A stretch of 64,000 bases of DNA from Meiothermus sp. Its GTDB lineage: Bacteria; Deinococcota; Deinococci; Deinococcales; Thermaceae. Positions 1 to 64,000 of the stretch are shown here, in pieces; within the stretch, counting starts at the first letter, position 1; each line of letters begins with the position of its first letter. Both the position numbers and the translations under genes were made by a program. Under the pieces are notes generated by a model. The model was given only the letters and a program-made list of their open reading frames with translations, did not search any database and was not told the DNA's origin. The DNA is taken from positions 44,096-108,095 of the forward strand of contig NZ_JANXCG010000038.1 in the NCBI RefSeq assembly GCF_025060375.1. Reading direction: 5' to 3'.

Positions 1-1
1 C

Positions 2-604
2 TTTCAGCTCCTCACTGTGATCACCATTTCCATTTACCTGCTCTACGACCTACCCCGGGTGGGCGCAGCCATTTTCAGGGCCATTCCCGAGCCTTTTCAG
101 CCTGCGGCGAAGGAGCTGCTCCGGAAGGCCGACCTGGCCTTTGGTGGGTATGTGCGGGGTACGATTCTGGGTGCAGTGGCCAACGGAGGGGTGGTGGCTT
201 TGGCGATGTACCTCTCCTTTGGGGTTTTTCAAGGCTTTGGCCTGGAAGTACTTACCCAGGCCATGGTGCTGGGTTTTTTGGCCTTTGTTTTCAGCTTCGT
301 CCCGGTGCTTGGGGTGATCATCTCGGCCATTCCGGCCCTGGTGCTGGCCCTGCCTCTAGGCTGGCTGGCCTTTGGGGTGGTGGCCCTGGCCCTTTGGCTT
401 TGCAACCAGGTTTCGGGGATAATCTGGCCAGTTATCATGGGCCGAACCACCAGCCTGCATCCGGTGACCGGTATCGCTGCGGTCCTGATCGGAGCCTCTC
501 TTATGGGGCTGGGTGGGGCTTTACTGGCGGTGCCATTGGCGGCTTTCCTCAAGTTGCTCTACACCGACTACTACCTGCGCAGCCGCTTTTACCGGGAAGG
601 CTAG
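2..604 (+). CDS. AI-2E family transporter (PerM-like), 5' truncated by window edge
   Basis: Frame open from the window edge; hydrophobic protein with PerM/AI-2E C-terminal pattern (GYVRGTILGAVANG, FVPVLGVIISAIPA, LHPVTGIAAVLIGASLMGLGGALLAVPLAA). Confidence 0.85.
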   Translation, partial: FQLLTVITISIYLLYDLPRVGAAIFRAIPEPFQPAAKELLRKADLAFGGYVRGTILGAVANGGVVALAMYLSFGVFQGFGLEVLTQAMVLGFLAFVFSFVPVLGVIISAIPALVLALPLGWLAFGVVALALWLCNQVSGIIWPVIMGRTTSLHPVTGIAAVLIGASLMGLGGALLAVPLAAFLKLLYTDYYLRSRFYREG

Positions 605-711
605 TCAAGCACCCCGCAAGAGGTCTTGCACAGCTGAATCAACGGGCCTTTTCGCCTTCCAGCAAACGCTCCATGCGGGGCCTGGGTTGGGGGGAGTCGG
701 CGTGCGGGCGC

Positions 712-1527
712 TTAGACATCCCAGTAGTCGTCGGGGTAGGGCAGCCCCACCGCCTGGGCAAAGGCCTGTAAGCCCAGGCGGTCGGGCACCTCCAGGTGGT
801 AGCGGAAGTTCCACAGGTAGTGCTGCATGAGCCTTTCGGGCACCCCCAGGCGCTGGGCCTCGCGCCCGGCCACCGCAGCCAGGTTGCCAAGGCCCAAGGA
901 ACGCGCCTGGCGCAGCCTGCGCACAATTTCCGGTGGGGGCGGTGCGTTTTTCCGGGTGGTCCAGACCGCAAACACAAAGGGCAGGCGGGTCCGCTCAAAC
1001 CACTTCATGGAGAGGTCGGTGATGCGGATGCCCTCGAGCTCGCTGGGCACCTGGTGCACCGACTCGGGAATTACCGACAGCAAGCTGCAGTAGGCCGCAA
1101 TGGCCTGGTCGCCTATGAGCAAAACCCCGTCATAGCGCTCCAAGAGCTCCAGGCCTCCTCCTTCTGGGATGAGCTCGGCCCTCACGCCGTCGGCTTTTAG
1201 TAAGTAGCGCAGGAGCTCTACCGAGGTAGCGCTTTCGGTGGTGATGGCTAGGTGCTTCAGTGCCTCCCAGGGCTTTCGGTGAAAGAGGTTTACCGAGTAG
1301 ACCGGCCCCAGGTCGGCGATGCTGAAGTCGGGCAGGGGTCTGAGCCGGTCGGCGTTTTTCAGGTAGAAGTAGGAGGACACCAGGCTCAGGTCCACCGAGC
1401 CCTCCAAGAGCCACTGGTTAAGCTGGGTGGGCACCCCGTAGCGAAAGGCGATACCATCGCCTTCCTCCAGGAAGTGGTACAGGGGAGCCACGTTGGCATA
1501 GCGGGGAATCCCGAGGATGTAGCTCAT
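712..1527 (-). CDS. mqnA: Chorismate dehydratase MqnA (futalosine pathway)
   Basis: N-terminus LGIPRYANVAPLYHFLEEG; downstream of mqnE. Confidence 0.85.
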   Translation of the reverse strand: MSYILGIPRYANVAPLYHFLEEGDGIAFRYGVPTQLNQWLLEGSVDLSLVSSYFYLKNADRLRPLPDFSIADLGPVYSVNLFHRKPWEALKHLAITTESATSVELLRYLLKADGVRAELIPEGGGLELLERYDGVLLIGDQAIAAYCSLLSVIPESVHQVPSELEGIRITDLSMKWFERTRLPFVFAVWTTRKNAPPPPEIVRRLRQARSLGLGNLAAVAGREAQRLGVPERLMQHYLWNFRYHLEVPDRLGLQAFAQAVGLPYPDDYWDV

Positions 1528-1562
1528 ATCCGAAAGGAGCGGCTCTCGCTGGGGCCCTATTC

Positions 1563-2708
1563 CTAGGGGCTTGGGGCAGCCTCCATATCGTAAACCCTCA
1601 GTTCGTTGTAGAGGGCATCGCGCTCTACGGGTATTCGGCCGGCTGCCCGGATGAGCTCCACCATCTTTTGCCTGGAAAGGCCCAGCGGGCTGGTGGCTCC
1701 GGCGGCGTGGGCGATGTGCTCCTCGATGATGGTGCCGTCAATGTCGGAGACCCCCCAGTCGAGTGAGACCTGGACCAGTTCAGAGGAGATCATCACCCAG
1801 TAGCCTTTGATGTGGTCAAAGTTGTCTAGGTAGAGCCGGGCCACGGCCAGATTGCGCAGGTCGTCCAGGCCAGTGGTGAACTCGGTCTTGCCTAGGTTGA
1901 AAGCCAGCGCATTGGCGTCGGGCTGGAAGGCCAGGGGAATGAAGCTGTAGAAGCCGCCGGTTTCGTCCTGCAGCCGGCGCAGCCGGTCCATGTGGTCAAG
2001 CCGCTCTTCCAGGGTTTCGATGTGGCCGTAGAGCATGGTGGCGTTGGTGCGTATGCCCAAGCTATGGGCCTCGCGGTGGATTTGCAGCCACTTCTCGGCC
2101 TTGACCTTGTTTTTGGCGATCTGCCGGCGCACCCGCTCGGCAAAGATTTCCGCGCCCCCCCCGGGCAGGGCGGCTAAGCCCGCTTCCTTGAGTTCTCGTA
2201 GGACCTCGAGGGTCGGTTTTTTGCTGATTCTGGACAGGTGTTCTATCTCGGCTGCGGTAAAGGCCTTGATCTGGAGACCAGGGAAGTTTTCCCTCAGGGC
2301 CCGCACCATGGCTGGGTAGTAGCTCCAGGGGCGGGTGGGGTGGTGGCCGCTGGACATGTGCAGCTCGGTGAGGCCCGGTTCCCACTTTTCCCGCACCTTA
2401 GCCACCACCTCCTCCACGTCGTAGTCCCAGGCCCGGGGGTCGCCCTTCCGGGCAGCAAAGGCGCAGAATGTGCAGCCCACGTAGCAGATGTTGGTGAACT
2501 CAAGCCTGAGCGAGTGCACAAAGTAGGTCTTGTGCCCGTGTTTTTGCTCCCGCACCCGGTTGGCCAGCCACATCAGGGTGGGGTAGTCGGGGGTTTGGTA
2601 GAGGAGCATGCCCTCCTCAAAGCTCAGGCGCTTGCCGGCTTCGACCTTGTCCACAATGGGGGCCAGCCGCAGGTCGCGCAGGGGAGGGGTGTAGCGGTCG
2701 CCCGTCAT
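1563..2708 (-). CDS. mqnE: Aminofutalosine synthase, radical SAM (MqnE)
   Basis: Radical SAM motif CYVGCTFCAF, LPGGGAEIF; clustered with mqnA. Confidence 0.88.
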   Translation of the reverse strand: MTGDRYTPPLRDLRLAPIVDKVEAGKRLSFEEGMLLYQTPDYPTLMWLANRVREQKHGHKTYFVHSLRLEFTNICYVGCTFCAFAARKGDPRAWDYDVEEVVAKVREKWEPGLTELHMSSGHHPTRPWSYYPAMVRALRENFPGLQIKAFTAAEIEHLSRISKKPTLEVLRELKEAGLAALPGGGAEIFAERVRRQIAKNKVKAEKWLQIHREAHSLGIRTNATMLYGHIETLEERLDHMDRLRRLQDETGGFYSFIPLAFQPDANALAFNLGKTEFTTGLDDLRNLAVARLYLDNFDHIKGYWVMISSELVQVSLDWGVSDIDGTIIEEHIAHAAGATSPLGLSRQKMVELIRAAGRIPVERDALYNELRVYDMEAAPSP

Positions 2709-2794
2709 TGGGGAAATCCTAACACCCCGGCCCCGTTTGGATTGTGCAGCTGGTGGGGGAACAGGTGGTTGGCGGCCCTTGGGAGCCTGGGTTT

Positions 2795-4609
2795 TCAGGG
2801 GGTCTTCGCCGTTTTGGTCGGTAGGGGGGGCAGGCCCAGGGCAGTCCAGCGCTCGTCCACCTGCCGCACGACCTTTGGGTCCATCGCAATTTTAGGTGGC
2901 CAGGGGCGCTCAAAGCCCTCCTCAGCCAGCTTCCGGGTGCCGTCCAGTACCAGCACCGGTCCTTCTACCCCCTGCATCACCCAGGCGTCCCGCTCGGGAT
3001 CTATGTTGTTGAGCACCGCCCACATAACCTCGTCAAACTCCAGGCGGGTGTCGGCGTCGGTCAGCAGCATCAGCCGGATGCCCCTGCTTTGGGGGGTGCT
3101 CAGGAGCCTTTCCGCTACCGCTCGAGCCTGGTGCGGCCGGGTCTTCTCAAAGGTGGCCATCCAGATGCCGGGAAGCTGGGCCTGCCGTACACCGGGCAGT
3201 TCAGGGAGCCGAGGGTGGGCCTGGAGCGTAAAGGGCAACTCCCCTCCCTCCTCGGGTAGCTTGCGGGTTCCGTCCAGGATGAGTTTTCCGCCGTAGCCCA
3301 TGGCCCGGCTGCTGTGGTCCAGCACGTCTATGGGTCCGCGGGAGATAAGGGTATCCCGTCCCGGCAGCGCGTGCTGGAGGGCAGCCTGGAGGGAGGCTGG
3401 GCCCTTGAGGGGGGCTTCGGCATCCAGCACCACCAGCACCTTGGCAAACATCATCTGGCCCAGGCCCAGCAGGCCGTTGGCCACCTTGTAGGCCTGGCCG
3501 GGGTAGGCTTTTTCTATCCCCACGTTGACCCAGTTGTGGGCCACCCCGGCTGGGGGCATGTGGTAGTCCCGAATCTCCGGGAGGATGAGCTGGGCGGCAG
3601 GTAGGAAGAGGCGTTCGGAAGCCTCTATGAGGTAAGCGTCCTCCATGGGGGGGCGCCCCACGATGGTGGTGGGGTAGACCGGGGTTTTGCGGTGGGTGAT
3701 GGCGGTAACGTGGAAACGGGGGTAGAAGTCCTCCGGGGTGTAGAAGCCGGTGTGGTCCCCAAAGGGCCCCTCCAGCACCAGGTCCTCGGCAGGGTCCACA
3801 TAGCCCTCCAGGACGAACTCGGCCTCGGCGGGGACGGGCAGGTCTACCGTCACGCCGCGGGTCAGCTCGACCGGCTTTCCCCGGAGAAATCCAGCCAGGT
3901 TGAACTCGTTGACGCCCGGGATAGGGGGCACTGGGGCGGTGGCGGCATAGGTCAGGATAGGGTCGCCGCCTAAGGCTACGGCCACCTCGAGCCGCCGTCC
4001 CAGCCTCTTGGCCTTTTCGTAGTGCCGCCGACCCACCTTGTGAAGCTGCCAGTGCATGGCGGTGCTCCTTCGGTCCAGCACCTGCATGCGGTACATACCC
4101 AGGTTGAGCTCCCCGGTCTCGGGGTCTTTGGTGATGACCAGCGGCAGGGTGATGTAGGGCCCTCCGTCCAGGGGCCAGCACTTGAGGATGGGAAGCTGGA
4201 AGAGGTCCACTGCCTCGCCCCGCAGCACCACTTCCTGTACCGGCCCACCTCGCACCCGCCGAGGGAAGAAGCCCTTGAGCTGGCCCAGCTTGGGAAGCAA
4301 GGTTAGGGCGGCCCTCAGCCCACCCCCGCCAGGGTTGAGCCGCAGCAGGTTCCCTACCCGGACGGCCAGCTCATCCAGGCTTCGAACCCCCATGGCCCGG
4401 GCGGTGCGCTCAGCGGTGCCAAAGCCACCGATGAAAACGGGAAACCGGTGCCCTTTTACCTTTTCGAAAAGCAAGGCGGGCCCCCCCGCCTTGACCATCC
4501 GGTCGGCAATCTCGGTGATTTCCAGCTCGCAGGAGACCGGCTCGCGTACCCGCACCAGCTCTCCACGTCCCTCGAGGTCGGCGATAAAGGCTTGGAGGTT
4601 CTTGTACAT
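2795..4609 (-). CDS. UbiD family decarboxylase (likely menaquinone-pathway MqnL type)
   Basis: MYKNLQAFIADLEGRGELVRV start (shorter than the listed ORF), YPTTIVGRPPMEDAYL, VLVVLD, GMYRMQV; adjacent to mqnE/mqnA. Confidence 0.85.
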   Translation of the reverse strand: MYKNLQAFIADLEGRGELVRVREPVSCELEITEIADRMVKAGGPALLFEKVKGHRFPVFIGGFGTAERTARAMGVRSLDELAVRVGNLLRLNPGGGGLRAALTLLPKLGQLKGFFPRRVRGGPVQEVVLRGEAVDLFQLPILKCWPLDGGPYITLPLVITKDPETGELNLGMYRMQVLDRRSTAMHWQLHKVGRRHYEKAKRLGRRLEVAVALGGDPILTYAATAPVPPIPGVNEFNLAGFLRGKPVELTRGVTVDLPVPAEAEFVLEGYVDPAEDLVLEGPFGDHTGFYTPEDFYPRFHVTAITHRKTPVYPTTIVGRPPMEDAYLIEASERLFLPAAQLILPEIRDYHMPPAGVAHNWVNVGIEKAYPGQAYKVANGLLGLGQMMFAKVLVVLDAEAPLKGPASLQAALQHALPGRDTLISRGPIDVLDHSSRAMGYGGKLILDGTRKLPEEGGELPFTLQAHPRLPELPGVRQAQLPGIWMATFEKTRPHQARAVAERLLSTPQSRGIRLMLLTDADTRLEFDEVMWAVLNNIDPERDAWVMQGVEGPVLVLDGTRKLAEEGFERPWPPKIAMDPKVVRQVDERWTALGLPPLPTKTAKTP

Positions 4610-4750
4610 CTGCCACAGAATAGCCGATGGCTCCGGGCAGAACATGGGGGTATGCTGCGATGGCCTCTGTGCCTTTGGGCACGACACCCTCTGGAAAACC
4701 GTGTAAACTTACGGAGAAGAGCCCATTACGGGGCATCCGAAAGAACGGCT

Positions 4751-5281
4751 ATGCGTTATTCAGTCGGAACACACCGCCGCCGACCCAAGCGCGGCATGCG
4801 CCAAAACACTGTGCCACGGTCCCGTCGCCGGGTTACCTCGGCAGGAGGGGTGGTGTTGCGCGAGCGCCCCGGAGGTAGAGGACTGGAGGTCTTGCTCATC
4901 GCCATCAAGGACGGGCGGGTGTGGAGCTTGCCCAAGGGCCAGGTGGAGCCAGGGGAGCACTACCCGCAGACCGCCGTGCGCGAGGTTTGGGAGGAGACCG
5001 GCATCCGGGCAAAGGTGCTGGCCCCTTTGGGTAGCATCCGGTATCACTTCACGGTGCGGGACGATGGGGTTCAGACCACCGTGACCAAGGAGGTACACCA
5101 CTTCCTCATGGGGTACGTGGCGGGGCTGCCCCGTCCCCAGAAGGAGGAGGTGGACGGGGTGGACTGGGTGCCGGTGCGTGAGGCTTTGCGCCGGCTAGTG
5201 CACCAGAACGAGCGGAATGCGGTGCTACGGGCCCTGGCCTGCTGGGAGGCCTTGGTGCCCACCGGGGCTAAGCCGAAGTAG
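4751..5281 (+). CDS. NUDIX hydrolase
   Basis: Nudix box GQVEPGEHYPQTAVREVWEETGI; start uncertain (4751 or 4796). Confidence 0.88.
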   Translation: MRYSVGTHRRRPKRGMRQNTVPRSRRRVTSAGGVVLRERPGGRGLEVLLIAIKDGRVWSLPKGQVEPGEHYPQTAVREVWEETGIRAKVLAPLGSIRYHFTVRDDGVQTTVTKEVHHFLMGYVAGLPRPQKEEVDGVDWVPVREALRRLVHQNERNAVLRALACWEALVPTGAKPK

Positions 5282-6086
5282 TTTGGTCCAGGGCTGCCCT
5301 GAGCTGGGGCATCCCTTTGAGCACCAGGTAGCGGACCACCCCGGTGCCCCCGGTTCCCCGCAGCGCGAGCACGAGGGTAAAGCGGGGGTTGATGCGGCTT
5401 AGCAGCAGGGTTTTGCCCGGATACTCCAGGGTCATCGTCTGCACCGCGGTGAGCTGGTACCTCTCCCCTAGCACCCCCGCGATGGAGAGCAGGGTATGTA
5501 GGTAGGTGGCCAGCAGGTCGGGTTCCTCAACGGGCTGGCCAGCCCAGGCCCGCAACTGGCCGCCCGGGCCGATGATCAGCGCGGACTCCACCTCGGGTTT
5601 GTCGAGAAAGGGTTTGAGTTCTTCCTGCAGACGGTCCAGCGGCTCCGAAGCCTGTGGAGGGAGAGGGGGCTGGGGTGCTTCGGGCACTTCGGCAGGGGGA
5701 GAGGGGGCGGCGTAGCTCGCTTTGAGGGCCCGTTCAATTTTGGGGAACAGGTCGTCGGGCGTGAAGGGTTTGGAGACCACGTCAAAGGCCCCGGCTTGAC
5801 GGGCTTGGGCGATTACGCCGTCGTTGATGATTCCGGAGATGAGGATGACCGGCACGCCCTGGGTGGCCTGGTTGCTCTTTAGCTTCTGACAAAGCTCAAA
5901 TCCGCTCATTCCCGGCATGACCACGTCGGCGATAACTAAGTGGGGAGCGTTGCGGTGGATGGCTTCGAGGCCTTGTTCGGCGGTCTCGCTGGTGGTGACA
6001 CTGAGGCCGCGGGTGGAGAGCAGGCGCTCCAGCACCTTGCGCACGCTGGTGCTGTCGTCCACGACTAAGACTCTAGCTCCTTGCAT
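5268..6086 (-). CDS. Response regulator receiver fused to Roadblock/LC7-like domain
   Basis: REC domain with VVDDSTSVRKVLE, VIADVVMPGMSG and SKPF; Pro-rich linker; C-terminal ~120 aa Roadblock/LC7-like pattern. Confidence 0.75.
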   Translation of the reverse strand: MQGARVLVVDDSTSVRKVLERLLSTRGLSVTTSETAEQGLEAIHRNAPHLVIADVVMPGMSGFELCQKLKSNQATQGVPVILISGIINDGVIAQARQAGAFDVVSKPFTPDDLFPKIERALKASYAAPSPPAEVPEAPQPPLPPQASEPLDRLQEELKPFLDKPEVESALIIGPGGQLRAWAGQPVEEPDLLATYLHTLLSIAGVLGERYQLTAVQTMTLEYPGKTLLLSRINPRFTLVLALRGTGGTGVVRYLVLKGMPQLRAALDQTTSA

Positions 6087-6160
6087 AGCTAAGCCAATGG
6101 TAGGGGCTGGCTGGAGTTATGGTGGTGATGTGTAACCATTACGGGCAGTGCCAGGGGTTT

Positions 6161-6886
6161 TCAGTGCAAACCTTGCTGTCGGTGGTCTATTTCCACCGCT
6201 AGCGAAAGGAGCAGCTGGTCGGTGCTTTTACGGATGGTGATGGGTTCTAGGAAAAAGTCGGCCTCGCTTAGGGGTTCAAAGTGGAAGCGACCTTGCTTGG
6301 AGTTCTCGGCTTTCAGGAGAAGCTGCAAAACCGCGTCTTCTCCGGTTTTCTCGCCGTATTCAGCATGGATAAGCTGGCCTTTGCTAAAAAGCCAGGTGGC
6401 CTTTTCCCTATCAATTTCCAGGCGCAGCCGTCCGGTCTTGGCCGATTTAGCCAGCCACTGAGCCAGTTCAAAGAGGTTCATGTCCCCCAGGTAGCCCTGG
6501 ATGCCGCCATTGCCGGGCTCGGTGCCGTGGGTTTTGCGGGTAAGCTCCAGGATGAGCCGGTAAGCGCTGCGAACCACCTCCGCGGCCGGGGTGTGGGTGG
6601 GCAACACCAGGTCAAATTCGCCGGTCTGGGCAGGGGGTGTGTCCGAGAGCAGGATGAAGGGCACCAGGGCGAGCTGAGGGTCGGAGCGAACCATTTCAAA
6701 GAACTCGAGGCCGCTCAGGTCGCGGAGTGTGGGGGTGCTCACGATAACATCGGGGCGGTTGCGCTCCAGCAGGGTCATGGCGTAGAGGGCGCTGTCCTCA
6801 ATCCGCGCCTCGAACCCCGACAGGGCGAAGCTCTCCTTGAGCGAGGCGCCTTGGGTGGGTTGGCCGGTCAGGATCAGGGCCTTCAT
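6161..6886 (-). CDS. Degenerate receiver (pseudo-receiver) fused to DUF4388/PATAN domain
   Basis: REC-like fold pattern but phospho-acceptor and acidic pocket residues replaced; GYLGDMNLFELAQWLAKSAKTGRLRLE...ATWLFSKGQLIHAEYGEKTGEDAVLQLL is DUF4388-like. Confidence 0.78.
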   Translation of the reverse strand: MKALILTGQPTQGASLKESFALSGFEARIEDSALYAMTLLERNRPDVIVSTPTLRDLSGLEFFEMVRSDPQLALVPFILLSDTPPAQTGEFDLVLPTHTPAAEVVRSAYRLILELTRKTHGTEPGNGGIQGYLGDMNLFELAQWLAKSAKTGRLRLEIDREKATWLFSKGQLIHAEYGEKTGEDAVLQLLLKAENSKQGRFHFEPLSEADFFLEPITIRKSTDQLLLSLAVEIDHRQQGLH

Positions 6887-6906
6887 CTGGGAAGCTCCTT
6901 TGGGGG

Positions 6907-9639
6907 CTAGTTGGCCCGCAAGAAACGCTCCAATTCTACCTCGTTGGCGGGTTTGGTCAGGTACGCGTTGGCCCCCAGCTCCAAGGCCAGGTCGCGGTGC
7001 TTGGGGGAGGCCCGGGTGGTCAGCACGGCCACCGGTAGGTGGGCCAGGTGAGGGCGGCGGCGCACCTCTTCCAGCAGCTCAAAGCCCGAAAGCCGGGGCA
7101 TCTCGAGGTCGGTAACGATGGCCCGGAAGGGTTGCTGTTCCAGGAGTTCTAGGGCCTCTTGTCCATCGGCAGCGGTAACCACGGGGTAGCCGGCTTTGCG
7201 CAGCATCTGGGCCACCACCTTGCGCACCGAGAGGGAGTCGTCCACCAGCAAGATGGGCAGGTGGTGGGGGGCTTTGGCCTCGGCTCGAGCGGGGGCAGGG
7301 GCAGTGGTGGTAAGGGAGAGCAACCCGCTGGGGCTTAAGACCAGGATGACCTCACCGGTGGGGGAGAGCGTGGCCCCCATCAGGTGGGGCAGTGCGGTGA
7401 GGGGAGCCCCCAGGGGTTTGACCAGGGCTTGCTCCAGGCCGATGAACCGGTCGGCGGCCAGGGCAACCCACCGGCCGCCTCGACCTTCTACCAGGGCCAG
7501 CGCGTACTCCTCCGAGGTTTCCGATTCGGCCAGGCCCAGAAGGGCCGCTAGGGGAAGGATGGGAACGGGCCCTCCCTCGTAGACCACCTCGAGCTGGCCC
7601 CGGGGTGCGCTGAGCAGGGTGAGAAGGCTTTCCCGGGGCAGGGCCAGTTTCTGACCGCCCACCTCGAGCAAGAGCAGCTCGGCGACCACCAGGTTTTGTG
7701 GAATGCGCAGCCGAAAGGTGGTGCCCAAGCCTTCCCGGGTTTCCACGCTCAGCTCCCCCCGCAGGCGGCGCACCGTGCTGGCCACCACGTCCATCCCTAC
7801 CCCCCGCCCGGCCACGTCGCTCGGGTTTTCGGCGGTAGAAAGCCCGGGGATGAAAATCAGCTCCAGCGCCTCCTCAGGGCTCAGGGCCGCCACCTCGGCC
7901 TGGGTGCGCAACCCCTTCTCCACAGCCCTCCGCTTGAGGGCCTCCAGGTTGATTCCCCGTCCATCGTCGCTCACCTCCACCACCAGGGCGTTGCGCTGGG
8001 CGTAGGCTCGCAGGGTCAGCGTGCCCTTGGGCTCCTTGCCCCGGGCTACCCGCTCCTCGGGGCTTTCGATGCCGTGCGTAAGCGCGTTGTTGACCAGGTG
8101 GATGAGGGCTTCGGACAGGCCGTCCAGAACCACCGAGTCCACCTCCACCGCCTCTCCATGGAAGCGCACCTCTACCTGCTTGGGGCCTGCAAGTTGTTGT
8201 ACCTGCCGGGCCAGGCGCTGGTAAAAGCGCTCGATGGGCACCAGCCGGGCCCGGCCCACCTCCCTCCGTAGGGCCTGCGCCAGGTTGCCGAAGCCTTCGG
8301 TTTCCTGCCGGAAGGTCCTGATCTGCTCGCCCAGGGCGCTTCCCACCTCCGATAGGTCGTTGGTCATCTCCTGGATGGAGCGGGCCAGGATGTTGAGGTC
8401 GTCGTAGCGGTCAAACTCGAGTTCGGTGAAGAGCTCCCGCACGGTCTTGCCCAGGGTGTTCTGAGGGGCCGGGGGCTGGGGGGGCTCTGCCGAGGGGGAA
8501 AGCCGGGGATTCAGGTAGCGGGCCTCAAAGTCCGCGGTGGTGCGGAGCAGGCGTTGCCGGGCGGTCTCGAGCAGGGCCCCCAGCTCCTCAAAGCGCTGGA
8601 CCAGGAGCTCCAGCCGGGAGCGGGCCGCTAGGACTTCCCCGGCGATGTTGAGCAGCGCATCCAGCCGCTCTAGGCTGACCCGTACCGAGGCGGTACGGCT
8701 GGGGTGGTTTTGTGGGGGTGGGTTGGAAGGCGGGCTGGGTTCAGTGGGGGTTGGGCTGGCGGGCTCCTGGCCCAGCAGGGCGTCCAGGTGGCCCTGCGTT
8801 CGCTGCAGGGCCTGCGGAAGGGTTAGGGCAGCCTGGGGATCTTTGCCTTCAGCTACCGCAACCATCTGTCCCAGCAGCTCAACCCCCTCCAGAACCACCT
8901 GGGCGGTCTCGGGGTCCCAAGCCCGGCGGCCCTCGCGGACCTCTACCAGCAGGTCCTCAAGCCGGTGAGCGAGGGTGCCGATGGGCCTGCAGCCCACCGA
9001 GTAGGCCGCTCCCTTGACGGTGTGCATGGCCCGGAAGAGGGTTCGGAGAGCCTCCTCAGCTTTCCCTCCTTCCATCTGCAGCAGGGCCTGGCTGGCCAGG
9101 TCTAGGTTTTCCAGGGTTTCAGGGGCAAAGAAGTCCCAGAACTCCTGGTTTTGCCCGTGGAAGCGGACCAGCTCCGCCACCACTCCCCCGTCCTGGGGGG
9201 GCAGAGGGGGCGGCTCGGCCTCGTTTTCTGCTGGGAGGGTAAAGGCTTCGGGGTTGAGGGCGGTCAACTCTTGGATGAGGGCGGCTGCCCCCAGCCGGCC
9301 CAGCTCGAGGCCTACCGGTCCCTCCTTGCCGGTGATGGCGATGTTCTCCAGGGCGGTGGTGAGCACCGCCGTCGCTTGCTCCATGAACTCAACAACCTTT
9401 TCCCGCTGGGCCTCGGTGTAGCGCGGGGCGCCTTCCAGGATGCGCTCAGTCAGGGCCCCCAGGTGGGCGGTCTGAGGGAAGCCGTAGAGGCCGGCCGAGC
9501 CCTTGAGCCGATGGGCCATCACCACCAGTGGCTCGTGCCGCCCAATGGCCAGGAACTCCGCAGCCTGTTCAAAAACCGCCACGGTCTCCCAGGCCTCGTC
9601 CAAAAAGCTTTGCAGGAGATCGGGCGTTGTGGTGGACAT
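6907..9639 (-). CDS. Hybrid chemotaxis histidine kinase CheA/PilL-like (Hpt-Hpt-CheA-CheW-REC)
   Basis: Hpt motifs AHRLKGSAG and MHTVKGAAY; VNNALTHGIE; DVAGRGVGMDVV; C-terminal REC with LLVDDSLSVRK. Confidence 0.9.
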   Translation of the reverse strand: MSTTTPDLLQSFLDEAWETVAVFEQAAEFLAIGRHEPLVVMAHRLKGSAGLYGFPQTAHLGALTERILEGAPRYTEAQREKVVEFMEQATAVLTTALENIAITGKEGPVGLELGRLGAAALIQELTALNPEAFTLPAENEAEPPPLPPQDGGVVAELVRFHGQNQEFWDFFAPETLENLDLASQALLQMEGGKAEEALRTLFRAMHTVKGAAYSVGCRPIGTLAHRLEDLLVEVREGRRAWDPETAQVVLEGVELLGQMVAVAEGKDPQAALTLPQALQRTQGHLDALLGQEPASPTPTEPSPPSNPPPQNHPSRTASVRVSLERLDALLNIAGEVLAARSRLELLVQRFEELGALLETARQRLLRTTADFEARYLNPRLSPSAEPPQPPAPQNTLGKTVRELFTELEFDRYDDLNILARSIQEMTNDLSEVGSALGEQIRTFRQETEGFGNLAQALRREVGRARLVPIERFYQRLARQVQQLAGPKQVEVRFHGEAVEVDSVVLDGLSEALIHLVNNALTHGIESPEERVARGKEPKGTLTLRAYAQRNALVVEVSDDGRGINLEALKRRAVEKGLRTQAEVAALSPEEALELIFIPGLSTAENPSDVAGRGVGMDVVASTVRRLRGELSVETREGLGTTFRLRIPQNLVVAELLLLEVGGQKLALPRESLLTLLSAPRGQLEVVYEGGPVPILPLAALLGLAESETSEEYALALVEGRGGRWVALAADRFIGLEQALVKPLGAPLTALPHLMGATLSPTGEVILVLSPSGLLSLTTTAPAPARAEAKAPHHLPILLVDDSLSVRKVVAQMLRKAGYPVVTAADGQEALELLEQQPFRAIVTDLEMPRLSGFELLEEVRRRPHLAHLPVAVLTTRASPKHRDLALELGANAYLTKPANEVELERFLRAN

Positions 9640-9648
9640 GTGGAACCC

Positions 9649-11967
9649 CTACGACAAGCGGAACCGGGCCAGGTTGCCCGCAAGCTGGGCGGCCAGAATG
9701 CGCATCCCTTCGGCCGAGCGGCGGCCTTCCTGGCTTTGCTCGTTGGTTTTCTGGGCGGTCTGGGCAATCTTCTGCATGGCCTGATCTACCCGCTCCACCG
9801 CACCTACCTGGATCTGGGCCAGGCTCGAGATTTCCTGGGCTAGGTGGGCTGACTGGGCGGCGAGCCGGGCGATATCCTCCAGGCGGCTTCCCGCGGTTTG
9901 GGCTACGGTGTGGCCGGTCGTTACCTCCCGCACGCCTTCCTGCACCCGTTCCACCACCCGTTCAACCTCGCCTTGCACCTGCTGGACCAAAGCGCCTACC
10001 CGGGCAGTCTCGCGGGCCGATTCTTCGGCCAGCTTGCGGATTTCTTCAGCCACAACAGCAAAGCGGCGTCCCGCTGGGCCTGCTCCGGCAGCTTCAAAGG
10101 CGGCGTTCAGGGCCAGCAGGTTGGTTTGGGAGGCGAATTCCTCGAGCACGCGGGTTATGCTCTCAATTTCCGCCGAGCGCTCCGCCAGTTTTTGCACGCT
10201 TTCAGCGATGGCCTGCATCTCGCCTCGGATGTCGCTCATGCTGGAGAGGGTCTGGGTTACGGCCTGCTGGCCCTGCTGGGCGGCCTCGAGCGTCTCCTGT
10301 GCGGCCTGTGCGGCACCGCCAGCTCGCTCAGCCATCTGCCGAATTCCCTGGCTGAGCTGGCGAGTCTCCTCCTGTACCTGACGAACCTCCCCGGCTTGGG
10401 TGAGTGCGCCCATGGCGATGGATGCGGTGAGCTGGTCTACCTGGGTGGCGCTCCGGTTCACCGACTCGGCGGCCTCCTTGACCCCCTTGAGCAGGTGAGC
10501 GATCTCCTCCACGGTGAAGTTAACCGCGTCCACCACGCTACCCAGCACGTCCTCGGTTACCTCGCCCCGACGGGTCAGGTCGCCCTTGGCTATCTCGGTG
10601 GCGACGTCCAGGAACCGGCGCACGTTTTCCTGAAGCCGCAGACCCCGCTGGCGCTCCGCTTCTTGCTGCTCCATCAGGCTTCTCAGGGTCAGGATGGATT
10701 GGTTGAGGGTCTTACCCACCAGGCCCAGCTCGTCCCTCGAGCGCAGCCGAACCAGGGAGGAGAGGTTCCCCCGGCCCAGCTCGGCCGCGGTCTTGCTCAG
10801 CTCGCCCAGGGGGGCCAGGATGGAGTTGAGCACCCCGAGGATCAGCCAAAGGGAGAGGGCCAGGGCGAAGAGTACGATGAACAAGCTGAGCACCTGCCGG
10901 TTGACCAGGTGGCCCAGCCGCTCGTCCAGCGCGCTGTTGAGCTGGTTAAAGCTCGCGTTCTGGAGGGCAAAGTAGGCTTCGATGGGCCGGCTTAGTTGCT
11001 CGTAGAACAGCGTCGGGTTGAGGTTCATCCGTCGGCTGAGCACCTCTCGGCGGGCCAGCTCTACTGCTCCTTCGGTAATGGCTCGAGCTGAGGAAACCTG
11101 CTCGCCAAGGCTGCTTTCCAGGTTGGGGCTGGCCTGGAGGGCGTTTTGTATGGAGCGCTCCAGGCTGGCCGTAACCGAGGGAATCTCCCAGGGCTGGCTG
11201 TTGCGGCTGGTCAGGGCCATCAGCAGACCGCTGAGACGGCGTTCTTGATCGGGGCTAAGGGTTTTGGATTGCAGCGCTGCGCTGCCCAACCCCTGCACCA
11301 GGCTTAGGGCCTCCATGACCTGGGGCAGGCGGTAGACCACGCTGTCCACCAGCCAGTAGACCTGGACGGTGGGGTCGAGCAGGAGGTTTGACTGGGCGGC
11401 AATCTGCTCGTTGAGGGCAAAGAGCTGCTGGACCAGCTGGGTGTGCTCCCGGATGTAGAGCTCAGCGTTGGTGTTCAGGGCCAGGGTGGTGTCCCAACGA
11501 ACCTTTAGGGCCTCCAGCCTTTTGCCTAGGCCTAGGGGGTCGCCCTCGCTGCGAAGGGTCTGCTCCAGCAGGGCGAAGCCGCGGTTGACCTCCTCGGCCT
11601 TTTGGCTCCGTGGAATCGCCAGTTCCTGGTTTCCGGACAAGACCGCCGCGCTCATGCTCCGGTGTTCGGAGATGTTTTTGATGAGGGTGCTGGTGTGCTG
11701 GAGCAGCAGCGCCCCTTGCTTTTCTGCCCGCACGAAGTTGATGTCGGCCTGCTGCTCCAGCACCAGCGAAAAGAGCAGGTAGAAAAGGGGGAACAGCAGG
11801 GGGAGTACCAGAAGCGCCAGCTTGTAGGGGATGCGCAGGTTGCCGAAGAACCCAGTGATGGGTGCCTCTAGAAGCTCGGCGTCTACCCGCAGCTTGCGCG
11901 GTTGGGCACCCAGGAGGCCCACCTGTTTGACCTCGACTTCGTGGAATTCGCGCTGCAAGGCCATCAT
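9649..11967 (-). CDS. Methyl-accepting chemotaxis protein
   Basis: Two TM regions, HAMP, signalling tip [28 protein letters not shown]. Confidence 0.9.
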
Positions 11968-11976
11968 CTCCTCCGC

Positions 11977-14235
11977 TTAGGCGGGCAGCCGGAAGCGCGA
12001 GAGGCCCTGGTTTAGCTGTTGGGCCAGCGCTTGCAGCTCCTCAGCAGTTTGGCGGCCCCTGCGGCTTTCCTCGTCGGTCTGCAGGGCGGTGTTGTAGATG
12101 TCCTGCACCAGGTCGGTTACCCCCTCAACCCGGGTCACCTGCGCCTCTGCAACCTTGGCCAGGCGGCGGGCCGCCTCTGCGGTCTGCTGGGAAAGCGCGG
12201 CGATTTGCTCGAGCTTGTTACCCGCCTCGGTGGCAATGCGATAGCCCTGCTCCACCTCCCGGGTGCCGCCTTCCACCGAGATCACCACGCCCTGAATCTC
12301 GCTTTGGATGCCCTTGACCAGCTGGCTCACACGCTGGGCCGCACGGGCGGCGTCCTCGGCCAGCTTGCGCACCTGGTCGGCCACCACCGCAAAGCGGGCG
12401 CCGGCCTCGCCGGCCCCAGCGGCCTCAATGGCGGCGTTCAGGGCCAGCAGGTTGGTTTGTTTGGCGATGCGGGAGATGGTGTCCACCACCTCGGAGATTT
12501 CCAGCGAGCGGTCGGAAAGGCCCTTGATGCTCTTGGAGATGCTCTGTACCTCCCGGCGGATGTTCTGCATGCCAAAAAGGGTGTTCTGCACAGCGGTTTG
12601 CCCTTCGAGAGCAACCTCCTTGGCCCGCAGCACCAGGGCTGTGCCCTCAAGGATTTGCTGGGTCATCCGGCGAATCTCATCGGTGGTGTCCAGGGCCTCA
12701 ATGCGAGCCCGGGCCGAAAGCTCGGCCTGAGACTCGGCTTTTTCCTGCACCCGCCTCGAGCTCTCGGCCATCTGGGTTGCGCCTTGGTTCACCCTCTCAG
12801 CAGCGGTTTGCACCTGTTTGAGCAGGTAGGCGATCTCCTCTACGGTAAGGTTCACCGCGTCCACCACGTTGCCCAGCACATCCTCGGTCACGCGGCCCCG
12901 CTTGGTCAGGTCGCCCTGGGCAATCTCCATGGCCACGTTCAGGAAAGCCGCAATGTTTTCCTGCAGGAGGCGGCTTTGGCGGAGTTGCTCCGCGTCGGCC
13001 TCGGCTTTTGCCCTGAGCTGGGCCACGCTGTCGTTGAAGGTGCGGGCCAGCGAGCCCAGCTCATCGGCCGACTGCACCGGCACCTGTACGCTCAGGTCGC
13101 CCTTGCGGAGCCGGTTGGAGGCTGCGAAGAGCTGGGCCACCGGCTGGGCGATGGAGCGGGCCACCGCGCCCACCAGGGTAAAGGTGAGGGCCAGGGCCAG
13201 GGCGATGCCCACGAAGATCAGAAGTTGCTCCTCTAGGAGCGTAGCGATGCGCTGTTCCACCAGCCGCTCTATCCGGTTCATTAGGGCCAGGTTGTAGGTC
13301 TCCAGCCCCTCCAGGGCCTGGTCAAAGGCCGCGGTGTACTGGCTGGGCCGGTAGGTGAGGCGGGGTGGGGTGGCCACTTCATTGACCGCCAGGGCGTAGG
13401 CCTCCCGGACCAAGGCGTCGGCTCGGGAATAGTCCTCCAGGAGGGGCTCCAGGCCTGGGTTGAGCCGTGCCGCACCCTCCAGCTCCCGGGCCAGCTCGCT
13501 CAGGGTCTGGTTGATGCGGCGAGCCATGGCGCTTACCTCCACCCGCTCGGCAGGGCTGAGGCTTCCCCGGCTCAAGGCGTACTGCCCCAGGTTGCGCAAC
13601 CGGGAAAGCTCCAGGTAAAGCCCCGGAAGGCTGTCGATCACCGAGCGTTGTAGGTAGTGGATGTCCACTGCGGGGAGCATGGACAGGCCTGACTGGTTTC
13701 CGGTCTCCTCCATCAGGTCGCGCACTTCCTGAGCCAGCACCTGGCTGGCTTCAAAGCTGTTCAGCGCGCTGATGGTCGGACCCTGGTTTTTGATCCGCTC
13801 CCAGTCGTAGCGAATTTGGGCGATTTTTTCGGTTAGCCCCCAGCCCCAGCGCTCACCCAGGGTGGTGTTGAGCTGGCCTAACTCCTCCAGCCAGGCGTCT
13901 ACCTGTGCGGCAATGGTCTCGGCCTGGGCACTTTGGGCCTCCAAGGCCCGCTGATACTGGCTACTGCCGAAGAGCAACTTCTGGACCACCCTTAGGTAGT
14001 CCAGACCGACGTAAGCGCTGTAGCTGGCCTCAAAGCGCTGGGCATTCTCGCGGTACAGCAGGAGCGTGGTCAGGGCGATGGGGGCTAGGAAGGCCAGACT
14101 GATTAGGAGGAGCTTCTGCCAAATTTTGAGCGAACCCAGCACCCCTCCGCTGGGGAGGAGCAGGGTGGTGCCAGGGGATGGGGCGCGCCGCCAGGGAGGG
14201 CGTAGGGCGGCGGGTTTGGGGCTGGGCTGGGTCAT
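11977..14235 (-). CDS. Methyl-accepting chemotaxis protein (PilJ-like)
   Basis: TM, HAMP, signalling tip [27 protein letters not shown]. Confidence 0.9.
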   Translation of the reverse strand: MTQPSPKPAALRPPWRRAPSPGTTLLLPSGGVLGSLKIWQKLLLISLAFLAPIALTTLLLYRENAQRFEASYSAYVGLDYLRVVQKLLFGSSQYQRALEAQSAQAETIAAQVDAWLEELGQLNTTLGERWGWGLTEKIAQIRYDWERIKNQGPTISALNSFEASQVLAQEVRDLMEETGNQSGLSMLPAVDIHYLQRSVIDSLPGLYLELSRLRNLGQYALSRGSLSPAERVEVSAMARRINQTLSELARELEGAARLNPGLEPLLEDYSRADALVREAYALAVNEVATPPRLTYRPSQYTAAFDQALEGLETYNLALMNRIERLVEQRIATLLEEQLLIFVGIALALALTFTLVGAVARSIAQPVAQLFAASNRLRKGDLSVQVPVQSADELGSLARTFNDSVAQLRAKAEADAEQLRQSRLLQENIAAFLNVAMEIAQGDLTKRGRVTEDVLGNVVDAVNLTVEEIAYLLKQVQTAAERVNQGATQMAESSRRVQEKAESQAELSARARIEALDTTDEIRRMTQQILEGTALVLRAKEVALEGQTAVQNTLFGMQNIRREVQSISKSIKGLSDRSLEISEVVDTISRIAKQTNLLALNAAIEAAGAGEAGARFAVVADQVRKLAEDAARAAQRVSQLVKGIQSEIQGVVISVEGGTREVEQGYRIATEAGNKLEQIAALSQQTAEAARRLAKVAEAQVTRVEGVTDLVQDIYNTALQTDEESRRGRQTAEELQALAQQLNQGLSRFRLPA

Positions 14236-14987
14236 GTTTCCACCTCCAGGCCGTGGTCACTGGCGCTGTCCAGCAGGAAACCGGCGAAAAGGGGGAGTGC
14301 GCTGAGGGCAACCGCCAGGAGAATGAAAAGGTTGAGGGAAAGGAGGCCCTGCAGAACGACCTGGGCGTGGGGGGTATCAGGGTTGGGGGTGAAGCGAACC
14401 GCCAGCATGGCGGTGTAGTGCATGAGGGGGATGGCCAGGCCGGTTAGGGTAGCGGTAAGCAGGTTGCGCATGGGTACTCGGTCGAAAGCAGGGCTGGTGA
14501 GGGTCCACATCCCGAAGGTGCCCAGCGCTATGGCCACCAGCAAGGAGAGGGCCACCAGGGGTGGGTTGAAGCTTAACTTGGCATCAAGCTGCATCGCCAG
14601 CATGCCGGTGTAGTGCATGGCCCCGATGCCGGTGCCCAGGAAGAACCCTGCCCCCAGCACCCCGAGCCCCCCCACCTTAGGCCTGCGTACCATTTGGAAA
14701 GCGGCCGCAGCCCCCAGGATGGCCAGCAGGACGGAGACCAAAGTGAGCAGGGGATCGTAAGAGACCAGCAGGTTCTCAAGCCGTAAAGCGGTCATGGCGG
14801 TAAAGTGCATGGCCCAGACCCCCATTCCGTAGGTGAAGGCGCCCATCCAGAGCCAAAGGGGGCTTCGGTTGCCCTGGCGCAGCCGGCGGATGACCACCAG
14901 GGCGGCGTACGAGGCAAAGATGGCGATGAAAAACGAGGTCCCCACCAGCAGGGGGTCGTGGTGCATTGGAAGGTGGTTCTGTTCCAT
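14232..14987 (-). CDS. Standalone MHYT-domain integral membrane sensor
   Basis: Motifs AMHFTAM, AMHYTGM, LMHYTAM spread over a polytopic protein. Confidence 0.88.
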   Translation of the reverse strand: MEQNHLPMHHDPLLVGTSFFIAIFASYAALVVIRRLRQGNRSPLWLWMGAFTYGMGVWAMHFTAMTALRLENLLVSYDPLLTLVSVLLAILGAAAAFQMVRRPKVGGLGVLGAGFFLGTGIGAMHYTGMLAMQLDAKLSFNPPLVALSLLVAIALGTFGMWTLTSPAFDRVPMRNLLTATLTGLAIPLMHYTAMLAVRFTPNPDTPHAQVVLQGLLSLNLFILLAVALSALPLFAGFLLDSASDHGLEVET

Positions 14988-14988
14988 A

Positions 14989-15447
14989 TCAACTCCTTTC
15001 CACCCGGCCTGGGAGGATTGGCCGGGGGGAGGAAACCTCCTGGGAGAGGTAGGTGAGAAGGCGGGGAGGGTCTAGGAGACCAATTGGCCTGCCTCCTTCC
15101 TCCACCAGGCCGCTGAGAACGGGGGTCTGGCTGGGCCTTGGATTTGACAGAACAGCGTGGGCGAGCCCGACCACCTCGTCAATCCAGAAAGCCAGAGGTT
15201 GCCCTGCCGCATCCACCAGGGCGGCCAGTCCTGGCTCAGCTGGGATGGTCTCTAGAACCAGGCTCAGGTCAAAGAGGGGAACCGCCTGGCCCTGGTGGGC
15301 GAAAAGCCCCAGCAAGGGCCTGGGTACCAGAGGTACAGGGGTGAGCTGTCCCACCTCCAAGACCCCCTTGAAGGCCTTTGGGGCTATTCCCAAAAGAGTA
15401 CCGCCCAAGCGCAGCACCCAGATTGGCCCGAAGGCGGCGGGGGTCAT
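14989..15447 (-). CDS. CheW-like adaptor
   Basis: CheW pattern (ILPKAFKGVLEVGQLTPVPLVPRPLLGLFAHQGQAVPLFDLSLVL, VDEVVGLA-like FWIDEVVGLA); operon context. Confidence 0.75.
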   Translation of the reverse strand: MTPAAFGPIWVLRLGGTLLGIAPKAFKGVLEVGQLTPVPLVPRPLLGLFAHQGQAVPLFDLSLVLETIPAEPGLAALVDAAGQPLAFWIDEVVGLAHAVLSNPRPSQTPVLSGLVEEGGRPIGLLDPPRLLTYLSQEVSSPRPILPGRVERS

Positions 15448-15455
15448 GGGGTAGC

Positions 15456-15812
15456 CTAGAGCAGTTCCTGCACCGCTTTGCGCAAGGCCTCAGGGGTGTA
15501 GGGCTTGGTTAGATAGCCGTTGGCCCCTTGCCGCTTGCCCCACTCGATGTCGGTGGGTTCGCCCTTGGAGCTTATGATCAGCACGGGGATGTGCTTGGTG
15601 GCTTCGTTGCGCCGCAGCGAGCGTAGGATTTCGTAGCCGTTGCGGCCCGGCATTACCACGTCCAGCAGCACCGCATCGGGCTTTTCCGCTTCTATGCGTT
15701 GCTCCACGTTTTCGCTGCCCTGGTAGAGCACCACTTGGTGGTAGGGGGAGAGAGCACTTTCGATTAGCTTCAGGTCAGCCAGGGAGTCGTCTATTGCAAT
15801 GAGCTTTGCCAT
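15456..15812 (-). CDS. Single-domain response regulator (CheY/PilH-like)
   Basis: MAKLIAIDDSLADLKLIE, VLLDVVMPGRNGYE, YLTKPYTPEALRKAV. Confidence 0.88.
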   Translation of the reverse strand: MAKLIAIDDSLADLKLIESALSPYHQVVLYQGSENVEQRIEAEKPDAVLLDVVMPGRNGYEILRSLRRNEATKHIPVLIISSKGEPTDIEWGKRQGANGYLTKPYTPEALRKAVQELL

Positions 15813-15989
15813 AACTTCCTCCGGTTGCACAGGGGGTGAGGGCGGGCCGCTGTCCTCCCCCGCGGGATACCCCTAAGTTACGCGAACCGTGACTTGCCTC
15901 CTGTGACGGATGCACGACCTGGTTTCGGTGGGGCGTTACGTGGGCCAGGGGTGGAGTTGTTTGTGGGAAAATCCCTGTTGGGAGGTGCC

Positions 15990-16403
15990 ATGTTCAGCCA
16001 TATCTTGCTTGCCTATGACGGTTCTCCGCATGCCCGCAAGGCTGCTATGATGGCTTCCGACCTAGCCCGGCGGTACCGGGCACGGGTGTGCCTGGTTCAC
16101 GCTTATGACCCTATACCGGCATATCTGGGTGAGCCCTTTTTGCAGGAGGCTATCTCCCGCCGTACCGAGGCGGCAGAGAGGGTTGTGCAGGAGGCCCGCT
16201 CCCTTTTAGAGGGCCTCGAGGTGGAGGTAGAGGTTCTGGAAGGGCCCCCGGCGGAGGCCATCCTGCGGGTAGCGGAGGTGCGTGGGGTGGACCTGATTGT
16301 TATGGGCACACGGGGGCTAGGCCAGCTCGAGGGGCTGCTCCTGGGAAGCCAGAGCCAAAAGGTTCTGGCTCGCTCCCAGAGCCCGGTGCTGCTCGCCAAG
16401 TGA
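15990..16403 (+). CDS. Universal stress protein UspA family
   Basis: MFSHILLAYDGSPHARKA, IVMGTRGLGQLEGLLLGSQSQKVLARSQSPVLL; GGGAGGT ribosome-binding site. Confidence 0.92.
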   Translation: MFSHILLAYDGSPHARKAAMMASDLARRYRARVCLVHAYDPIPAYLGEPFLQEAISRRTEAAERVVQEARSLLEGLEVEVEVLEGPPAEAILRVAEVRGVDLIVMGTRGLGQLEGLLLGSQSQKVLARSQSPVLLAK

Positions 16404-16447
16404 GCTGCTGGGCCGGGTTCCCGGTGGGGATGAGCAGGCAGCAGGGC

Positions 16448-16786
16448 TTAGCCCCTCTTGCCTAGGCGCTCCTGCACCGCTTTGGCCAGCTCCTCGGCCT
16501 TGACCTTGGCTTGCTCGGCGGCCTGCTGTACCTGTTCGCTCAGGTGCTTGAGCTGGTCGGGAATCCCGTCTTTATCCCTGTCCAGACTGGCTTTGAACTC
16601 CTCAAACCGGGTCCTGGCCTGCTCGGCGGCCTGCTTGGCCTGGTTTAGAAGGCCCTCGAGCTGGTCTGGAACCCCGTCTTGGTCCCTGTCCAGGCTGGCC
16701 CGAACCTCGCTGATCTTGGCCTCGGCTTGTTTGAGGGCGTTTTCGGCGGTTTCTCGGGCCCTTTGGGCGAGTTCTCTGAGGTCCAT
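16448..16786 (-). CDS. Small Ala/Gln/Glu-rich helical protein with two DxDxDGxxD motifs
   Basis: Start MDLRELAQRARE after GGAGGGG; internal 36-aa repeat with DRDQDGVPDQ and DRDKDGIPDQ. Confidence 0.75.
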   Translation of the reverse strand: MDLRELAQRARETAENALKQAEAKISEVRASLDRDQDGVPDQLEGLLNQAKQAAEQARTRFEEFKASLDRDKDGIPDQLKHLSEQVQQAAEQAKVKAEELAKAVQERLGKRG

Positions 16787-16835
16787 ATCCCCTCCTCTAA
16801 ACATCCTAGCACCGCAGGATGAGCCAGGTGCAAGC

Positions 16836-18326
<1,491 letters not shown>

Positions 18327-18372
18327 ACCTCCTCCTGGATGGCGATTCTAACGCAGGCTGTCCCTGCTCAAA

Positions 18373-18393
18373 TTTTAGATTTATAATCTAAAA
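18373..18393. promoter_or_regulatory. Perfect 21-bp palindrome overlapping a consensus -10 (TATAAT), candidate operator
   Basis: TTTTAGATT-TAT-AATCTAAAA; TATAAT at 18382-18387; ATG at 18395. Confidence 0.75.
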
Positions 18394-18394
18394 G

Positions 18395-19612
18395 ATGAAA
18401 CGCCACAAGGAGTTTGCCAACCGCCTGCACGCCCTTTCCCCCCGCTTCGCCTACATCCCCAGAGAGGATCGCTTTCTGATGGACCCGGGGCCCCTCAAGT
18501 ACCGCTTCAACGTCATTGGGGTGGGGGTTAATGGCCAGGAGCACATCGCGGTGACCCTGCTCGAGGGCCGCTGTACCGTCCACGGGGTCTACGACCCCAA
18601 CCCTCTGAGTGTGGAGGCGGCCCGCCGGGTCAAGGCCCGCTTTTCCGACGAGCCCCTGGTGGTCTACGAGAGCCTCGAGGCGGCCTGCTCGGACCCCCAG
18701 GTGGATGCGCTCATCATCTGCACCCCCAACCACACCCACCTAGAGGTGCTCAAGGTGGCCGTGCAGTCGGGCAAGCACATCCTGTTGGAGAAGCCCATGG
18801 CCACCAACATTCCCGATGCCTACGAGATATGGCAGATTGCGCAGAACTACCCTAAAGTGCTCCAGATTGGCCTTCAGTACCGCTATAAGCCCATCTATGT
18901 GGAGGCCATCCACGAGGCTAAGGTGCGCCGGAGCCTGGGGGAGATCAAGACCATCACCATCCTCGAGCACCGCGAGCCTTTTTTGGACAAGGTGGGCCAG
19001 TGGAACAAGTTTTCCAAATACTCGGGTGGAACCTTGGTGGAGAAGTGCTGCCACTACTTTGACCTCTTTAACCTCTTCGCTGAGTCGCGGCCGGTGAGCG
19101 TGTACGCAGTGGGTAGCCAGGCCGTTAACTTCAGGGAATTCGAGTACCGCGGTGAGCGCTCAGATATACTGGACAACGCCTTTGTCATCGTGGAGTACGA
19201 AAACGGGGTGCGGGCCAACTTCAACCTCTGCATGTTTGCCCCTATGGTCTACGAGGAGATCGTGATTTGTGGCGACGAAGGACGTCTCAAGGCCAGCGAA
19301 GGGGTGAACGGCCAGGCCTACTCCAGGTGGGCGAACTATCTGGAGGTTGTTGCCCTTCCAGACCGTACCTCCCGCACCATGACCCCAAGCTACCCGGCCA
19401 TCATCGAGGAGACCGGACACAGTGGGGCTACCTACCACGAGCACCTACGCTTCATCGAGGCCATGGACGGCCAGCCCACCTCTGCCGCTACCGCAGAGGA
19501 AGGCTTCTGGAGCGTGGTGGTGGGGGTTGCGGCGGAGGAGTCGGTGAGGCGGGGCCGCAAGGTGCTTATTCAGGAGCTGCTGGCCGAGCACGGCCTGGCC
19601 CATCTGGCCTAG
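18395..19612 (+). CDS. Gfo/Idh/MocA family oxidoreductase
   Basis: [11 protein letters not shown] Rossmann motif; [13 protein letters not shown]. Confidence 0.92.
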
Positions 19613-20436
19613 CCGAAGCGGCCGGTGATGTAGGCCTCGGTGCGCTTGTCCTTGGGCGTGGTGAAGAGCGGGTTGGTGGGGCCGAACTCCACCAGGTCGC
19701 CGTTGAGGAAGAAGCCGGTGTAGTCCGAAACCCGTCCGGCCTGCTGCATGTTGTGGGTGACGATGACGATGGTGACGTGCTTCTTGAGCTCGGTCAGGAG
19801 GTCCTCGATGGACTGGGTAGAAATAGGGTCCAAAGCGCTGGTGGGCTCGTCCATCAGGAGCACCTCGGGCTCCACCGCCAGGGCCCGCGCGATGCAAAGC
19901 CGCTGTTGCTGACCTCCCGAGAGGCTCATGCTGGGAGCATGGAGCCGATCCTTGACCTCGTCCCACAAGGCCGCCTGGGTCAGGGCTCGCTCCACAGCCT
20001 CATCCAGAAGGGATTTTTTGCGAATGCCCACCAGCCTGAGCCCGGCCACCACGTTGCCGTAGATGGAGAGGGTGGGAAAGGGGTTTGGCTTCTGAAAGAC
20101 CATCCCGATCTTGCGCCGCACCTCCACCGGGTCTACCCCGGGGTCGTAGACGTTGACCCCGTCCAGCAAGACCTCTCCCGTAACCCGGGCGTGTGGGGTC
20201 AGGTCGTGCATCCGGTTGAGCGCCCGCAGAAAGGTGGTCTTACCACAGCCAGAAGGGCCAATCAAGGCGGTCACCTTGTTGGCGTAGATGGGCATGTCCA
20301 CGTCGCGCACCCCCGCCTTCTGGCCGTACCAGACGGTAACCCGCCGGGCTTCGATGCGGGTTTTGGCATTCGGATCGGGGGTAATGATCTCGGTGTGGCC
20401 GGTTTGTGGGTTGGCTGCAGGGGTGAACTCGCTCAT
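19609..20436 (-). CDS. pstB: Phosphate ABC transporter ATP-binding protein
   Basis: [52 protein letters not shown]. Confidence 0.96.
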
Positions 20437-20445
20437 GTTCGCTCC

Positions 20446-21309
20446 TTAGAAGCGCCCGCGGGTGGCCCAGCGGGCCAGCAGGCTGGTGAGGACCACCAGG
20501 GCCAGCAGCACGAGCGCGGCCGCCCAGGCCAGGCGGTGCCAGTCTTCGTAGGGGCTGATGGCGTAGGCGTAAAGCCGCAGCGGCAGCGCGTCCATGGGCT
20601 GGGACAGGTTTAGGGTAAGCAGGGTGTTACCGAAGGCGGTGAAGATGAGAGGCGCGGCCTCCCCCGCGGCCCTGGCGGTAGCCAGCAGCATTCCGGTGAC
20701 CACCCCGCCCCTTGCGGCAGGGAGCACCAGCGAGAGGATCACCCGCCAGCGGGGCAGGCCCAGGGCCAGCCCGGCTTCGCGGATGTTCCAGGGGACCAGC
20801 TTGAGCATGCTCTCGGTGGACTTGGCAATGATGGGAACCATGATGAAGGCCATAGCCAGCGCGCCGGAGAAGCCAGAGAAGGAGCCCTGGGCCTTGACCA
20901 CAAGGACGTAGGCCAGCAGGCCTTTCAGGATGGCGGGCATCCCGTTGAGGGTGTCGGAGAGGAGGCGCAAGGTGGGGTTGAGCTTGTTGTCGGGGTACTC
21001 GGCCATCAGGATGCCAGCTGCGATGCCAAAGGGAGTAGCGATGAGGAGACCTGTGCCGGTGATGACGAGGGTACCCACAATGGCTGGGGCCATCCCCCCG
21101 CCGGTCTCACCTGGGGGTTTGGGCCCTTTGGTGAAGAAGTTCCAGTCGAGGGAGCTAAACCCGTTGACCACAGCGTAGAACAGGACCAGGGTGAGGGGCA
21201 GGGCAGCCAAGATGGTGCCTATGACCACCACGAACAGGATGACCCGGTCGCGGGCGTAGCGGGCTTGTAGGTTGCGCATGGCTTGCTCCTCTCTAGAAGC
21301 GCTGCTCAC
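20446..21309 (-). CDS. pstA: Phosphate ABC transporter permease PstA
   Basis: Polytopic permease, gene order, KLVPWNIREAGLALGLPRWRVI. Confidence 0.93.
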   Translation of the reverse strand: MSSASREEQAMRNLQARYARDRVILFVVVIGTILAALPLTLVLFYAVVNGFSSLDWNFFTKGPKPPGETGGGMAPAIVGTLVITGTGLLIATPFGIAAGILMAEYPDNKLNPTLRLLSDTLNGMPAILKGLLAYVLVVKAQGSFSGFSGALAMAFIMVPIIAKSTESMLKLVPWNIREAGLALGLPRWRVILSLVLPAARGGVVTGMLLATARAAGEAAPLIFTAFGNTLLTLNLSQPMDALPLRLYAYAISPYEDWHRLAWAAALVLLALVVLTSLLARWATRGRF

Positions 21310-22279
21310 TCACCTTGAGCTTGTTGAGCAGATAGCTGGCCGTAGCGTTGACGATGAAGGCGATGAGGAAGAGGAAGAAACCCACCCCAATGATGGCCGA
21401 GTAGTGCAGGTCTTCCACCGCTTCCTTGAGCTCCAGCGCGATGACTGCGGGCATGGTGGAGGCGGGGCCGAAGAGGGTATAGGGCAGGATGTTGCCGTTG
21501 CCAATGACCATCGCAATGGCCATGGTCTCGCCCAGGGCCCGCCCCAGGGCCAGCATGGCCCCAGCGAAGATGCCTCCCCGGGCGTAGGGCAGGATGACCA
21601 TCTGCATAACCTCCCAGCGGGTCGCCCCCAGGGCGTAGGCCCCCTCGCGCTGGGCCACCGGCACCAGGCTGATGGCGTCGCGGGAGAGGGCGGCGGTAAA
21701 GGGGATGATCATGCTCGAGAGCACCACGATGCCGGTGAAAAGGCCGTAGCCTGCGGGGTTGCCCAGGTAGCGCACCAGCCACGGGGCATTTTCAGAGGCC
21801 CATAGGAAGACCGGTAGGTAGAAGGCCTCGCGCAGGAAGGGGGCCAGCACGAAGATACCCCAGATGCCGTACACCACGCTGGGCACAGCGGCCATCAGAT
21901 CTACCAGGTAGTTGATGATGCCGGCCAGCCAGCGCGGGGCGTACTCGGCGGTGAAGATGGCCGCTGCCAGGGCCACCGGGACCGACAAGACCAGTGCCGC
22001 CAGGCTGGTGATGAGGGTGCCCACGACGTAGGGCCAGATGCCGAACTCAAGCCTGAGCGCGGGGTCCCAGGTGGTACCGGTGAGAAAGCCAAAAAAGCCC
22101 TCCTTGTTTATGGTTTGTGAGCCGCCCAGATAGAGGAAGTAGCCCAGACCCAGGGTGAGCGCGATGAGGCTCAGGGCGAGGAGGAGCACCACGGCCAAAA
22201 AGATTCGGTCGCCCAGAACGCGGTAGATAGCGGATGTTTTTCGTTTTATAAGTGCGGATTGCGTTGAGGCCTGCTGCAT
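21293..22279 (-). CDS. pstC: Phosphate ABC transporter permease PstC
   Basis: Permease pattern and gene order; start set at MQQASTQ (22279), inside the listed ORF. Confidence 0.93.
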   Translation of the reverse strand: MQQASTQSALIKRKTSAIYRVLGDRIFLAVVLLLALSLIALTLGLGYFLYLGGSQTINKEGFFGFLTGTTWDPALRLEFGIWPYVVGTLITSLAALVLSVPVALAAAIFTAEYAPRWLAGIINYLVDLMAAVPSVVYGIWGIFVLAPFLREAFYLPVFLWASENAPWLVRYLGNPAGYGLFTGIVVLSSMIIPFTAALSRDAISLVPVAQREGAYALGATRWEVMQMVILPYARGGIFAGAMLALGRALGETMAIAMVIGNGNILPYTLFGPASTMPAVIALELKEAVEDLHYSAIIGVGFFLFLIAFIVNATASYLLNKLKVSEQRF

Positions 22280-22289
22280 GCGCACACCC

Positions 22290-22326
22290 TTAGTGTACAA
22301 AAGGGTGGGAGCACGGGCTCCCACCC
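22290..22326 (-). terminator. Intrinsic terminator/attenuator between pstS and pstC
   Basis: Minus strand GGGTGGGAGC-CCGT-GCTCCCACCC followed by TTTTGTA: 10-bp perfect stem, 4-nt loop. Confidence 0.82.
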
Positions 22327-22337
22327 CCTCGAGGGGT

Positions 22338-23414
22338 CTACTGACCCACAATCTCTTTGCCGATGGGCTTGCCCTGGTAGGTGATGCGGGAGATCAGGGC
22401 CAGGGCGCGGGCTTGGGCTACCTCGGTCAGGCGGGCGTAGGTGAGGGGCTCGTTGAACTTCTGTCCTTCGGTAACCACCCACTTGAGCATCTGCACGAAG
22501 GCCCGGGCCTCGGCCTCGCTCTTGAAGGCCTTGTTCTTATCGAGCTGCTCGTAGGTCAGGATGTAGGAGAAGCTGGAAACAGGGTAGCCATCGGGGGCGT
22601 TGGTGTTGGTCAGGGAGATGCGGGCGTCCCCCGGCAGCACCACGTTGGCTGCGGCGGTAATAGAGGGTAGGTCGGCTACGATGAAGCGGCCTGCCTTGTT
22701 CTGCACCGCGCCGTACTGGATGCGGTTTTGAACCGCGTAGGTCACCTCGTTGTAGCCAATGGCGCCAGGGGTGTTGCGCACCACGCCAGCCACACCCTCG
22801 TTGCCCCGGCCACCCACCTTGTTGGGGGCCAGCCAGTTCACGCTGTTGCCGCGGCCCACCTTCTGGGCCCACTCGGGCGAGACCTTGGTCAGGTAGTCGG
22901 TCCAGACAAAGGTCGTCCCCGAGCCGTCGGAACGGTGCACTACGGTGATGGGCAGGGCGGGCAGGTTCACCCCTGGGTTGAGGCGGGCGATGGCCGGATC
23001 GTTCCAGGTCTTGATGTTGCCCAGGAAGATATCGGCCAGCACCTCACCGGTGAAGTTGAGCCGCTGGGTTACCCCGGGCAGGTTGTAGGTGGGCACCACC
23101 GCCCCCAGCACGAAGGGGATGTTGAGCGCGGGGGAGCCGGAGTTCCTGCGGATGTCGGCCATCTGCTGGTCGTTGAAGGGGTTGTCGGAGACGCCGAAGT
23201 GCACGGTTTGCTCGATGAGCTGCCGCTGGCCTCCGCCCGAGCCGATGGACTGGTAGTTGACCCGTACCTGGCCGTTGGTAACCTTGAGGTATTCGTCGAA
23301 GTACTTGGAGAGCACCGGGAAGGGGAAGGTGGCCCCAGCCCCGGTGAGGCTCACCTGGGCCAGGCTGGTGCTGGCCAGGCCCAGTAGAGCAGTGGCTATG
23401 AGTAGGTGTTTCAT
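22338..23414 (-). CDS. pstS: Phosphate ABC transporter substrate-binding protein PstS
   Basis: Signal peptide MKHLLIATALLGLASTSLA; LTGAGATFPFPVLSKY; HRSDGSGTTFVWTDYL. Confidence 0.95.
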   Translation of the reverse strand: MKHLLIATALLGLASTSLAQVSLTGAGATFPFPVLSKYFDEYLKVTNGQVRVNYQSIGSGGGQRQLIEQTVHFGVSDNPFNDQQMADIRRNSGSPALNIPFVLGAVVPTYNLPGVTQRLNFTGEVLADIFLGNIKTWNDPAIARLNPGVNLPALPITVVHRSDGSGTTFVWTDYLTKVSPEWAQKVGRGNSVNWLAPNKVGGRGNEGVAGVVRNTPGAIGYNEVTYAVQNRIQYGAVQNKAGRFIVADLPSITAAANVVLPGDARISLTNTNAPDGYPVSSFSYILTYEQLDKNKAFKSEAEARAFVQMLKWVVTEGQKFNEPLTYARLTEVAQARALALISRITYQGKPIGKEIVGQ

Positions 23415-23465
23415 CCTCGTGGCCTCCTGTGCGTGGGTGCTCGCCTGCACCCGACGTCCCTAGCT

Positions 23466-23492
23466 TGTCAAGGTTATGTCATGGAGTTGTCA
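23466..23492. promoter_or_regulatory. Pho-box-like array: three TGTCA direct repeats at 11-bp spacing
   Basis: TGTCA at 23466, 23477 and 23488, immediately upstream of pstS. Confidence 0.65.
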
Positions 23493-23511
23493 TGCAGGGG
23501 GAAAAAGAAGC

Positions 23512-24090
23512 ATGAAAGGTTCTTTGCCCTATGATGGGGCGGTGCGCTGGAGTGGGGTGGTGCTGGCAGGGGGACGCTCGCGCCGTTTCGGTGAGGACAA
23601 GGCCCTCTTCCCCTATCGGGGGCGCCCCCTTTTGGCCTGGGTCTGGGCAGGCCTAGCCGAGGCGGAGGAGCGCTTTGTCGTGGCCAACCGCCCTTACCCG
23701 GGGTATCCGGTCTACCCCGATCTCTACCCGGGAGGGGAGGTGTTGTCCGGCTTGCACGCGGCCCTGGCCCATGCCAGGTGGGAGTGGGTGGCGGTGGTGG
23801 GCTGCGACCAGCCTTTTCTGTCGGTAGAGTACTGGCGCTACATGCGCGGCTGGCTTGCTCCTGGGGTGCTGGCAGTGGTGGCGGGCTGGCAGGATGCGCT
23901 AGAGCCCCTGGGCGCCTTCTACCACCGCTCGCTTCTGCCCGAGGTAGAACAGCGGCTTAGGGCTGGGTCGTACAGCCTGCAGAGGCTTCTGCGTGAGGTT
24001 CCGCACAGGCAGCTCTCCCGCGCGGGGCTCGAGGCCCGCTTCGGCCGCCACCTCTTCCTCAACGCCAACCGCCCGCAGGACCTGCCCTAG
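23512..24090 (+). CDS. mobA: Molybdenum cofactor guanylyltransferase MobA-like
   Basis: SGVVLAGGRSRRFGEDKALFPYRGRPLL; VAVVGCDQPFL. Confidence 0.85.
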   Translation: MKGSLPYDGAVRWSGVVLAGGRSRRFGEDKALFPYRGRPLLAWVWAGLAEAEERFVVANRPYPGYPVYPDLYPGGEVLSGLHAALAHARWEWVAVVGCDQPFLSVEYWRYMRGWLAPGVLAVVAGWQDALEPLGAFYHRSLLPEVEQRLRAGSYSLQRLLREVPHRQLSRAGLEARFGRHLFLNANRPQDLP

Positions 24091-24120
24091 CTCACCCGCA
24101 AGCCTGTAGAATAAAGCGCT

Positions 24121-25167
24121 ATGGCTGGCTGGTTCTCGTTTCGTGGGGAGGATGTGGGCATTGACCTGGGCACTGCCTCGGTGCTGATTTACATGCGGGG
24201 CAAGGGCATTGTGCTGCGCGAGCCCTCCGTGATTGCGATGGTGAGCGATACCAAGGAGGTCAAGGCAGTAGGGGCCGAGGCCTACCGCATGCTGGGGCGC
24301 ACCCCGGGCAACATCGTCGCGGCCCGCCCGCTCAAGGACGGGGTGATCGCTGACTACACCCTGACCGAGCGGATGCTCACCCTCTTCATCAAGAAGGTGC
24401 TGCCGCCCCTGCGCTTCTTTCGCCCCCAGGTGATGGTGGGGGTGCCCTCGGGGGTGACCGAGGTGGAGCGGCGGGCGGTGGTGCAGGCCATTGTGGAGGC
24501 TGGGGCCAAACGGGCCTATCTCATTGATGAACCGCTGGCGGCCGCCATCGGGGCGGGCATTAAGATTGCCGAGCCCACCGGGAGCATGGTGGTGGACATC
24601 GGGGGGGGCTCGAGCGACATTGCGGTGATCTCGCTGGGGGGCATTGTCCGCTCCACCAGCTTGCGGATTGCTGGCAACGAGTTCGACGAATCCATCATCC
24701 GCTACGTGCGGAGCAAGTACAACCTGCTGATCGGTGAACGCACCGCTGAGGACCTGAAAATCCGGATCGGTGCGGCCAAGCTGGCCCCAGGGGAGCAGGA
24801 GATGGTGGCGGAGGTGCGGGGGCGCGACCTCCTTACGGGTCTGCCTAAGAGCATCGAGGTGACCACCGGGGATGTGGTGGAGGCTTTGAAGGAGCCTCTG
24901 GAGAAGATCGTGCAGGGGGTCAAGGGGGTGCTCGAGACCACCCCTCCTGAGCTGGTGGCGGACATCATCGACCGGGGCATCCTGCTCACGGGCGGGGGGG
25001 CGCTTTTGCGCAACCTGGACCTGCTCCTGCAGGAGGCCACCGGGGTACCGGTGGTGGTGGCTGAGAACGCGGTGGAGGCGGTGGCCCTGGGGACAGGGAA
25101 GGCCCTGGATATGCTGCACGTTTTGCGGGACGCCCTGGTTACCTCGGACAACGTGCTGAAACGATAA
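24121..25167 (+). CDS. mreB: Rod shape-determining protein MreB
   Basis: DLGTASVLIYMRGKGIVLREPSVIA, VDIGGGSSDIAVIS, GILLTGGGALLRNLD. Confidence 0.95.
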   Translation: MAGWFSFRGEDVGIDLGTASVLIYMRGKGIVLREPSVIAMVSDTKEVKAVGAEAYRMLGRTPGNIVAARPLKDGVIADYTLTERMLTLFIKKVLPPLRFFRPQVMVGVPSGVTEVERRAVVQAIVEAGAKRAYLIDEPLAAAIGAGIKIAEPTGSMVVDIGGGSSDIAVISLGGIVRSTSLRIAGNEFDESIIRYVRSKYNLLIGERTAEDLKIRIGAAKLAPGEQEMVAEVRGRDLLTGLPKSIEVTTGDVVEALKEPLEKIVQGVKGVLETTPPELVADIIDRGILLTGGGALLRNLDLLLQEATGVPVVVAENAVEAVALGTGKALDMLHVLRDALVTSDNVLKR

Positions 25168-25180
25168 GCGCAGCTTGGCC

Positions 25181-26170
25181 ATGTGGCTTTCCGAAATCGC
25201 CCAGCGCTTAGGGGGACGGCTCGAGGGGCCCGACCTGAGGGTGTCCCGGCTAGCCCCTCCGGAGGAGGCCCGGCCAGGAGAGCTGGTGGTGGTGCGGGAG
25301 GAGCGCTACCTGGAGGCTGCCTTAGCCAGCGGTGCGGCTTTGTTGATGGAGGAGGGTGTACCCTGCCCTGCTTCCATCAGCCGCGTGCGGGTGGCTTCCG
25401 TTTACAAAGCCTGGCCCGAGGTGCTGGCGTTGTTTGACCAGCCTGAGCGCTGGGCTGCTCCGGGCGTCCACCCCACCGCCGTTGTGGAAGCAGGGGCCCA
25501 CATAGACCCCACGGCTGCGGTGGGGGCCTACGCCTATGTGGGCTCGGGGGCCCGTGTTGCGGCTGGGGCGGTCGTAGCCCCTTACTGCTACGTGGGCGAG
25601 GGGGTGGAGGTGGGTCCCCGGACGGTGCTGGAACCCCGGGCTACGCTCTATCCGAATACCCGGGTGGGCGCTGACTGCCGGATTGGGGCCGGGGCGGTGC
25701 TTGGGGTGGTGGGCTTTGGCCTTCAGGATGGGCAGCGGTTGCCCCATGTGGGGAGGGTGGTGCTGGAGGACGGCGTGGAGATAGGGGCCCACTGTGTGGT
25801 CCAGCGCAGCGTGGTAGGGGAGACACGGATTGGGGCCCAGACCAAGATTGGGGACCTTACCGATATCGGTCACAACGTGCGGATTGGTCGCCGGGTGGTC
25901 ATGGTGGGCAGCAGTGGGGTAGGAGGAAGTGCGGTCATCGAGGATGAAGCCCGCTTGGGGGGGTGGGTGGCCATCTCCGACCACGTGCGGGTAGGGCGGA
26001 GGGCCACGGTGGCTGGCGGCAGCGCGGTCTCCAAAACCGTGCCGCCAGGAGAGGTTTGGGCCGGAGGGGTTCCTGCCCTCCCTATCCGTCGTCACTGGCG
26101 CCGTTTGGCCCTGCTGGAGTGGCTTTTGGAGGCCGAGCGGGCCTTGCGTAGGTTGGTGAAGGGGGCATAG
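25181..26170 (+). CDS. lpxD: UDP-3-O-acylglucosamine N-acyltransferase-like (LpxD)
   Basis: N-terminal LpxD-like domain followed by left-handed beta-helix hexapeptides; IGDLTDIGHNVRIG. Confidence 0.88.
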   Translation: MWLSEIAQRLGGRLEGPDLRVSRLAPPEEARPGELVVVREERYLEAALASGAALLMEEGVPCPASISRVRVASVYKAWPEVLALFDQPERWAAPGVHPTAVVEAGAHIDPTAAVGAYAYVGSGARVAAGAVVAPYCYVGEGVEVGPRTVLEPRATLYPNTRVGADCRIGAGAVLGVVGFGLQDGQRLPHVGRVVLEDGVEIGAHCVVQRSVVGETRIGAQTKIGDLTDIGHNVRIGRRVVMVGSSGVGGSAVIEDEARLGGWVAISDHVRVGRRATVAGGSAVSKTVPPGEVWAGGVPALPIRRHWRRLALLEWLLEAERALRRLVKGA

Positions 26171-26941
26171 ATGGGCCAGCCGGTGGTGGTCCGGGGGGTT
26201 GGGCTGCACACCGGCGAGCCGGTGGTGGTGCGCCTTCACCCTGCCGAGGGGCCAGTGCGCTTTTGGGTGAGTGGGGTGGAGCTTCGCCCTTTGGCGTCGG
26301 CGGTGGTGGAAACTGCCCGCTGCACTGCGCTGGGCCGAGGATCCTTGCGGCTTCTCACGGTGGAACACCTGCTGGCGGCGCTGTACATACGGGGCATCTG
26401 GGAGGGTTTGGTGGTTGAGGTCTCAGGCCCCGAGATTCCCATTTTGGACGGGAGTGCCCAGGAGTGGTTGGAGGCCCTGCAGGGATTCCCCTCTCGCGGG
26501 CCGCAACCGGTTTCGCTCAGCGGTTCAATTAGGGTAGAGGAGGGGCACAGCCGTGTTTTGGCCCAGCCTAGCGAGGTTTTTTCCGTTTCTGCAACCATTC
26601 TGTTTCCCCACCCCAAGATTGGCTATCAGCAGGTGGTCTCGCCCCCGGTGGCCCTGGAAGAGCTGGCTCGAGCCCGGACCTTTGGCTTTTTGGAAGAGGT
26701 GGAGGCCCTGAGGGCCCGTGGCCTCATCCGAGGGGCTTCACTGGAGAACGCCTTGGTCTTCAACCAGTACGGCTATGTCAATACCCCCCGGATGCTCTTT
26801 GAGCCCGTGTACCACAAGGCCCTAGACCTTCTGGGCGACCTGTACCTGGCGGGCAGGCCCTACCGGGGCCGTTTCATTGCACACCGGGGCTCCCACCGGT
26901 TGCACGTGGAGCTAGCCCGGTTGCTGCAGGATTTGGGTTAG
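26171..26941 (+). CDS. lpxC: UDP-3-O-acyl-N-acetylglucosamine deacetylase-like (LpxC)
   Basis: GVGLHTGEPV, LLTVEHLLAAL, EIPILDGSAQEW, ARTFGFLEE, HKALDLLGDLYL. Confidence 0.92.
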   Translation: MGQPVVVRGVGLHTGEPVVVRLHPAEGPVRFWVSGVELRPLASAVVETARCTALGRGSLRLLTVEHLLAALYIRGIWEGLVVEVSGPEIPILDGSAQEWLEALQGFPSRGPQPVSLSGSIRVEEGHSRVLAQPSEVFSVSATILFPHPKIGYQQVVSPPVALEELARARTFGFLEEVEALRARGLIRGASLENALVFNQYGYVNTPRMLFEPVYHKALDLLGDLYLAGRPYRGRFIAHRGSHRLHVELARLLQDLG

Positions 26942-27011
26942 TTGACCGTGGGATTTCGGTGTATCATCACTGCGGGAAACGCAGGGTTACGTATCGCGTA
27001 GTGGAGATTTT

Positions 27012-27971
27012 ATGGAGCTAAATGTAGGTGTGGTGGGCGTGGGCGTGATGGGAACGTACCATGCTCAGGTCTACGCAGGGTTGCCCGGAGTTCGGTTGGT
27101 GGGTGTGGCAGATCCGGACCCTTTCCGCCAAGCGGCCATTGAACAGGACCTGGAGGTTCCTGCCTATCCCAACCCGGAGGACCTACTGGGGAAGGTTCAG
27201 GCGGTTTCCATCGCATCGCCCACCTCCTTTCACTACGAGCAGGCTCGGATGTTTCTGGAGGCTGGGGTGCATGTGCTTCTGGAAAAGCCCATGACCCGTA
27301 CCCTCAGGGAAGCCCAGGAACTGGCGCGAATTGCTGAGCGGCGCGGGGTGGTCCTGCAGGTGGGCCACATCGTGCGCTTTTACCGGGCGGTGGGCGACCT
27401 GATGCAGATGGTGAGGAGCCCCTGGGTGCTCGAGGCCCGGCGTATGAGCAACAACCGCCGTATCCGAGACATTGGGGTGGTGCTGGACCTGATGATTCAC
27501 GACCTCGATCTGGTCCTGCTGCTTTTGCGCGAGAAGCCCCTTCGCTACAGCGTGGTGGGCCGACGGGTGGATGGGTTGGATGAGTTTGCCCAGGCGGTGG
27601 TGGACTTTCCCTCAGGGGCCCGGGCCCTCTTTACCGCCAGCCGCATCTCGCCCCAGGCTGAGCGTTCGCTCACCATCACCCAGCCTGGAGAGGTGCTGCG
27701 GCTGGACTTCAACAGCGAATACACCGAGCTCTCCGTGCACCGCAGCCCTCCGGTTCACCCCGACCCCGACCAAGGGGTGCCCAACGGGCGCACCCAGGTG
27801 CAAACTGAGCGCATCGCTATCCACAACGAGAATCCCCTGCGCCGTCAGCTCAAGCACTTCGTGGACCGCATTCAGAAGGGCGAGCCCCCCTTGGTGACCC
27901 TCGAGGACGACCTGCAGGCCCTCGAGCTGGCCCTCGAGCTCTCCTCTGCCCTTCAGCCGGTGGGCGTCTGA
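27012..27971 (+). CDS. Gfo/Idh/MocA family oxidoreductase in lpx-like cluster
   Basis: VGVVGVGVMGTYHAQVY; GVHVLLEKPMTRTLREAQEL. Confidence 0.9.
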   Translation: MELNVGVVGVGVMGTYHAQVYAGLPGVRLVGVADPDPFRQAAIEQDLEVPAYPNPEDLLGKVQAVSIASPTSFHYEQARMFLEAGVHVLLEKPMTRTLREAQELARIAERRGVVLQVGHIVRFYRAVGDLMQMVRSPWVLEARRMSNNRRIRDIGVVLDLMIHDLDLVLLLLREKPLRYSVVGRRVDGLDEFAQAVVDFPSGARALFTASRISPQAERSLTITQPGEVLRLDFNSEYTELSVHRSPPVHPDPDQGVPNGRTQVQTERIAIHNENPLRRQLKHFVDRIQKGEPPLVTLEDDLQALELALELSSALQPVGV

Positions 27972-27988
27972 CCCCTTAGTATAAGGTT

Positions 27989-28432
27989 GTGGATATCTAC
28001 GAAATTTTGAGGTTTCTGCCCCACCGCTACCCTTTTTTGCTCATTGACCGGGTGCTGGAAGCCGACGAGAGGAGGTTTCGCGCCATCAAGAACGTGACCT
28101 TTAATGAGCCCCAGTTTCAGGGGCATTTTCCCGGTCACCCCATTATGCCGGGGGTGCTGCTAATTGAGGCGATGGCCCAAGCCTCGGTGGCGGTGGTGGT
28201 CCAGCAACCCGAGTTCAAGCCGGGCATGTTGGTCTTTTTGGTGGGGGTGGAGGAGGCTCGGTTCCGCAGGCCGGTGGTGCCGGGGGATACCCTGCTCCTG
28301 GAAGGGGAACTGTTGGGCTATCGGCGTGGGCTGGGCAGGGTACGGGTTGAGGCCCGGGTGGAGGGGGAGCTCAGGGCCGAGGCCACCTTGAGCTTTGTGC
28401 TGCGCTCGGAGAGCGGGGGGAGGGTTGCGTGA
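27989..28432 (+). CDS. fabZ: 3-hydroxyacyl-ACP dehydratase FabZ
   Basis: FLPHRYPFLLIDRVLE, FQGHFPGHPIMPGVLLIEAMAQ; GTG start. Confidence 0.95.
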   Translation: MDIYEILRFLPHRYPFLLIDRVLEADERRFRAIKNVTFNEPQFQGHFPGHPIMPGVLLIEAMAQASVAVVVQQPEFKPGMLVFLVGVEEARFRRPVVPGDTLLLEGELLGYRRGLGRVRVEARVEGELRAEATLSFVLRSESGGRVA

Positions 28433-29214
28433 GCTGGGCCGCCATTCACCCCACAGCGGTCATTTCTCCCAAGGCCCAGATCGCTGCCGATGTGCGGATA
28501 GGCCCATACGTGGTGGTAGAGGGGCCCTGTGAGATTGGCCCGGGCGTGGAGATAGGGGCGCACTCGGTGGTACACCCCTACGTGCGGCTTGCCGCAGGGG
28601 TACAGGTGGGGCCCCACGTGGTGCTGGGTGGGGCGCCCCAGGACCTGGGCTACAGGGGGCAGGAGACCTGGCTCGAGGTGGGCCCCAACACCGTCTTGCG
28701 GGAAGGGGTGGTGTTGCATCGCTCCACCCGGGAGGACCGTCCCACCCGCATTGGCGCGGGGTGCTACCTGATGGGTCACGTACATGTGGGCCACGACGTC
28801 TGGGTGGGTGACGGCGTCATCCTGACCCAGGGGGTTGGGTTGGCCGGGCATGTGGAGGTGGGGGACTACGCGGTTATCGGGGGAATGGCCGGGGTGCACC
28901 AGTTTACCCGAATCGGTGCGCGGGCCATGGTGGGGGCGATGGCTAAGGTAACCCGCGATGTGCTGCCCTTTTCCCTGGTGGAGGGGAGCCCGGCCCTGCA
29001 CTACCGCCTCAACACCGTGGGCCTTCGCCGAGCGGGCATCACCGGGGAGCGCTACCGGGCCCTCGAGCAGGCCTTTCGCGCCCTGCGCGAGGGCAAGCCC
29101 CTGGATGACCTGCCCGATACGGAGGAGGTGCGGGTTTTCAAGGCCTTTTTGGAGGCCCCTTCCAGGCGTGGCCTTTCGGGGTTTGTGCGGGGTGGGGCCC
29201 GCCACGACGACTAG
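28429..29214 (+). CDS. lpxA: Acyl-ACP-UDP-N-acetylglucosamine O-acyltransferase-like (LpxA)
   Basis: Hexapeptide repeats AAIHPTAVISPKAQIAADVRIGPYVVVEG; LNTVGLRRAGI C-terminus. Confidence 0.93.
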   Translation: MSWAAIHPTAVISPKAQIAADVRIGPYVVVEGPCEIGPGVEIGAHSVVHPYVRLAAGVQVGPHVVLGGAPQDLGYRGQETWLEVGPNTVLREGVVLHRSTREDRPTRIGAGCYLMGHVHVGHDVWVGDGVILTQGVGLAGHVEVGDYAVIGGMAGVHQFTRIGARAMVGAMAKVTRDVLPFSLVEGSPALHYRLNTVGLRRAGITGERYRALEQAFRALREGKPLDDLPDTEEVRVFKAFLEAPSRRGLSGFVRGGARHDD

Positions 29215-29255
29215 CACCTGGCGTGCCCTTTCCTGGTAGGGGCTGGTGAGTCTTC

Positions 29256-30416
29256 ATGCTGGACGAGGTTCTGCTGTTGACCAACGGCCCCGGCGAGCTC
29301 TCCACCTGGGTGCCGCCGGTGCTTTCCCGCTTGAGAAAGGAAGTTCCAGAGGCGCGGTTTGGGCTCTTTCTGATCCGCGACCAGTTTGCCTCGGGCACCG
29401 AGCGGGCCAAGGCCCGTGAGCTTCCCCTCGACTTTCTGGGGGGCCGTCGGGCGTGGGCGGCCCGGCTGTTGGCGGGGAGGGCTGGGGGCCGGGGCCTGGT
29501 GCTGATGCTGGGGGGTGCGCCTAGGGATGCGGTGCTGCTGGGGCGGGCCACGGGATACCCGGCCTTTGCCTACACCTTTGACCCCAGGGCCTACCACCCC
29601 GGTCTGAGGGCGGTGTTGGTGGACTCCGAACGCACCCGTTTGGCTATGCAGGCCCGTGGGGCCGACCCTGCTCGCATTCGTGTGGTGGGCAACCTGGTGG
29701 TGGATGCTCTAGCCGAGGCCCCTCGGGTGGAGGTCCCTCCGGTTGAGGTGCTGCTCTTCCCGGGGAGCCGCCCCTTTGCTGCTCGCTACATGCTGGGTTT
29801 CCTGCTGGCCGCTGCTGAGCGGATGGCGGCGCAGCGGCCTGGCCTGCGCTTTGCCTGGGTTCGCAGCCGCCTGTTGCCCGAGGGGGTGGTCCAGGAGGCC
29901 CTGGAGGCCTGCCAGGTTCGTCCGCTGGGGGGGGTGGGGGCCCGCTGGGAGGCCGGGCGGCTGCGTACCGAAGGGGGTTTGCTGGTGGAGGTGCTGGAGG
30001 AGCCCCAGCGCTACGTGGCCATGCGCCAGGCCCAGTTGGCCCTCACTCTGCCAGGCACCAACACCCTCGAGCTGGCCCTGGCCGGCCTGCCTTCCGTGGT
30101 CCTCCTGCCCCTGCACAAACCGGAGATGCTGCCCTTAGAGGGCTTCTTGCACTGGCTTTTGCTCCTTCCAGGAGCCCGCCCGCTCAAGCAGGCCCTGGTA
30201 CGGCGGGTGGCCGCGCGCATTCCCTTTCTGGCTCTGCCCAACCAGTGGTTGGGGGAGGAGGTTTTCCCCGAGCTCAGGGGTGTCTTCTCCCCGGCTGAGG
30301 TGGCCCAGAAGGGGCTGGAGCTGCTGGAGGACTCTCGGGTCCGGGCCAAGCTGGCCGGCTTGCAGGCTGAAGCCGGGGCGGACAACCTGGTGGCGCAGGT
30401 GCTGAACTCCTTATGA
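29256..30416 (+). CDS. Lipid-A-disaccharide synthase-like glycosyltransferase (LpxB-related)
   Basis: LLLTNGPGELSTWVPPVL, LFPGSR, LALTLPGTNTLELALAGLPSVVLLP. Confidence 0.78.
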   Translation: MLDEVLLLTNGPGELSTWVPPVLSRLRKEVPEARFGLFLIRDQFASGTERAKARELPLDFLGGRRAWAARLLAGRAGGRGLVLMLGGAPRDAVLLGRATGYPAFAYTFDPRAYHPGLRAVLVDSERTRLAMQARGADPARIRVVGNLVVDALAEAPRVEVPPVEVLLFPGSRPFAARYMLGFLLAAAERMAAQRPGLRFAWVRSRLLPEGVVQEALEACQVRPLGGVGARWEAGRLRTEGGLLVEVLEEPQRYVAMRQAQLALTLPGTNTLELALAGLPSVVLLPLHKPEMLPLEGFLHWLLLLPGARPLKQALVRRVAARIPFLALPNQWLGEEVFPELRGVFSPAEVAQKGLELLEDSRVRAKLAGLQAEAGADNLVAQVLNSL

Positions 30417-32092
30417 ACCTCCTTCGTCTGCTCTATCCCTTTTGGCCCCAGGGGCTTCTGGCCCTGGTCCTTTCCACCCTGCCCGCCCTTGCTCAGGCCT
30501 TCCTGCCCGGCCAGGTGGTCAAGCCCCTTTTTGACCAGGTGCTGGCTGGGGGGTTTGCCCAGCTCGAGCCGGTGCTGCTGGTGGGCTTAGGGCTGCTGGG
30601 GCTTCTGGTGCTGGGGGGCTACCTGCTGGAAGCCTTTGTGGGCTACCTTTCCGTCAAGATCCCGGCGGTCTGGCGGGAGCGAATTTTTGACCACCTGTTG
30701 GGGGCCGACCTGCGGACCCTGCCCTCCTCTACGGGGGGGCTCACTGGGCGGTTGGTGGCGGACCTGAAGGAGCTCGAGGGGTTCGTTTTCCATAGCCTCG
30801 GGGGCTTCCTGGCCCAGGGGGTGCTGCTGATGGCGGTTTTGTGGCAGCTTTTGCAAAACTACACCGAGCTGACCCTGTACCTGATGGCCTACTTGCCCCT
30901 ATGGGGCCTCCTCCTGGCCTGGGTTGGGGGGTGGGTAACCCGCTACAGCCAGCGCACCCAAGCGGCCTTGGAGCGGCTTTCAGGCCGGATGGCGGGGGGG
31001 TTTGGTCGCCTCGAGCTGATCCGGGCGTTGCGCCTAGAGGGTTTTGCCCGGGCCCGTTTCCGCCAGAGCAACCAAAGGCAGTACCGGCTGGGCCGTACCC
31101 GGACGCTGATTGCGGCCCTGAACCTACCCTTGGGTCAGCTTGCCACCACCTCCTTGCTGGGGCTCCTGCTGTACCTGGGGGTGGGGGCGGTGCAGCGGGG
31201 CGAGCTGACCACCGGCGACCTCAGCGCCTTTTTGACCCTCTTGGCGCTGACCATCACCCCTCTGCAAACCCTAAGCCGCCTGGGCACCGGCTTTGCCCAG
31301 GCTGAGGGGGCGGCGGCCCGCTTGGTGGAGCTGCTCACCCTGCCCCAGGCCTCCGCGGAGGGATCGTTGGCCCCCGGGCGGATAGTGGGGCGGCTGGAGC
31401 TTTGTGACCTGGACTTTGCCTACCCCGGGGGGTCAGCTGTGCTGCGGGGGGTGAACCTTTGCTTGCCCCCGGGTTCCTTTACCGCCCTGGTGGGGCCTTC
31501 TGGGGCGGGCAAGAGCACCTTGCTGCGGGTGATTCTGGGGTTGTATCCGCCCAGCAAGGGCCAGGTACTGCTCGATGGGCACGACCTCCAGGCCTACGAG
31601 CCCGGATGGCTGCGCGCCCGGATGGCCTGGGTGCCCCAGGAGCCCCTGCTGTTTGCCGGAACCGTGCGGGAGAATCTGGCGGCCATGGCCCCAGGGGCCA
31701 CCCCAGAGGCCATGGAGCAGGCGCTTAGGGCCGTGGGTCTGTGGCCTGAGGTAGGCCTGCAGACCCGCCTAGAGGACGATGGGGGTGGGCTCTCGGTGGG
31801 CCAGCGCCAGCGTCTGGCGATTGCCGCTGCGCTCTTACGGGATGCCAGGATCCTCCTTTTGGATGAGATTACGAGCGCGCTGGATAAGAGCAGCGAGGCG
31901 CAGGTGGTGGCGGCCCTCGAGGCGGTTCGCCCGGGACGGACAATCCTGGTGGTAGCCCACCGGCTTTCCACCGTTCAGCACGCCGACCAGATAGTGGTCA
32001 TGGAGCAGGGGCGGGTCGTGGAGGTGGGCCGCCATGAGGAACTCTTGGCCCGGGGTGGGGTGTACGCCCAGCTTTGGAAGGGCTATACATAG
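30413..32092 (+). CDS. ABC transporter, fused TM-ATPase (MsbA-like)
   Basis: N-terminal TM domain; GPSGAGKST, LSVGQRQRLAIAAALL, LLLDEITSALD. Confidence 0.93.
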   Translation: MNLLRLLYPFWPQGLLALVLSTLPALAQAFLPGQVVKPLFDQVLAGGFAQLEPVLLVGLGLLGLLVLGGYLLEAFVGYLSVKIPAVWRERIFDHLLGADLRTLPSSTGGLTGRLVADLKELEGFVFHSLGGFLAQGVLLMAVLWQLLQNYTELTLYLMAYLPLWGLLLAWVGGWVTRYSQRTQAALERLSGRMAGGFGRLELIRALRLEGFARARFRQSNQRQYRLGRTRTLIAALNLPLGQLATTSLLGLLLYLGVGAVQRGELTTGDLSAFLTLLALTITPLQTLSRLGTGFAQAEGAAARLVELLTLPQASAEGSLAPGRIVGRLELCDLDFAYPGGSAVLRGVNLCLPPGSFTALVGPSGAGKSTLLRVILGLYPPSKGQVLLDGHDLQAYEPGWLRARMAWVPQEPLLFAGTVRENLAAMAPGATPEAMEQALRAVGLWPEVGLQTRLEDDGGGLSVGQRQRLAIAAALLRDARILLLDEITSALDKSSEAQVVAALEAVRPGRTILVVAHRLSTVQHADQIVVMEQGRVVEVGRHEELLARGGVYAQLWKGYT

Positions 32093-32105
32093 GGGGGATG
32101 GGGCG

Positions 32106-32771
32106 ATGCTCGAGGTGTACGTAGGCAAGGCCCGGGGGGGACGGGTGGTGCAGACCCCCTTTTTGGAGGCCGAGGCGCTGGAGGAGTTGCGGCGGATGGC
32201 CCAGGCTGAGGGGCTCGGGTTCCGGGCCTTTGGAGGGTTGCCCCTGGCCTTGCGCCGGGTGGCGGTGCTCCACCCTTCCCAGGTGCCGGAGGTTTCCGAC
32301 CCTACCGTGGTCTTGTACCTTCCCTCTGCAGAGGACCCTGAGGCCATGGAGGCGCGGTTGCGGGCAGGGGTTGAGCCGGGCCTGTTGGGGGACTTGGAAC
32401 CCGTGGAGGGTGGCTTTTTGTTGGCGGCTCTGCCCAAGGCCCTGCCTGCTTTGCAGGCGCTTGGGTTAGAAGCCCAGCCAGCCAGCCCCGAGCAGCTTCC
32501 CCAAGCCCGCGAGCGGCTTCGGAGCGTGGTGGTCCCCAGCTTGCGGGTGGATGTGGTGGGGGCCCGGGGCTTTGGCGTTTCCCGAAACTACTTCGCCCAG
32601 GGGGTCAAGGCAGGCAAGGTGTGGCTTCGGGGTCGGGTGGCCTCGGTTAAGGATGAGCTTCAGGAGGGCGACCAGGTGCTGGCGGAAGGCCTGGGAAGCC
32701 TGGTGGTGCGGCGGGTGCTGGGCCAGACCAAGCGGGGCAACGTGAAGCTCGAGCTCGAGGTCAGGCGCTAG
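32106..32771 (+). CDS. S4 domain RNA-binding protein (YlmH-like)
   Basis: RVDVVGARGFGVSRNYFAQGVKAGKVWLRGRVASVKDELQEGDQV is S4-like. Confidence 0.75.
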   Translation: MLEVYVGKARGGRVVQTPFLEAEALEELRRMAQAEGLGFRAFGGLPLALRRVAVLHPSQVPEVSDPTVVLYLPSAEDPEAMEARLRAGVEPGLLGDLEPVEGGFLLAALPKALPALQALGLEAQPASPEQLPQARERLRSVVVPSLRVDVVGARGFGVSRNYFAQGVKAGKVWLRGRVASVKDELQEGDQVLAEGLGSLVVRRVLGQTKRGNVKLELEVRR

Positions 32772-33453
32772 CCAACCTTTCCCTCAGCCAGACCGCAATT
32801 TCCTGGGAAACCTGCTGGGCTAGGGGATCGAGCAGCATATCGTGCTGGCTGGGGTAGGTTCGGTACTCCTTGTGGGGGCTGCCAAGCAGGCTGAAGTAGC
32901 GCCGCACTGCTGTTGGGGGTACAGTGTCATCCTGGGCGGCTTCAAGTACCAAAGCAGAGGCCCTCACCCGAGGCAACAGCCCGGGAAGCCTCCGTTGCAG
33001 GGCGATGAGCTGCGTCAGGGCCACGGTGGGGAAGTTGGGGTAGTTGGGGCTTTTGGCCTGCCGGGCGGCCACTTGGGCGGGGTCCGTGCTGTAGGCCCAG
33101 GGCTTAAAGGGATGGAGCAGGGGGGCCAGGTAGGCCAGCCGGTTCTTGAGCCCCAAGGCGGGCGCCAGCGCCACCAACGCAGCGGTCTCATGCTCGGCGG
33201 CCAGCCAACCGGCCAGCAAGCCCCCCATGGAGAGCCCCACCACTGCCCGCGGTTCGGGTAGGGCTAGGTAAGCCTCCCGGGCGGTCTGGAGCCAGTCCTG
33301 CCAGCGGACGTGCCGCAGGTCCTCCGGCCGGGTGCCGTGGCCGGGAAGGGCGGGCTGGGCCACATTGAACCCGGCACGGCGCAGGGTGTCGGGCAGAGGT
33401 CCCATGGTCCGAATGGGGTGCGAAGTGAAGCCGTGCAGAACCAGGACGTTCAT
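32761..33453 (-). CDS. Alpha/beta hydrolase (carboxylesterase/lysophospholipase-like)
   Basis: NVLVLHGFTSHP, VVGLSMGGLLAGWLA, SQHDMLLD. Confidence 0.88.
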   Translation of the reverse strand: MNVLVLHGFTSHPIRTMGPLPDTLRRAGFNVAQPALPGHGTRPEDLRHVRWQDWLQTAREAYLALPEPRAVVGLSMGGLLAGWLAAEHETAALVALAPALGLKNRLAYLAPLLHPFKPWAYSTDPAQVAARQAKSPNYPNFPTVALTQLIALQRRLPGLLPRVRASALVLEAAQDDTVPPTAVRRYFSLLGSPHKEYRTYPSQHDMLLDPLAQQVSQEIAVWLRERLASA

Positions 33454-33461
33454 GTACCTCT

Positions 33462-34742
33462 CTAGCTTAGCACCTGGGGGCTTGGGCCCTCCTGCTCGGC
33501 AAAGCTATGCCGGTGGTGCATTACCCGCACGGCGAAGTCATAGGTCAGGTAGCTGTAGGCCCAGTTGGAGAAGACCATCAGCCGGTTGCGTAGGCCCACC
33601 AGGTGGTAAAGGTGGACCCCCAGCCAGGCTACCCAGGCAGGGAAGCCATGGATCCTCAAGGGGCCTACCTCGGCGATGGCGTGGCTGCGCCCCAGGGTGA
33701 CCATGCTGCCTCTGTCCTTGTAACGGAAAGGGAGCTGGGGCTCCTCTCGCAAGGCCCGTAGGATGTTGCGGGCAGCCCAGGCGCCCTGCTGCATGGCGGT
33801 TGGGGCCACCTGGGGGTAGGGTCGGCCGTTTTGGCCCTCCAGGTAGTTCAGGTCGCCCACCACGTAGACGGAGGGGTGCTCGGGGAGGAACAGCTCGGGG
33901 GTGGTGGCCACGCGCTGCCCCCGGGTGGTGGGCAGGCCAGGTATGGGTTGTCCGCTCACCCCAGCGCTCCAGATGACGTTGTGGCTGGGGATGAAGGCCC
34001 CGCTGTGCAGCCGGACGCCTTGGGGGGTCACCTCCACCACCCGCTGGCCTAGCTGTAGCTCCACCCCAAGTCGTTCCAGAAAACGCTGGGCATAGGCCCG
34101 GGAGGTCGGCCTGAAGGCCTCTAGGAGGTGGGCTGCGCCTTCCACTAGGACGATGCGCACCTCTGAGAGGTGGAGGCTTGGGTAGTCACGGGCAATCACA
34201 TGCCGGCGCAACTCCCCCAGCGCCCCGGCCAGTTCCACCCCTGTGGGCCCGCCCCCTACCACCACAAAGGTCAGCAAGGCCTGGCGGCGCTTGGGGTCCT
34301 GGGTGCGCTCTGCTTCCTCGCAGGCCGACAGGATGCGGTCCCGAATCCTCAGCGCCTCATCGAGTGTTTTGAGGCCCAGGCCGTATTGGGCGACGCCTGG
34401 CAGACCAAAGTCGTGGGTGCGGCTGCCGGTGCCGGCAATCAGGTAGTCGTAGGGCAGGGGCTGGCCCTCTACCCAGAGAACCCGGTCCTTTAGGTCGGCG
34501 CCCTCGGCCTTGCCCAGCAGGAAGCGGACGTTGGGCCGCCCCCGCAGGTAGGCCCGCACGGGAAAGGCGATCTGGGGGGCCTCGAGGCCTGCGGTGGCCA
34601 CCTGGTACAGAAGCGGTTGGAATAGATGATAGTTGTTCTGGTCTACCAGCACCACCTCTACACCTGGCTGGCCTGAGAGCACCCGCACCGCCTGCAGGCC
34701 AGCAAAGCCTGCGCCTAGAACCACCACCCTCTTGTTCTGCAT
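33462..34742 (-). CDS. Type II NADH dehydrogenase (NAD(P)/FAD-dependent oxidoreductase)
   Basis: VVVLGAGFAGLQAVRVL, FVVVGGGPTGVELAGAL, YVVGDLNYLE. Confidence 0.92.
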   Translation of the reverse strand: MQNKRVVVLGAGFAGLQAVRVLSGQPGVEVVLVDQNNYHLFQPLLYQVATAGLEAPQIAFPVRAYLRGRPNVRFLLGKAEGADLKDRVLWVEGQPLPYDYLIAGTGSRTHDFGLPGVAQYGLGLKTLDEALRIRDRILSACEEAERTQDPKRRQALLTFVVVGGGPTGVELAGALGELRRHVIARDYPSLHLSEVRIVLVEGAAHLLEAFRPTSRAYAQRFLERLGVELQLGQRVVEVTPQGVRLHSGAFIPSHNVIWSAGVSGQPIPGLPTTRGQRVATTPELFLPEHPSVYVVGDLNYLEGQNGRPYPQVAPTAMQQGAWAARNILRALREEPQLPFRYKDRGSMVTLGRSHAIAEVGPLRIHGFPAWVAWLGVHLYHLVGLRNRLMVFSNWAYSYLTYDFAVRVMHHRHSFAEQEGPSPQVLS

Positions 34743-34920
34743 TTCTCCTCCCAGGGACTTCTGTCCCAGGAAGATTGTACCTATTTTCACAAGAAGTCGC
34801 TAGTCCACAGGAGGCATGGTGAGGGGCTCCACACCTCTTGGCTTGCTGGCGTTCTGGACCATCGGGCCTGGCGGGGTTTTTCCAAGCCTTTGGGCCTGGC
34901 TGGGTTGCAGCTAGGCTGCC

Positions 34921-34947
34921 AAAAAAGTAAATGCCCCCCTAGGGGGC
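34921..34947 (-). terminator. Intrinsic terminator downstream of hsp20
   Basis: Minus strand GCCCCC-TAG-GGGGGC then ATTTACTTTTTT. Confidence 0.8.
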
Positions 34948-34963
34948 TGGGATGGGGTTTTGT

Positions 34964-35428
34964 TTAGGCTGCGCTGATGGCGATTCGCTTCACCCGGGCC
35001 TGCTCAACCTTAGGCAGGCTCAGGCGCAGGAGCCCGTCGGCAATGGTGGCCTGTATCTTGTCCACCTCCACCGAGGCAGGAAGGGTGATGCTTTGGATGA
35101 AGTTGCCTCGAGGCAGGCCGCGGACCCAGTAGCGCCGTTCGTTGCTCGGGGCTTCAGGGTAGGTGCCCCGCACGGTGAGCTGATTGCCCTCCAGACGTAC
35201 CTCTAGGTCCTCCTTTCGCAGGCCTGGGACCGCCATCTCCACCACTAGGCTGTCGTCGGTTTCGTAGAGGTCAAAGGCGTAACCTCCGGCGCGTGGCGCG
35301 CTACCCAGGGAAGCCGTTATCTCGTTCCATAACCGGTCAAATTCGCCGAAGAGATCGCTTACGGTCGAGAGATTCCAGCTTCGCAAGGGCATCGTCTGAA
35401 CTGGGATGTTCCGAACGATATCCAGCAT
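34964..35428 (-). CDS. Hsp20/alpha-crystallin family small heat shock protein
   Basis: VEMAVPGLRKEDLEVRLEGNQLTVRGTY, GNFIQSITLPASVEVDKIQATIADGLLRLSLPK; AAGGAGG ribosome-binding site before 35428. Confidence 0.94.
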   Translation of the reverse strand: MLDIVRNIPVQTMPLRSWNLSTVSDLFGEFDRLWNEITASLGSAPRAGGYAFDLYETDDSLVVEMAVPGLRKEDLEVRLEGNQLTVRGTYPEAPSNERRYWVRGLPRGNFIQSITLPASVEVDKIQATIADGLLRLSLPKVEQARVKRIAISAA

Positions 35429-35480
35429 ACTGAAACCTCCTTCCGTAGGGCCTCCCTTAAAGTTCACCCTACCGAGGCTT

Positions 35481-35510
35481 ATAATAAAAGTTGAGCGTTA
35501 TTTTGTCAAG
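35481..35510 (-). promoter_or_regulatory. hsp20 promoter (TTGACA-N17-TATTAT) with overlapping HAIR-like dyad
   Basis: -10 35481-35486, 17-nt spacer, -35 35504-35509; CTTGACA-N7-GCTCAAC at 35490-35510. Confidence 0.75.
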
Positions 35511-35590
35511 TATCATTACACTTCTAATGCGGTATTAATCTTCCTCTCCTAGAGTCTTTGGTGGACAACAGGGTCTGGAGGTGTAAGGTG

Positions 35591-36730
35591 GTGCGCTTGA
35601 TCGCATTTTTCCTGCTTCTGGTGGGTTCGGTGATGGCCCAAGGGTACCGGGGTCTGGCCCTCTATACCCCCTACCCTTCCCAAAGCGTGCGGGTCGGGGA
35701 GACGGTCAACCTATCCATCTCCCTCAAGAACTTTGGCCTACCCCCTCAGACCGTGCAGGTACGGGTGGTAGAGGTGGCCCCGGGGTGGAAGGCCAGCCTG
35801 CTGGGTGGAGGTAGGGTGATCTCTGCTGTATACGTCCTTCCTGATGCAGAGCAAAGCCTCTCGCTGCGCTTGGAGCCTCCTCAGCGGGCACAACCCGGCA
35901 CCTACCGGTTCCGCTTGGTGGCGGAAGGCAGTGGGGGTGCGAGGGCCGAGCTGCCCATCGCTTTGACCCTAGGCCAGATTCTTCCCAAGCGGCTTTCCCT
36001 CGAGACTGAGTTGCCCGTGTTGAAGGGAGTCCCCACCGCGAGCTTCCGCTACCGGGTGACCCTCAAGAATGAAAGCGACCAGGATCTGCTGGTGAACCTG
36101 GAGGCGGATGCCCCCCAGAACTTTCGGGTGAGCTTCAGCACTGCCTTTGGAGGTCAGGAGGTGAACAGCCTGCCCCTGAAGGCAGGGGAGAGCCGGGACC
36201 TGGACGTCCAGGTGACCCCGCCCCGGCAGGTGGAGGCCAAACCCTATGCGGTGACCCTGCGGGCTTTGGCGGGGGATGCCAGGGCTGAGCTGGTGGTCAA
36301 TCTGGACATCACCGGCCAGGTGGAGCTGAGCCTTTCTACCCCCGAAGGGCGGCTTTCGGGCCGGGCCTACGCTGGCCGGGAGAACCCCATCAAGCTGGTG
36401 GTGAAGAACACCGGTAGTGCCCCAGCGGAGAACGTGGAGCTTTCAGCCAGCGAGCCTTCGGGCTGGGAGGTTAAGTTTGAGCCTGAAAAGATTGAGAACA
36501 TCGCCGCCGGGGGTGAAACGGAGGTGACGGCCCGGGTCAAGCCCTCCCCTCGAGCTGTGGCCGGCGACTACATGCTCACCTTCCGGGCCTCGGCGGGCAG
36601 CGCCTCAACCTCTGCGGACTACCGGGTTACGGTGCAGACCTCCACCCTTTGGGGCTTGGTGGGGGTGGCCCTGATTGCGGTGGCGGTAGGGGCGGTGGGC
36701 TTTGCGGTTTCGCGTTTTGGGCGGCGCTAG
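35591..36730 (+). CDS. Exported NEW3/NPCBM-associated domain protein with C-terminal TM anchor
   Basis: Signal peptide LIAFFLLLVGSVMAQG; repeated beta-sandwich domains; C-terminal TM LWGLVGVALIAVAVGAVGFAVSRFGRR. Confidence 0.72.
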   Translation: MRLIAFFLLLVGSVMAQGYRGLALYTPYPSQSVRVGETVNLSISLKNFGLPPQTVQVRVVEVAPGWKASLLGGGRVISAVYVLPDAEQSLSLRLEPPQRAQPGTYRFRLVAEGSGGARAELPIALTLGQILPKRLSLETELPVLKGVPTASFRYRVTLKNESDQDLLVNLEADAPQNFRVSFSTAFGGQEVNSLPLKAGESRDLDVQVTPPRQVEAKPYAVTLRALAGDARAELVVNLDITGQVELSLSTPEGRLSGRAYAGRENPIKLVVKNTGSAPAENVELSASEPSGWEVKFEPEKIENIAAGGETEVTARVKPSPRAVAGDYMLTFRASAGSASTSADYRVTVQTSTLWGLVGVALIAVAVGAVGFAVSRFGRR

Positions 36731-36739
36731 GGGGACCTT

Positions 36740-37669
36740 ATGGTCATTGAAGCCCAAGGCCTTACCAAGCGCTACGGAAAGGTGGTGGCGGTAGAGGGCC
36801 TGAATCTCGCCATTGAGGCGGGAGAGGTCTACGGCCTTCTGGGCCCCAACGGCTCTGGCAAGACCACCACCATCCTGATGCTTCTGGGCCTCACCGAGCC
36901 CAGCGCGGGCACGGTGCGGGTGTTGGGTTTTGACCCGGCCCGAGAACCCCTCTCCCTCAAAAGGCAGGTGGGCTACCTCCCCGACTCGGTGGGTTTTTAC
37001 GGGGAGATGACCGCCTGGGAGAACCTGGCCTACATCGCCCGGCTGAACGGCCTGCCCAAAGCCGAAGCCGAAAGGCGCATGGGGCGGGTGCTGGAGCGCA
37101 TGGGCCTCGCGGAGGTGGCCGACCGGCCGGTGAGCGCCTTCTCCCGGGGTATGCGCCAGCGGCTGGGTTTAGCTGAGGTGCTCCTGAAGGAGCCCAAGGT
37201 GGTGATTTTGGACGAGCCCACCTTGGGTCTGGACCCCGAGGCGGCCCAGGAGTTTTTGGGCATGATCCGGGGGCTCAAGGCAGAGGGAATCACGGTGCTC
37301 CTCTCCTCCCACCTCCTCCACCAGGTGCAGGCCATCTGCGACCGGGTGGGGCTTTTTCACAAGGGCAGGTTGGTGTTGGAAGGCCGGGTGGAGGAACTGG
37401 CCCAGCGGGTTTTGGGAGGGGCTTACCGGATACGGCTGGAGGCAAGCCCCCTAGAGGGGCTGGCCGAGCGCCTGGGGGCTTTGCCCGGGGTAGCTCGGGT
37501 TCAGCTCGAGGGTACGGGCCTGCGCCTGGAAGCGGCCCAGGATATAAGGTCCCAGGTGGCCCGGGCGGTGTTGGAGGCAGGGGCCTCCTTGACCAGCCTG
37601 GTCCTGGAGCAGCCGAGCCTGGATGAGGTCTACGCCCGCTACTTCCAGGAGGTGCGTCATGCAGCCTAG
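36740..37669 (+). CDS. ABC transporter ATP-binding protein (ABC-2 type)
   Basis: [51 protein letters not shown]. Confidence 0.94.
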
Positions 37670-38630
37670 CCTGAAGGGTCGGCGTGAAGGCTCGCCTTGG
37701 GTGGGGCTTTGGGCCGTCTTCTTCAAGGAGATGGCCGACCACCTGAGCAGCACCCGGATGCGGATTCTAGAGGTGTTGATCCTCTTCTCGGCGGTGGGAG
37801 CAGTCTATGCTGGGGCTCAAACCCTGCGCCAAACCGTTAGCGAAGACCCCTTTCTGCTCCTGCGGGTCTTCACCGCTGCGCAGGATCCCCTGCCCTCCTT
37901 TGTGGCCTTTTTGAGCTTTTTCCTGCCTTTGGCCGCCATTGCCTTGGGCTTTGATGCCATCAACGGGGAGTACAACCGCAACACCCTCTCCCGCGTCCTG
38001 GCCCAGCCCATCTACCGCGATGCCCTCTTGTGGGGAAAGTTTCTGGCCGGGTTGGCTACCCTAGCCCTGATCCTGCTGGCCCTGTTCCTCTTGGTGGTGG
38101 GGCTTTCGCTGATCTTCCTGGGGGTGCCGCCGGATGGGGAAGAGGTGGGCCGGGCCCTGCTCTTCTTGCTGGCCACGCTGGCTTACGCTGGGGTCTGGTT
38201 AGGGATTGCCTTGGTCTGCTCAGTGCTTTTCAGAAGCGCTGCCACCTCAGCCTTGGCAGCCATTGCGGTCTGGTTGTTCTTCGCCCTTTTTTGGGGGATT
38301 ATCGCCCAGCTTTTAGCCCAGGCGGTGGCCCCATACGATCCCTTCAACCCCGAAAGCGAGCTGCGCCAGGCCGAAGCCCTTTTGGCCTTCTCGCGGGTTT
38401 CGCCCAACACCCTTTATGCCGAGGCCATACAGGCCATCCTGAACCCCGGGGTGCGGAGCCTGGGGCCGGTGCTCATCAGCCAGCTCCAGGGGGCCCTTTT
38501 GGGCTCGCCGCTGCCCCTGGGGCAGAGCTTGCTGCTGGCCTGGCCTCAGCTCACCGGGTTGATTGCGCTTACCCTCTTGCTCTTCGCTCTGGCCTACGTG
38601 CTGTTCCAGCGGAGGGAAGTGCGGGCCTGA
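37659..38630 (+). CDS. ABC-2 type permease (NosY-like)
   Basis: Polytopic protein; [30 protein letters not shown]; coupled to the upstream ATPase. Confidence 0.88.
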
Positions 38631-38631
38631 G

Positions 38632-40155
38632 CTAGGTCCGTCTGGGGGGTTCACGCTGGAGTCCCAGGACCAGCACCGCGCAGAGGCCCATCAACACCAC
38701 TGCCAGCACCATGGCCTCGTGAAAGGGGAGTGCTCCGGGGCGGCCCAGCCGCTCGTAGATGGCCAGGGACAGGGTGGTCCACTCTGGCCGCTGGAGGGTT
38801 AGGGTTGCCCCAAACTCCCCGAGCACCGCGGCCAGGGCTAGGGACAGCCCAGCGAGGGCTGAGGGCTGTACCAGGGGCCACTCCACGCGGACAAACCGCC
38901 GCCAAGGAGAGGCGCCGAGTACCCTTGCGGCCTCGAGCGTACCCCTGGGTAGCCCCTGGAGGGCAGGCAGCAGGCTGCGGGCCAGCAGGGGGTAGCTCAT
39001 CAGGGCATAGGCCCCTATCAGCAGGAGCAGCGAGCCTCTTTGGCCAGGATAGGCCAGCAGGTAACCCAGGCCCACCGCCACCGGCGAAACCATCAGCGGC
39101 AGAAGCCCTAGCCCATCCATCCAACCAGCCCCCCTCCAAACCGCGTAGGCGTACAGAACCCCTAGGATGAGGATGGGGGGGAGGGCCAGTCCAGCAAAGG
39201 CCAGGGTATTTTGCAGGGCCAGCGTTCCTGGGGTGAACCCAGGGCTGGACCAGACCGAAAGCCAGGCCGAGGGGCGCTCAAAAGCCCGCCAGAGCAGGGC
39301 CAGCAGGGGGCTGTAGAGCAGCCCGAGCAGCAGGCTGACCCCAGCGCCCACCCCCCACGCCCGCCCTGGGGGGAGGGGCAACGGCTCTCCGGAGCCCTCT
39401 AGGCCGACGGAGAGACGGGCTTGCAGCCAGGTGTACCCGAGGATTACCACCAGGGTTACCCCGAGCTGCATCAAGACCAGGGCGCTGGCCTCCGGAAAGG
39501 CCAGGCGCTGGGCCAGGGCGTGGTAGGTGGCGACCTCGAGCGTGGCCCATTCAGCCCCGCCTAGAAGTAGCGGTACCCCGAAGCTGGTAAAGCAAAACAG
39601 GAAGACTAGGCTGCCCCCAGAGAGCAGCGCGGGGGCTAGGACGGGCACGCCCACCCGTAGGTAGGCCCGTAGGGGATGGGCTCCTAGGGTGCGGGCCGTG
39701 GTCAGCAGGAGGCTTATGCGGGGCAGGAGGGCTACCAGAGGGCGCAGCACCAGACCCAGGTTGTACAGCACGGCGGCCCAAAACAAAGCCCAAGGGGTGC
39801 CGTAGAGGTTCACGCCCAAAAGGCCTTGGGGTCCTACCAGCGCCAGAAAGCCCAGGGCTACCGTCAGGGTGGGCAACACCAGGGGCACGGTGGAGAAAGC
39901 CAACCAGAAGCCCCTCCCGGGAAATCGGTAACGGAAAAGGTAGGCCAGGGGAACCGCCAGCACGATGCAGAGCAGGGCTGAGCCTGCCCCGTAGGCCAGG
40001 CTCCAGGTGAGCCGGGAGAGGTAGTAGGGGTCGGTGAAGGCCGTTCCCAGGCCTTCGCCCAACCCCAGGGCCACGATCCGGCCCAGCGGATAGCCCAGGG
40101 CCAGGGCCAGAAAGAGCAGAACCGGGAGGGCCAGCCAGAGGACCGAAGGGCGCAT
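38632..40155 (-). CDS. thiP: Thiamine ABC transporter permease ThiP-like (two fused permease units)
   Basis: ~507 aa, two BPD-type permease motifs (GAHPLRAYLRVGVPVLAPALL; GASPWRRFVRVEWPLVQPSALAGL); downstream of TPP riboswitch and thiB. Confidence 0.85.
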   Translation of the reverse strand: MRPSVLWLALPVLLFLALALGYPLGRIVALGLGEGLGTAFTDPYYLSRLTWSLAYGAGSALLCIVLAVPLAYLFRYRFPGRGFWLAFSTVPLVLPTLTVALGFLALVGPQGLLGVNLYGTPWALFWAAVLYNLGLVLRPLVALLPRISLLLTTARTLGAHPLRAYLRVGVPVLAPALLSGGSLVFLFCFTSFGVPLLLGGAEWATLEVATYHALAQRLAFPEASALVLMQLGVTLVVILGYTWLQARLSVGLEGSGEPLPLPPGRAWGVGAGVSLLLGLLYSPLLALLWRAFERPSAWLSVWSSPGFTPGTLALQNTLAFAGLALPPILILGVLYAYAVWRGAGWMDGLGLLPLMVSPVAVGLGYLLAYPGQRGSLLLLIGAYALMSYPLLARSLLPALQGLPRGTLEAARVLGASPWRRFVRVEWPLVQPSALAGLSLALAAVLGEFGATLTLQRPEWTTLSLAIYERLGRPGALPFHEAMVLAVVLMGLCAVLVLGLQREPPRRT

Positions 40156-40164
40156 GCTGGGCCT

Positions 40165-41235
40165 CTAGCGCCGGGCCCTGACCGCTTCGGCGCTCTGCCC
40201 CTGGATCACCACCTGGGTCCACTCGCGAATCCAGCGCTCGCGGTTTTGGGCAATTTGCTGGGGGGTGAGGCGGGCTGGCTGGGGGGGAATTTCTGCAAAG
40301 CGGAAGACCTCAGGCAGCCGGGCTTCGCGGTGAGCCGGGTAGACCCACATCTGGGTGGGGATGCTCTCCTGCACGGGCTTGGAAATGATCCAGTCCACAA
40401 AGCGCTGGGCAGCCCTCAGGTTGCGCGTGCCTTTCAGGATGCCCACATACTCTACCTGGAAGAAGGCGCTGCCGGGAAGGAAGAGGTTGGCGGTAGGCGG
40501 CTGGCTGGGCTTGGGCTTGGCCTCGCTGTAGTACAGCTCAGCGGCCGGGCTGGTGCTGTACGAAACCACCAGCGGCCGGTCGCCACCTGCACGGGTGAAG
40601 TGGGTGTAGTAGGCTTCGCTCCAGCCGCTTACCACCCGTACGCCGTTTTTGCGTAGCTCCTCCCAGAAGTCGAGGTAGCGCTGCTCGCCCAAGGTGGCCA
40701 CCGTGGCCAGCAGGAAGGCTAGGCCGGGGGAGCTGGTGGCGGGGTTTTGCACCACCAGCAACCGGGCGAACTCCGGGGTGGCTAGCTCGAGCAAGCTTTG
40801 GGGTAGCGGGCGGTTTTGGAACGGGGCGCGGTCGTAGTTGAGGGCTACGTAGCCGAAGTCTACCGGTGTGGCCCGGAAGGTTTGGTCAATGAGGAGTTCA
40901 GGGCGGAGGCCGGCGAGCCCTGCAGAGCGGTAGGGCTGCAGGATATCGGCCTGCAGTGCGCGGGAGAGCAGGGTGTTGTCGAAGCCATATATCACATCGG
41001 CGATGGGGGCTCCTCTGCTTAGGATGGCCTTATTTAGCATCTCCCCGGCATCGCCACCCTTGAGGAAGCGGAGCCTAATTCGGCTTTCACGCTCAAACTG
41101 CGCCACCAAGCTCTTCTCCAAGTTGAAGCTGTCGTGGCCCAAAACGGTAAGGGTGGTCTGCTGGGCTTGTACGTAGAAGAGATTGGCCAGCGCGAACAGA
41201 AGGCCAAAGGCCAGGTTCCGGTTGCTGGGGTGCAT
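40165..41235 (-). CDS. thiB: Thiamine ABC transporter substrate-binding protein
   Basis: LTVLGHDSFNLEKSLVAQFERES, ADVIYGFDNTLLSRAL; under TPP riboswitch. Confidence 0.88.
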   Translation of the reverse strand: MHPSNRNLAFGLLFALANLFYVQAQQTTLTVLGHDSFNLEKSLVAQFERESRIRLRFLKGGDAGEMLNKAILSRGAPIADVIYGFDNTLLSRALQADILQPYRSAGLAGLRPELLIDQTFRATPVDFGYVALNYDRAPFQNRPLPQSLLELATPEFARLLVVQNPATSSPGLAFLLATVATLGEQRYLDFWEELRKNGVRVVSGWSEAYYTHFTRAGGDRPLVVSYSTSPAAELYYSEAKPKPSQPPTANLFLPGSAFFQVEYVGILKGTRNLRAAQRFVDWIISKPVQESIPTQMWVYPAHREARLPEVFRFAEIPPQPARLTPQQIAQNRERWIREWTQVVIQGQSAEAVRARR

Positions 41236-41241
41236 AAAAAT

Positions 41242-41350
41242 CCCTCCGTGTCATCGGGAGGGTTTGCTGTCATGCTCCCTACGGCGGTACTAACCGCATC
41301 AGGTTCAAAGGGTCTCTCTCAGCCTGGGCGTCCCAGGCACCCCCGATGAC
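41242..41350 (-). ncRNA. TPP riboswitch (THI box) with downstream expression platform
   Basis: Minus strand GGGGTGCC...CTGAGAGAGACCCTTTGAACCTGATGCGGTTAGTACCGCCGTAGGGA; P1 GTCAT/ATGAC; aptamer 41269-41350, platform 41242-41262. Confidence 0.95.
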
Positions 41351-41390
41351 GCCCGAATGGTACGCCTTTGGTATGCGGTCTGCCTAGGCC

Positions 41391-42218
41391 CTAGCTCACG
41401 GTCTGGGTAGCCGCAACCCAGAAGCCGGGGTGCTGCAGGCGCAGCCTTTGCGCGATGGACTGGGCCTGGTCCTCGTCTTCGGCCAGACCAAAGAGGGTGG
41501 AACCCGAGCCGGAAAGCAACACGCCCCTTAGCCCGGCGCGGTAGAGAGCCCGTTTGAGGGCTTCCAGGAATGGGTAGAGGCGAAACACGGGCCCCTCGAG
41601 GCTGTTCCAGTAGGGAGGCTCCTCCCCCGAACGGAGGGCCTCCAGCAGGGTTGCGGTGTCCAGCTCTTCCCGCCAGTCGGAGGGGGTGAGGTTGCGGTAG
41701 GCCTCGGCTGCCGAGATGGCTATTCCCGGGTTGACCAGCACCAGATGGGCTTTGAGCGGGGGCAAGGGGGTAAGGCGCTCGCCCACCCCCCGTCCTTCCG
41801 CCAGCCCCCCCAGCAGGAAGAAGGGCACATCGGCCCCCAGCCTCAGGGCGAGGGGGAAGAGGTCCAGGCCGCAGGGGTAGAGCCGGGCCAGCGCCCTAAG
41901 GGTGGCCGCTGCGTCGGAGGAACCCCCGCCCAGGCCAGCGGCCACGGGGAGATGTTTTTCCAGCACTATCCGTACTCCCCCGGGCCAGCCGGCCGCCTCC
42001 AGGTAAGCCAACGCGGCCTTGTAGACCAGGTTTTCAGCGGGCGCTGGAAGCTTTGCTCCCCGCGTCTCCAGCTCTACCCCTTTGGGCAGGGGTTCCACGG
42101 AAAGCCGGTCGGCTACCCCTACGGTCGCGAAGAGGGTGTGCAGCTCGTGGTAGCCGTCGTTTCTGCGCCGCAGGATCGAGAGCCCGAGGTTGACCTTGGC
42201 CGGGGCTAGCAGCTCCAT
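41391..42218 (-). CDS. ispE: 4-diphosphocytidyl-2-C-methyl-D-erythritol kinase
   Basis: APAKVNLGLSILRRRNDGYHEL, LPVAAGLGGGSSDAAATL. Confidence 0.95.
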   Translation of the reverse strand: MELLAPAKVNLGLSILRRRNDGYHELHTLFATVGVADRLSVEPLPKGVELETRGAKLPAPAENLVYKAALAYLEAAGWPGGVRIVLEKHLPVAAGLGGGSSDAAATLRALARLYPCGLDLFPLALRLGADVPFFLLGGLAEGRGVGERLTPLPPLKAHLVLVNPGIAISAAEAYRNLTPSDWREELDTATLLEALRSGEEPPYWNSLEGPVFRLYPFLEALKRALYRAGLRGVLLSGSGSTLFGLAEDEDQAQSIAQRLRLQHPGFWVAATQTVS

Positions 42219-42850
42219 ACCCTTGCCATCCCTTCAGCTAGGAGCAGGTCCTCGGGGTAGGTGACCTTGAACATCCGGCGGTCACCCTCTACCAGTGCCA
42301 CTGGGTGGCCCATGGCCTGCACGAGCTGGGCGTCGTCGGTGTACTCGCGGCCTTCCGCACGGGCCCGCAGGTGGGCTTGCCAGAGCAGCTCCCGGTTGAA
42401 GCCTTGGGGGGTCTGTACCAACCGGTAGTGCTCCCGGGGTATGGTCGCCCCATACCGGCCCGCCTCCTCCTGTACCAGGGTGTCCGGAACGGGCACCGCC
42501 AGGGCGGCGGCCCCGGTTTTCTGCACCGCTTCCATGAGCCGCCGCACCGCCTCAGGTACCACAAAAGGGCGGGCCACGTCGTGAACCAGCACCAAAGAGC
42601 AGCTGGCCGCTTGCAGAAGGTTGAATACGCTCTGCTGTCGGGTGGGTCCTCCAGGCACGGTTTTTGCAGGGAGAGCCAGCTCTGCGCCAGGGGGCAGGGC
42701 CACCACAACCTCGTCGGCCCAGGCAAAGGCCTCCAGGGCCCACTCCAGGAGGGACTTCCCCCCTACCCGCAGGAACGCCTTGGGCCCCTGGCCGATTCGC
42801 GTTCCTAGGCCGGCGGCAGGAAGCAGCACCGAGACCTTCACGGCTGGCAT
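42206..42850 (-). CDS. ispD: 2-C-methyl-D-erythritol 4-phosphate cytidylyltransferase
   Basis: VLLPAAGLGTRIGQGPKAFLRVGGKSLL, VLVHDVARPFV. Confidence 0.95.
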   Translation of the reverse strand: MPAVKVSVLLPAAGLGTRIGQGPKAFLRVGGKSLLEWALEAFAWADEVVVALPPGAELALPAKTVPGGPTRQQSVFNLLQAASCSLVLVHDVARPFVVPEAVRRLMEAVQKTGAAALAVPVPDTLVQEEAGRYGATIPREHYRLVQTPQGFNRELLWQAHLRARAEGREYTDDAQLVQAMGHPVALVEGDRRMFKVTYPEDLLLAEGMARVWSC

Positions 42851-42917
42851 GGTACCCTACCGGTGCAGGGGAAGGTCAAATCTCCACCTGGCTCCAATCG
42901 CGTGGTATCCTCGGCCC

Positions 42918-43694
42918 GTGACGGTTTTTGAGGCGCTCATCTTAGGCGTTTTGGAAGGGCTTACCGAGTTTTTGCCCATCTCGTCCACCGGACACCTGAC
43001 CCTAGCCGCCCACCTCCTTGGCTTGGACATCCAGAACGACCCCTTTATCAAGAGCTTTGTGGTGGTGATTCAGCTTGGGGCCATCCTGGCGGTGCTGACC
43101 CTTTACTTTCGCCGCTTTTTGCGCGATCTGGAGGTTTGGAAGCGTGTGCTCCTGGCCTTTATCCCCACCGGCGTGCTGGGTTTCCTGTTTGCAGATGTGA
43201 TTGAGCGCGTTTTTTTGGGCAACGACCTGGTTGTGGTGGTGAACCTCGTAGGGGTGGGGGTTCTTTTGCTGCTCGTGGACCGCAGTTTGGAGCGGCGCAA
43301 GCGCTACGAGGATGTGAACCAGATGCCCCCCTTAAAGTCGGTGTTGGTGGGGCTTGCACAGGCCCTGGCGATGATGCCAGGGGTCTCCCGCAGCGGGGCC
43401 ACCATCGTGGGGGGGATGGCGCTGGGGATGTCCCGCAGGGCCGCTGCGGAGTTCTCCTTTATCCTGGCCGTGCCCACCATGCTCTCGGCTACCGGGTTTT
43501 CCCTGTTGCGCCACCTGGAGGAGTTTCGGACCGATGGTTGGGCACTCCTGGCGGTGGGCTTTCTGGCAGCCTTTTTTACGGCCTTGCTCACCGTCCGCTG
43601 GCTGCTTTCCTTTGTGAGCCAGAGCAGCTTTGTGCCCTTTGCGATTTACCGCATCCTCGTGGGGGTGGTCTATGGGGTCTTCTTCCTGCGCTAG
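42918..43694 (+). CDS. uppP: Undecaprenyl-diphosphatase UppP/BacA
   Basis: LGVLEGLTEFLPISSTGHL, PGVSRSGATIVGGMALGMSR; GTG start 42918, shorter than the listed ORF. Confidence 0.95.
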   Translation: MTVFEALILGVLEGLTEFLPISSTGHLTLAAHLLGLDIQNDPFIKSFVVVIQLGAILAVLTLYFRRFLRDLEVWKRVLLAFIPTGVLGFLFADVIERVFLGNDLVVVVNLVGVGVLLLLVDRSLERRKRYEDVNQMPPLKSVLVGLAQALAMMPGVSRSGATIVGGMALGMSRRAAAEFSFILAVPTMLSATGFSLLRHLEEFRTDGWALLAVGFLAAFFTALLTVRWLLSFVSQSSFVPFAIYRILVGVVYGVFFLR

Positions 43695-43701
43695 GGGGGC
43701 C

Positions 43702-44289
43702 TCAGTCCAGCTCGAGCTCTACCCTCTCCCCCCAGCGGGGCGCCCGCTCGTACTCCAGGCCGAACAGGTCCAGGATGCGCTGGGTAACGAAGGCCAGCAG
43801 GTCGTCAATCGTCCGGGGTTTGTGGTAGAACCCCGGTGCCGCGGGGAGGATGGTGGCCCCGGCTTGGGCAGCTTTTAGCATCGCCTCGAGGCTCGGCAAA
43901 GGGAGTGGGGCCTCCCTGGGGACCAGCACCAGCGGGCGCCGCTCCTTCAGGGTTACATAGGCCGCGCGGGTGAGCAGGTTGTCGGCCAGACCGTGGGCCA
44001 CCTTGGCCAGGGTGGTCGCGCTGCACGGCACCACCACCATGCCCATGGTGCGGAAGCTGCCGGAGGCGATGGGTGCACCCAGATCGCTGCTGCGGTGCAC
44101 CTTGTGGGCCAGGGTTTCCACTACCTGTAGGCCCTCCTCGGCCTCCTCGGCCAGCACCCGCTTGGCCCCCTGGGTCATAACCAGGTGAACCTCCAACCCT
44201 GGCACACGCCGCAGGGTACGCAAGAGATCGAGCGCGTAAGGCATGCCCGATGCGCCAGAGAGGCCTACCACCAGGCGTTTTGGCGTCAT
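43702..44289 (-). CDS. ubiX: Flavin prenyltransferase UbiX
   Basis: LVVGLSGASGMPYALDLLRTL, IASGSFRTMGMVVVPCSATTLAKVAHGLADNLLTRAAYVTLKERRPLVLVPREAPL. Confidence 0.94.
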   Translation of the reverse strand: MTPKRLVVGLSGASGMPYALDLLRTLRRVPGLEVHLVMTQGAKRVLAEEAEEGLQVVETLAHKVHRSSDLGAPIASGSFRTMGMVVVPCSATTLAKVAHGLADNLLTRAAYVTLKERRPLVLVPREAPLPLPSLEAMLKAAQAGATILPAAPGFYHKPRTIDDLLAFVTQRILDLFGLEYERAPRWGERVELELD

Positions 44290-44338
44290 GGGCTTAGTTT
44301 ACCGATCGGATTCCCCCGAGAAAGGGGCATAGGGGCAA

Positions 44339-45715
44339 TTAGTCTTCCTGGGGGGGCTGCCAGGGTAGCCCCTGGAAGAACTCCCTGACCAATCGACCCA
44401 CCAGGCCGCCCAGGGCCAGCAAGGCGATCAGGTTGGGAATGGCCATGAGGCCGTTCAGGGTATCGGCCACGGCGGTCAGGGTGGCCAGGCCCCCCAGGGG
44501 CCCCACGAAGGCGAAGGCCACAAAGGTCAGGCGGTAGGGCCAGCGCACCCCCTCGCCGAAGAGGTAGGCGGCGCCCTCCTCACCATAAAAGCCCCAGGAG
44601 GCCATGGTTCCCAGGGCGAACACGGCCAGCATCAAGGCCAGCAGGGGTACGCCGAGCGGATGCTCGGCGAAGAGGTGGCGGATGGCCTCTACCCGGTCCC
44701 CCCCAAAAAAACGCTCCCAGAGGCCACTGGCAATGAAGGTCAGCGCTGTAAGGGTCGTTACGAACAGGCTTACCAGCATCTCGGTAAGGCCCCAGAAGCC
44801 CTGCCGCACGGGGTGGTCCACCTGGGCCTGGGCGTGGGCGATGGCCGCGGAGCCTAACCCAGCTTCGTTGGCGAAGATGCCGCGCCCTACTCCTGCCTTC
44901 AGAATCTCGGTGAGGCCGATGGCGATGGCAGCCCCGGTGGCGCCGCTGGCTGCAGCCTGAAAACTCAGGGCCGAGGAGAAGATTAAGGCAAGGGCGGCGG
45001 GAACCTGACCGATGTGGAGGACCAGAAGGGGGAGTGCCCCCAGCAGGAAGAGGGCCAGCTTGATGGGGACGATCAGCTGGGCAAACCAGGCCACTCGGCG
45101 GATGCCCCCGCCTAGGAGCACGCCTATCAGAAGGGCCAGCAGAAGCCCGGTAATGGCTGGGGGGACGCCGAACTCCTGTAGAAGGGCATTGCCCACCGCT
45201 CCAGCCTGGGCCAGATTCCCGATGCCGAAGGCCGCCGCAGCGGTAAAAAACGCAAAAAGGGCGGCCAGCCAGGCCATCCTTCCACCCAGCCCATAGCGGA
45301 TGTAGAGCATCGGCCCGCCCATCACCGAGCCGTCGGTGTACTGACGGCGAAAGTGCACCGCCAGCACCGCCTCAGCGAACTTGGTGGCCATGCCCACCAG
45401 ATAGGCCACCCACATCCAGAGGACTGCGCCAGGGCCTCCCAGCAGCACGGCCCCCACCATGCCCACCAGGTGGCCGGTGCCCACCGTGGCTGACAGCGCC
45501 ACCATGGCTGCCTGAAAAGGGGTGATCTGGCCGCCGAAGCTCAGCGAGCGCTCACGGATGGCCCCCAGGGTTTCCCTTAGGGCCACCCCTAGGCGGCTGA
45601 ACTGGATGAAGCCTGTCCGTAGGGATAGGTAGAGGCCTACCAGGATGAAGACCAGCATCATTCCTGGACCATAGACGGCCTGGTTGATGGGTTCGTTGAG
45701 GGCGAGTAGGTCCAT
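44339..45715 (-). CDS. Sodium:alanine symporter (AGCS family)
   Basis: ALSATVGTGHLVGMVGAVLLGGPGAVLWMW, FANEAGLGSAAIAHAQAQ. Confidence 0.94.
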   Translation of the reverse strand: MDLLALNEPINQAVYGPGMMLVFILVGLYLSLRTGFIQFSRLGVALRETLGAIRERSLSFGGQITPFQAAMVALSATVGTGHLVGMVGAVLLGGPGAVLWMWVAYLVGMATKFAEAVLAVHFRRQYTDGSVMGGPMLYIRYGLGGRMAWLAALFAFFTAAAAFGIGNLAQAGAVGNALLQEFGVPPAITGLLLALLIGVLLGGGIRRVAWFAQLIVPIKLALFLLGALPLLVLHIGQVPAALALIFSSALSFQAAASGATGAAIAIGLTEILKAGVGRGIFANEAGLGSAAIAHAQAQVDHPVRQGFWGLTEMLVSLFVTTLTALTFIASGLWERFFGGDRVEAIRHLFAEHPLGVPLLALMLAVFALGTMASWGFYGEEGAAYLFGEGVRWPYRLTFVAFAFVGPLGGLATLTAVADTLNGLMAIPNLIALLALGGLVGRLVREFFQGLPWQPPQED

Positions 45716-45739
45716 GGCGACTCCTTGCAGGTCTTTGGC

Positions 45740-46525
45740 TTAGGTTTGGGGCTCCGGCCAGGCTTCCACCCATACCCCCCGGCTGAGCTGGAGACGGCGC
45801 AGGTCGGTTTCGAAGAGGCCCAGCCGGCCTTGCATGTGTGGGCGGGCTTCTGGGTGCAGGCTGGCCTCGAGCCGATGGGTGCGCACCCGCACCCGAAAGG
45901 GGCCCGGCACCAAGGCCTGCCAGCGCTCAAAGAGCTCCTCGTCCACCACCGCCACCCCCTCCCCCTTTCCATACAAGGAGAGTACCACCAGGGTCTCGGG
46001 GCTGATCCCTGGCTGCGGCTGAACCCCCAGGAAGCCCAGCTTGAGCAGCTTGGCGAGCACCTGGGCGGCTTCGAGAGGGGGGGGATGGCCCATCAGTACC
46101 TGGGCAATGCGTTTTCCCTCGGCCTGAGCCAGCACGCGAAGCTCCAGCGGGCTGAGCTGGACCCGGGGTTGGGATGAACCGCCCCGCAGGGTCAGGCCCC
46201 AGTCCTCGGGCAGCCGGATTTCCCTCCAGGCCTCGAACTGGTGCAGGATCAGCTGGTGGGTGCTGAGGCTGGGCTCAATGCTCTGGCTGGGAGCTGGCCG
46301 GTTGGCCTCAAAGCGGAAGGGGGCCGCGGGAACCCCGATGAGCAACTCCGTGGCCTCCAGGCCCTTTAGGGGCCCGGCTTCGGCGTGCACCAGGTAGCCG
46401 TTTTGCAGGTAGATGGCCCCCAAGAATAGGGGGTGTTGGATGAAGAGGGCCCCGCCCCGGGTGGCCCCCATCAGAACTTCCAGCAGCCGCAACAGGGGGA
46501 ACTCGGCCAGGTTTCCGCTCAGCAT
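45740..46525 (-). CDS. DUF4388/PATAN-domain protein
   Basis: MLSGNLAEFPLLRLLEVLMGATRGGALFIQHPLFLGAIYLQNGYLVHAEAGPLKGLEATELLI. Confidence 0.75.
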   Translation of the reverse strand: MLSGNLAEFPLLRLLEVLMGATRGGALFIQHPLFLGAIYLQNGYLVHAEAGPLKGLEATELLIGVPAAPFRFEANRPAPSQSIEPSLSTHQLILHQFEAWREIRLPEDWGLTLRGGSSQPRVQLSPLELRVLAQAEGKRIAQVLMGHPPPLEAAQVLAKLLKLGFLGVQPQPGISPETLVVLSLYGKGEGVAVVDEELFERWQALVPGPFRVRVRTHRLEASLHPEARPHMQGRLGLFETDLRRLQLSRGVWVEAWPEPQT

Positions 46526-46567
46526 GGGTCAGCCTCCCCAGGGATGCTCGGCCTACGGCGTACACCG

Positions 46568-47626
46568 CTATTCTAAGGGAGGGCCCTCGGTTGGGCGGTC
46601 CTCGAGGCCAGCCAGGCTCAGCAGCTCCGCGTAGCAGCGGAGCAGAATCTCTTCGGGGACCGGCCGTACCTCGAGCCAGCCCAGCCCCATGGGTACCACC
46701 CAGCGCAGGGTATGGCCTTGTTTCTTTTTGTCCCTAGACAGGAAGGGGGAGAGCGCCTCCCAGGGCAGACGGGGCATAGGGGGGGGCTCGAGCCAGTCCA
46801 GGAGCCGCTTCACGGTGGGCACCAGGTCGGCCCCGCCCAAGGCCTGCCCCAGCAGCGCAGCAAAGAGGAGCCCATAGGCCACCGCCGTGCCGTGGGAGAG
46901 TGCCCCCTGGGTGGCCCCTTCCAGGGCGTGGGCCAGGGTGTGCCCCAGGTTTAGCTTGCGCCGTTCGCCCTGCTCGGTGGGGTCGGCTTCCACAACCCCA
47001 ATCTTGACCTCTACGGCCCGCGCTAGGTAGTCCTCCAGGCCTGCCCAGTCGGGCTTCAGCGGCTCTACCTGCAAGAGCGCCTGGTCCCCTCGGATGAGGC
47101 CGTGCTTGAAGGCCTCCACCAGCCCCTCCTTGAAGAGGGGAGGGGGCAGGGTGGCCAGGGCCTCCAGGTCGGCGTAGACCCCTTTGGGCGCGTGAAAGGC
47201 CCCCACCAGGTTTTTGCCCTCAGGCAGGTTGAGGCCGGTCTTGTTGCCCACCGCGGCGTCCACAATAGCCAGGGTGGTGGTGGGCAGGCTTATGTAGGCA
47301 ATTCCCCTCAGGTAGGTGGCAGCCACAAAGCCCCCCAGGTCGGTCAGGCTGCCTCCGCCCACGATGTAGAGCGTGGTGTCTCGGGGCAGAGCGTTTTGTG
47401 CCAGCCAGGAGAGCACCCGACCGTAGACCGAAAGGCGTTTGGCCCCCTCGCCGCCCCGCAGCCCCAGGGTGTGGCGTATGCCTAGCCGGTGGGCGAGCCT
47501 TCGCGCGTAGGAGGAAGCTGCCCGGTCGTAGAGCAGGGCCTTGGGCCCGGGAGGGGCGGGTACCTCGAGGCTTCGGCCAATCTGGACAGGATAGGGGACG
47601 GGGTATCTAACCTCTAGGCTGCGCAT
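46568..47626 (-). CDS. aroB: 3-dehydroquinate synthase
   Basis: VGGGSLTDLGGFVAATYLRGIAYISLPTTTLAIVDAAVGNKTGLN. Confidence 0.95.
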   Translation of the reverse strand: MRSLEVRYPVPYPVQIGRSLEVPAPPGPKALLYDRAASSYARRLAHRLGIRHTLGLRGGEGAKRLSVYGRVLSWLAQNALPRDTTLYIVGGGSLTDLGGFVAATYLRGIAYISLPTTTLAIVDAAVGNKTGLNLPEGKNLVGAFHAPKGVYADLEALATLPPPLFKEGLVEAFKHGLIRGDQALLQVEPLKPDWAGLEDYLARAVEVKIGVVEADPTEQGERRKLNLGHTLAHALEGATQGALSHGTAVAYGLLFAALLGQALGGADLVPTVKRLLDWLEPPPMPRLPWEALSPFLSRDKKKQGHTLRWVVPMGLGWLEVRPVPEEILLRCYAELLSLAGLEDRPTEGPPLE

Positions 47627-48167
47627 AGTCCCAAAGCCGCTTTATGATTTCGTCCACCACCTCGGGAATCCGCCGGCCATCGGTGGAGACGTGTAGGGGG
47701 GCCTGCCGGTAGAGGCCCTCGCGTTCGGCCATGAGCTGGCAGATGCGCTGAAGGGGGTCCGGGCCCCTTAGAAGGGGGCGCTCGCCGGGGCGACGGCGCA
47801 CCCGCTCGAAGATGGTCTCTGGGCTGGCCCAAAGGGCCACCACCGGCCCTCGAGCCAAGAGCCGGGCACGGTTTTCTGGGTTCACGAAGGTGCCCCCACC
47901 CAGGGAGAGGACCAGGTAGTCCTTCTGGGTGAGCTCCTCCACCGCTGCAGCCTCGAGCTGGCGGAAGGTAGGCTCGCCCAGGTGCCGGAAGATGTCGGCC
48001 ACCGAGAGACCCATCTGCCGCTCTATGTAGCGGTCAAGGTCGATGAAGTGCAGCACGAGCGAACGGGCCAGTTCTCGCCCGATGCGGCTCTTGCCCACCC
48101 CCATGAACCCGGTCAGGGCCACCCAGGTGGTAGGGCGTTCTATTTGGATCACGGGCCGTTCGCTCAT
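47607..48167 (-). CDS. aroK: Shikimate kinase
   Basis: LTGFMGVGKSRIGRELARSL, FIDLDRYIE, LSLGGGTFVNPENR. Confidence 0.94.
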   Translation of the reverse strand: MSERPVIQIERPTTWVALTGFMGVGKSRIGRELARSLVLHFIDLDRYIERQMGLSVADIFRHLGEPTFRQLEAAAVEELTQKDYLVLSLGGGTFVNPENRARLLARGPVVALWASPETIFERVRRRPGERPLLRGPDPLQRICQLMAEREGLYRQAPLHVSTDGRRIPEVVDEIIKRLWDYAQPRG

Positions 48168-48226
48168 GGGGTCTTTGAGGGTACCAGGTTACACCGGGGG
48201 GCAGCCTCTTCCAAGCTGGGCCTGGT

Positions 48227-49378
48227 TCAGTAGGCCTGCACCCGTTGCTTGTAGCGCTCCACCCGCTCCACCAGCTCCTCTAGGGTATCCCCACCGAATT
48301 TTTCCAGATAGGCCTGGGCCAGCACGATGCCCACCAGGGCCTCCAGAATCACGCTGGCCGCTGGTACTGCGGTCACGTCGGAGCGCTCGCGGGCGGCGTC
48401 GGCGGGCTGATGGGTAACCACGTCCACCGTGGGCAGGGGCTTCATCAGGGTGGCGATGGGCTTTAGTGCGGCCCGCACCACCAGCTCCTCTCCGGTGCTC
48501 ATCCCGGCCTCGGTGCCGCCGGCGCGGTTGGTCCTGCGGTAGTAGCCCCGGCCCTCTTCCCAGTAGATGGCGTCGTGGACCTCCGAGCCTGGCTTCATGG
48601 CGTTGGCAAAGGCCGGGCCTATCTCCACGCCCTTGACGGCGGGGATGCTCAGAACCATCTGAGCGATGCGCCCATCCAGCTTGCGGTCCCAGTGGGCGTG
48701 CGAGCCCAGGCCCACCACCAGCCCCCGGAAACGGGCCTCGACGATGCCCCCCAGCGTATCGCCTGCGGCCTTGGCCTCGTCGACCCGGCGGATGACCTCG
48801 GCCTCGGCCTGGGGGTCGGCCATCCGCACGGGGCTCTGCTCAATGCGCTCCTTCAGGCTCCAGTCAAAGGGCACTCGGCTCCATACCCCGGCCATCCCAT
48901 CCACGAAGGAGGCGCTTTCCACCCCGAAGAAGGAGAGGAGCTTGTGGGCAATCGCCCCAATGGCGACCCGCATAGCGGTTTCGCGGGCCGAGGCCCGCTC
49001 CAGAACGTCCCGCAGGTCCTTATGGCCGTACTTAATGCCCCCTGAGAGGTCGGCGTGGCCGGGCCTGGCCGCGGTAAGGGCCTTTTTGCGCGGCTCGTTG
49101 CCAGGGGCCGGGTCCATGATCTCCACCCAGTTGCGGTGGTCGCTGTTCTTGATGACCAGCGTCAGCGGGGCTCCGGTGGTGCGCCCAGCCCGTACCCCGC
49201 TCAGAAACTCCACCGTGTCCGTCTCAATCACCATCCGCCGCCCGCGCCCATAGCCCCCCTGGCGCTTTCTGAGCCATGGGTTGATGTCCTCCACGGTGAG
49301 GGGGAGCTGGCTGGGCAGGCCTTCTACAATGCCGGTGAGTTGAGGCCCGTGGGACTCTCCAGCGGTCAAAAAACGCAT
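48227..49378 (-). CDS. aroC: Chorismate synthase
   Basis: MRFLTAGESHGPQLTGIVEGLP, RPGHADLSGGIKYGHKDLRDVLERASARETA. Confidence 0.97.
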   Translation of the reverse strand: MRFLTAGESHGPQLTGIVEGLPSQLPLTVEDINPWLRKRQGGYGRGRRMVIETDTVEFLSGVRAGRTTGAPLTLVIKNSDHRNWVEIMDPAPGNEPRKKALTAARPGHADLSGGIKYGHKDLRDVLERASARETAMRVAIGAIAHKLLSFFGVESASFVDGMAGVWSRVPFDWSLKERIEQSPVRMADPQAEAEVIRRVDEAKAAGDTLGGIVEARFRGLVVGLGSHAHWDRKLDGRIAQMVLSIPAVKGVEIGPAFANAMKPGSEVHDAIYWEEGRGYYRRTNRAGGTEAGMSTGEELVVRAALKPIATLMKPLPTVDVVTHQPADAARERSDVTAVPAASVILEALVGIVLAQAYLEKFGGDTLEELVERVERYKQRVQAY

Positions 49379-49429
49379 GAACAGAATCTAGCACAACTGG
49401 GGGTGGGGCCCAAGGAGCTGGGCCAGGGG

Positions 49430-50446
49430 CTAGGCCTCCTCGAGCCGCTCCACCTCGAGCCCTGAGGCTGGAACGGCCCGGGGGATGGGCAGGTGGCCCG
49501 GGGCTCCAGAGAGCCAGCGGTAAAGGTCGTCCATCACCGCGCTGGCCGTGACCGCGCCGCCTGCCCCTGCCCCGGCAAAGTAGAGGGTGCCGATGGGCTC
49601 GCCCCGATACATCAGGGCATTGCGCCCGCTGCCCAGAAGAACTAAGGGGTGCTCTAAGGGCAGCCGCACTGGCCGTACCGCGGCCACCCAGCTCCCCCCT
49701 TCCGGGTAGAGGCTGGCCACCAGCCGGATGGCCTGGCCAGACCGTCGGGCCTCGGCCAGCGCCTCGGGGGTCAGGTGCTCGATGCCGCGGGTGCGCTGCA
49801 GCACCTGGCTCCACTCGAGGGCCGGGTCTGCCGTGAGCCGGCCCAACACGCATATTTTGTGGGCGGCGTCAATACCCCCCACATCCAGCCTGGGGTCGGC
49901 CTCCAGGTAGCCCAGCTGCCTGGCCTCTTCAAGGGCCTTCTGGTAGCCCGCTCCCTCCTCCATCCGGCGGATGAGGTAGCTGCAGGTGCCGTTTACGATT
50001 CCGTGCAACTCCTGGGTCCGGTTGCCCCACAGGCTTTGCAGAGCCCCCAGCACGGGGGTTCCGGCCATCACGCTGGCCTCGTAGTAGAGCTGGCCCCCTT
50101 CGGCGTAGGGACGCAGCTCGCCCCAGCGCTCGGCCAGGAGGGCCTTGTTGGCGGTGATCACCGGCAGGCCCCTCGAGAGGGCCTCCAGAACCAGGTCGCC
50201 AACCCTACCGGTACCCCCGGCCACCTCCACCAGGACCTCCACGCCCTCCAGAAATCCCTTGGGGTCGGTGGTGAGCAAGTGGGAAGGGATTGCAGGGCGG
50301 CTTCTTTGGGCGTCGCGTACCAGCACCCGGGCCAGCTCGAGCCGCACCCCGAGGGCCGCCAGGCGGTCTTGGTGCTGGGATAGAAGCCCTACCCAGGCCT
50401 GCCCCACAGTACCCGCTCCCAAAAGCGCAACGCGAACCGTTTTCAT
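49430..50446 (-). CDS. Homoserine dehydrogenase (short form)
   Basis: VALLGAGTVGQAWV, VITANKALLAERWGEL, GIVNGTCSYLIRRM, DVGGIDAAHKICVLGRL. Confidence 0.95.
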   Translation of the reverse strand: MKTVRVALLGAGTVGQAWVGLLSQHQDRLAALGVRLELARVLVRDAQRSRPAIPSHLLTTDPKGFLEGVEVLVEVAGGTGRVGDLVLEALSRGLPVITANKALLAERWGELRPYAEGGQLYYEASVMAGTPVLGALQSLWGNRTQELHGIVNGTCSYLIRRMEEGAGYQKALEEARQLGYLEADPRLDVGGIDAAHKICVLGRLTADPALEWSQVLQRTRGIEHLTPEALAEARRSGQAIRLVASLYPEGGSWVAAVRPVRLPLEHPLVLLGSGRNALMYRGEPIGTLYFAGAGAGGAVTASAVMDDLYRWLSGAPGHLPIPRAVPASGLEVERLEEA

Positions 50447-50462
50447 GGGCTAAGCCTACCAG

Positions 50463-51611
50463 ATGTGGGTCCTACCCTTGCGCCCTCCTGGTCCGGTCGC
50501 CAAAATCTCAGCTGTGGATCCGCTGGCTGTCCTCAGCCAAGCCGCTCAGGAACGGGGCTTTCTCACCGCCTGGGCGGGTCTTGGGTTGCCCGAGGCGGTC
50601 CAGAGCCGCTACCAGGCCTGGCTGACCCAGGGCCACCAGGCTGGGATGCGCTACCTCTTGGAGCAGGCCCCTGCCCGCCTGGAGCCCACGCGTCGGTTTG
50701 GGTGGGCCAGGAGTGTGCTGGTGCTGGCTGCGCCCCACGCCTACCCTCCGCCCCCCCGCCCCCCTGGGGGCCTCCGCTTGGGCCGGGTGGCCCGCTACGC
50801 CTGGGTGCGGGACTACCACCTTCTCCTCAGGCCCCACCTGGAGGCGCTGCAGGCCCTGGCCCACCGCCTGGGCCTGGAGGCCCGGGCCTATGTGGACACC
50901 GGCCCCCTTTCCGAGCGGAGCTATGCGGTCAAGGGTGGGCTGGGCTGGGTGGGGAAGAGCGCCATGCTGCTCAGGATGGGTGAGGGCAGCTATCTGACCC
51001 TGGCGGTCCTCCTGACCAGCGCTCCTCCACCCCCCGAGCCCCCGCCCTACCCCAACCGCTGCGGGAGCTGCACCCGTTGCCTGAGGGGCTGCCCCACCGG
51101 GGCCCTGCTGGGGGACGGGACCCTGGACGCCCGGCGCTGCATTAGCTACTGGACGATTGAGCACCGCGGAATCATACCCCTTCGGCTGTGGGAGGGTTTG
51201 GGGGACTGGCTTTTTGGCTGCGACATCTGCCAGGAGGTCTGCCCCTGGAACCGCAAGGCACGGGCTTTCTGGGCGGGCTTTTCCCCGGAAGCCGAGCTGG
51301 CCTACCCCAACCTGCTGGACTTTTTCGAGCTGTCCTCCAAGGCCTTTGAGCGAAGGTACGCTCGAACCGCCTTTCTGCGGCCGGGCCGTACCCGCATGGC
51401 CCGCAATGCCTTGGTGGTGCTCTCCAACCTTTCCCACCCCGAGCTCCTCCCTCTGGCCCTCAAGGCTGCTCAGGACGTGAACCCCGTGGTTCGGGCCACC
51501 GCGGCCCAGGCCCTGGCCCGGCTGGGGGAGGGTGCCCTCCTAGAGAGGTTCTTCCAGGACCCCGACCCTGCGGTGGCCCGGGTGGCTCGAGGCTTAAGGG
51601 AGGCCCTCTGA
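50463..51611 (+). CDS. queG: Epoxyqueuosine reductase
   Basis: CGSCTRCLRGCPTGAL, GCDICQEVCPWNR, C-terminal HEAT-like repeats. Confidence 0.94.
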   Translation: MWVLPLRPPGPVAKISAVDPLAVLSQAAQERGFLTAWAGLGLPEAVQSRYQAWLTQGHQAGMRYLLEQAPARLEPTRRFGWARSVLVLAAPHAYPPPPRPPGGLRLGRVARYAWVRDYHLLLRPHLEALQALAHRLGLEARAYVDTGPLSERSYAVKGGLGWVGKSAMLLRMGEGSYLTLAVLLTSAPPPPEPPPYPNRCGSCTRCLRGCPTGALLGDGTLDARRCISYWTIEHRGIIPLRLWEGLGDWLFGCDICQEVCPWNRKARAFWAGFSPEAELAYPNLLDFFELSSKAFERRYARTAFLRPGRTRMARNALVVLSNLSHPELLPLALKAAQDVNPVVRATAAQALARLGEGALLERFFQDPDPAVARVARGLREAL

Positions 51612-51953
51612 GGGCTTGGGTAGGTAGGCCCGGCTCCAGCGGTCTATGGCCTCTATGACCTCCTGTAGGGCCTGTCCTGCTTGGGTCAGGGCATAGCTGG
51701 TCCGGGGGGGCATGGTGGAGTGGATGGTTTTGGAGATGATCCCTAGATGCTCAAGCTTTTCCAAGCGCTGGGCTAAGGTAGCTGGGTTGCAGCCACCCAC
51801 TGCGCGGGAGAGCTCGTTGAAGCCCCGGGGGCCCTGCAGCAGGCTGCGGATGATGTGCAGCGTCCACTTTTCCTGCAGGATGTTAATGGCTTCGTATACC
51901 GGGCAGAAGCTGTGGTCGGCCTCGGTGGTCGCTTGAACGGGGTGCCTGGGCAT
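51594..51953 (-). CDS. HxlR/DUF24 family transcriptional regulator
   Basis: CPVYEAINILQEKWTLHIIRSLLQGPRGFNELSRAVGGCNPATLAQRLEKLEHLGII. Confidence 0.92.
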   Translation of the reverse strand: MPRHPVQATTEADHSFCPVYEAINILQEKWTLHIIRSLLQGPRGFNELSRAVGGCNPATLAQRLEKLEHLGIISKTIHSTMPPRTSYALTQAGQALQEVIEAIDRWSRAYLPKPSEGLP

Positions 51954-51994
51954 CCTGATCCAAGTGTACCATGGCGCTTTCTCTATTCAAATGC

Positions 51995-52024
51995 TTGACT
52001 TCAGATATTACTATGAAATATGAT
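51995..52024 (+). promoter_or_regulatory. Promoter TTGACT-N18-TATGAT with an ATATT-N7-AATAT dyad inside
   Basis: -35 51995-52000, -10 52019-52024, dyad 52005-52021, in the hxlR/yceI divergent gap. Confidence 0.6.
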
Positions 52025-52070
52025 GCGCTTGCCCGACCGCCTGGACTGCGGCGGGGCAGGGAGGAACCGG

Positions 52071-52607
52071 ATGCGCTGGAACTTGGACAGCAGCCACACC
52101 AACGTAGCTTTTGCAGTGAAGCACATGGGCCTTTTCACCGTGCGGGGGCAGTTTAAGAGGGCTACCGGTACGGTGATTACCGACGAGAAAGGGGCGCCCG
52201 AGCGGGTGGAGGCCACCATTGAGGCCGCCAGCATCGAGACGGGAGAGGCCCAGCGGGACGCCCACCTTCGCTCAGGGGATTTTTTGGATGTGCAAAACTA
52301 CCCTGAAATCCGCTTTGTAAGCCAGAAGGTGGAGGCCCTGGGTGAGGGGCGTTACCGGATCCTGGGCGACCTGACCATCCGCGGGGTGACGCGGGAGGTG
52401 GCCCTCGAGGCCGAGGTAAGCCCGCCGGTAAAGGATCCTTGGGGTAATACCCGCATTGGGGCCAGCGCCAGCGGGAGGCTCAACCGCAAGGACTTTGGCC
52501 TGACCTGGAACCAGGTGCTGGAGTTTGGGGCCCTGCTGGTGGGGGAGGAGGTCCGCTTCACTGTGGACGTAGAGGCGGTGGCGGCTTCCGAGCCCGCGGC
52601 GGTCTAG
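52071..52607 (+). CDS. YceI family protein
   Basis: [27 protein letters not shown]; start at 52071 preferred because GGGAGGA precedes it and a promoter overlaps the longer ORF start. Confidence 0.92.
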
Positions 52608-52615
52608 GAGCAGGG

Positions 52616-53569
52616 ATGCGACCCGTTCTCGGTCTACACCACATCACGGCCATTGCTGGGAGCGCCCAGGGCAACCTGGACTTCTACGCTGGGGTGCTGG
52701 GGCTGCGCTTGGTCAAGCGGAGCGTGAACCAGGACGACCCGGGCACCTACCACCTGTTCTATGCCGACGCGGAGGGTCGCCCGGGTACCGACCTGACCTT
52801 CTTTCCCTGGGAGCACCTAGCCCCGGGCCGTAAGGGCGTTGGGCTCACGGTGGAGGTACAGCTCGCCGTTCCCCAGGGCAGCCTGGCCTACTGGGAGAAC
52901 CGCTTGGGGCGCTACGGGGTGCCCCTGGGTGCTCCTGAGGTGCGCTTTGGGGAGAGGGCCTTGCCCTTTCGCGATCCCGATGGCCTCGAGCTGGCCCTAG
53001 TGGAGACGGCTCCCCGTCCGTTCAGCCCCTGGGAGAAGGGTGGGGTGCCTGAGAAGCACCAGATTATGGGCCTGCACGGGGCGCGCGTCTGGGAGCAGGC
53101 CTTGGGGCCAACAGAGCGCTTTTTGGACTCCCTAGGCTTTTCCTACGTAGGGCACCAGGACGGGTGGCGCCGCTACGCCCTGGCCCCGGGGGGTTCGGGG
53201 GGCTTTTTGGACATCAAGGAGCTGCCCCAGGCCCCCCGGGGCCGCTGGGGGGTGGGCAGCGTCCACCACCTGGCCTGGCGCGTGGAGGACCTGGAGCACC
53301 AGATGGAGGTGCGCCGGATGGTGCTGTCCCAGGGCATCCCCGCTACCCGCTCAATTGACCGTTTCTGGTTCCGTTCGGTCTACTTCAGTGAACCTGGAGG
53401 GGTAGTTTTTGAGCTGGCCACCGACGGCCCCGGCTTTGCCGTGGACGAAGACCCCGCCCACCTGGGGGAGCGGTTGGTGCTCCCCCCCTGGCTCGAGCCC
53501 AGGCGGGCCCAGATCGAGGCGGGCCTACCCCCGCTCGAGCTACCCCAGCCTCGCCATGAGCGGGTTTAG
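52616..53569 (+). CDS. Ring-cleaving dioxygenase/glyoxalase family (MhqO-like)
   Basis: GLHHITAIAGSAQGNLDFYAGVLGLRLVKRSVNQDDPGTYHLFYAD; VHHLAWRV. Confidence 0.88.
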   Translation: MRPVLGLHHITAIAGSAQGNLDFYAGVLGLRLVKRSVNQDDPGTYHLFYADAEGRPGTDLTFFPWEHLAPGRKGVGLTVEVQLAVPQGSLAYWENRLGRYGVPLGAPEVRFGERALPFRDPDGLELALVETAPRPFSPWEKGGVPEKHQIMGLHGARVWEQALGPTERFLDSLGFSYVGHQDGWRRYALAPGGSGGFLDIKELPQAPRGRWGVGSVHHLAWRVEDLEHQMEVRRMVLSQGIPATRSIDRFWFRSVYFSEPGGVVFELATDGPGFAVDEDPAHLGERLVLPPWLEPRRAQIEAGLPPLELPQPRHERV

Positions 53570-54173
53570 CTACATCCACCGCTTTGAGCCGGGCCCTCGG
53601 GCCTGCACCCTGCTTTTGCTCCACGGCACCGGTGGAAACGAAGACGACCTGGTGCCCCTGGCCCGAAGCCTCGCTCCAGGCGTACCCTTGCTCTCCCCTA
53701 GGGGCAGGGTGCTGGAGAACGGGGCTCCTCGTTTCTTCCGCCGCTTGGCCCCTGGGGTCTTTGACGAGGAAGACCTGAAGGCCCAGGCCGCCGAACTGGC
53801 CGGCTTTGTCCGGGAGGCTTGCCGCCGCTATGGGCAGGAGGGCCGACCGGTCTATGCGCTGGGCTACTCCAACGGGGCCAATATGGCCGCGGCCTTGCTG
53901 CTGCTACACCCTGACCTGTTGGAGGGAGCCCTGTTGCTTCGGCCTGTTCTCCCTTTGCAGCCTTGCCCCTTGCCGGACCTGTCGGGCAGGGTGGTCTATG
54001 TGGCTGCCGGCAACCAGGACCCCTGGGCGCCGCGGGAGCGGGTGGAGGCCTTGCTGGACTGCCTGGAACGGGCCGGAGCGCAGGTCGAGGTCACCTGGTG
54101 GCCAGCTGGGCACGCCCTAGAGGCTGCTGAACTGGCTGCTGCCCAGGCCTGGCTGGCCCGCAACCTGCCCTGA
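53556..54173 (+). CDS. Alpha/beta hydrolase, phospholipase/carboxylesterase (MhqD-like)
   Basis: LLLLHGTGGNEDDLVPLA, VYALGYSNGANMAAALL; overlaps upstream gene end. Confidence 0.86.
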   Translation: MSGFSYIHRFEPGPRACTLLLLHGTGGNEDDLVPLARSLAPGVPLLSPRGRVLENGAPRFFRRLAPGVFDEEDLKAQAAELAGFVREACRRYGQEGRPVYALGYSNGANMAAALLLLHPDLLEGALLLRPVLPLQPCPLPDLSGRVVYVAAGNQDPWAPRERVEALLDCLERAGAQVEVTWWPAGHALEAAELAAAQAWLARNLP

Positions 54174-54192
54174 GCTTTTGGCCCCCGTGACC

Positions 54193-54819
54193 TCACAGCT
54201 CGATCAGGGCGTAGGCGAAGGCGTTGACCACCCGCACCCCCTCCGGGCTCAGGTACTCCCGTTGGGGCTGCGCTTCGTAGAGGTGCACATGTCCGTGTAC
54301 GTGCAGCCTGGGGCGGTAGAGGCGGTGGAAAAGACCCAGGGCGCGGCTGCCTCGGTGGGCGAAGTCGGCGCCAGCGTGGGGGCCTGGAGGAGGGGCGTGG
54401 CTGAGCAGGATGTCCACACCATGCCCTCGAGCCAGCCGGCGAGGCATGAGTAGAGGGAACCAGGACAGAAAGCGGCCCTGCGCCTCCGCTTCGCTGTACT
54501 GGCCCATATCGCGCTGATTGTAGCGGGGACAGCCACCCCAGCCGGCGACCCTAAGCCCAGCCACCTCCACAATCCGCCCGTGGGCTGCAATGGCCCCCCC
54601 GGGTGGGGTGAGGTGGCCCAGGTAGTCCTGCACGTACTCCTCTTTGTGGTTGCCGTGGACGTAGACCACCGGCACGCGCACCTTGGTGGCTACAAACTCT
54701 ATGTAGCTGCCCGGCAGGTCGCCGGCGATGAGCACCAGGTCAAAGGGGGGCAGGTTGCCGGGAAAGCGCTCCTGGTAGATGAAGGGGTGAATTTGGTCAG
54801 AAAGGGCCAGAATCCGCAC
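54193..54819 (-). CDS. Metallophosphoesterase
   Basis: MRILALSDQIHPFIY, LVLIAGDLPG, VYVHGNHKEE, HVHGHVHLY. Confidence 0.85.
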   Translation of the reverse strand: MRILALSDQIHPFIYQERFPGNLPPFDLVLIAGDLPGSYIEFVATKVRVPVVYVHGNHKEEYVQDYLGHLTPPGGAIAAHGRIVEVAGLRVAGWGGCPRYNQRDMGQYSEAEAQGRFLSWFPLLMPRRLARGHGVDILLSHAPPPGPHAGADFAHRGSRALGLFHRLYRPRLHVHGHVHLYEAQPQREYLSPEGVRVVNAFAYALIEL

Positions 54820-54917
54820 GGATGTGGGTTCCTTTTTCTTCCAAATTTACACCGTCGGGTCCAGATCTCGGCCGCGTTCTGTTCTTGGCAGACCCCTGTG
54901 GTACCCTGGGGCTGGCT

Positions 54918-56495
54918 ATGCTGGAAAGCCTCGAGGTGCAGAACTTGGCGGTGCTGGAGCGGGTATCCCTGGAGCTGGGGCCGGGCCTCACCGCGCTCAC
55001 CGGGGAGACCGGGGCGGGTAAAAGCCTGTTGGTGGACGCTTTGCTGCTGCTCCTGGGGGAGAGGGCCGAGGGGTTGCTGCGCCCGGGGGCGGATACCCTT
55101 TTGGTCACGGCTTTTTTCAATGGAAAGAGCCTTTCCCGAAGATTTTCGGGGGGGCGCAGCCTGGCCCGCATAGAGGGCGAGGTGGTCAGCCTGAGGGAGC
55201 TGGCCGAGGAGGCCAGCCGGTACTTGGCGGTGCACGCCCAGCACGCGGCTTTGGCCCTGGTGGGCCGCAGGGCCCAGCGCAGCCTGCTGGACACGCGGGT
55301 TGAGCCCGGGTTGCTGGAGCGCTACCGCCAGACCTACGCCCACTACCAGGCCCTTCAGGAGGAGGTGGCCAGGCTCGAGGCCGCGGCCCGCGAGCGGGAG
55401 CGTAGGGTGGATGTTCTGCGCTTCCAGATTCGGGAGATTGAGCAAGCCCAGCTCGTCCCCGGTGAGGTTGAGCGGCTGCAGCAGGAGGCCGAGCGGCTGC
55501 GCCATCTGGAGACCCTAAGGGCGCGGGTGTCGGCGGCTGTTGTGGCCTTGAGCGGGGAAGGCGACGCGCTGGGGCTGGTGGCGCAGGCCCTTCGGGAAGT
55601 GCGGGCAGCCGGCCGGCACGACCCTCACCTGGAGTCCCTAGGGCGCGACCTCGAGGGGGCCTTGGATGGCCTCAGGGCGGTGAGCCGGGAGCTGGAGGAT
55701 TATCTGGAGGGCCTGGAGGCCGACCCTGGGCGGCTGGAGGAGGTGGAGGCCCGACTGGCCTTGATTGAGCGGCTGGAGCGCAAATACGGCGAGGGGATTC
55801 CGGGCATCCTCGGGTTTGCCGAGGCGGCAAAGCGTGAGCTGGAGAGCCTCGAGGGGGCCGAGGAGCGCCTGTTGGGCCTCCGGGCCCAGGCGGAGCAGGC
55901 CTGGCGAGACCTCCACCTGCTGGGAAGGCAGCTCTCAGAGGCCCGAGCGGAGGTGGCGGGCTGGCTTTCTGAGGCCGCCACGCAGGAGATCCGGGCCCTG
56001 GGCATGCCCGCGGCCCGCTTCCGGGTGGCCCTCTTTCCCCTGGAGAGCCCAGGGCCCGACGGCCTGGAGGATGTGCAGTTTCTCTTTTCTGCCAACCCTG
56101 ACCTGCCCGAAGTGCCCCTGGAGAAGGCCGCCTCAGGGGGGGAGCTTTCCCGGGTGATGCTGGCGCTGGCCCTTCTTACCGGGGCTGAGGCCGAGACGGT
56201 GGTTTTTGACGAGGTGGACGCCGGGGTTGGGGGAGAGGCGGCTTGGCGGGTGGCTGAAAGGCTGGCCCGCCTTGCCGAGGGCCGCCAGGTGCTGGTGGTC
56301 ACCCACCTGCCGCAGATTGCCGCACGGGCCCAGGCCCATTACCGAGTGGTCAAGGAGGGGGGGGCGGTGCGGGTGGAGCGGGTAGAGGGGGAGGAGCGGG
56401 TGCGGGAGCTGGCTCGCATGCTCTCGGGTAGCTACTCGGAAGCGGCCCTGGAGCATGCCCGGGAGCTGCTCGCGGCCGCAAGAAAGACCGCTTGA
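54918..56495 (+). CDS. recN: DNA repair protein RecN
   Basis: MLESLEVQNLAVLERVSLELGPGLTALTGETGAGKSLLVDAL; GGELSRVMLALALL, VFDEVDAGVGGEAAWRVAERLARLAEGRQVLVVTHLPQIAARA. Confidence 0.96.
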   Translation: MLESLEVQNLAVLERVSLELGPGLTALTGETGAGKSLLVDALLLLLGERAEGLLRPGADTLLVTAFFNGKSLSRRFSGGRSLARIEGEVVSLRELAEEASRYLAVHAQHAALALVGRRAQRSLLDTRVEPGLLERYRQTYAHYQALQEEVARLEAAARERERRVDVLRFQIREIEQAQLVPGEVERLQQEAERLRHLETLRARVSAAVVALSGEGDALGLVAQALREVRAAGRHDPHLESLGRDLEGALDGLRAVSRELEDYLEGLEADPGRLEEVEARLALIERLERKYGEGIPGILGFAEAAKRELESLEGAEERLLGLRAQAEQAWRDLHLLGRQLSEARAEVAGWLSEAATQEIRALGMPAARFRVALFPLESPGPDGLEDVQFLFSANPDLPEVPLEKAASGGELSRVMLALALLTGAEAETVVFDEVDAGVGGEAAWRVAERLARLAEGRQVLVVTHLPQIAARAQAHYRVVKEGGAVRVERVEGEERVRELARMLSGSYSEAALEHARELLAAARKTA

Positions 56496-56524
56496 AGCTC
56501 GCTTCTTACCGGTCTGGGCAGCGG

Positions 56525-56553
56525 TTGCGGTAGAAGCAAGGGGTGCATACACT
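56525..56553 (+). promoter_or_regulatory. Sigma70-like promoter TTGCGG-N17-TACACT upstream of the GGDEF gene
   Basis: -35 56525-56530, -10 56548-56553; predicted TSS lies just before ATG 56576. Confidence 0.5.
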
Positions 56554-56575
56554 AGGGGCAAACTTTGTAATTTTT

Positions 56576-57907
56576 ATGGACACGCCCGGTGTGGTAATTG
56601 AACCCGAGACCCTGGCCTGGTTGGATGCACTTCCAGAGGCGGCGGTATGGCTGAACCCGGAGGGGTGCATCGGTTGGTGCAACGCGGCCGCCAGATCCCT
56701 TCTAGGCGCCCAGCTCCTGGGTAAGCCTCTGCAGGACTGGTTCCAGCCTGCCTCGGCGCACCAGGGGCCGGCGTGGTGGCAGGGCGGTTCAGAGGGTTTG
56801 CTGGGCCTTCCGGGCAAGCGTTGGCGCTGGTTCAGGCCGAGCCAGGCCCCTTACAAGGGCGGCTGGCTTTGCATCTTGCACGAGGTAACCCAGGAGCACA
56901 CCCAGGCCCTGGCCTACGCCTCCTCCCTCGAGGTGCTCGCCGGCCTTCTCACCCAGGAGGAAAAACCCGAGCGCCTGTTCCAAAGAATCCTGGAGGCTGC
57001 GGTAAAGGTGGTGCCCGGTGCTGAGGCGGGTAGCCTTACCCTGCTGGAGAATGGTGCCTTCCGCTACGTGGCCCAGATTGGCTTTGACCCAGGGCTGACC
57101 CAGCACTCGGTGAGCTACCAAGATGAGCTGCGCTGGTATGGGCTGGGGGAGGAGGCCTGGCTGCTTGGTAAGCCCCGCTTGCTGGTGGCGCCAGAGCTTC
57201 AGGAGCGCTCGGGGATGACCGCAACCCCTGGCTCGGAGGTCTTCCAAAAGGCCGGGAAAATAGAGCACCTAAAGGCCACCATTACTGTTCCCGTGGTGCT
57301 TCAGGGTAAGGTGATGGGTACCTTGAACCTGGACGCCTTCACCTCCACAGAGGCCTTCCCAAGGGAGAGCCTGGCCATCGCCCAGACCTTTGCCTTGCAG
57401 GCTGCCACGGTGCTCTATGGGCTGCTCTCCCGGCGCTACCTCGCTGAGCTGGCCCTTCAGGACCCTCTTACTGGCCTTGGCAACCGCCGGGCCCTGGAGG
57501 AAAGCTTCCTCCGGGTCAAGGCCCAGGCGGAGCGGCTGAGCCTCCCGCTTACCCTTATCTACTGGGACATGGATGGCCTGAAGCGGATTAACGACCGGTA
57601 CGGCCACGCCGCGGGGGACCAGGCCCTCAAAATACTGGCGACGGCCCTGAACAGCGTGTTGCGCAAGGAGGACCAGGCTTTTCGCATCGGGGGGGACGAG
57701 TTTGTAAGCCTGCACCTGGGGTTGCCCCTGGAGGAGGCTCCGGAGGTGGTTGAGCGGGTGCGGGCCGAACTCCACGTGGAGGTCAGCGCGGGGGCGGTTC
57801 GGGTCTCCGCCCTGATGGACCTGGCCACCGCCCTCAGCCAAGGCGATGCGGCCATGTACGCCGACAAGCGCCGGGCGCGCCGTTCAGCGGTTGAGGAGGG
57901 TTTTTAG
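56576..57907 (+). CDS. PAS-GAF-GGDEF diguanylate cyclase
   Basis: PAS-like N-terminus, GAF region, GLGNRRALEESF, RIGGDEFVSL; start at MDTPGVV preferred. Confidence 0.88.
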   Translation: MDTPGVVIEPETLAWLDALPEAAVWLNPEGCIGWCNAAARSLLGAQLLGKPLQDWFQPASAHQGPAWWQGGSEGLLGLPGKRWRWFRPSQAPYKGGWLCILHEVTQEHTQALAYASSLEVLAGLLTQEEKPERLFQRILEAAVKVVPGAEAGSLTLLENGAFRYVAQIGFDPGLTQHSVSYQDELRWYGLGEEAWLLGKPRLLVAPELQERSGMTATPGSEVFQKAGKIEHLKATITVPVVLQGKVMGTLNLDAFTSTEAFPRESLAIAQTFALQAATVLYGLLSRRYLAELALQDPLTGLGNRRALEESFLRVKAQAERLSLPLTLIYWDMDGLKRINDRYGHAAGDQALKILATALNSVLRKEDQAFRIGGDEFVSLHLGLPLEEAPEVVERVRAELHVEVSAGAVRVSALMDLATALSQGDAAMYADKRRARRSAVEEGF

Positions 57908-58501
57908 CCCATCGGCCACGTACTGAACCGCCAGGGCGGCCAGCAGAATTCCCAGAACCCGGGTAATCACGTTGATTCCCGTACGCCCGAGGGAGTTGGC
58001 AAACTTGAGCGCGGCCCGGAGGGCCCAGTAGGTGATGAAGAGCACCGCTGCCGCCATCAGGAGCACCAGCCCGAACCCCCAGGCTCCGCCCGGGGCTGTC
58101 CCGGTCAGTATGAGCACCGCCGCTAGGGTGCCGGGCCCAGCGATCAGGGGGATGGCCAGGGGGAAGACCGATATGTCCGAGCGGGCCTGGGATTCCGCGT
58201 GCTCCTCGGTGGTTTCGCGCTCGAGCCGGGCATAGACCATGTCCAGGGCGATTCGGAAAAGGAGTATGCCCCCAGCCACCTTGAGTGCGGCCAGGCTGAT
58301 GCCCAGGTGGTGCAGGACCGCGTTGCCCACCAGCGCGAAGCTCAAGACCAGGAGTCCTGCGATCAGGGTAGCCCGCAGCGCGATGCTCTTCTGCTCGGTG
58401 TAGTTGCGGGTGCCTACCAGGGCCAGGAAGAGGGGAATAAGGCCGATAGGGTCTATCAGCACGAAAAAGGTCAGGAAGGCCTTCAGAGCGAATTCAATCA
58501 T
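57884..58501 (-). CDS. MarC family integral membrane protein
   Basis: FLTFFVLIDPIGLIPLFLAL, AIPLIAGPGTLAAVLIL, RTGINVITRVLGILLAALAVQYVADGL. Confidence 0.93.
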   Translation of the reverse strand: MIEFALKAFLTFFVLIDPIGLIPLFLALVGTRNYTEQKSIALRATLIAGLLVLSFALVGNAVLHHLGISLAALKVAGGILLFRIALDMVYARLERETTEEHAESQARSDISVFPLAIPLIAGPGTLAAVLILTGTAPGGAWGFGLVLLMAAAVLFITYWALRAALKFANSLGRTGINVITRVLGILLAALAVQYVADGLKTLLNR

Positions 58502-58507
58502 GGGGGA

Positions 58508-58972
58508 CTAGCCCGAGGCCATCAGGGCCTCGAATTCTTCCTGTAGGGCCTGGGCCTGCTCTTTTGAGCGAGCCACCACTAGAATAGCGTCTTCTCCGGC
58601 CAAAGTGCCCACAATATCGTCCCGGCGAAGCCGGTCAATCAGGAGGGCGATGCCCGAGGCGTGGCCTTCTGAGACCTTGAGTACCAGAATGTTCTCCCCT
58701 CGGTCTACGTCGTGAACGAAGCTGGGAAAGATACGGCGGAGTTCCTCCTTGGCGTGTTCGGCCATCTCCATGCCCGCAAGCACGTACTTGTGCTTTCCGC
58801 CGCCCAAAGGTAGGCGCACCAGCCGCATCTCGTTGATGTCGCGGCTTACGGTGGCCTGCGTGACCTTGAAGTTCATCTGACGGAGCCGCTCCACCAGCTC
58901 GGCCTGGGTGGATATGGTTTCCCGACTGATGATTTCCTGGATGGCCCGTTGCCGCTGTTCCTTGCTCGCCAT
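58508..58972 (-). CDS. argR: Arginine repressor ArgR
   Basis: [60 protein letters not shown]. Confidence 0.95.
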
Positions 58973-59070
58973 GATGGGGTTGGCCTCCGAGCGATTATAC
59001 GCTGAATACCGGCGCCTTTAGGCATAAAAATGCAGGCCGACCTCTGCCGACCCGCCTTGGGAAGGCCCCT

Positions 59071-59379
59071 TTAGTCTGCCGACTCGCTCGCTTCGCGAGG
59101 GTACATCTGGTCGAGCAGGCGGGTCAGCCGGTCTTCGGGGAGCAGGTTTTCGCCAATCTTCAGCCGGCCAGTGAGGAGTTCCTTCATGGCCCAGGTAACC
59201 GGGTTGGGGTCCGGCTTGTCGCCTTCCAGGGTGTGCATGCGGGGCTGTTCTTGGGGTTCTAAGACGGTGTTCTTGAATTCGTAGCGAAGAAGTTGCTGAG
59301 CCCGCTTAGCGGTTACCACCGTGAGGCGGTACTTGGAGTCGGTCAGGAAGAGGAGCCTGTCAATGCCGGGTTCTGCCAC
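59071..59379 (-). CDS. rpoZ: RNA polymerase omega subunit
   Basis: [85 protein letters not shown], closely Thermus-like. Confidence 0.93.
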
Positions 59380-59431
59380 GTTCTACCTCCACAACCAGCC
59401 CCACATTCTACACCTGAAGAGAACCCATGGT

Positions 59432-60478
59432 CTAGAAAGCGCGCTCGTACTGGGGAGGCCAGGCTTTGAAGCCCAGGGCCTGACCGGCCCGGTAGGGCCA
59501 ATAGGGTTCCCGAAGCAACGCCCGCCCCAGGAGAATCAGGTCAGCCTGGCCCTGCTGTAGGATTGCTTCGGCCTGGAAAGGCTCGGTGATGAGGCCCACC
59601 GCCCCTGTGGCCAGGCCCGTAACCTTACGCACCTCCGCGGCGAAGGGCACCTGGTATCCGGGGGCTAGGGGAATCCTCACACCGGGAATGGCCCCACCCG
59701 AGGAGCAGTCCAGCAGGTCCACGCCCCGCCGCCGAAGAGCTTCTGCCAGGACTATGGTGTCCTCCAGGCTCCACCCGTCCTCCACCCAGTCCACTGCCGA
59801 GACCCGCACCAGAAGGGGCAGTTCAGCGGGCCAGACCTCCCGCACTGCTTCGGCGACCTGCAGGGGAAAGCGCATGCGGCCTTCGCGGCTGCCCCCATAC
59901 TGGTCCTTGCGGTGGTTGGTCAGGGGGGATAGAAAGGAGTGCAGCAGGTAGCCGTGGGCCATGTGGATCTCCAGCACCTCAAAGCCCGCCAATAGGGCGC
60001 GCTTGGCGGCCTGCTGAAAGGCCCAGCGCACCTCCTCGAGGCCTGCCGGATCCAACGCCTGGGGCACGGGCCATCCCTCCGCAAAGGCCAATGGGCTGGG
60101 GGCCACCGGTGTCCATTGGTGCAGTGGCCTTCCCCCCTTCCACGGGGGCAAGACGCCCGCCTTGCGTCCGGCGTGGGCGATTTGGATGCCCGCAACGGCC
60201 CCCGCCGACTTGATGCGCCGGGCTAGCTCCGTCAGCCCCGGTAGGTGGTCGTCCGACCAGATGCCCAGGTCCTCTGGGCTGATGACCCCCCGGGCTTCCA
60301 CCGCGGTGGCCTCCACGAGGATGAGCCCGGCCCCGCCAACTGCTCGGGTGGGGTAGTGGACTAGATGCCATTCGGTTGCACGGCCCCCCTCAGCCGAGTA
60401 CTGGCACATAGGGGACATAGCGATGCGGTTTTTGAGGGTGATGGAGCGCAGCCTAAGCGGGCTAAAGAGCAGGCTCAT
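59432..60478 (-). CDS. NADH:flavin oxidoreductase/old yellow enzyme (YqjM-like)
   Basis: [57 protein letters not shown]. Confidence 0.95.
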
Positions 60479-60583
60479 AGCGCGGATTCTACGCGCTGAG
60501 AGCGGTTTGTTTGTGGAGCCCCATACACAGCGTTTTTCTGCCCCTACCCCCGTGATACGATGGACACGCTGGGGAGAAAAAAG

Positions 60584-60598
60584 TTATACTGAGTATAA
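60584..60598. promoter_or_regulatory. Perfect 15-bp palindrome TTATACT-G-AGTATAA, candidate operator
   Basis: Direct reading in the OYE/acyl-CoA dehydrogenase divergent gap; extended -10-like TGATACGAT lies upstream. Confidence 0.65.
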
Positions 60599-60678
60599 GA
60601 AATGTCGCCGAGGGAGGTGAGGGAGAGCCGATAGCCAGTAGCCGAAGGTCAATCAGCTATACGCTATCCGCATCGTTT

Positions 60679-61824
60679 ATGCCCGTGGATTTCAGCCTGA
60701 CCGAAGAGCAGAGGCAGCTGCAGAAGCTGGCCCGCCGCTTTGCCAGGGAGCAGATAGCCCCCATTGCCGCTGAGTACGATGCCAGGGAGGAGGTGCCCTG
60801 GCAGGTGGTGGAAAGGCTTCATGAGGTGGGGCTGCTCAACGCCATCGTCCCCGAGGAGTATGGGGGAATGGGTTTGGGCATGCTCGAGGAGGTCATCATC
60901 GGCGAGGAACTGGCCTGGGGCTGTATGGGTATCTACACCATCGCCATGGCCTCTGACCTGGGCATAACCCCCCTTCTGCTGGCCGGAACGCAGGCACAGA
61001 AGGCGCGGTTTTTGCGAAAGGTTACCCAGAAGCCAGCGCTGGCGGCTTTTGCGCTTTCTGAGCCGGGGAACGGCTCCGATGCGGCGGCCCTTCGCACACG
61101 GGCTGTGCGCGAGGGTGACTACTATGTGCTGAACGGCACCAAGACCTGGATTTCTAATGGAGGGGAGGCCGAGTGGGTGGTGGTCTTCGCCACGGTCAAC
61201 CCTGAGGCCCGCCACAGGGGCGTGGTCGCTCTTGTGGTGGAGAAGGGTACTCCAGGGTTCACCGCCCACAAACTTCACGGCAAGATGGGCCAGCGGGCCA
61301 GCGGTACCTACGAGCTGGTTTTTGAGGATTGCCGGGTTCCAGCCGAGAACCTTTTAGGTCAGGAAGGCGATGGCTTTAAGATTGCCATGCGCACGCTGGA
61401 CAAAACCCGGATTCCGGTTGCGGCAGGCAGCGTGGGGGTAGCCCGACGGGCTCTGGAGGAGGCCACCCGCTATGCCAAGGAGCGAGAAGCCTTCGGTAAG
61501 CCCATCGCTCAGTTTCAGGCCATCCAGTTCAAGCTGGCCGAGATGCTCATGGGGATTGAGACGGCTCGAGCCTACACCTACTATGCGGCTTGGTTGGTGG
61601 ATACCGGGCAACCCCACAGCCACGCCGCGGCCATTGCCAAAGCCTACGCCTCGGAGATGGCCTTTTCGGTAGCCAACCAGGCCATACAGATACACGGCGG
61701 GTACGGCTATATGCGTGAATACCCGGTGGAAAAGCTCCTGCGCGATGTGAAGCTCAACCAGATTTACGAGGGCACCAACGAGATTCAGCGGCTTATCATC
61801 GCGCGCCATATATTGGGACAGTAG
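60679..61824 (+). CDS. Acyl-CoA dehydrogenase
   Basis: ALSEPGNGSDAAALRT, YVLNGTKTWISNGGEAEW, QIHGGYGYMREYPVEKLLRDVKLNQIYEGTNEIQRLIIAR. Confidence 0.96.
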   Translation: MPVDFSLTEEQRQLQKLARRFAREQIAPIAAEYDAREEVPWQVVERLHEVGLLNAIVPEEYGGMGLGMLEEVIIGEELAWGCMGIYTIAMASDLGITPLLLAGTQAQKARFLRKVTQKPALAAFALSEPGNGSDAAALRTRAVREGDYYVLNGTKTWISNGGEAEWVVVFATVNPEARHRGVVALVVEKGTPGFTAHKLHGKMGQRASGTYELVFEDCRVPAENLLGQEGDGFKIAMRTLDKTRIPVAAGSVGVARRALEEATRYAKEREAFGKPIAQFQAIQFKLAEMLMGIETARAYTYYAAWLVDTGQPHSHAAAIAKAYASEMAFSVANQAIQIHGGYGYMREYPVEKLLRDVKLNQIYEGTNEIQRLIIARHILGQ

Positions 61825-61919
61825 GGGTCTTTTTGGCTCATGGGTGAAGTGGTGGGTCGCTTTGCAGCCCCCACAGCATAGCCCACGGTTGTGGGCTCTT
61901 GGATGCGAGGAGGAAACGC

Positions 61920-62666
61920 ATGAAATTTCTAGCAGTCATAAGGCAGGTACCCGACGGCGAGTCCCGGCTCAGGATTGAGGGGGGCAAGGTAGACCTTTCC
62001 AGTGTCACGATGATCCTCGACCAGATGGATGAGTGGGCGGTGGAGGAGGTTATCCGCCTGCAGGAAAAGCACGGCGGGGAGAGCGTGGTGGTGGCTTTGG
62101 GCCCTGAGCGCTTTGAGGATGCCCTGCGCACCGCTTTGGCCATGGGCATAGATCGGGCCATTCATCTGGTGGCGGAGGGCTACCTGGACCCCATTACCCA
62201 GGCTGAGGCCCTAGCCGAGGTGGTTCGGGCTGAGGCCCCCACGCTGGTCTTCACGGGAGGGCAGCAGGCCGACTGGGATGCCCAGGCCCTGGGGCCGGCC
62301 TTGGCTGAAGCGCTTGGTTGGCCGGTGGTGAGCTGGACCACCCAGGTCGAGCTGGAGGGTGAAACCCATGCCAAGGCCAGACACGACCTGGATGAGGGTG
62401 CCGAAGTGGTGCGGGTACCCCTGCCTGCGGTTTTCACCAGCCAGCAGGGTCTGAATGAGCCCCGCTACCCCACCCTGCCCGGCATCATGAAGGCCAAGCG
62501 CAAGGAGCTGAAAAAGGTGCCCGTAAGCCTGCAAAGCCGGGTGGAGATTTTGGAGCAAGCCATCCAGGAGCGCGCCCGGCTCAACCGGATGATAGACGGA
62601 AAAGACCCGGCGGCTGCGGCCCATGAGCTAGTGCGGTTGTTGCGTGAAGAGGCGAAGGTAATTTAA
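61920..62666 (+). CDS. etfB: Electron transfer flavoprotein beta subunit
   Basis: MKFLAVIRQVPDGE, ALGPERFEDALRTALAMGIDRAIHL, VFTGGQQADWDAQALGPALAEALGWP. Confidence 0.95.
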   Translation: MKFLAVIRQVPDGESRLRIEGGKVDLSSVTMILDQMDEWAVEEVIRLQEKHGGESVVVALGPERFEDALRTALAMGIDRAIHLVAEGYLDPITQAEALAEVVRAEAPTLVFTGGQQADWDAQALGPALAEALGWPVVSWTTQVELEGETHAKARHDLDEGAEVVRVPLPAVFTSQQGLNEPRYPTLPGIMKAKRKELKKVPVSLQSRVEILEQAIQERARLNRMIDGKDPAAAAHELVRLLREEAKVI

Positions 62667-62688
62667 CCCTCATCTGGAGGTTTCGAGG

Positions 62689-63627
62689 ATGATCCTTGTG
62701 GTTTTGGAACACGATGGTCAGCGCCTGCGCAAGGGTGCTTTGGAAGCGATTGGCCGGGCTCGGCAGCTTGGCAGCCTAGGGCCCATTGCGGGGGTGGTCA
62801 TTGGTGAGAACGCTCAGGCTGTGGCCCAGGAGGCCGCCCGCTATCTACCGGTGGTCTACGCGGCTGAGGTGGGGCCCTACACAGCAGAGAAATGGGCTGA
62901 GGCTGCCTACGCCGCGGTGGAGAGGAGCGGGGCTAAGGTGGTGGTGGCTACCGGGGGCCGCCAGAGCCGCACCTGGACAGCCCGGCTGGCCTACAAGATG
63001 AGGGCCGGGCTTCTGGAGGACACCCTGGAGACCAGCACCGATGGCCAGCACATCATCGGCACCCGCTACAGCTACCTCAACCGGGTTACCGAGCGGCAGA
63101 AGGCTCCCTTGCCGGTGGTCTTTACCGCCAAGCCCAACACCACCCCTCCGGTCGAACCCGAGGGCAACGGCACGGTGGAGCTCCTCGAGGTGAACCTTCC
63201 AGGTGGGGTGGAGGTGCTCGAGCGCCTGAGCGAGCAGAAAAAGGGTGTTTCGCTCACCGAGGCCACCGTGGTGGTCACGGGCGGGCGGGGCCTTGGGAGC
63301 CCCGAGGCCTTCGCAGGGGTGGAGGAGCTGGCGGGTATGCTGGGTGGGGCGGTCGGGGCAACCCGCGCGGTGGTGGACGCCGGCTGGCGCCCCTACAGCG
63401 AGCAGGTGGGCCAGACGGGCAAAACCGTGCAGCCCAACCTCTACCTGGCCCTGGCGGTTTCGGGCGCGGTGCAGCACCAGGCCGGGATGAACAAGAGCAA
63501 GTTTATTGCTGCCGTGAACAAAGACCCCGAGGCCCCCATCTTCAAGATTGCCGACTACGGCATTGTGGGGGATGTGCACCAAGTGCTGCCCGCGCTGATT
63601 GAGGCGGTGAAGAGATTGAAGGACTAG
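62689..63627 (+). CDS. etfA: Electron transfer flavoprotein alpha subunit
   Basis: C-terminal VVTGGRGLGSPEAF, GATRAVVDAGWRPYSEQVGQTGKTVQPNLYLALAVSGAVQHQAGMNKSKFIAAVNKDPEAPIFKIADYGIVGD. Confidence 0.96.
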   Translation: MILVVLEHDGQRLRKGALEAIGRARQLGSLGPIAGVVIGENAQAVAQEAARYLPVVYAAEVGPYTAEKWAEAAYAAVERSGAKVVVATGGRQSRTWTARLAYKMRAGLLEDTLETSTDGQHIIGTRYSYLNRVTERQKAPLPVVFTAKPNTTPPVEPEGNGTVELLEVNLPGGVEVLERLSEQKKGVSLTEATVVVTGGRGLGSPEAFAGVEELAGMLGGAVGATRAVVDAGWRPYSEQVGQTGKTVQPNLYLALAVSGAVQHQAGMNKSKFIAAVNKDPEAPIFKIADYGIVGDVHQVLPALIEAVKRLKD

Positions 63628-63636
63628 AGGGGCGGG

Positions 63637-63670
63637 CCCCCAGTGCGGCCTTAAGCGCACCGGGGGTTTC
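63637..63670 (+). terminator. Intrinsic terminator-like hairpin after etfA
   Basis: CCCCCaGTGCG-GCCTTAAG-CGCACcGGGGG followed by TTT. Confidence 0.65.
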
Positions 63671-63673
63671 CCG

Positions 63674-64000
63674 TCAGATACGGCAGTCGTAGAGCACCAC
63701 CTGCCCGCGGGCAATCAGGCGCCCGAGGGTGCCAATCTCCCAGGTGTAGGTGGCGTTGGCGTAGACCAGGGTGGGGCCGGTGCGCACCAGCGGGAGCACG
63801 TGGAAGGCCCCATCGTAGAAGATGCGCACCTGGTTGCTCAGGTAACTGACCACCAGGGTACCGCCCTGGCAGGTGTAGGTGACCGTTCCCGAGGGCACTG
63901 GCTGGACCGGTTGCACCGGCTGAACGGGTTGGACGGGCTGAACAGGTTGGACGGGCTGGACCGGCGGGGGTGGTGGGAGGGTGGCCACCAGGTTGACGCT
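63674..64000 (-). CDS. MliC-like (C-type lysozyme inhibitor) domain protein with VQP-repeat linker, 5' end outside window
   Basis: YTCQGGTLVVSYLSNQVRIFYDGAFHVLPLV...YTWEIGTLGRLIARGQVVLYDC; frame open through window end. Confidence 0.6.
   Translation of the reverse strand, partial: SVNLVATLPPPPPVQPVQPVQPVQPVQPVQPVQPVPSGTVTYTCQGGTLVVSYLSNQVRIFYDGAFHVLPLVRTGPTLVYANATYTWEIGTLGRLIARGQVVLYDCRI
63900..63962 (-). repeat. 9-bp in-frame tandem repeat (7 units) encoding (VQP)n
   Basis: GGCTGGACC GGTTGCACC GGCTGAACG GGTTGGACG GGCTGAACA GGTTGGACG GGCTGGACC on + strand. Confidence 0.9.

Follow-up and report, generated by a model that had tools for sequence, protein, structure and literature searches.

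The window analyzed here is a 64,000-nt stretch of the Meiothermus sp. contig NZ_JANXCG010000038.1, with a GC content of 65%, and belongs to the genome GCF_025060375.1 (G000, hereafter the source genome). It contains a divergent gene pair: glpK, encoding glycerol kinase (16836–18326, minus strand), and a gene with a leaderless-type start (18395–19612, plus strand) whose 405-residue Gfo/Idh-fold product is a predicted NAD-dependent sulfoquinovosidase of family GH188, hereafter SqgA. Between them lies the perfect 21-bp palindrome TTTTAGATT-TAT-AATCTAAAA (18373–18393, plus strand), referred to below as dyad B. The original prediction described this element as a perfect inverted repeat with 9-bp arms, AT-rich in a GC-rich background and placed between divergent glpK and a Gfo/Idh gene; the exact sequence and the flanking gene calls bear this out in full. 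The window has no other perfect 9-3-9 inverted repeat, and of its 9-bp-arm repeats (spacer 0–8) this alone is AT-rich. The 21-bp palindrome had no match in 100 dinucleotide shuffles, and when the 68-bp intergenic region was shuffled 20,000 times, just 30 trials produced any 9-bp-arm repeat.

Elsewhere in the window, sqgA and pstB converge tail-to-tail with a 4-bp overlap (19609–19612), and a small protein (16448–16957, minus strand) carries two D-R-D-x-D-G-(V/I)-P-D-Q-L repeats resembling calcium-binding loops. As judged from translations, a row of LpxD-, LpxC-, GnnA-like Gfo/Idh and FabZ-like genes (25175–28432, plus strand) suggests lipid-A-type functions, while two tandem methyl-accepting-chemotaxis-like proteins with MHYT-, CheW- and response-regulator-like genes (9649–15830, minus strand) form a probable chemosensory operon.

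The palindrome contains the sqgA −10 element TATAAT (18382–18387, plus strand), which ends 7 nt before the ATG at 18395, both positions being as predicted. An evident −35 is absent at this promoter. Every one of the 22 sqgA orthologs has its −10 element (TATAAT, but TACAAT in one) 6–9 nt ahead of the start codon, a spacing expected of leaderless transcripts, the type proposed originally. In Deinococcus-Thermus, it is common for open reading frames to be leaderless and to adjoin a −10 element (PMC12340547).

On the other side, glpK has a candidate −10, TAGAAT (18345–18350, minus strand), and several relatives carry TAGAAT or TACAAT at the corresponding position. The candidate glpK −35 region would abut or overlap the putative operator described below, so glpK may be co-regulated. 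The two genes are adjacent in 11 of the 22 ortholog loci; glycerol would be a product of SqgA action on sulfoquinovosyl glycerol, a possible reason for the presence of glpK beside sqgA. Ownership of the site by glpK was ruled out: the conserved block stays with sqgA even where glpK is not adjacent, and thus belongs to the rightward gene.

The best PDB matches of the 405-residue protein are 8zn9, 8qc2 and 8qc3 (1.6e-64 to 1.9e-60), with the next oxidoreductase at 3.5e-19; 8qc2 is a GH188 structure (PMC11465081). In SqgA, sulfoquinovose and its sulfonate are contacted by K107, Y136, R166, L170, K172, E189, H193 and H321 (PMC10755693). These align with K133, Y162, R193, L197, K199, E216, H220 and H342 of the Meiothermus protein, all eight being invariant across six aligned orthologs, while the counterpart of SqgA Glu163 (PMC10755693) is ambiguous in the alignment. 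The protein is a relative of NAD-dependent sulfoquinovosidases (SqgA, GH188). An inositol dehydrogenase was considered and rejected, as the IolG model scored 120 bits against a cut-off of 355.

Orthologs of sqgA were found in 18 of the 18 genomes of the genus searched (one being the source genome) and also in two sister genera, represented by four genomes, with Calidithermus as one of the two. Named records place the gene in Meiothermus, the closest named ortholog being that of M. luteus (96% protein identity). Across the 18 Meiothermus loci, the majority-base share averages 0.97 from −6 to +16 around the palindrome versus 0.47 in the 56 bp further upstream. The palindrome arms are exact in 14 of the 18, and the remaining four have 1–2 mismatches. 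Both sister genera have lost the right arm of dyad B and carry, directly ahead of the same TATAAT, a displaced core, TTTTGAATCTAA. Inspection by eye of the regions upstream of distant homologs (Chloroflexi, Bacilli, Marinomonas) found no such site. The last ~45 codons of sqgA occur again ~0.9 kb downstream in Calidithermus chliarophilus (L019 3600–3737).

Such a block could be merely a strong AT-rich leaderless promoter, a −10 element with its flanks, with no regulator involved. The consensus −10 at leaderless spacing, in a phylum where leaderless −10 elements are common, speaks for this explanation, but the conservation spans about 22 positions, far more than a hexamer, and the motif, as detailed below, is restricted to three functionally linked promoters and tracks the presence of a GntR gene. 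We regard a promoter without a regulator as highly improbable.

The original prediction had called for a genome-wide search with the palindrome. This search returns a single match: with up to three mismatches, no further copies exist in the window or in the 2.39-Mb source genome, and taken alone the result would have implied a one-gene site. A regulon surfaced only through stray matches in relatives and a relaxed pattern. Weaker palindrome matches in relatives, located ahead of a GntR gene divergent from a UxaA-like gene, first led to the candidate regulator. With one mismatch allowed, ATTTTRNATYYAAAAT matches exactly three places in the source genome, G007 and G013, namely the sqgA promoter, the gap between gntR and the divergent operon (suy), and the tauE promoter; in G016, it matches the same three places plus one more. 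The control, the reversed pattern, had no matches in any of the four genomes. Without mismatches, ATTTTAGATNTANAATC matches two places in the source genome, the sqgA promoter and the gntR/suy gap (control, 0). A third class of sites, GATTTTGAATCTAAAATC, precedes a TauE/SafE sulfite exporter gene (assigned by Pfam PF01925) in nine of the nine genomes read, the source genome included, where the −10 of tauE is TATAAA; the −10 lies 6 nt before a GTG start. The motif is therefore found at a few functionally linked promoters and is rare elsewhere (three places, control 0), the distribution expected of an operator. Another search pattern, TAGATNNNNNATCTA with one mismatch, was discarded as it performed at chance level (5 matches versus 8 in the control).

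The gene for the candidate regulator lies away from sqgA, on contig C22 of the source genome (G000:C22:9080–9727). Its G016 ortholog matches the GntR winged helix (PF00392, 59.7 bits) and the FCD domain (PF07729, 113.1 bits). An ortholog is present in 22 of 22 genomes with sqgA, all of which have the operator, as GATTTTAGATATAAAATC or a close variant, in the divergent promoter region of suy and gntR. Among 26 more distant genomes, only G019, G029 and G037 have the GntR ortholog, with the operator beside the gene in all three; each of two of the 23 distant genomes lacking the ortholog has one stray operator match. Site and regulator gene thus co-occur across genomes (22/22; 3/3 versus 2/23). 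In G037, which is outside the family, the gntR-side site is a complete palindrome, TTTTAGATATAGAATCTAAAA. The operator and gntR are farther apart in G008, where over 100 bp of unrelated DNA, self-complementary in part and resembling a small mobile insertion, lies between them (L172, about 1330–1467).

Another transcription factor might bind these sites, the GntR gene being just a neighbor of the suy operon. Protein and site are joined by genomic linkage only, and the source genome encodes several further GntR proteins; against this, the operator occupies the divergent promoter region of the GntR gene wherever an ortholog exists, and gene and site coincide even in distant genomes. We consider a different factor very unlikely.

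Comparison of the three sites refines which dyad this GntR/FCD protein would recognize. The suy and tauE sites have in common an 18-bp dyad of 7-4-7 architecture (dyad A; consensus GATTTTAGATWTAAAATC), which at sqgA reads AATTTTA-GATT-TATAATC (18371–18388, plus strand), with the −10 element inside its right half-site and its axis displaced by 3.5 bp from that of the 21-bp palindrome. At sqgA, 6/7 half-site pairs are kept in most species and 5/7 in the source genome; the deviation arises because the right half is TATAATC rather than TAAAATC, a difference that also makes for a better −10. Dyad B is perfect or near-perfect at Meiothermus sqgA, where its right arm CTAAAA is conserved, whereas at suy, across the 22 genomes with an sqgA ortholog, just 3–6 of its 9 pairs are kept. 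Since the 18-bp dyad is common to all three sites and dyad B is poor at suy, we take 18371–18388 as the putative shared operator, and the 21-bp palindrome would be a second dyad overlapping it. With dyad A imperfect at sqgA and a near-perfect dyad B largely specific to that gene, either axis may be the one bound.

The operon divergent from gntR contains genes for SAF-domain and GD_AH proteins, a D-2-hydroxyacid dehydrogenase, an Ldh2-type dehydrogenase, an ABC importer, an isomerase-like protein and a PfkB kinase. A DeoC/LacD aldolase gene is added in G016, a closed Meiothermus genome; the source-genome contig ends ahead of the corresponding position. Also in G016, sqgA and the suy operon are separated by genes resembling a type I restriction-modification set (L195 4847–11463). 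Pfam matches for predicted SuyAB, SlcC and ComC are PF08666, PF20629/PF04295, PF02826 and PF02615. Separate SAF small and GD_AH large subunits beside SlcC/ComC-type dehydrogenases suggest a SuyAB sulfolactate sulfo-lyase, as this split pair with SlcC/ComC-like dehydrogenases is the layout of SuyAB clusters (PMC12421959). The same subunit layout, together with the bit scores (galactarate model, 136 versus 731 bits), led us to reject a galactarate/altronate dehydratase for the UxaA-like gene.

Of the genes of a sulfo-EMP-type sulfoquinovose pathway, isomerase-, kinase- and aldolase-like candidates are seen in the cluster. The isomerase has a sole NCBIfam match, the sulfoquinovose isomerase SftI (NF048012), and the Ldh2-type ComC is best matched by L-sulfolactate dehydrogenase (NF040650), both far below the equivalog cut-off. 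The aldolase matches sulfofructosephosphate aldolase structures among LacD relatives, more weakly than tagatose-bisphosphate aldolases. No sulfolactaldehyde dehydrogenase was found in the suy cluster, the source contig ending before the aldolase. In Chloroflexi, the sqgA homolog and a suyB-like gene adjoin each other.

The regulon may serve another organosulfonate, for instance, sulfofucose or another sulfonated glycoside. In Paracoccus grown on sulfofucose, a related set of SlcC/ComC, SuyAB and a TauE homolog has been proposed to work in concert (PMC12421959), and the isomerase and kinase are remote from characterized enzymes. Since the sulfoquinovose-contacting residues are kept and the genes are similar in kind to those of published GH188 clusters (PMC11465081), we judge a substrate other than sulfoquinovose to be unlikely.

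The reading we favor, with a probability of roughly 75%, is that the palindrome contains the predicted operator of a GntR/FCD regulator controlling a small sulfosugar regulon. Weighing against it are the half-site mismatches of sqgA to dyad A beside a largely sqgA-specific dyad B, the displaced variant in place of dyad B in the two sister genera, the missing sulfolactaldehyde dehydrogenase in the cluster, and the low NCBIfam scores of the isomerase and ComC. The original prediction, in which a dedicated sugar/polyol regulator acts as a repressor at this site, gains support from comparative genomics, which makes it more specific: the sugar is most likely sulfoquinovose, the regulator would be GntR/FCD, and the sites number three. 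The sites, their co-occurrence with the regulator gene and the gene content are direct observations; binding, sign of regulation, inducer, 5′ end and enzyme activities are inferred. A GntR dimer would bind the 18-bp dyad at sqgA (18371–18388) and, as the −10 TATAAT falls within the right half-site, would exclude RNA polymerase from the leaderless promoter. At the divergent suy operon, the same operator covers the −10 (TAAAAT); at tauE, it covers the region just upstream of the −10.

As occupation of a −10 should block polymerase, the regulator probably acts as a repressor, with a sulfonate metabolite probably relieving the repression. Sequence does not reveal the sign of control, and an activator or dual regulator could be imagined in its place; every site, however, either overlaps or adjoins the core promoter, as is typical of repressor sites, which makes this alternative quite unlikely.

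In the proposed pathway under this repressor, the suy operon would supply SuyAB, the SlcC/ComC sulfolactate dehydrogenases, an ABC importer, an SftI-like isomerase and a PfkB kinase, with a LacD/YihT-type aldolase also in G016. Sulfoquinovose or its glycoside would be imported, and SqgA would free sulfoquinovose (and glycerol for GlpK). The isomerase–kinase–aldolase sequence would lead to sulfolactaldehyde and then sulfolactate, from which SuyAB would release sulfite for export by TauE. A pathway acid would bind the FCD domain and lift repression; sulfolactate is the most plausible ligand, since the regulator adjoins a suyB-like gene in G019 and G037, in which our searches found no close sqgA ortholog.

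An unnamed palindrome thereby becomes part of a predicted three-promoter regulon with a candidate regulator and a consensus site, and Meiothermus acquires a nearly complete predicted route from a sulfolipid sugar to sulfite. Sulfoquinovose, which is the sugar of sulfolipid in plants and cyanobacteria, is plentiful wherever there are cyanobacterial mats, and Meiothermus would thus have a place in sulfur cycling there. Our literature searches found no paper on sulfoquinovose catabolism in Meiothermus, none containing both sulfoglycolysis and Deinococc-, and no GntR regulator of sulfoquinovose or sulfolactate genes. We tentatively suggest, at somewhat less than even odds, that this is the first sulfosugar regulon in Deinococcota, that the −10 of a leaderless promoter itself forms part of the operator of a sulfonate-sensing FCD regulator, and that the two overlapping sqgA dyads allow two binding registers.

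Several known systems resemble this one in part. SqgA (GH188, PMC10755693) shares its eight substrate-contacting residues with the Meiothermus protein, in keeping with the top PDB matches; the Meiothermus gene differs in being encoded apart from the pathway genes and in its leaderless-type start, and the N terminus of its product is longer by roughly two dozen residues. The published GH188 clusters that include fucose-isomerase-like genes and a sulfolactate sulfo-lyase (PMC11465081) have in common with Meiothermus an isomerase, a kinase, an aldolase, a phosphoglycerate-dehydrogenase-like gene, SuyAB, an ABC transporter and a regulator; they differ in a Tyr at the sulfonate-site Leu170, where Meiothermus has Leu197, and no sulfolactaldehyde dehydrogenase was seen in the Meiothermus cluster.

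Regulators of the GntR/FCD (FadR) subfamily likewise combine an N-terminal GntR and a C-terminal FCD domain, and likewise have a palindromic AT-rich site between the regulator gene and a divergent operon. The box of the FadR/LldR relatives is TNGTNNNACNA, unlike the 7-4-7 Meiothermus operator, and the target pathway here, sulfosugar/sulfolactate breakdown, also sets the Meiothermus regulator apart from them. CsqR (YihW) is a DeoR-family protein and so belongs to a different family from the Meiothermus GntR/FCD regulator. In E. coli, CsqR is a local regulator of a sulfoquinovose gene set (PMC10991401), the role proposed here for the GntR/FCD protein, from which it differs also in operator and pathway enzymes.
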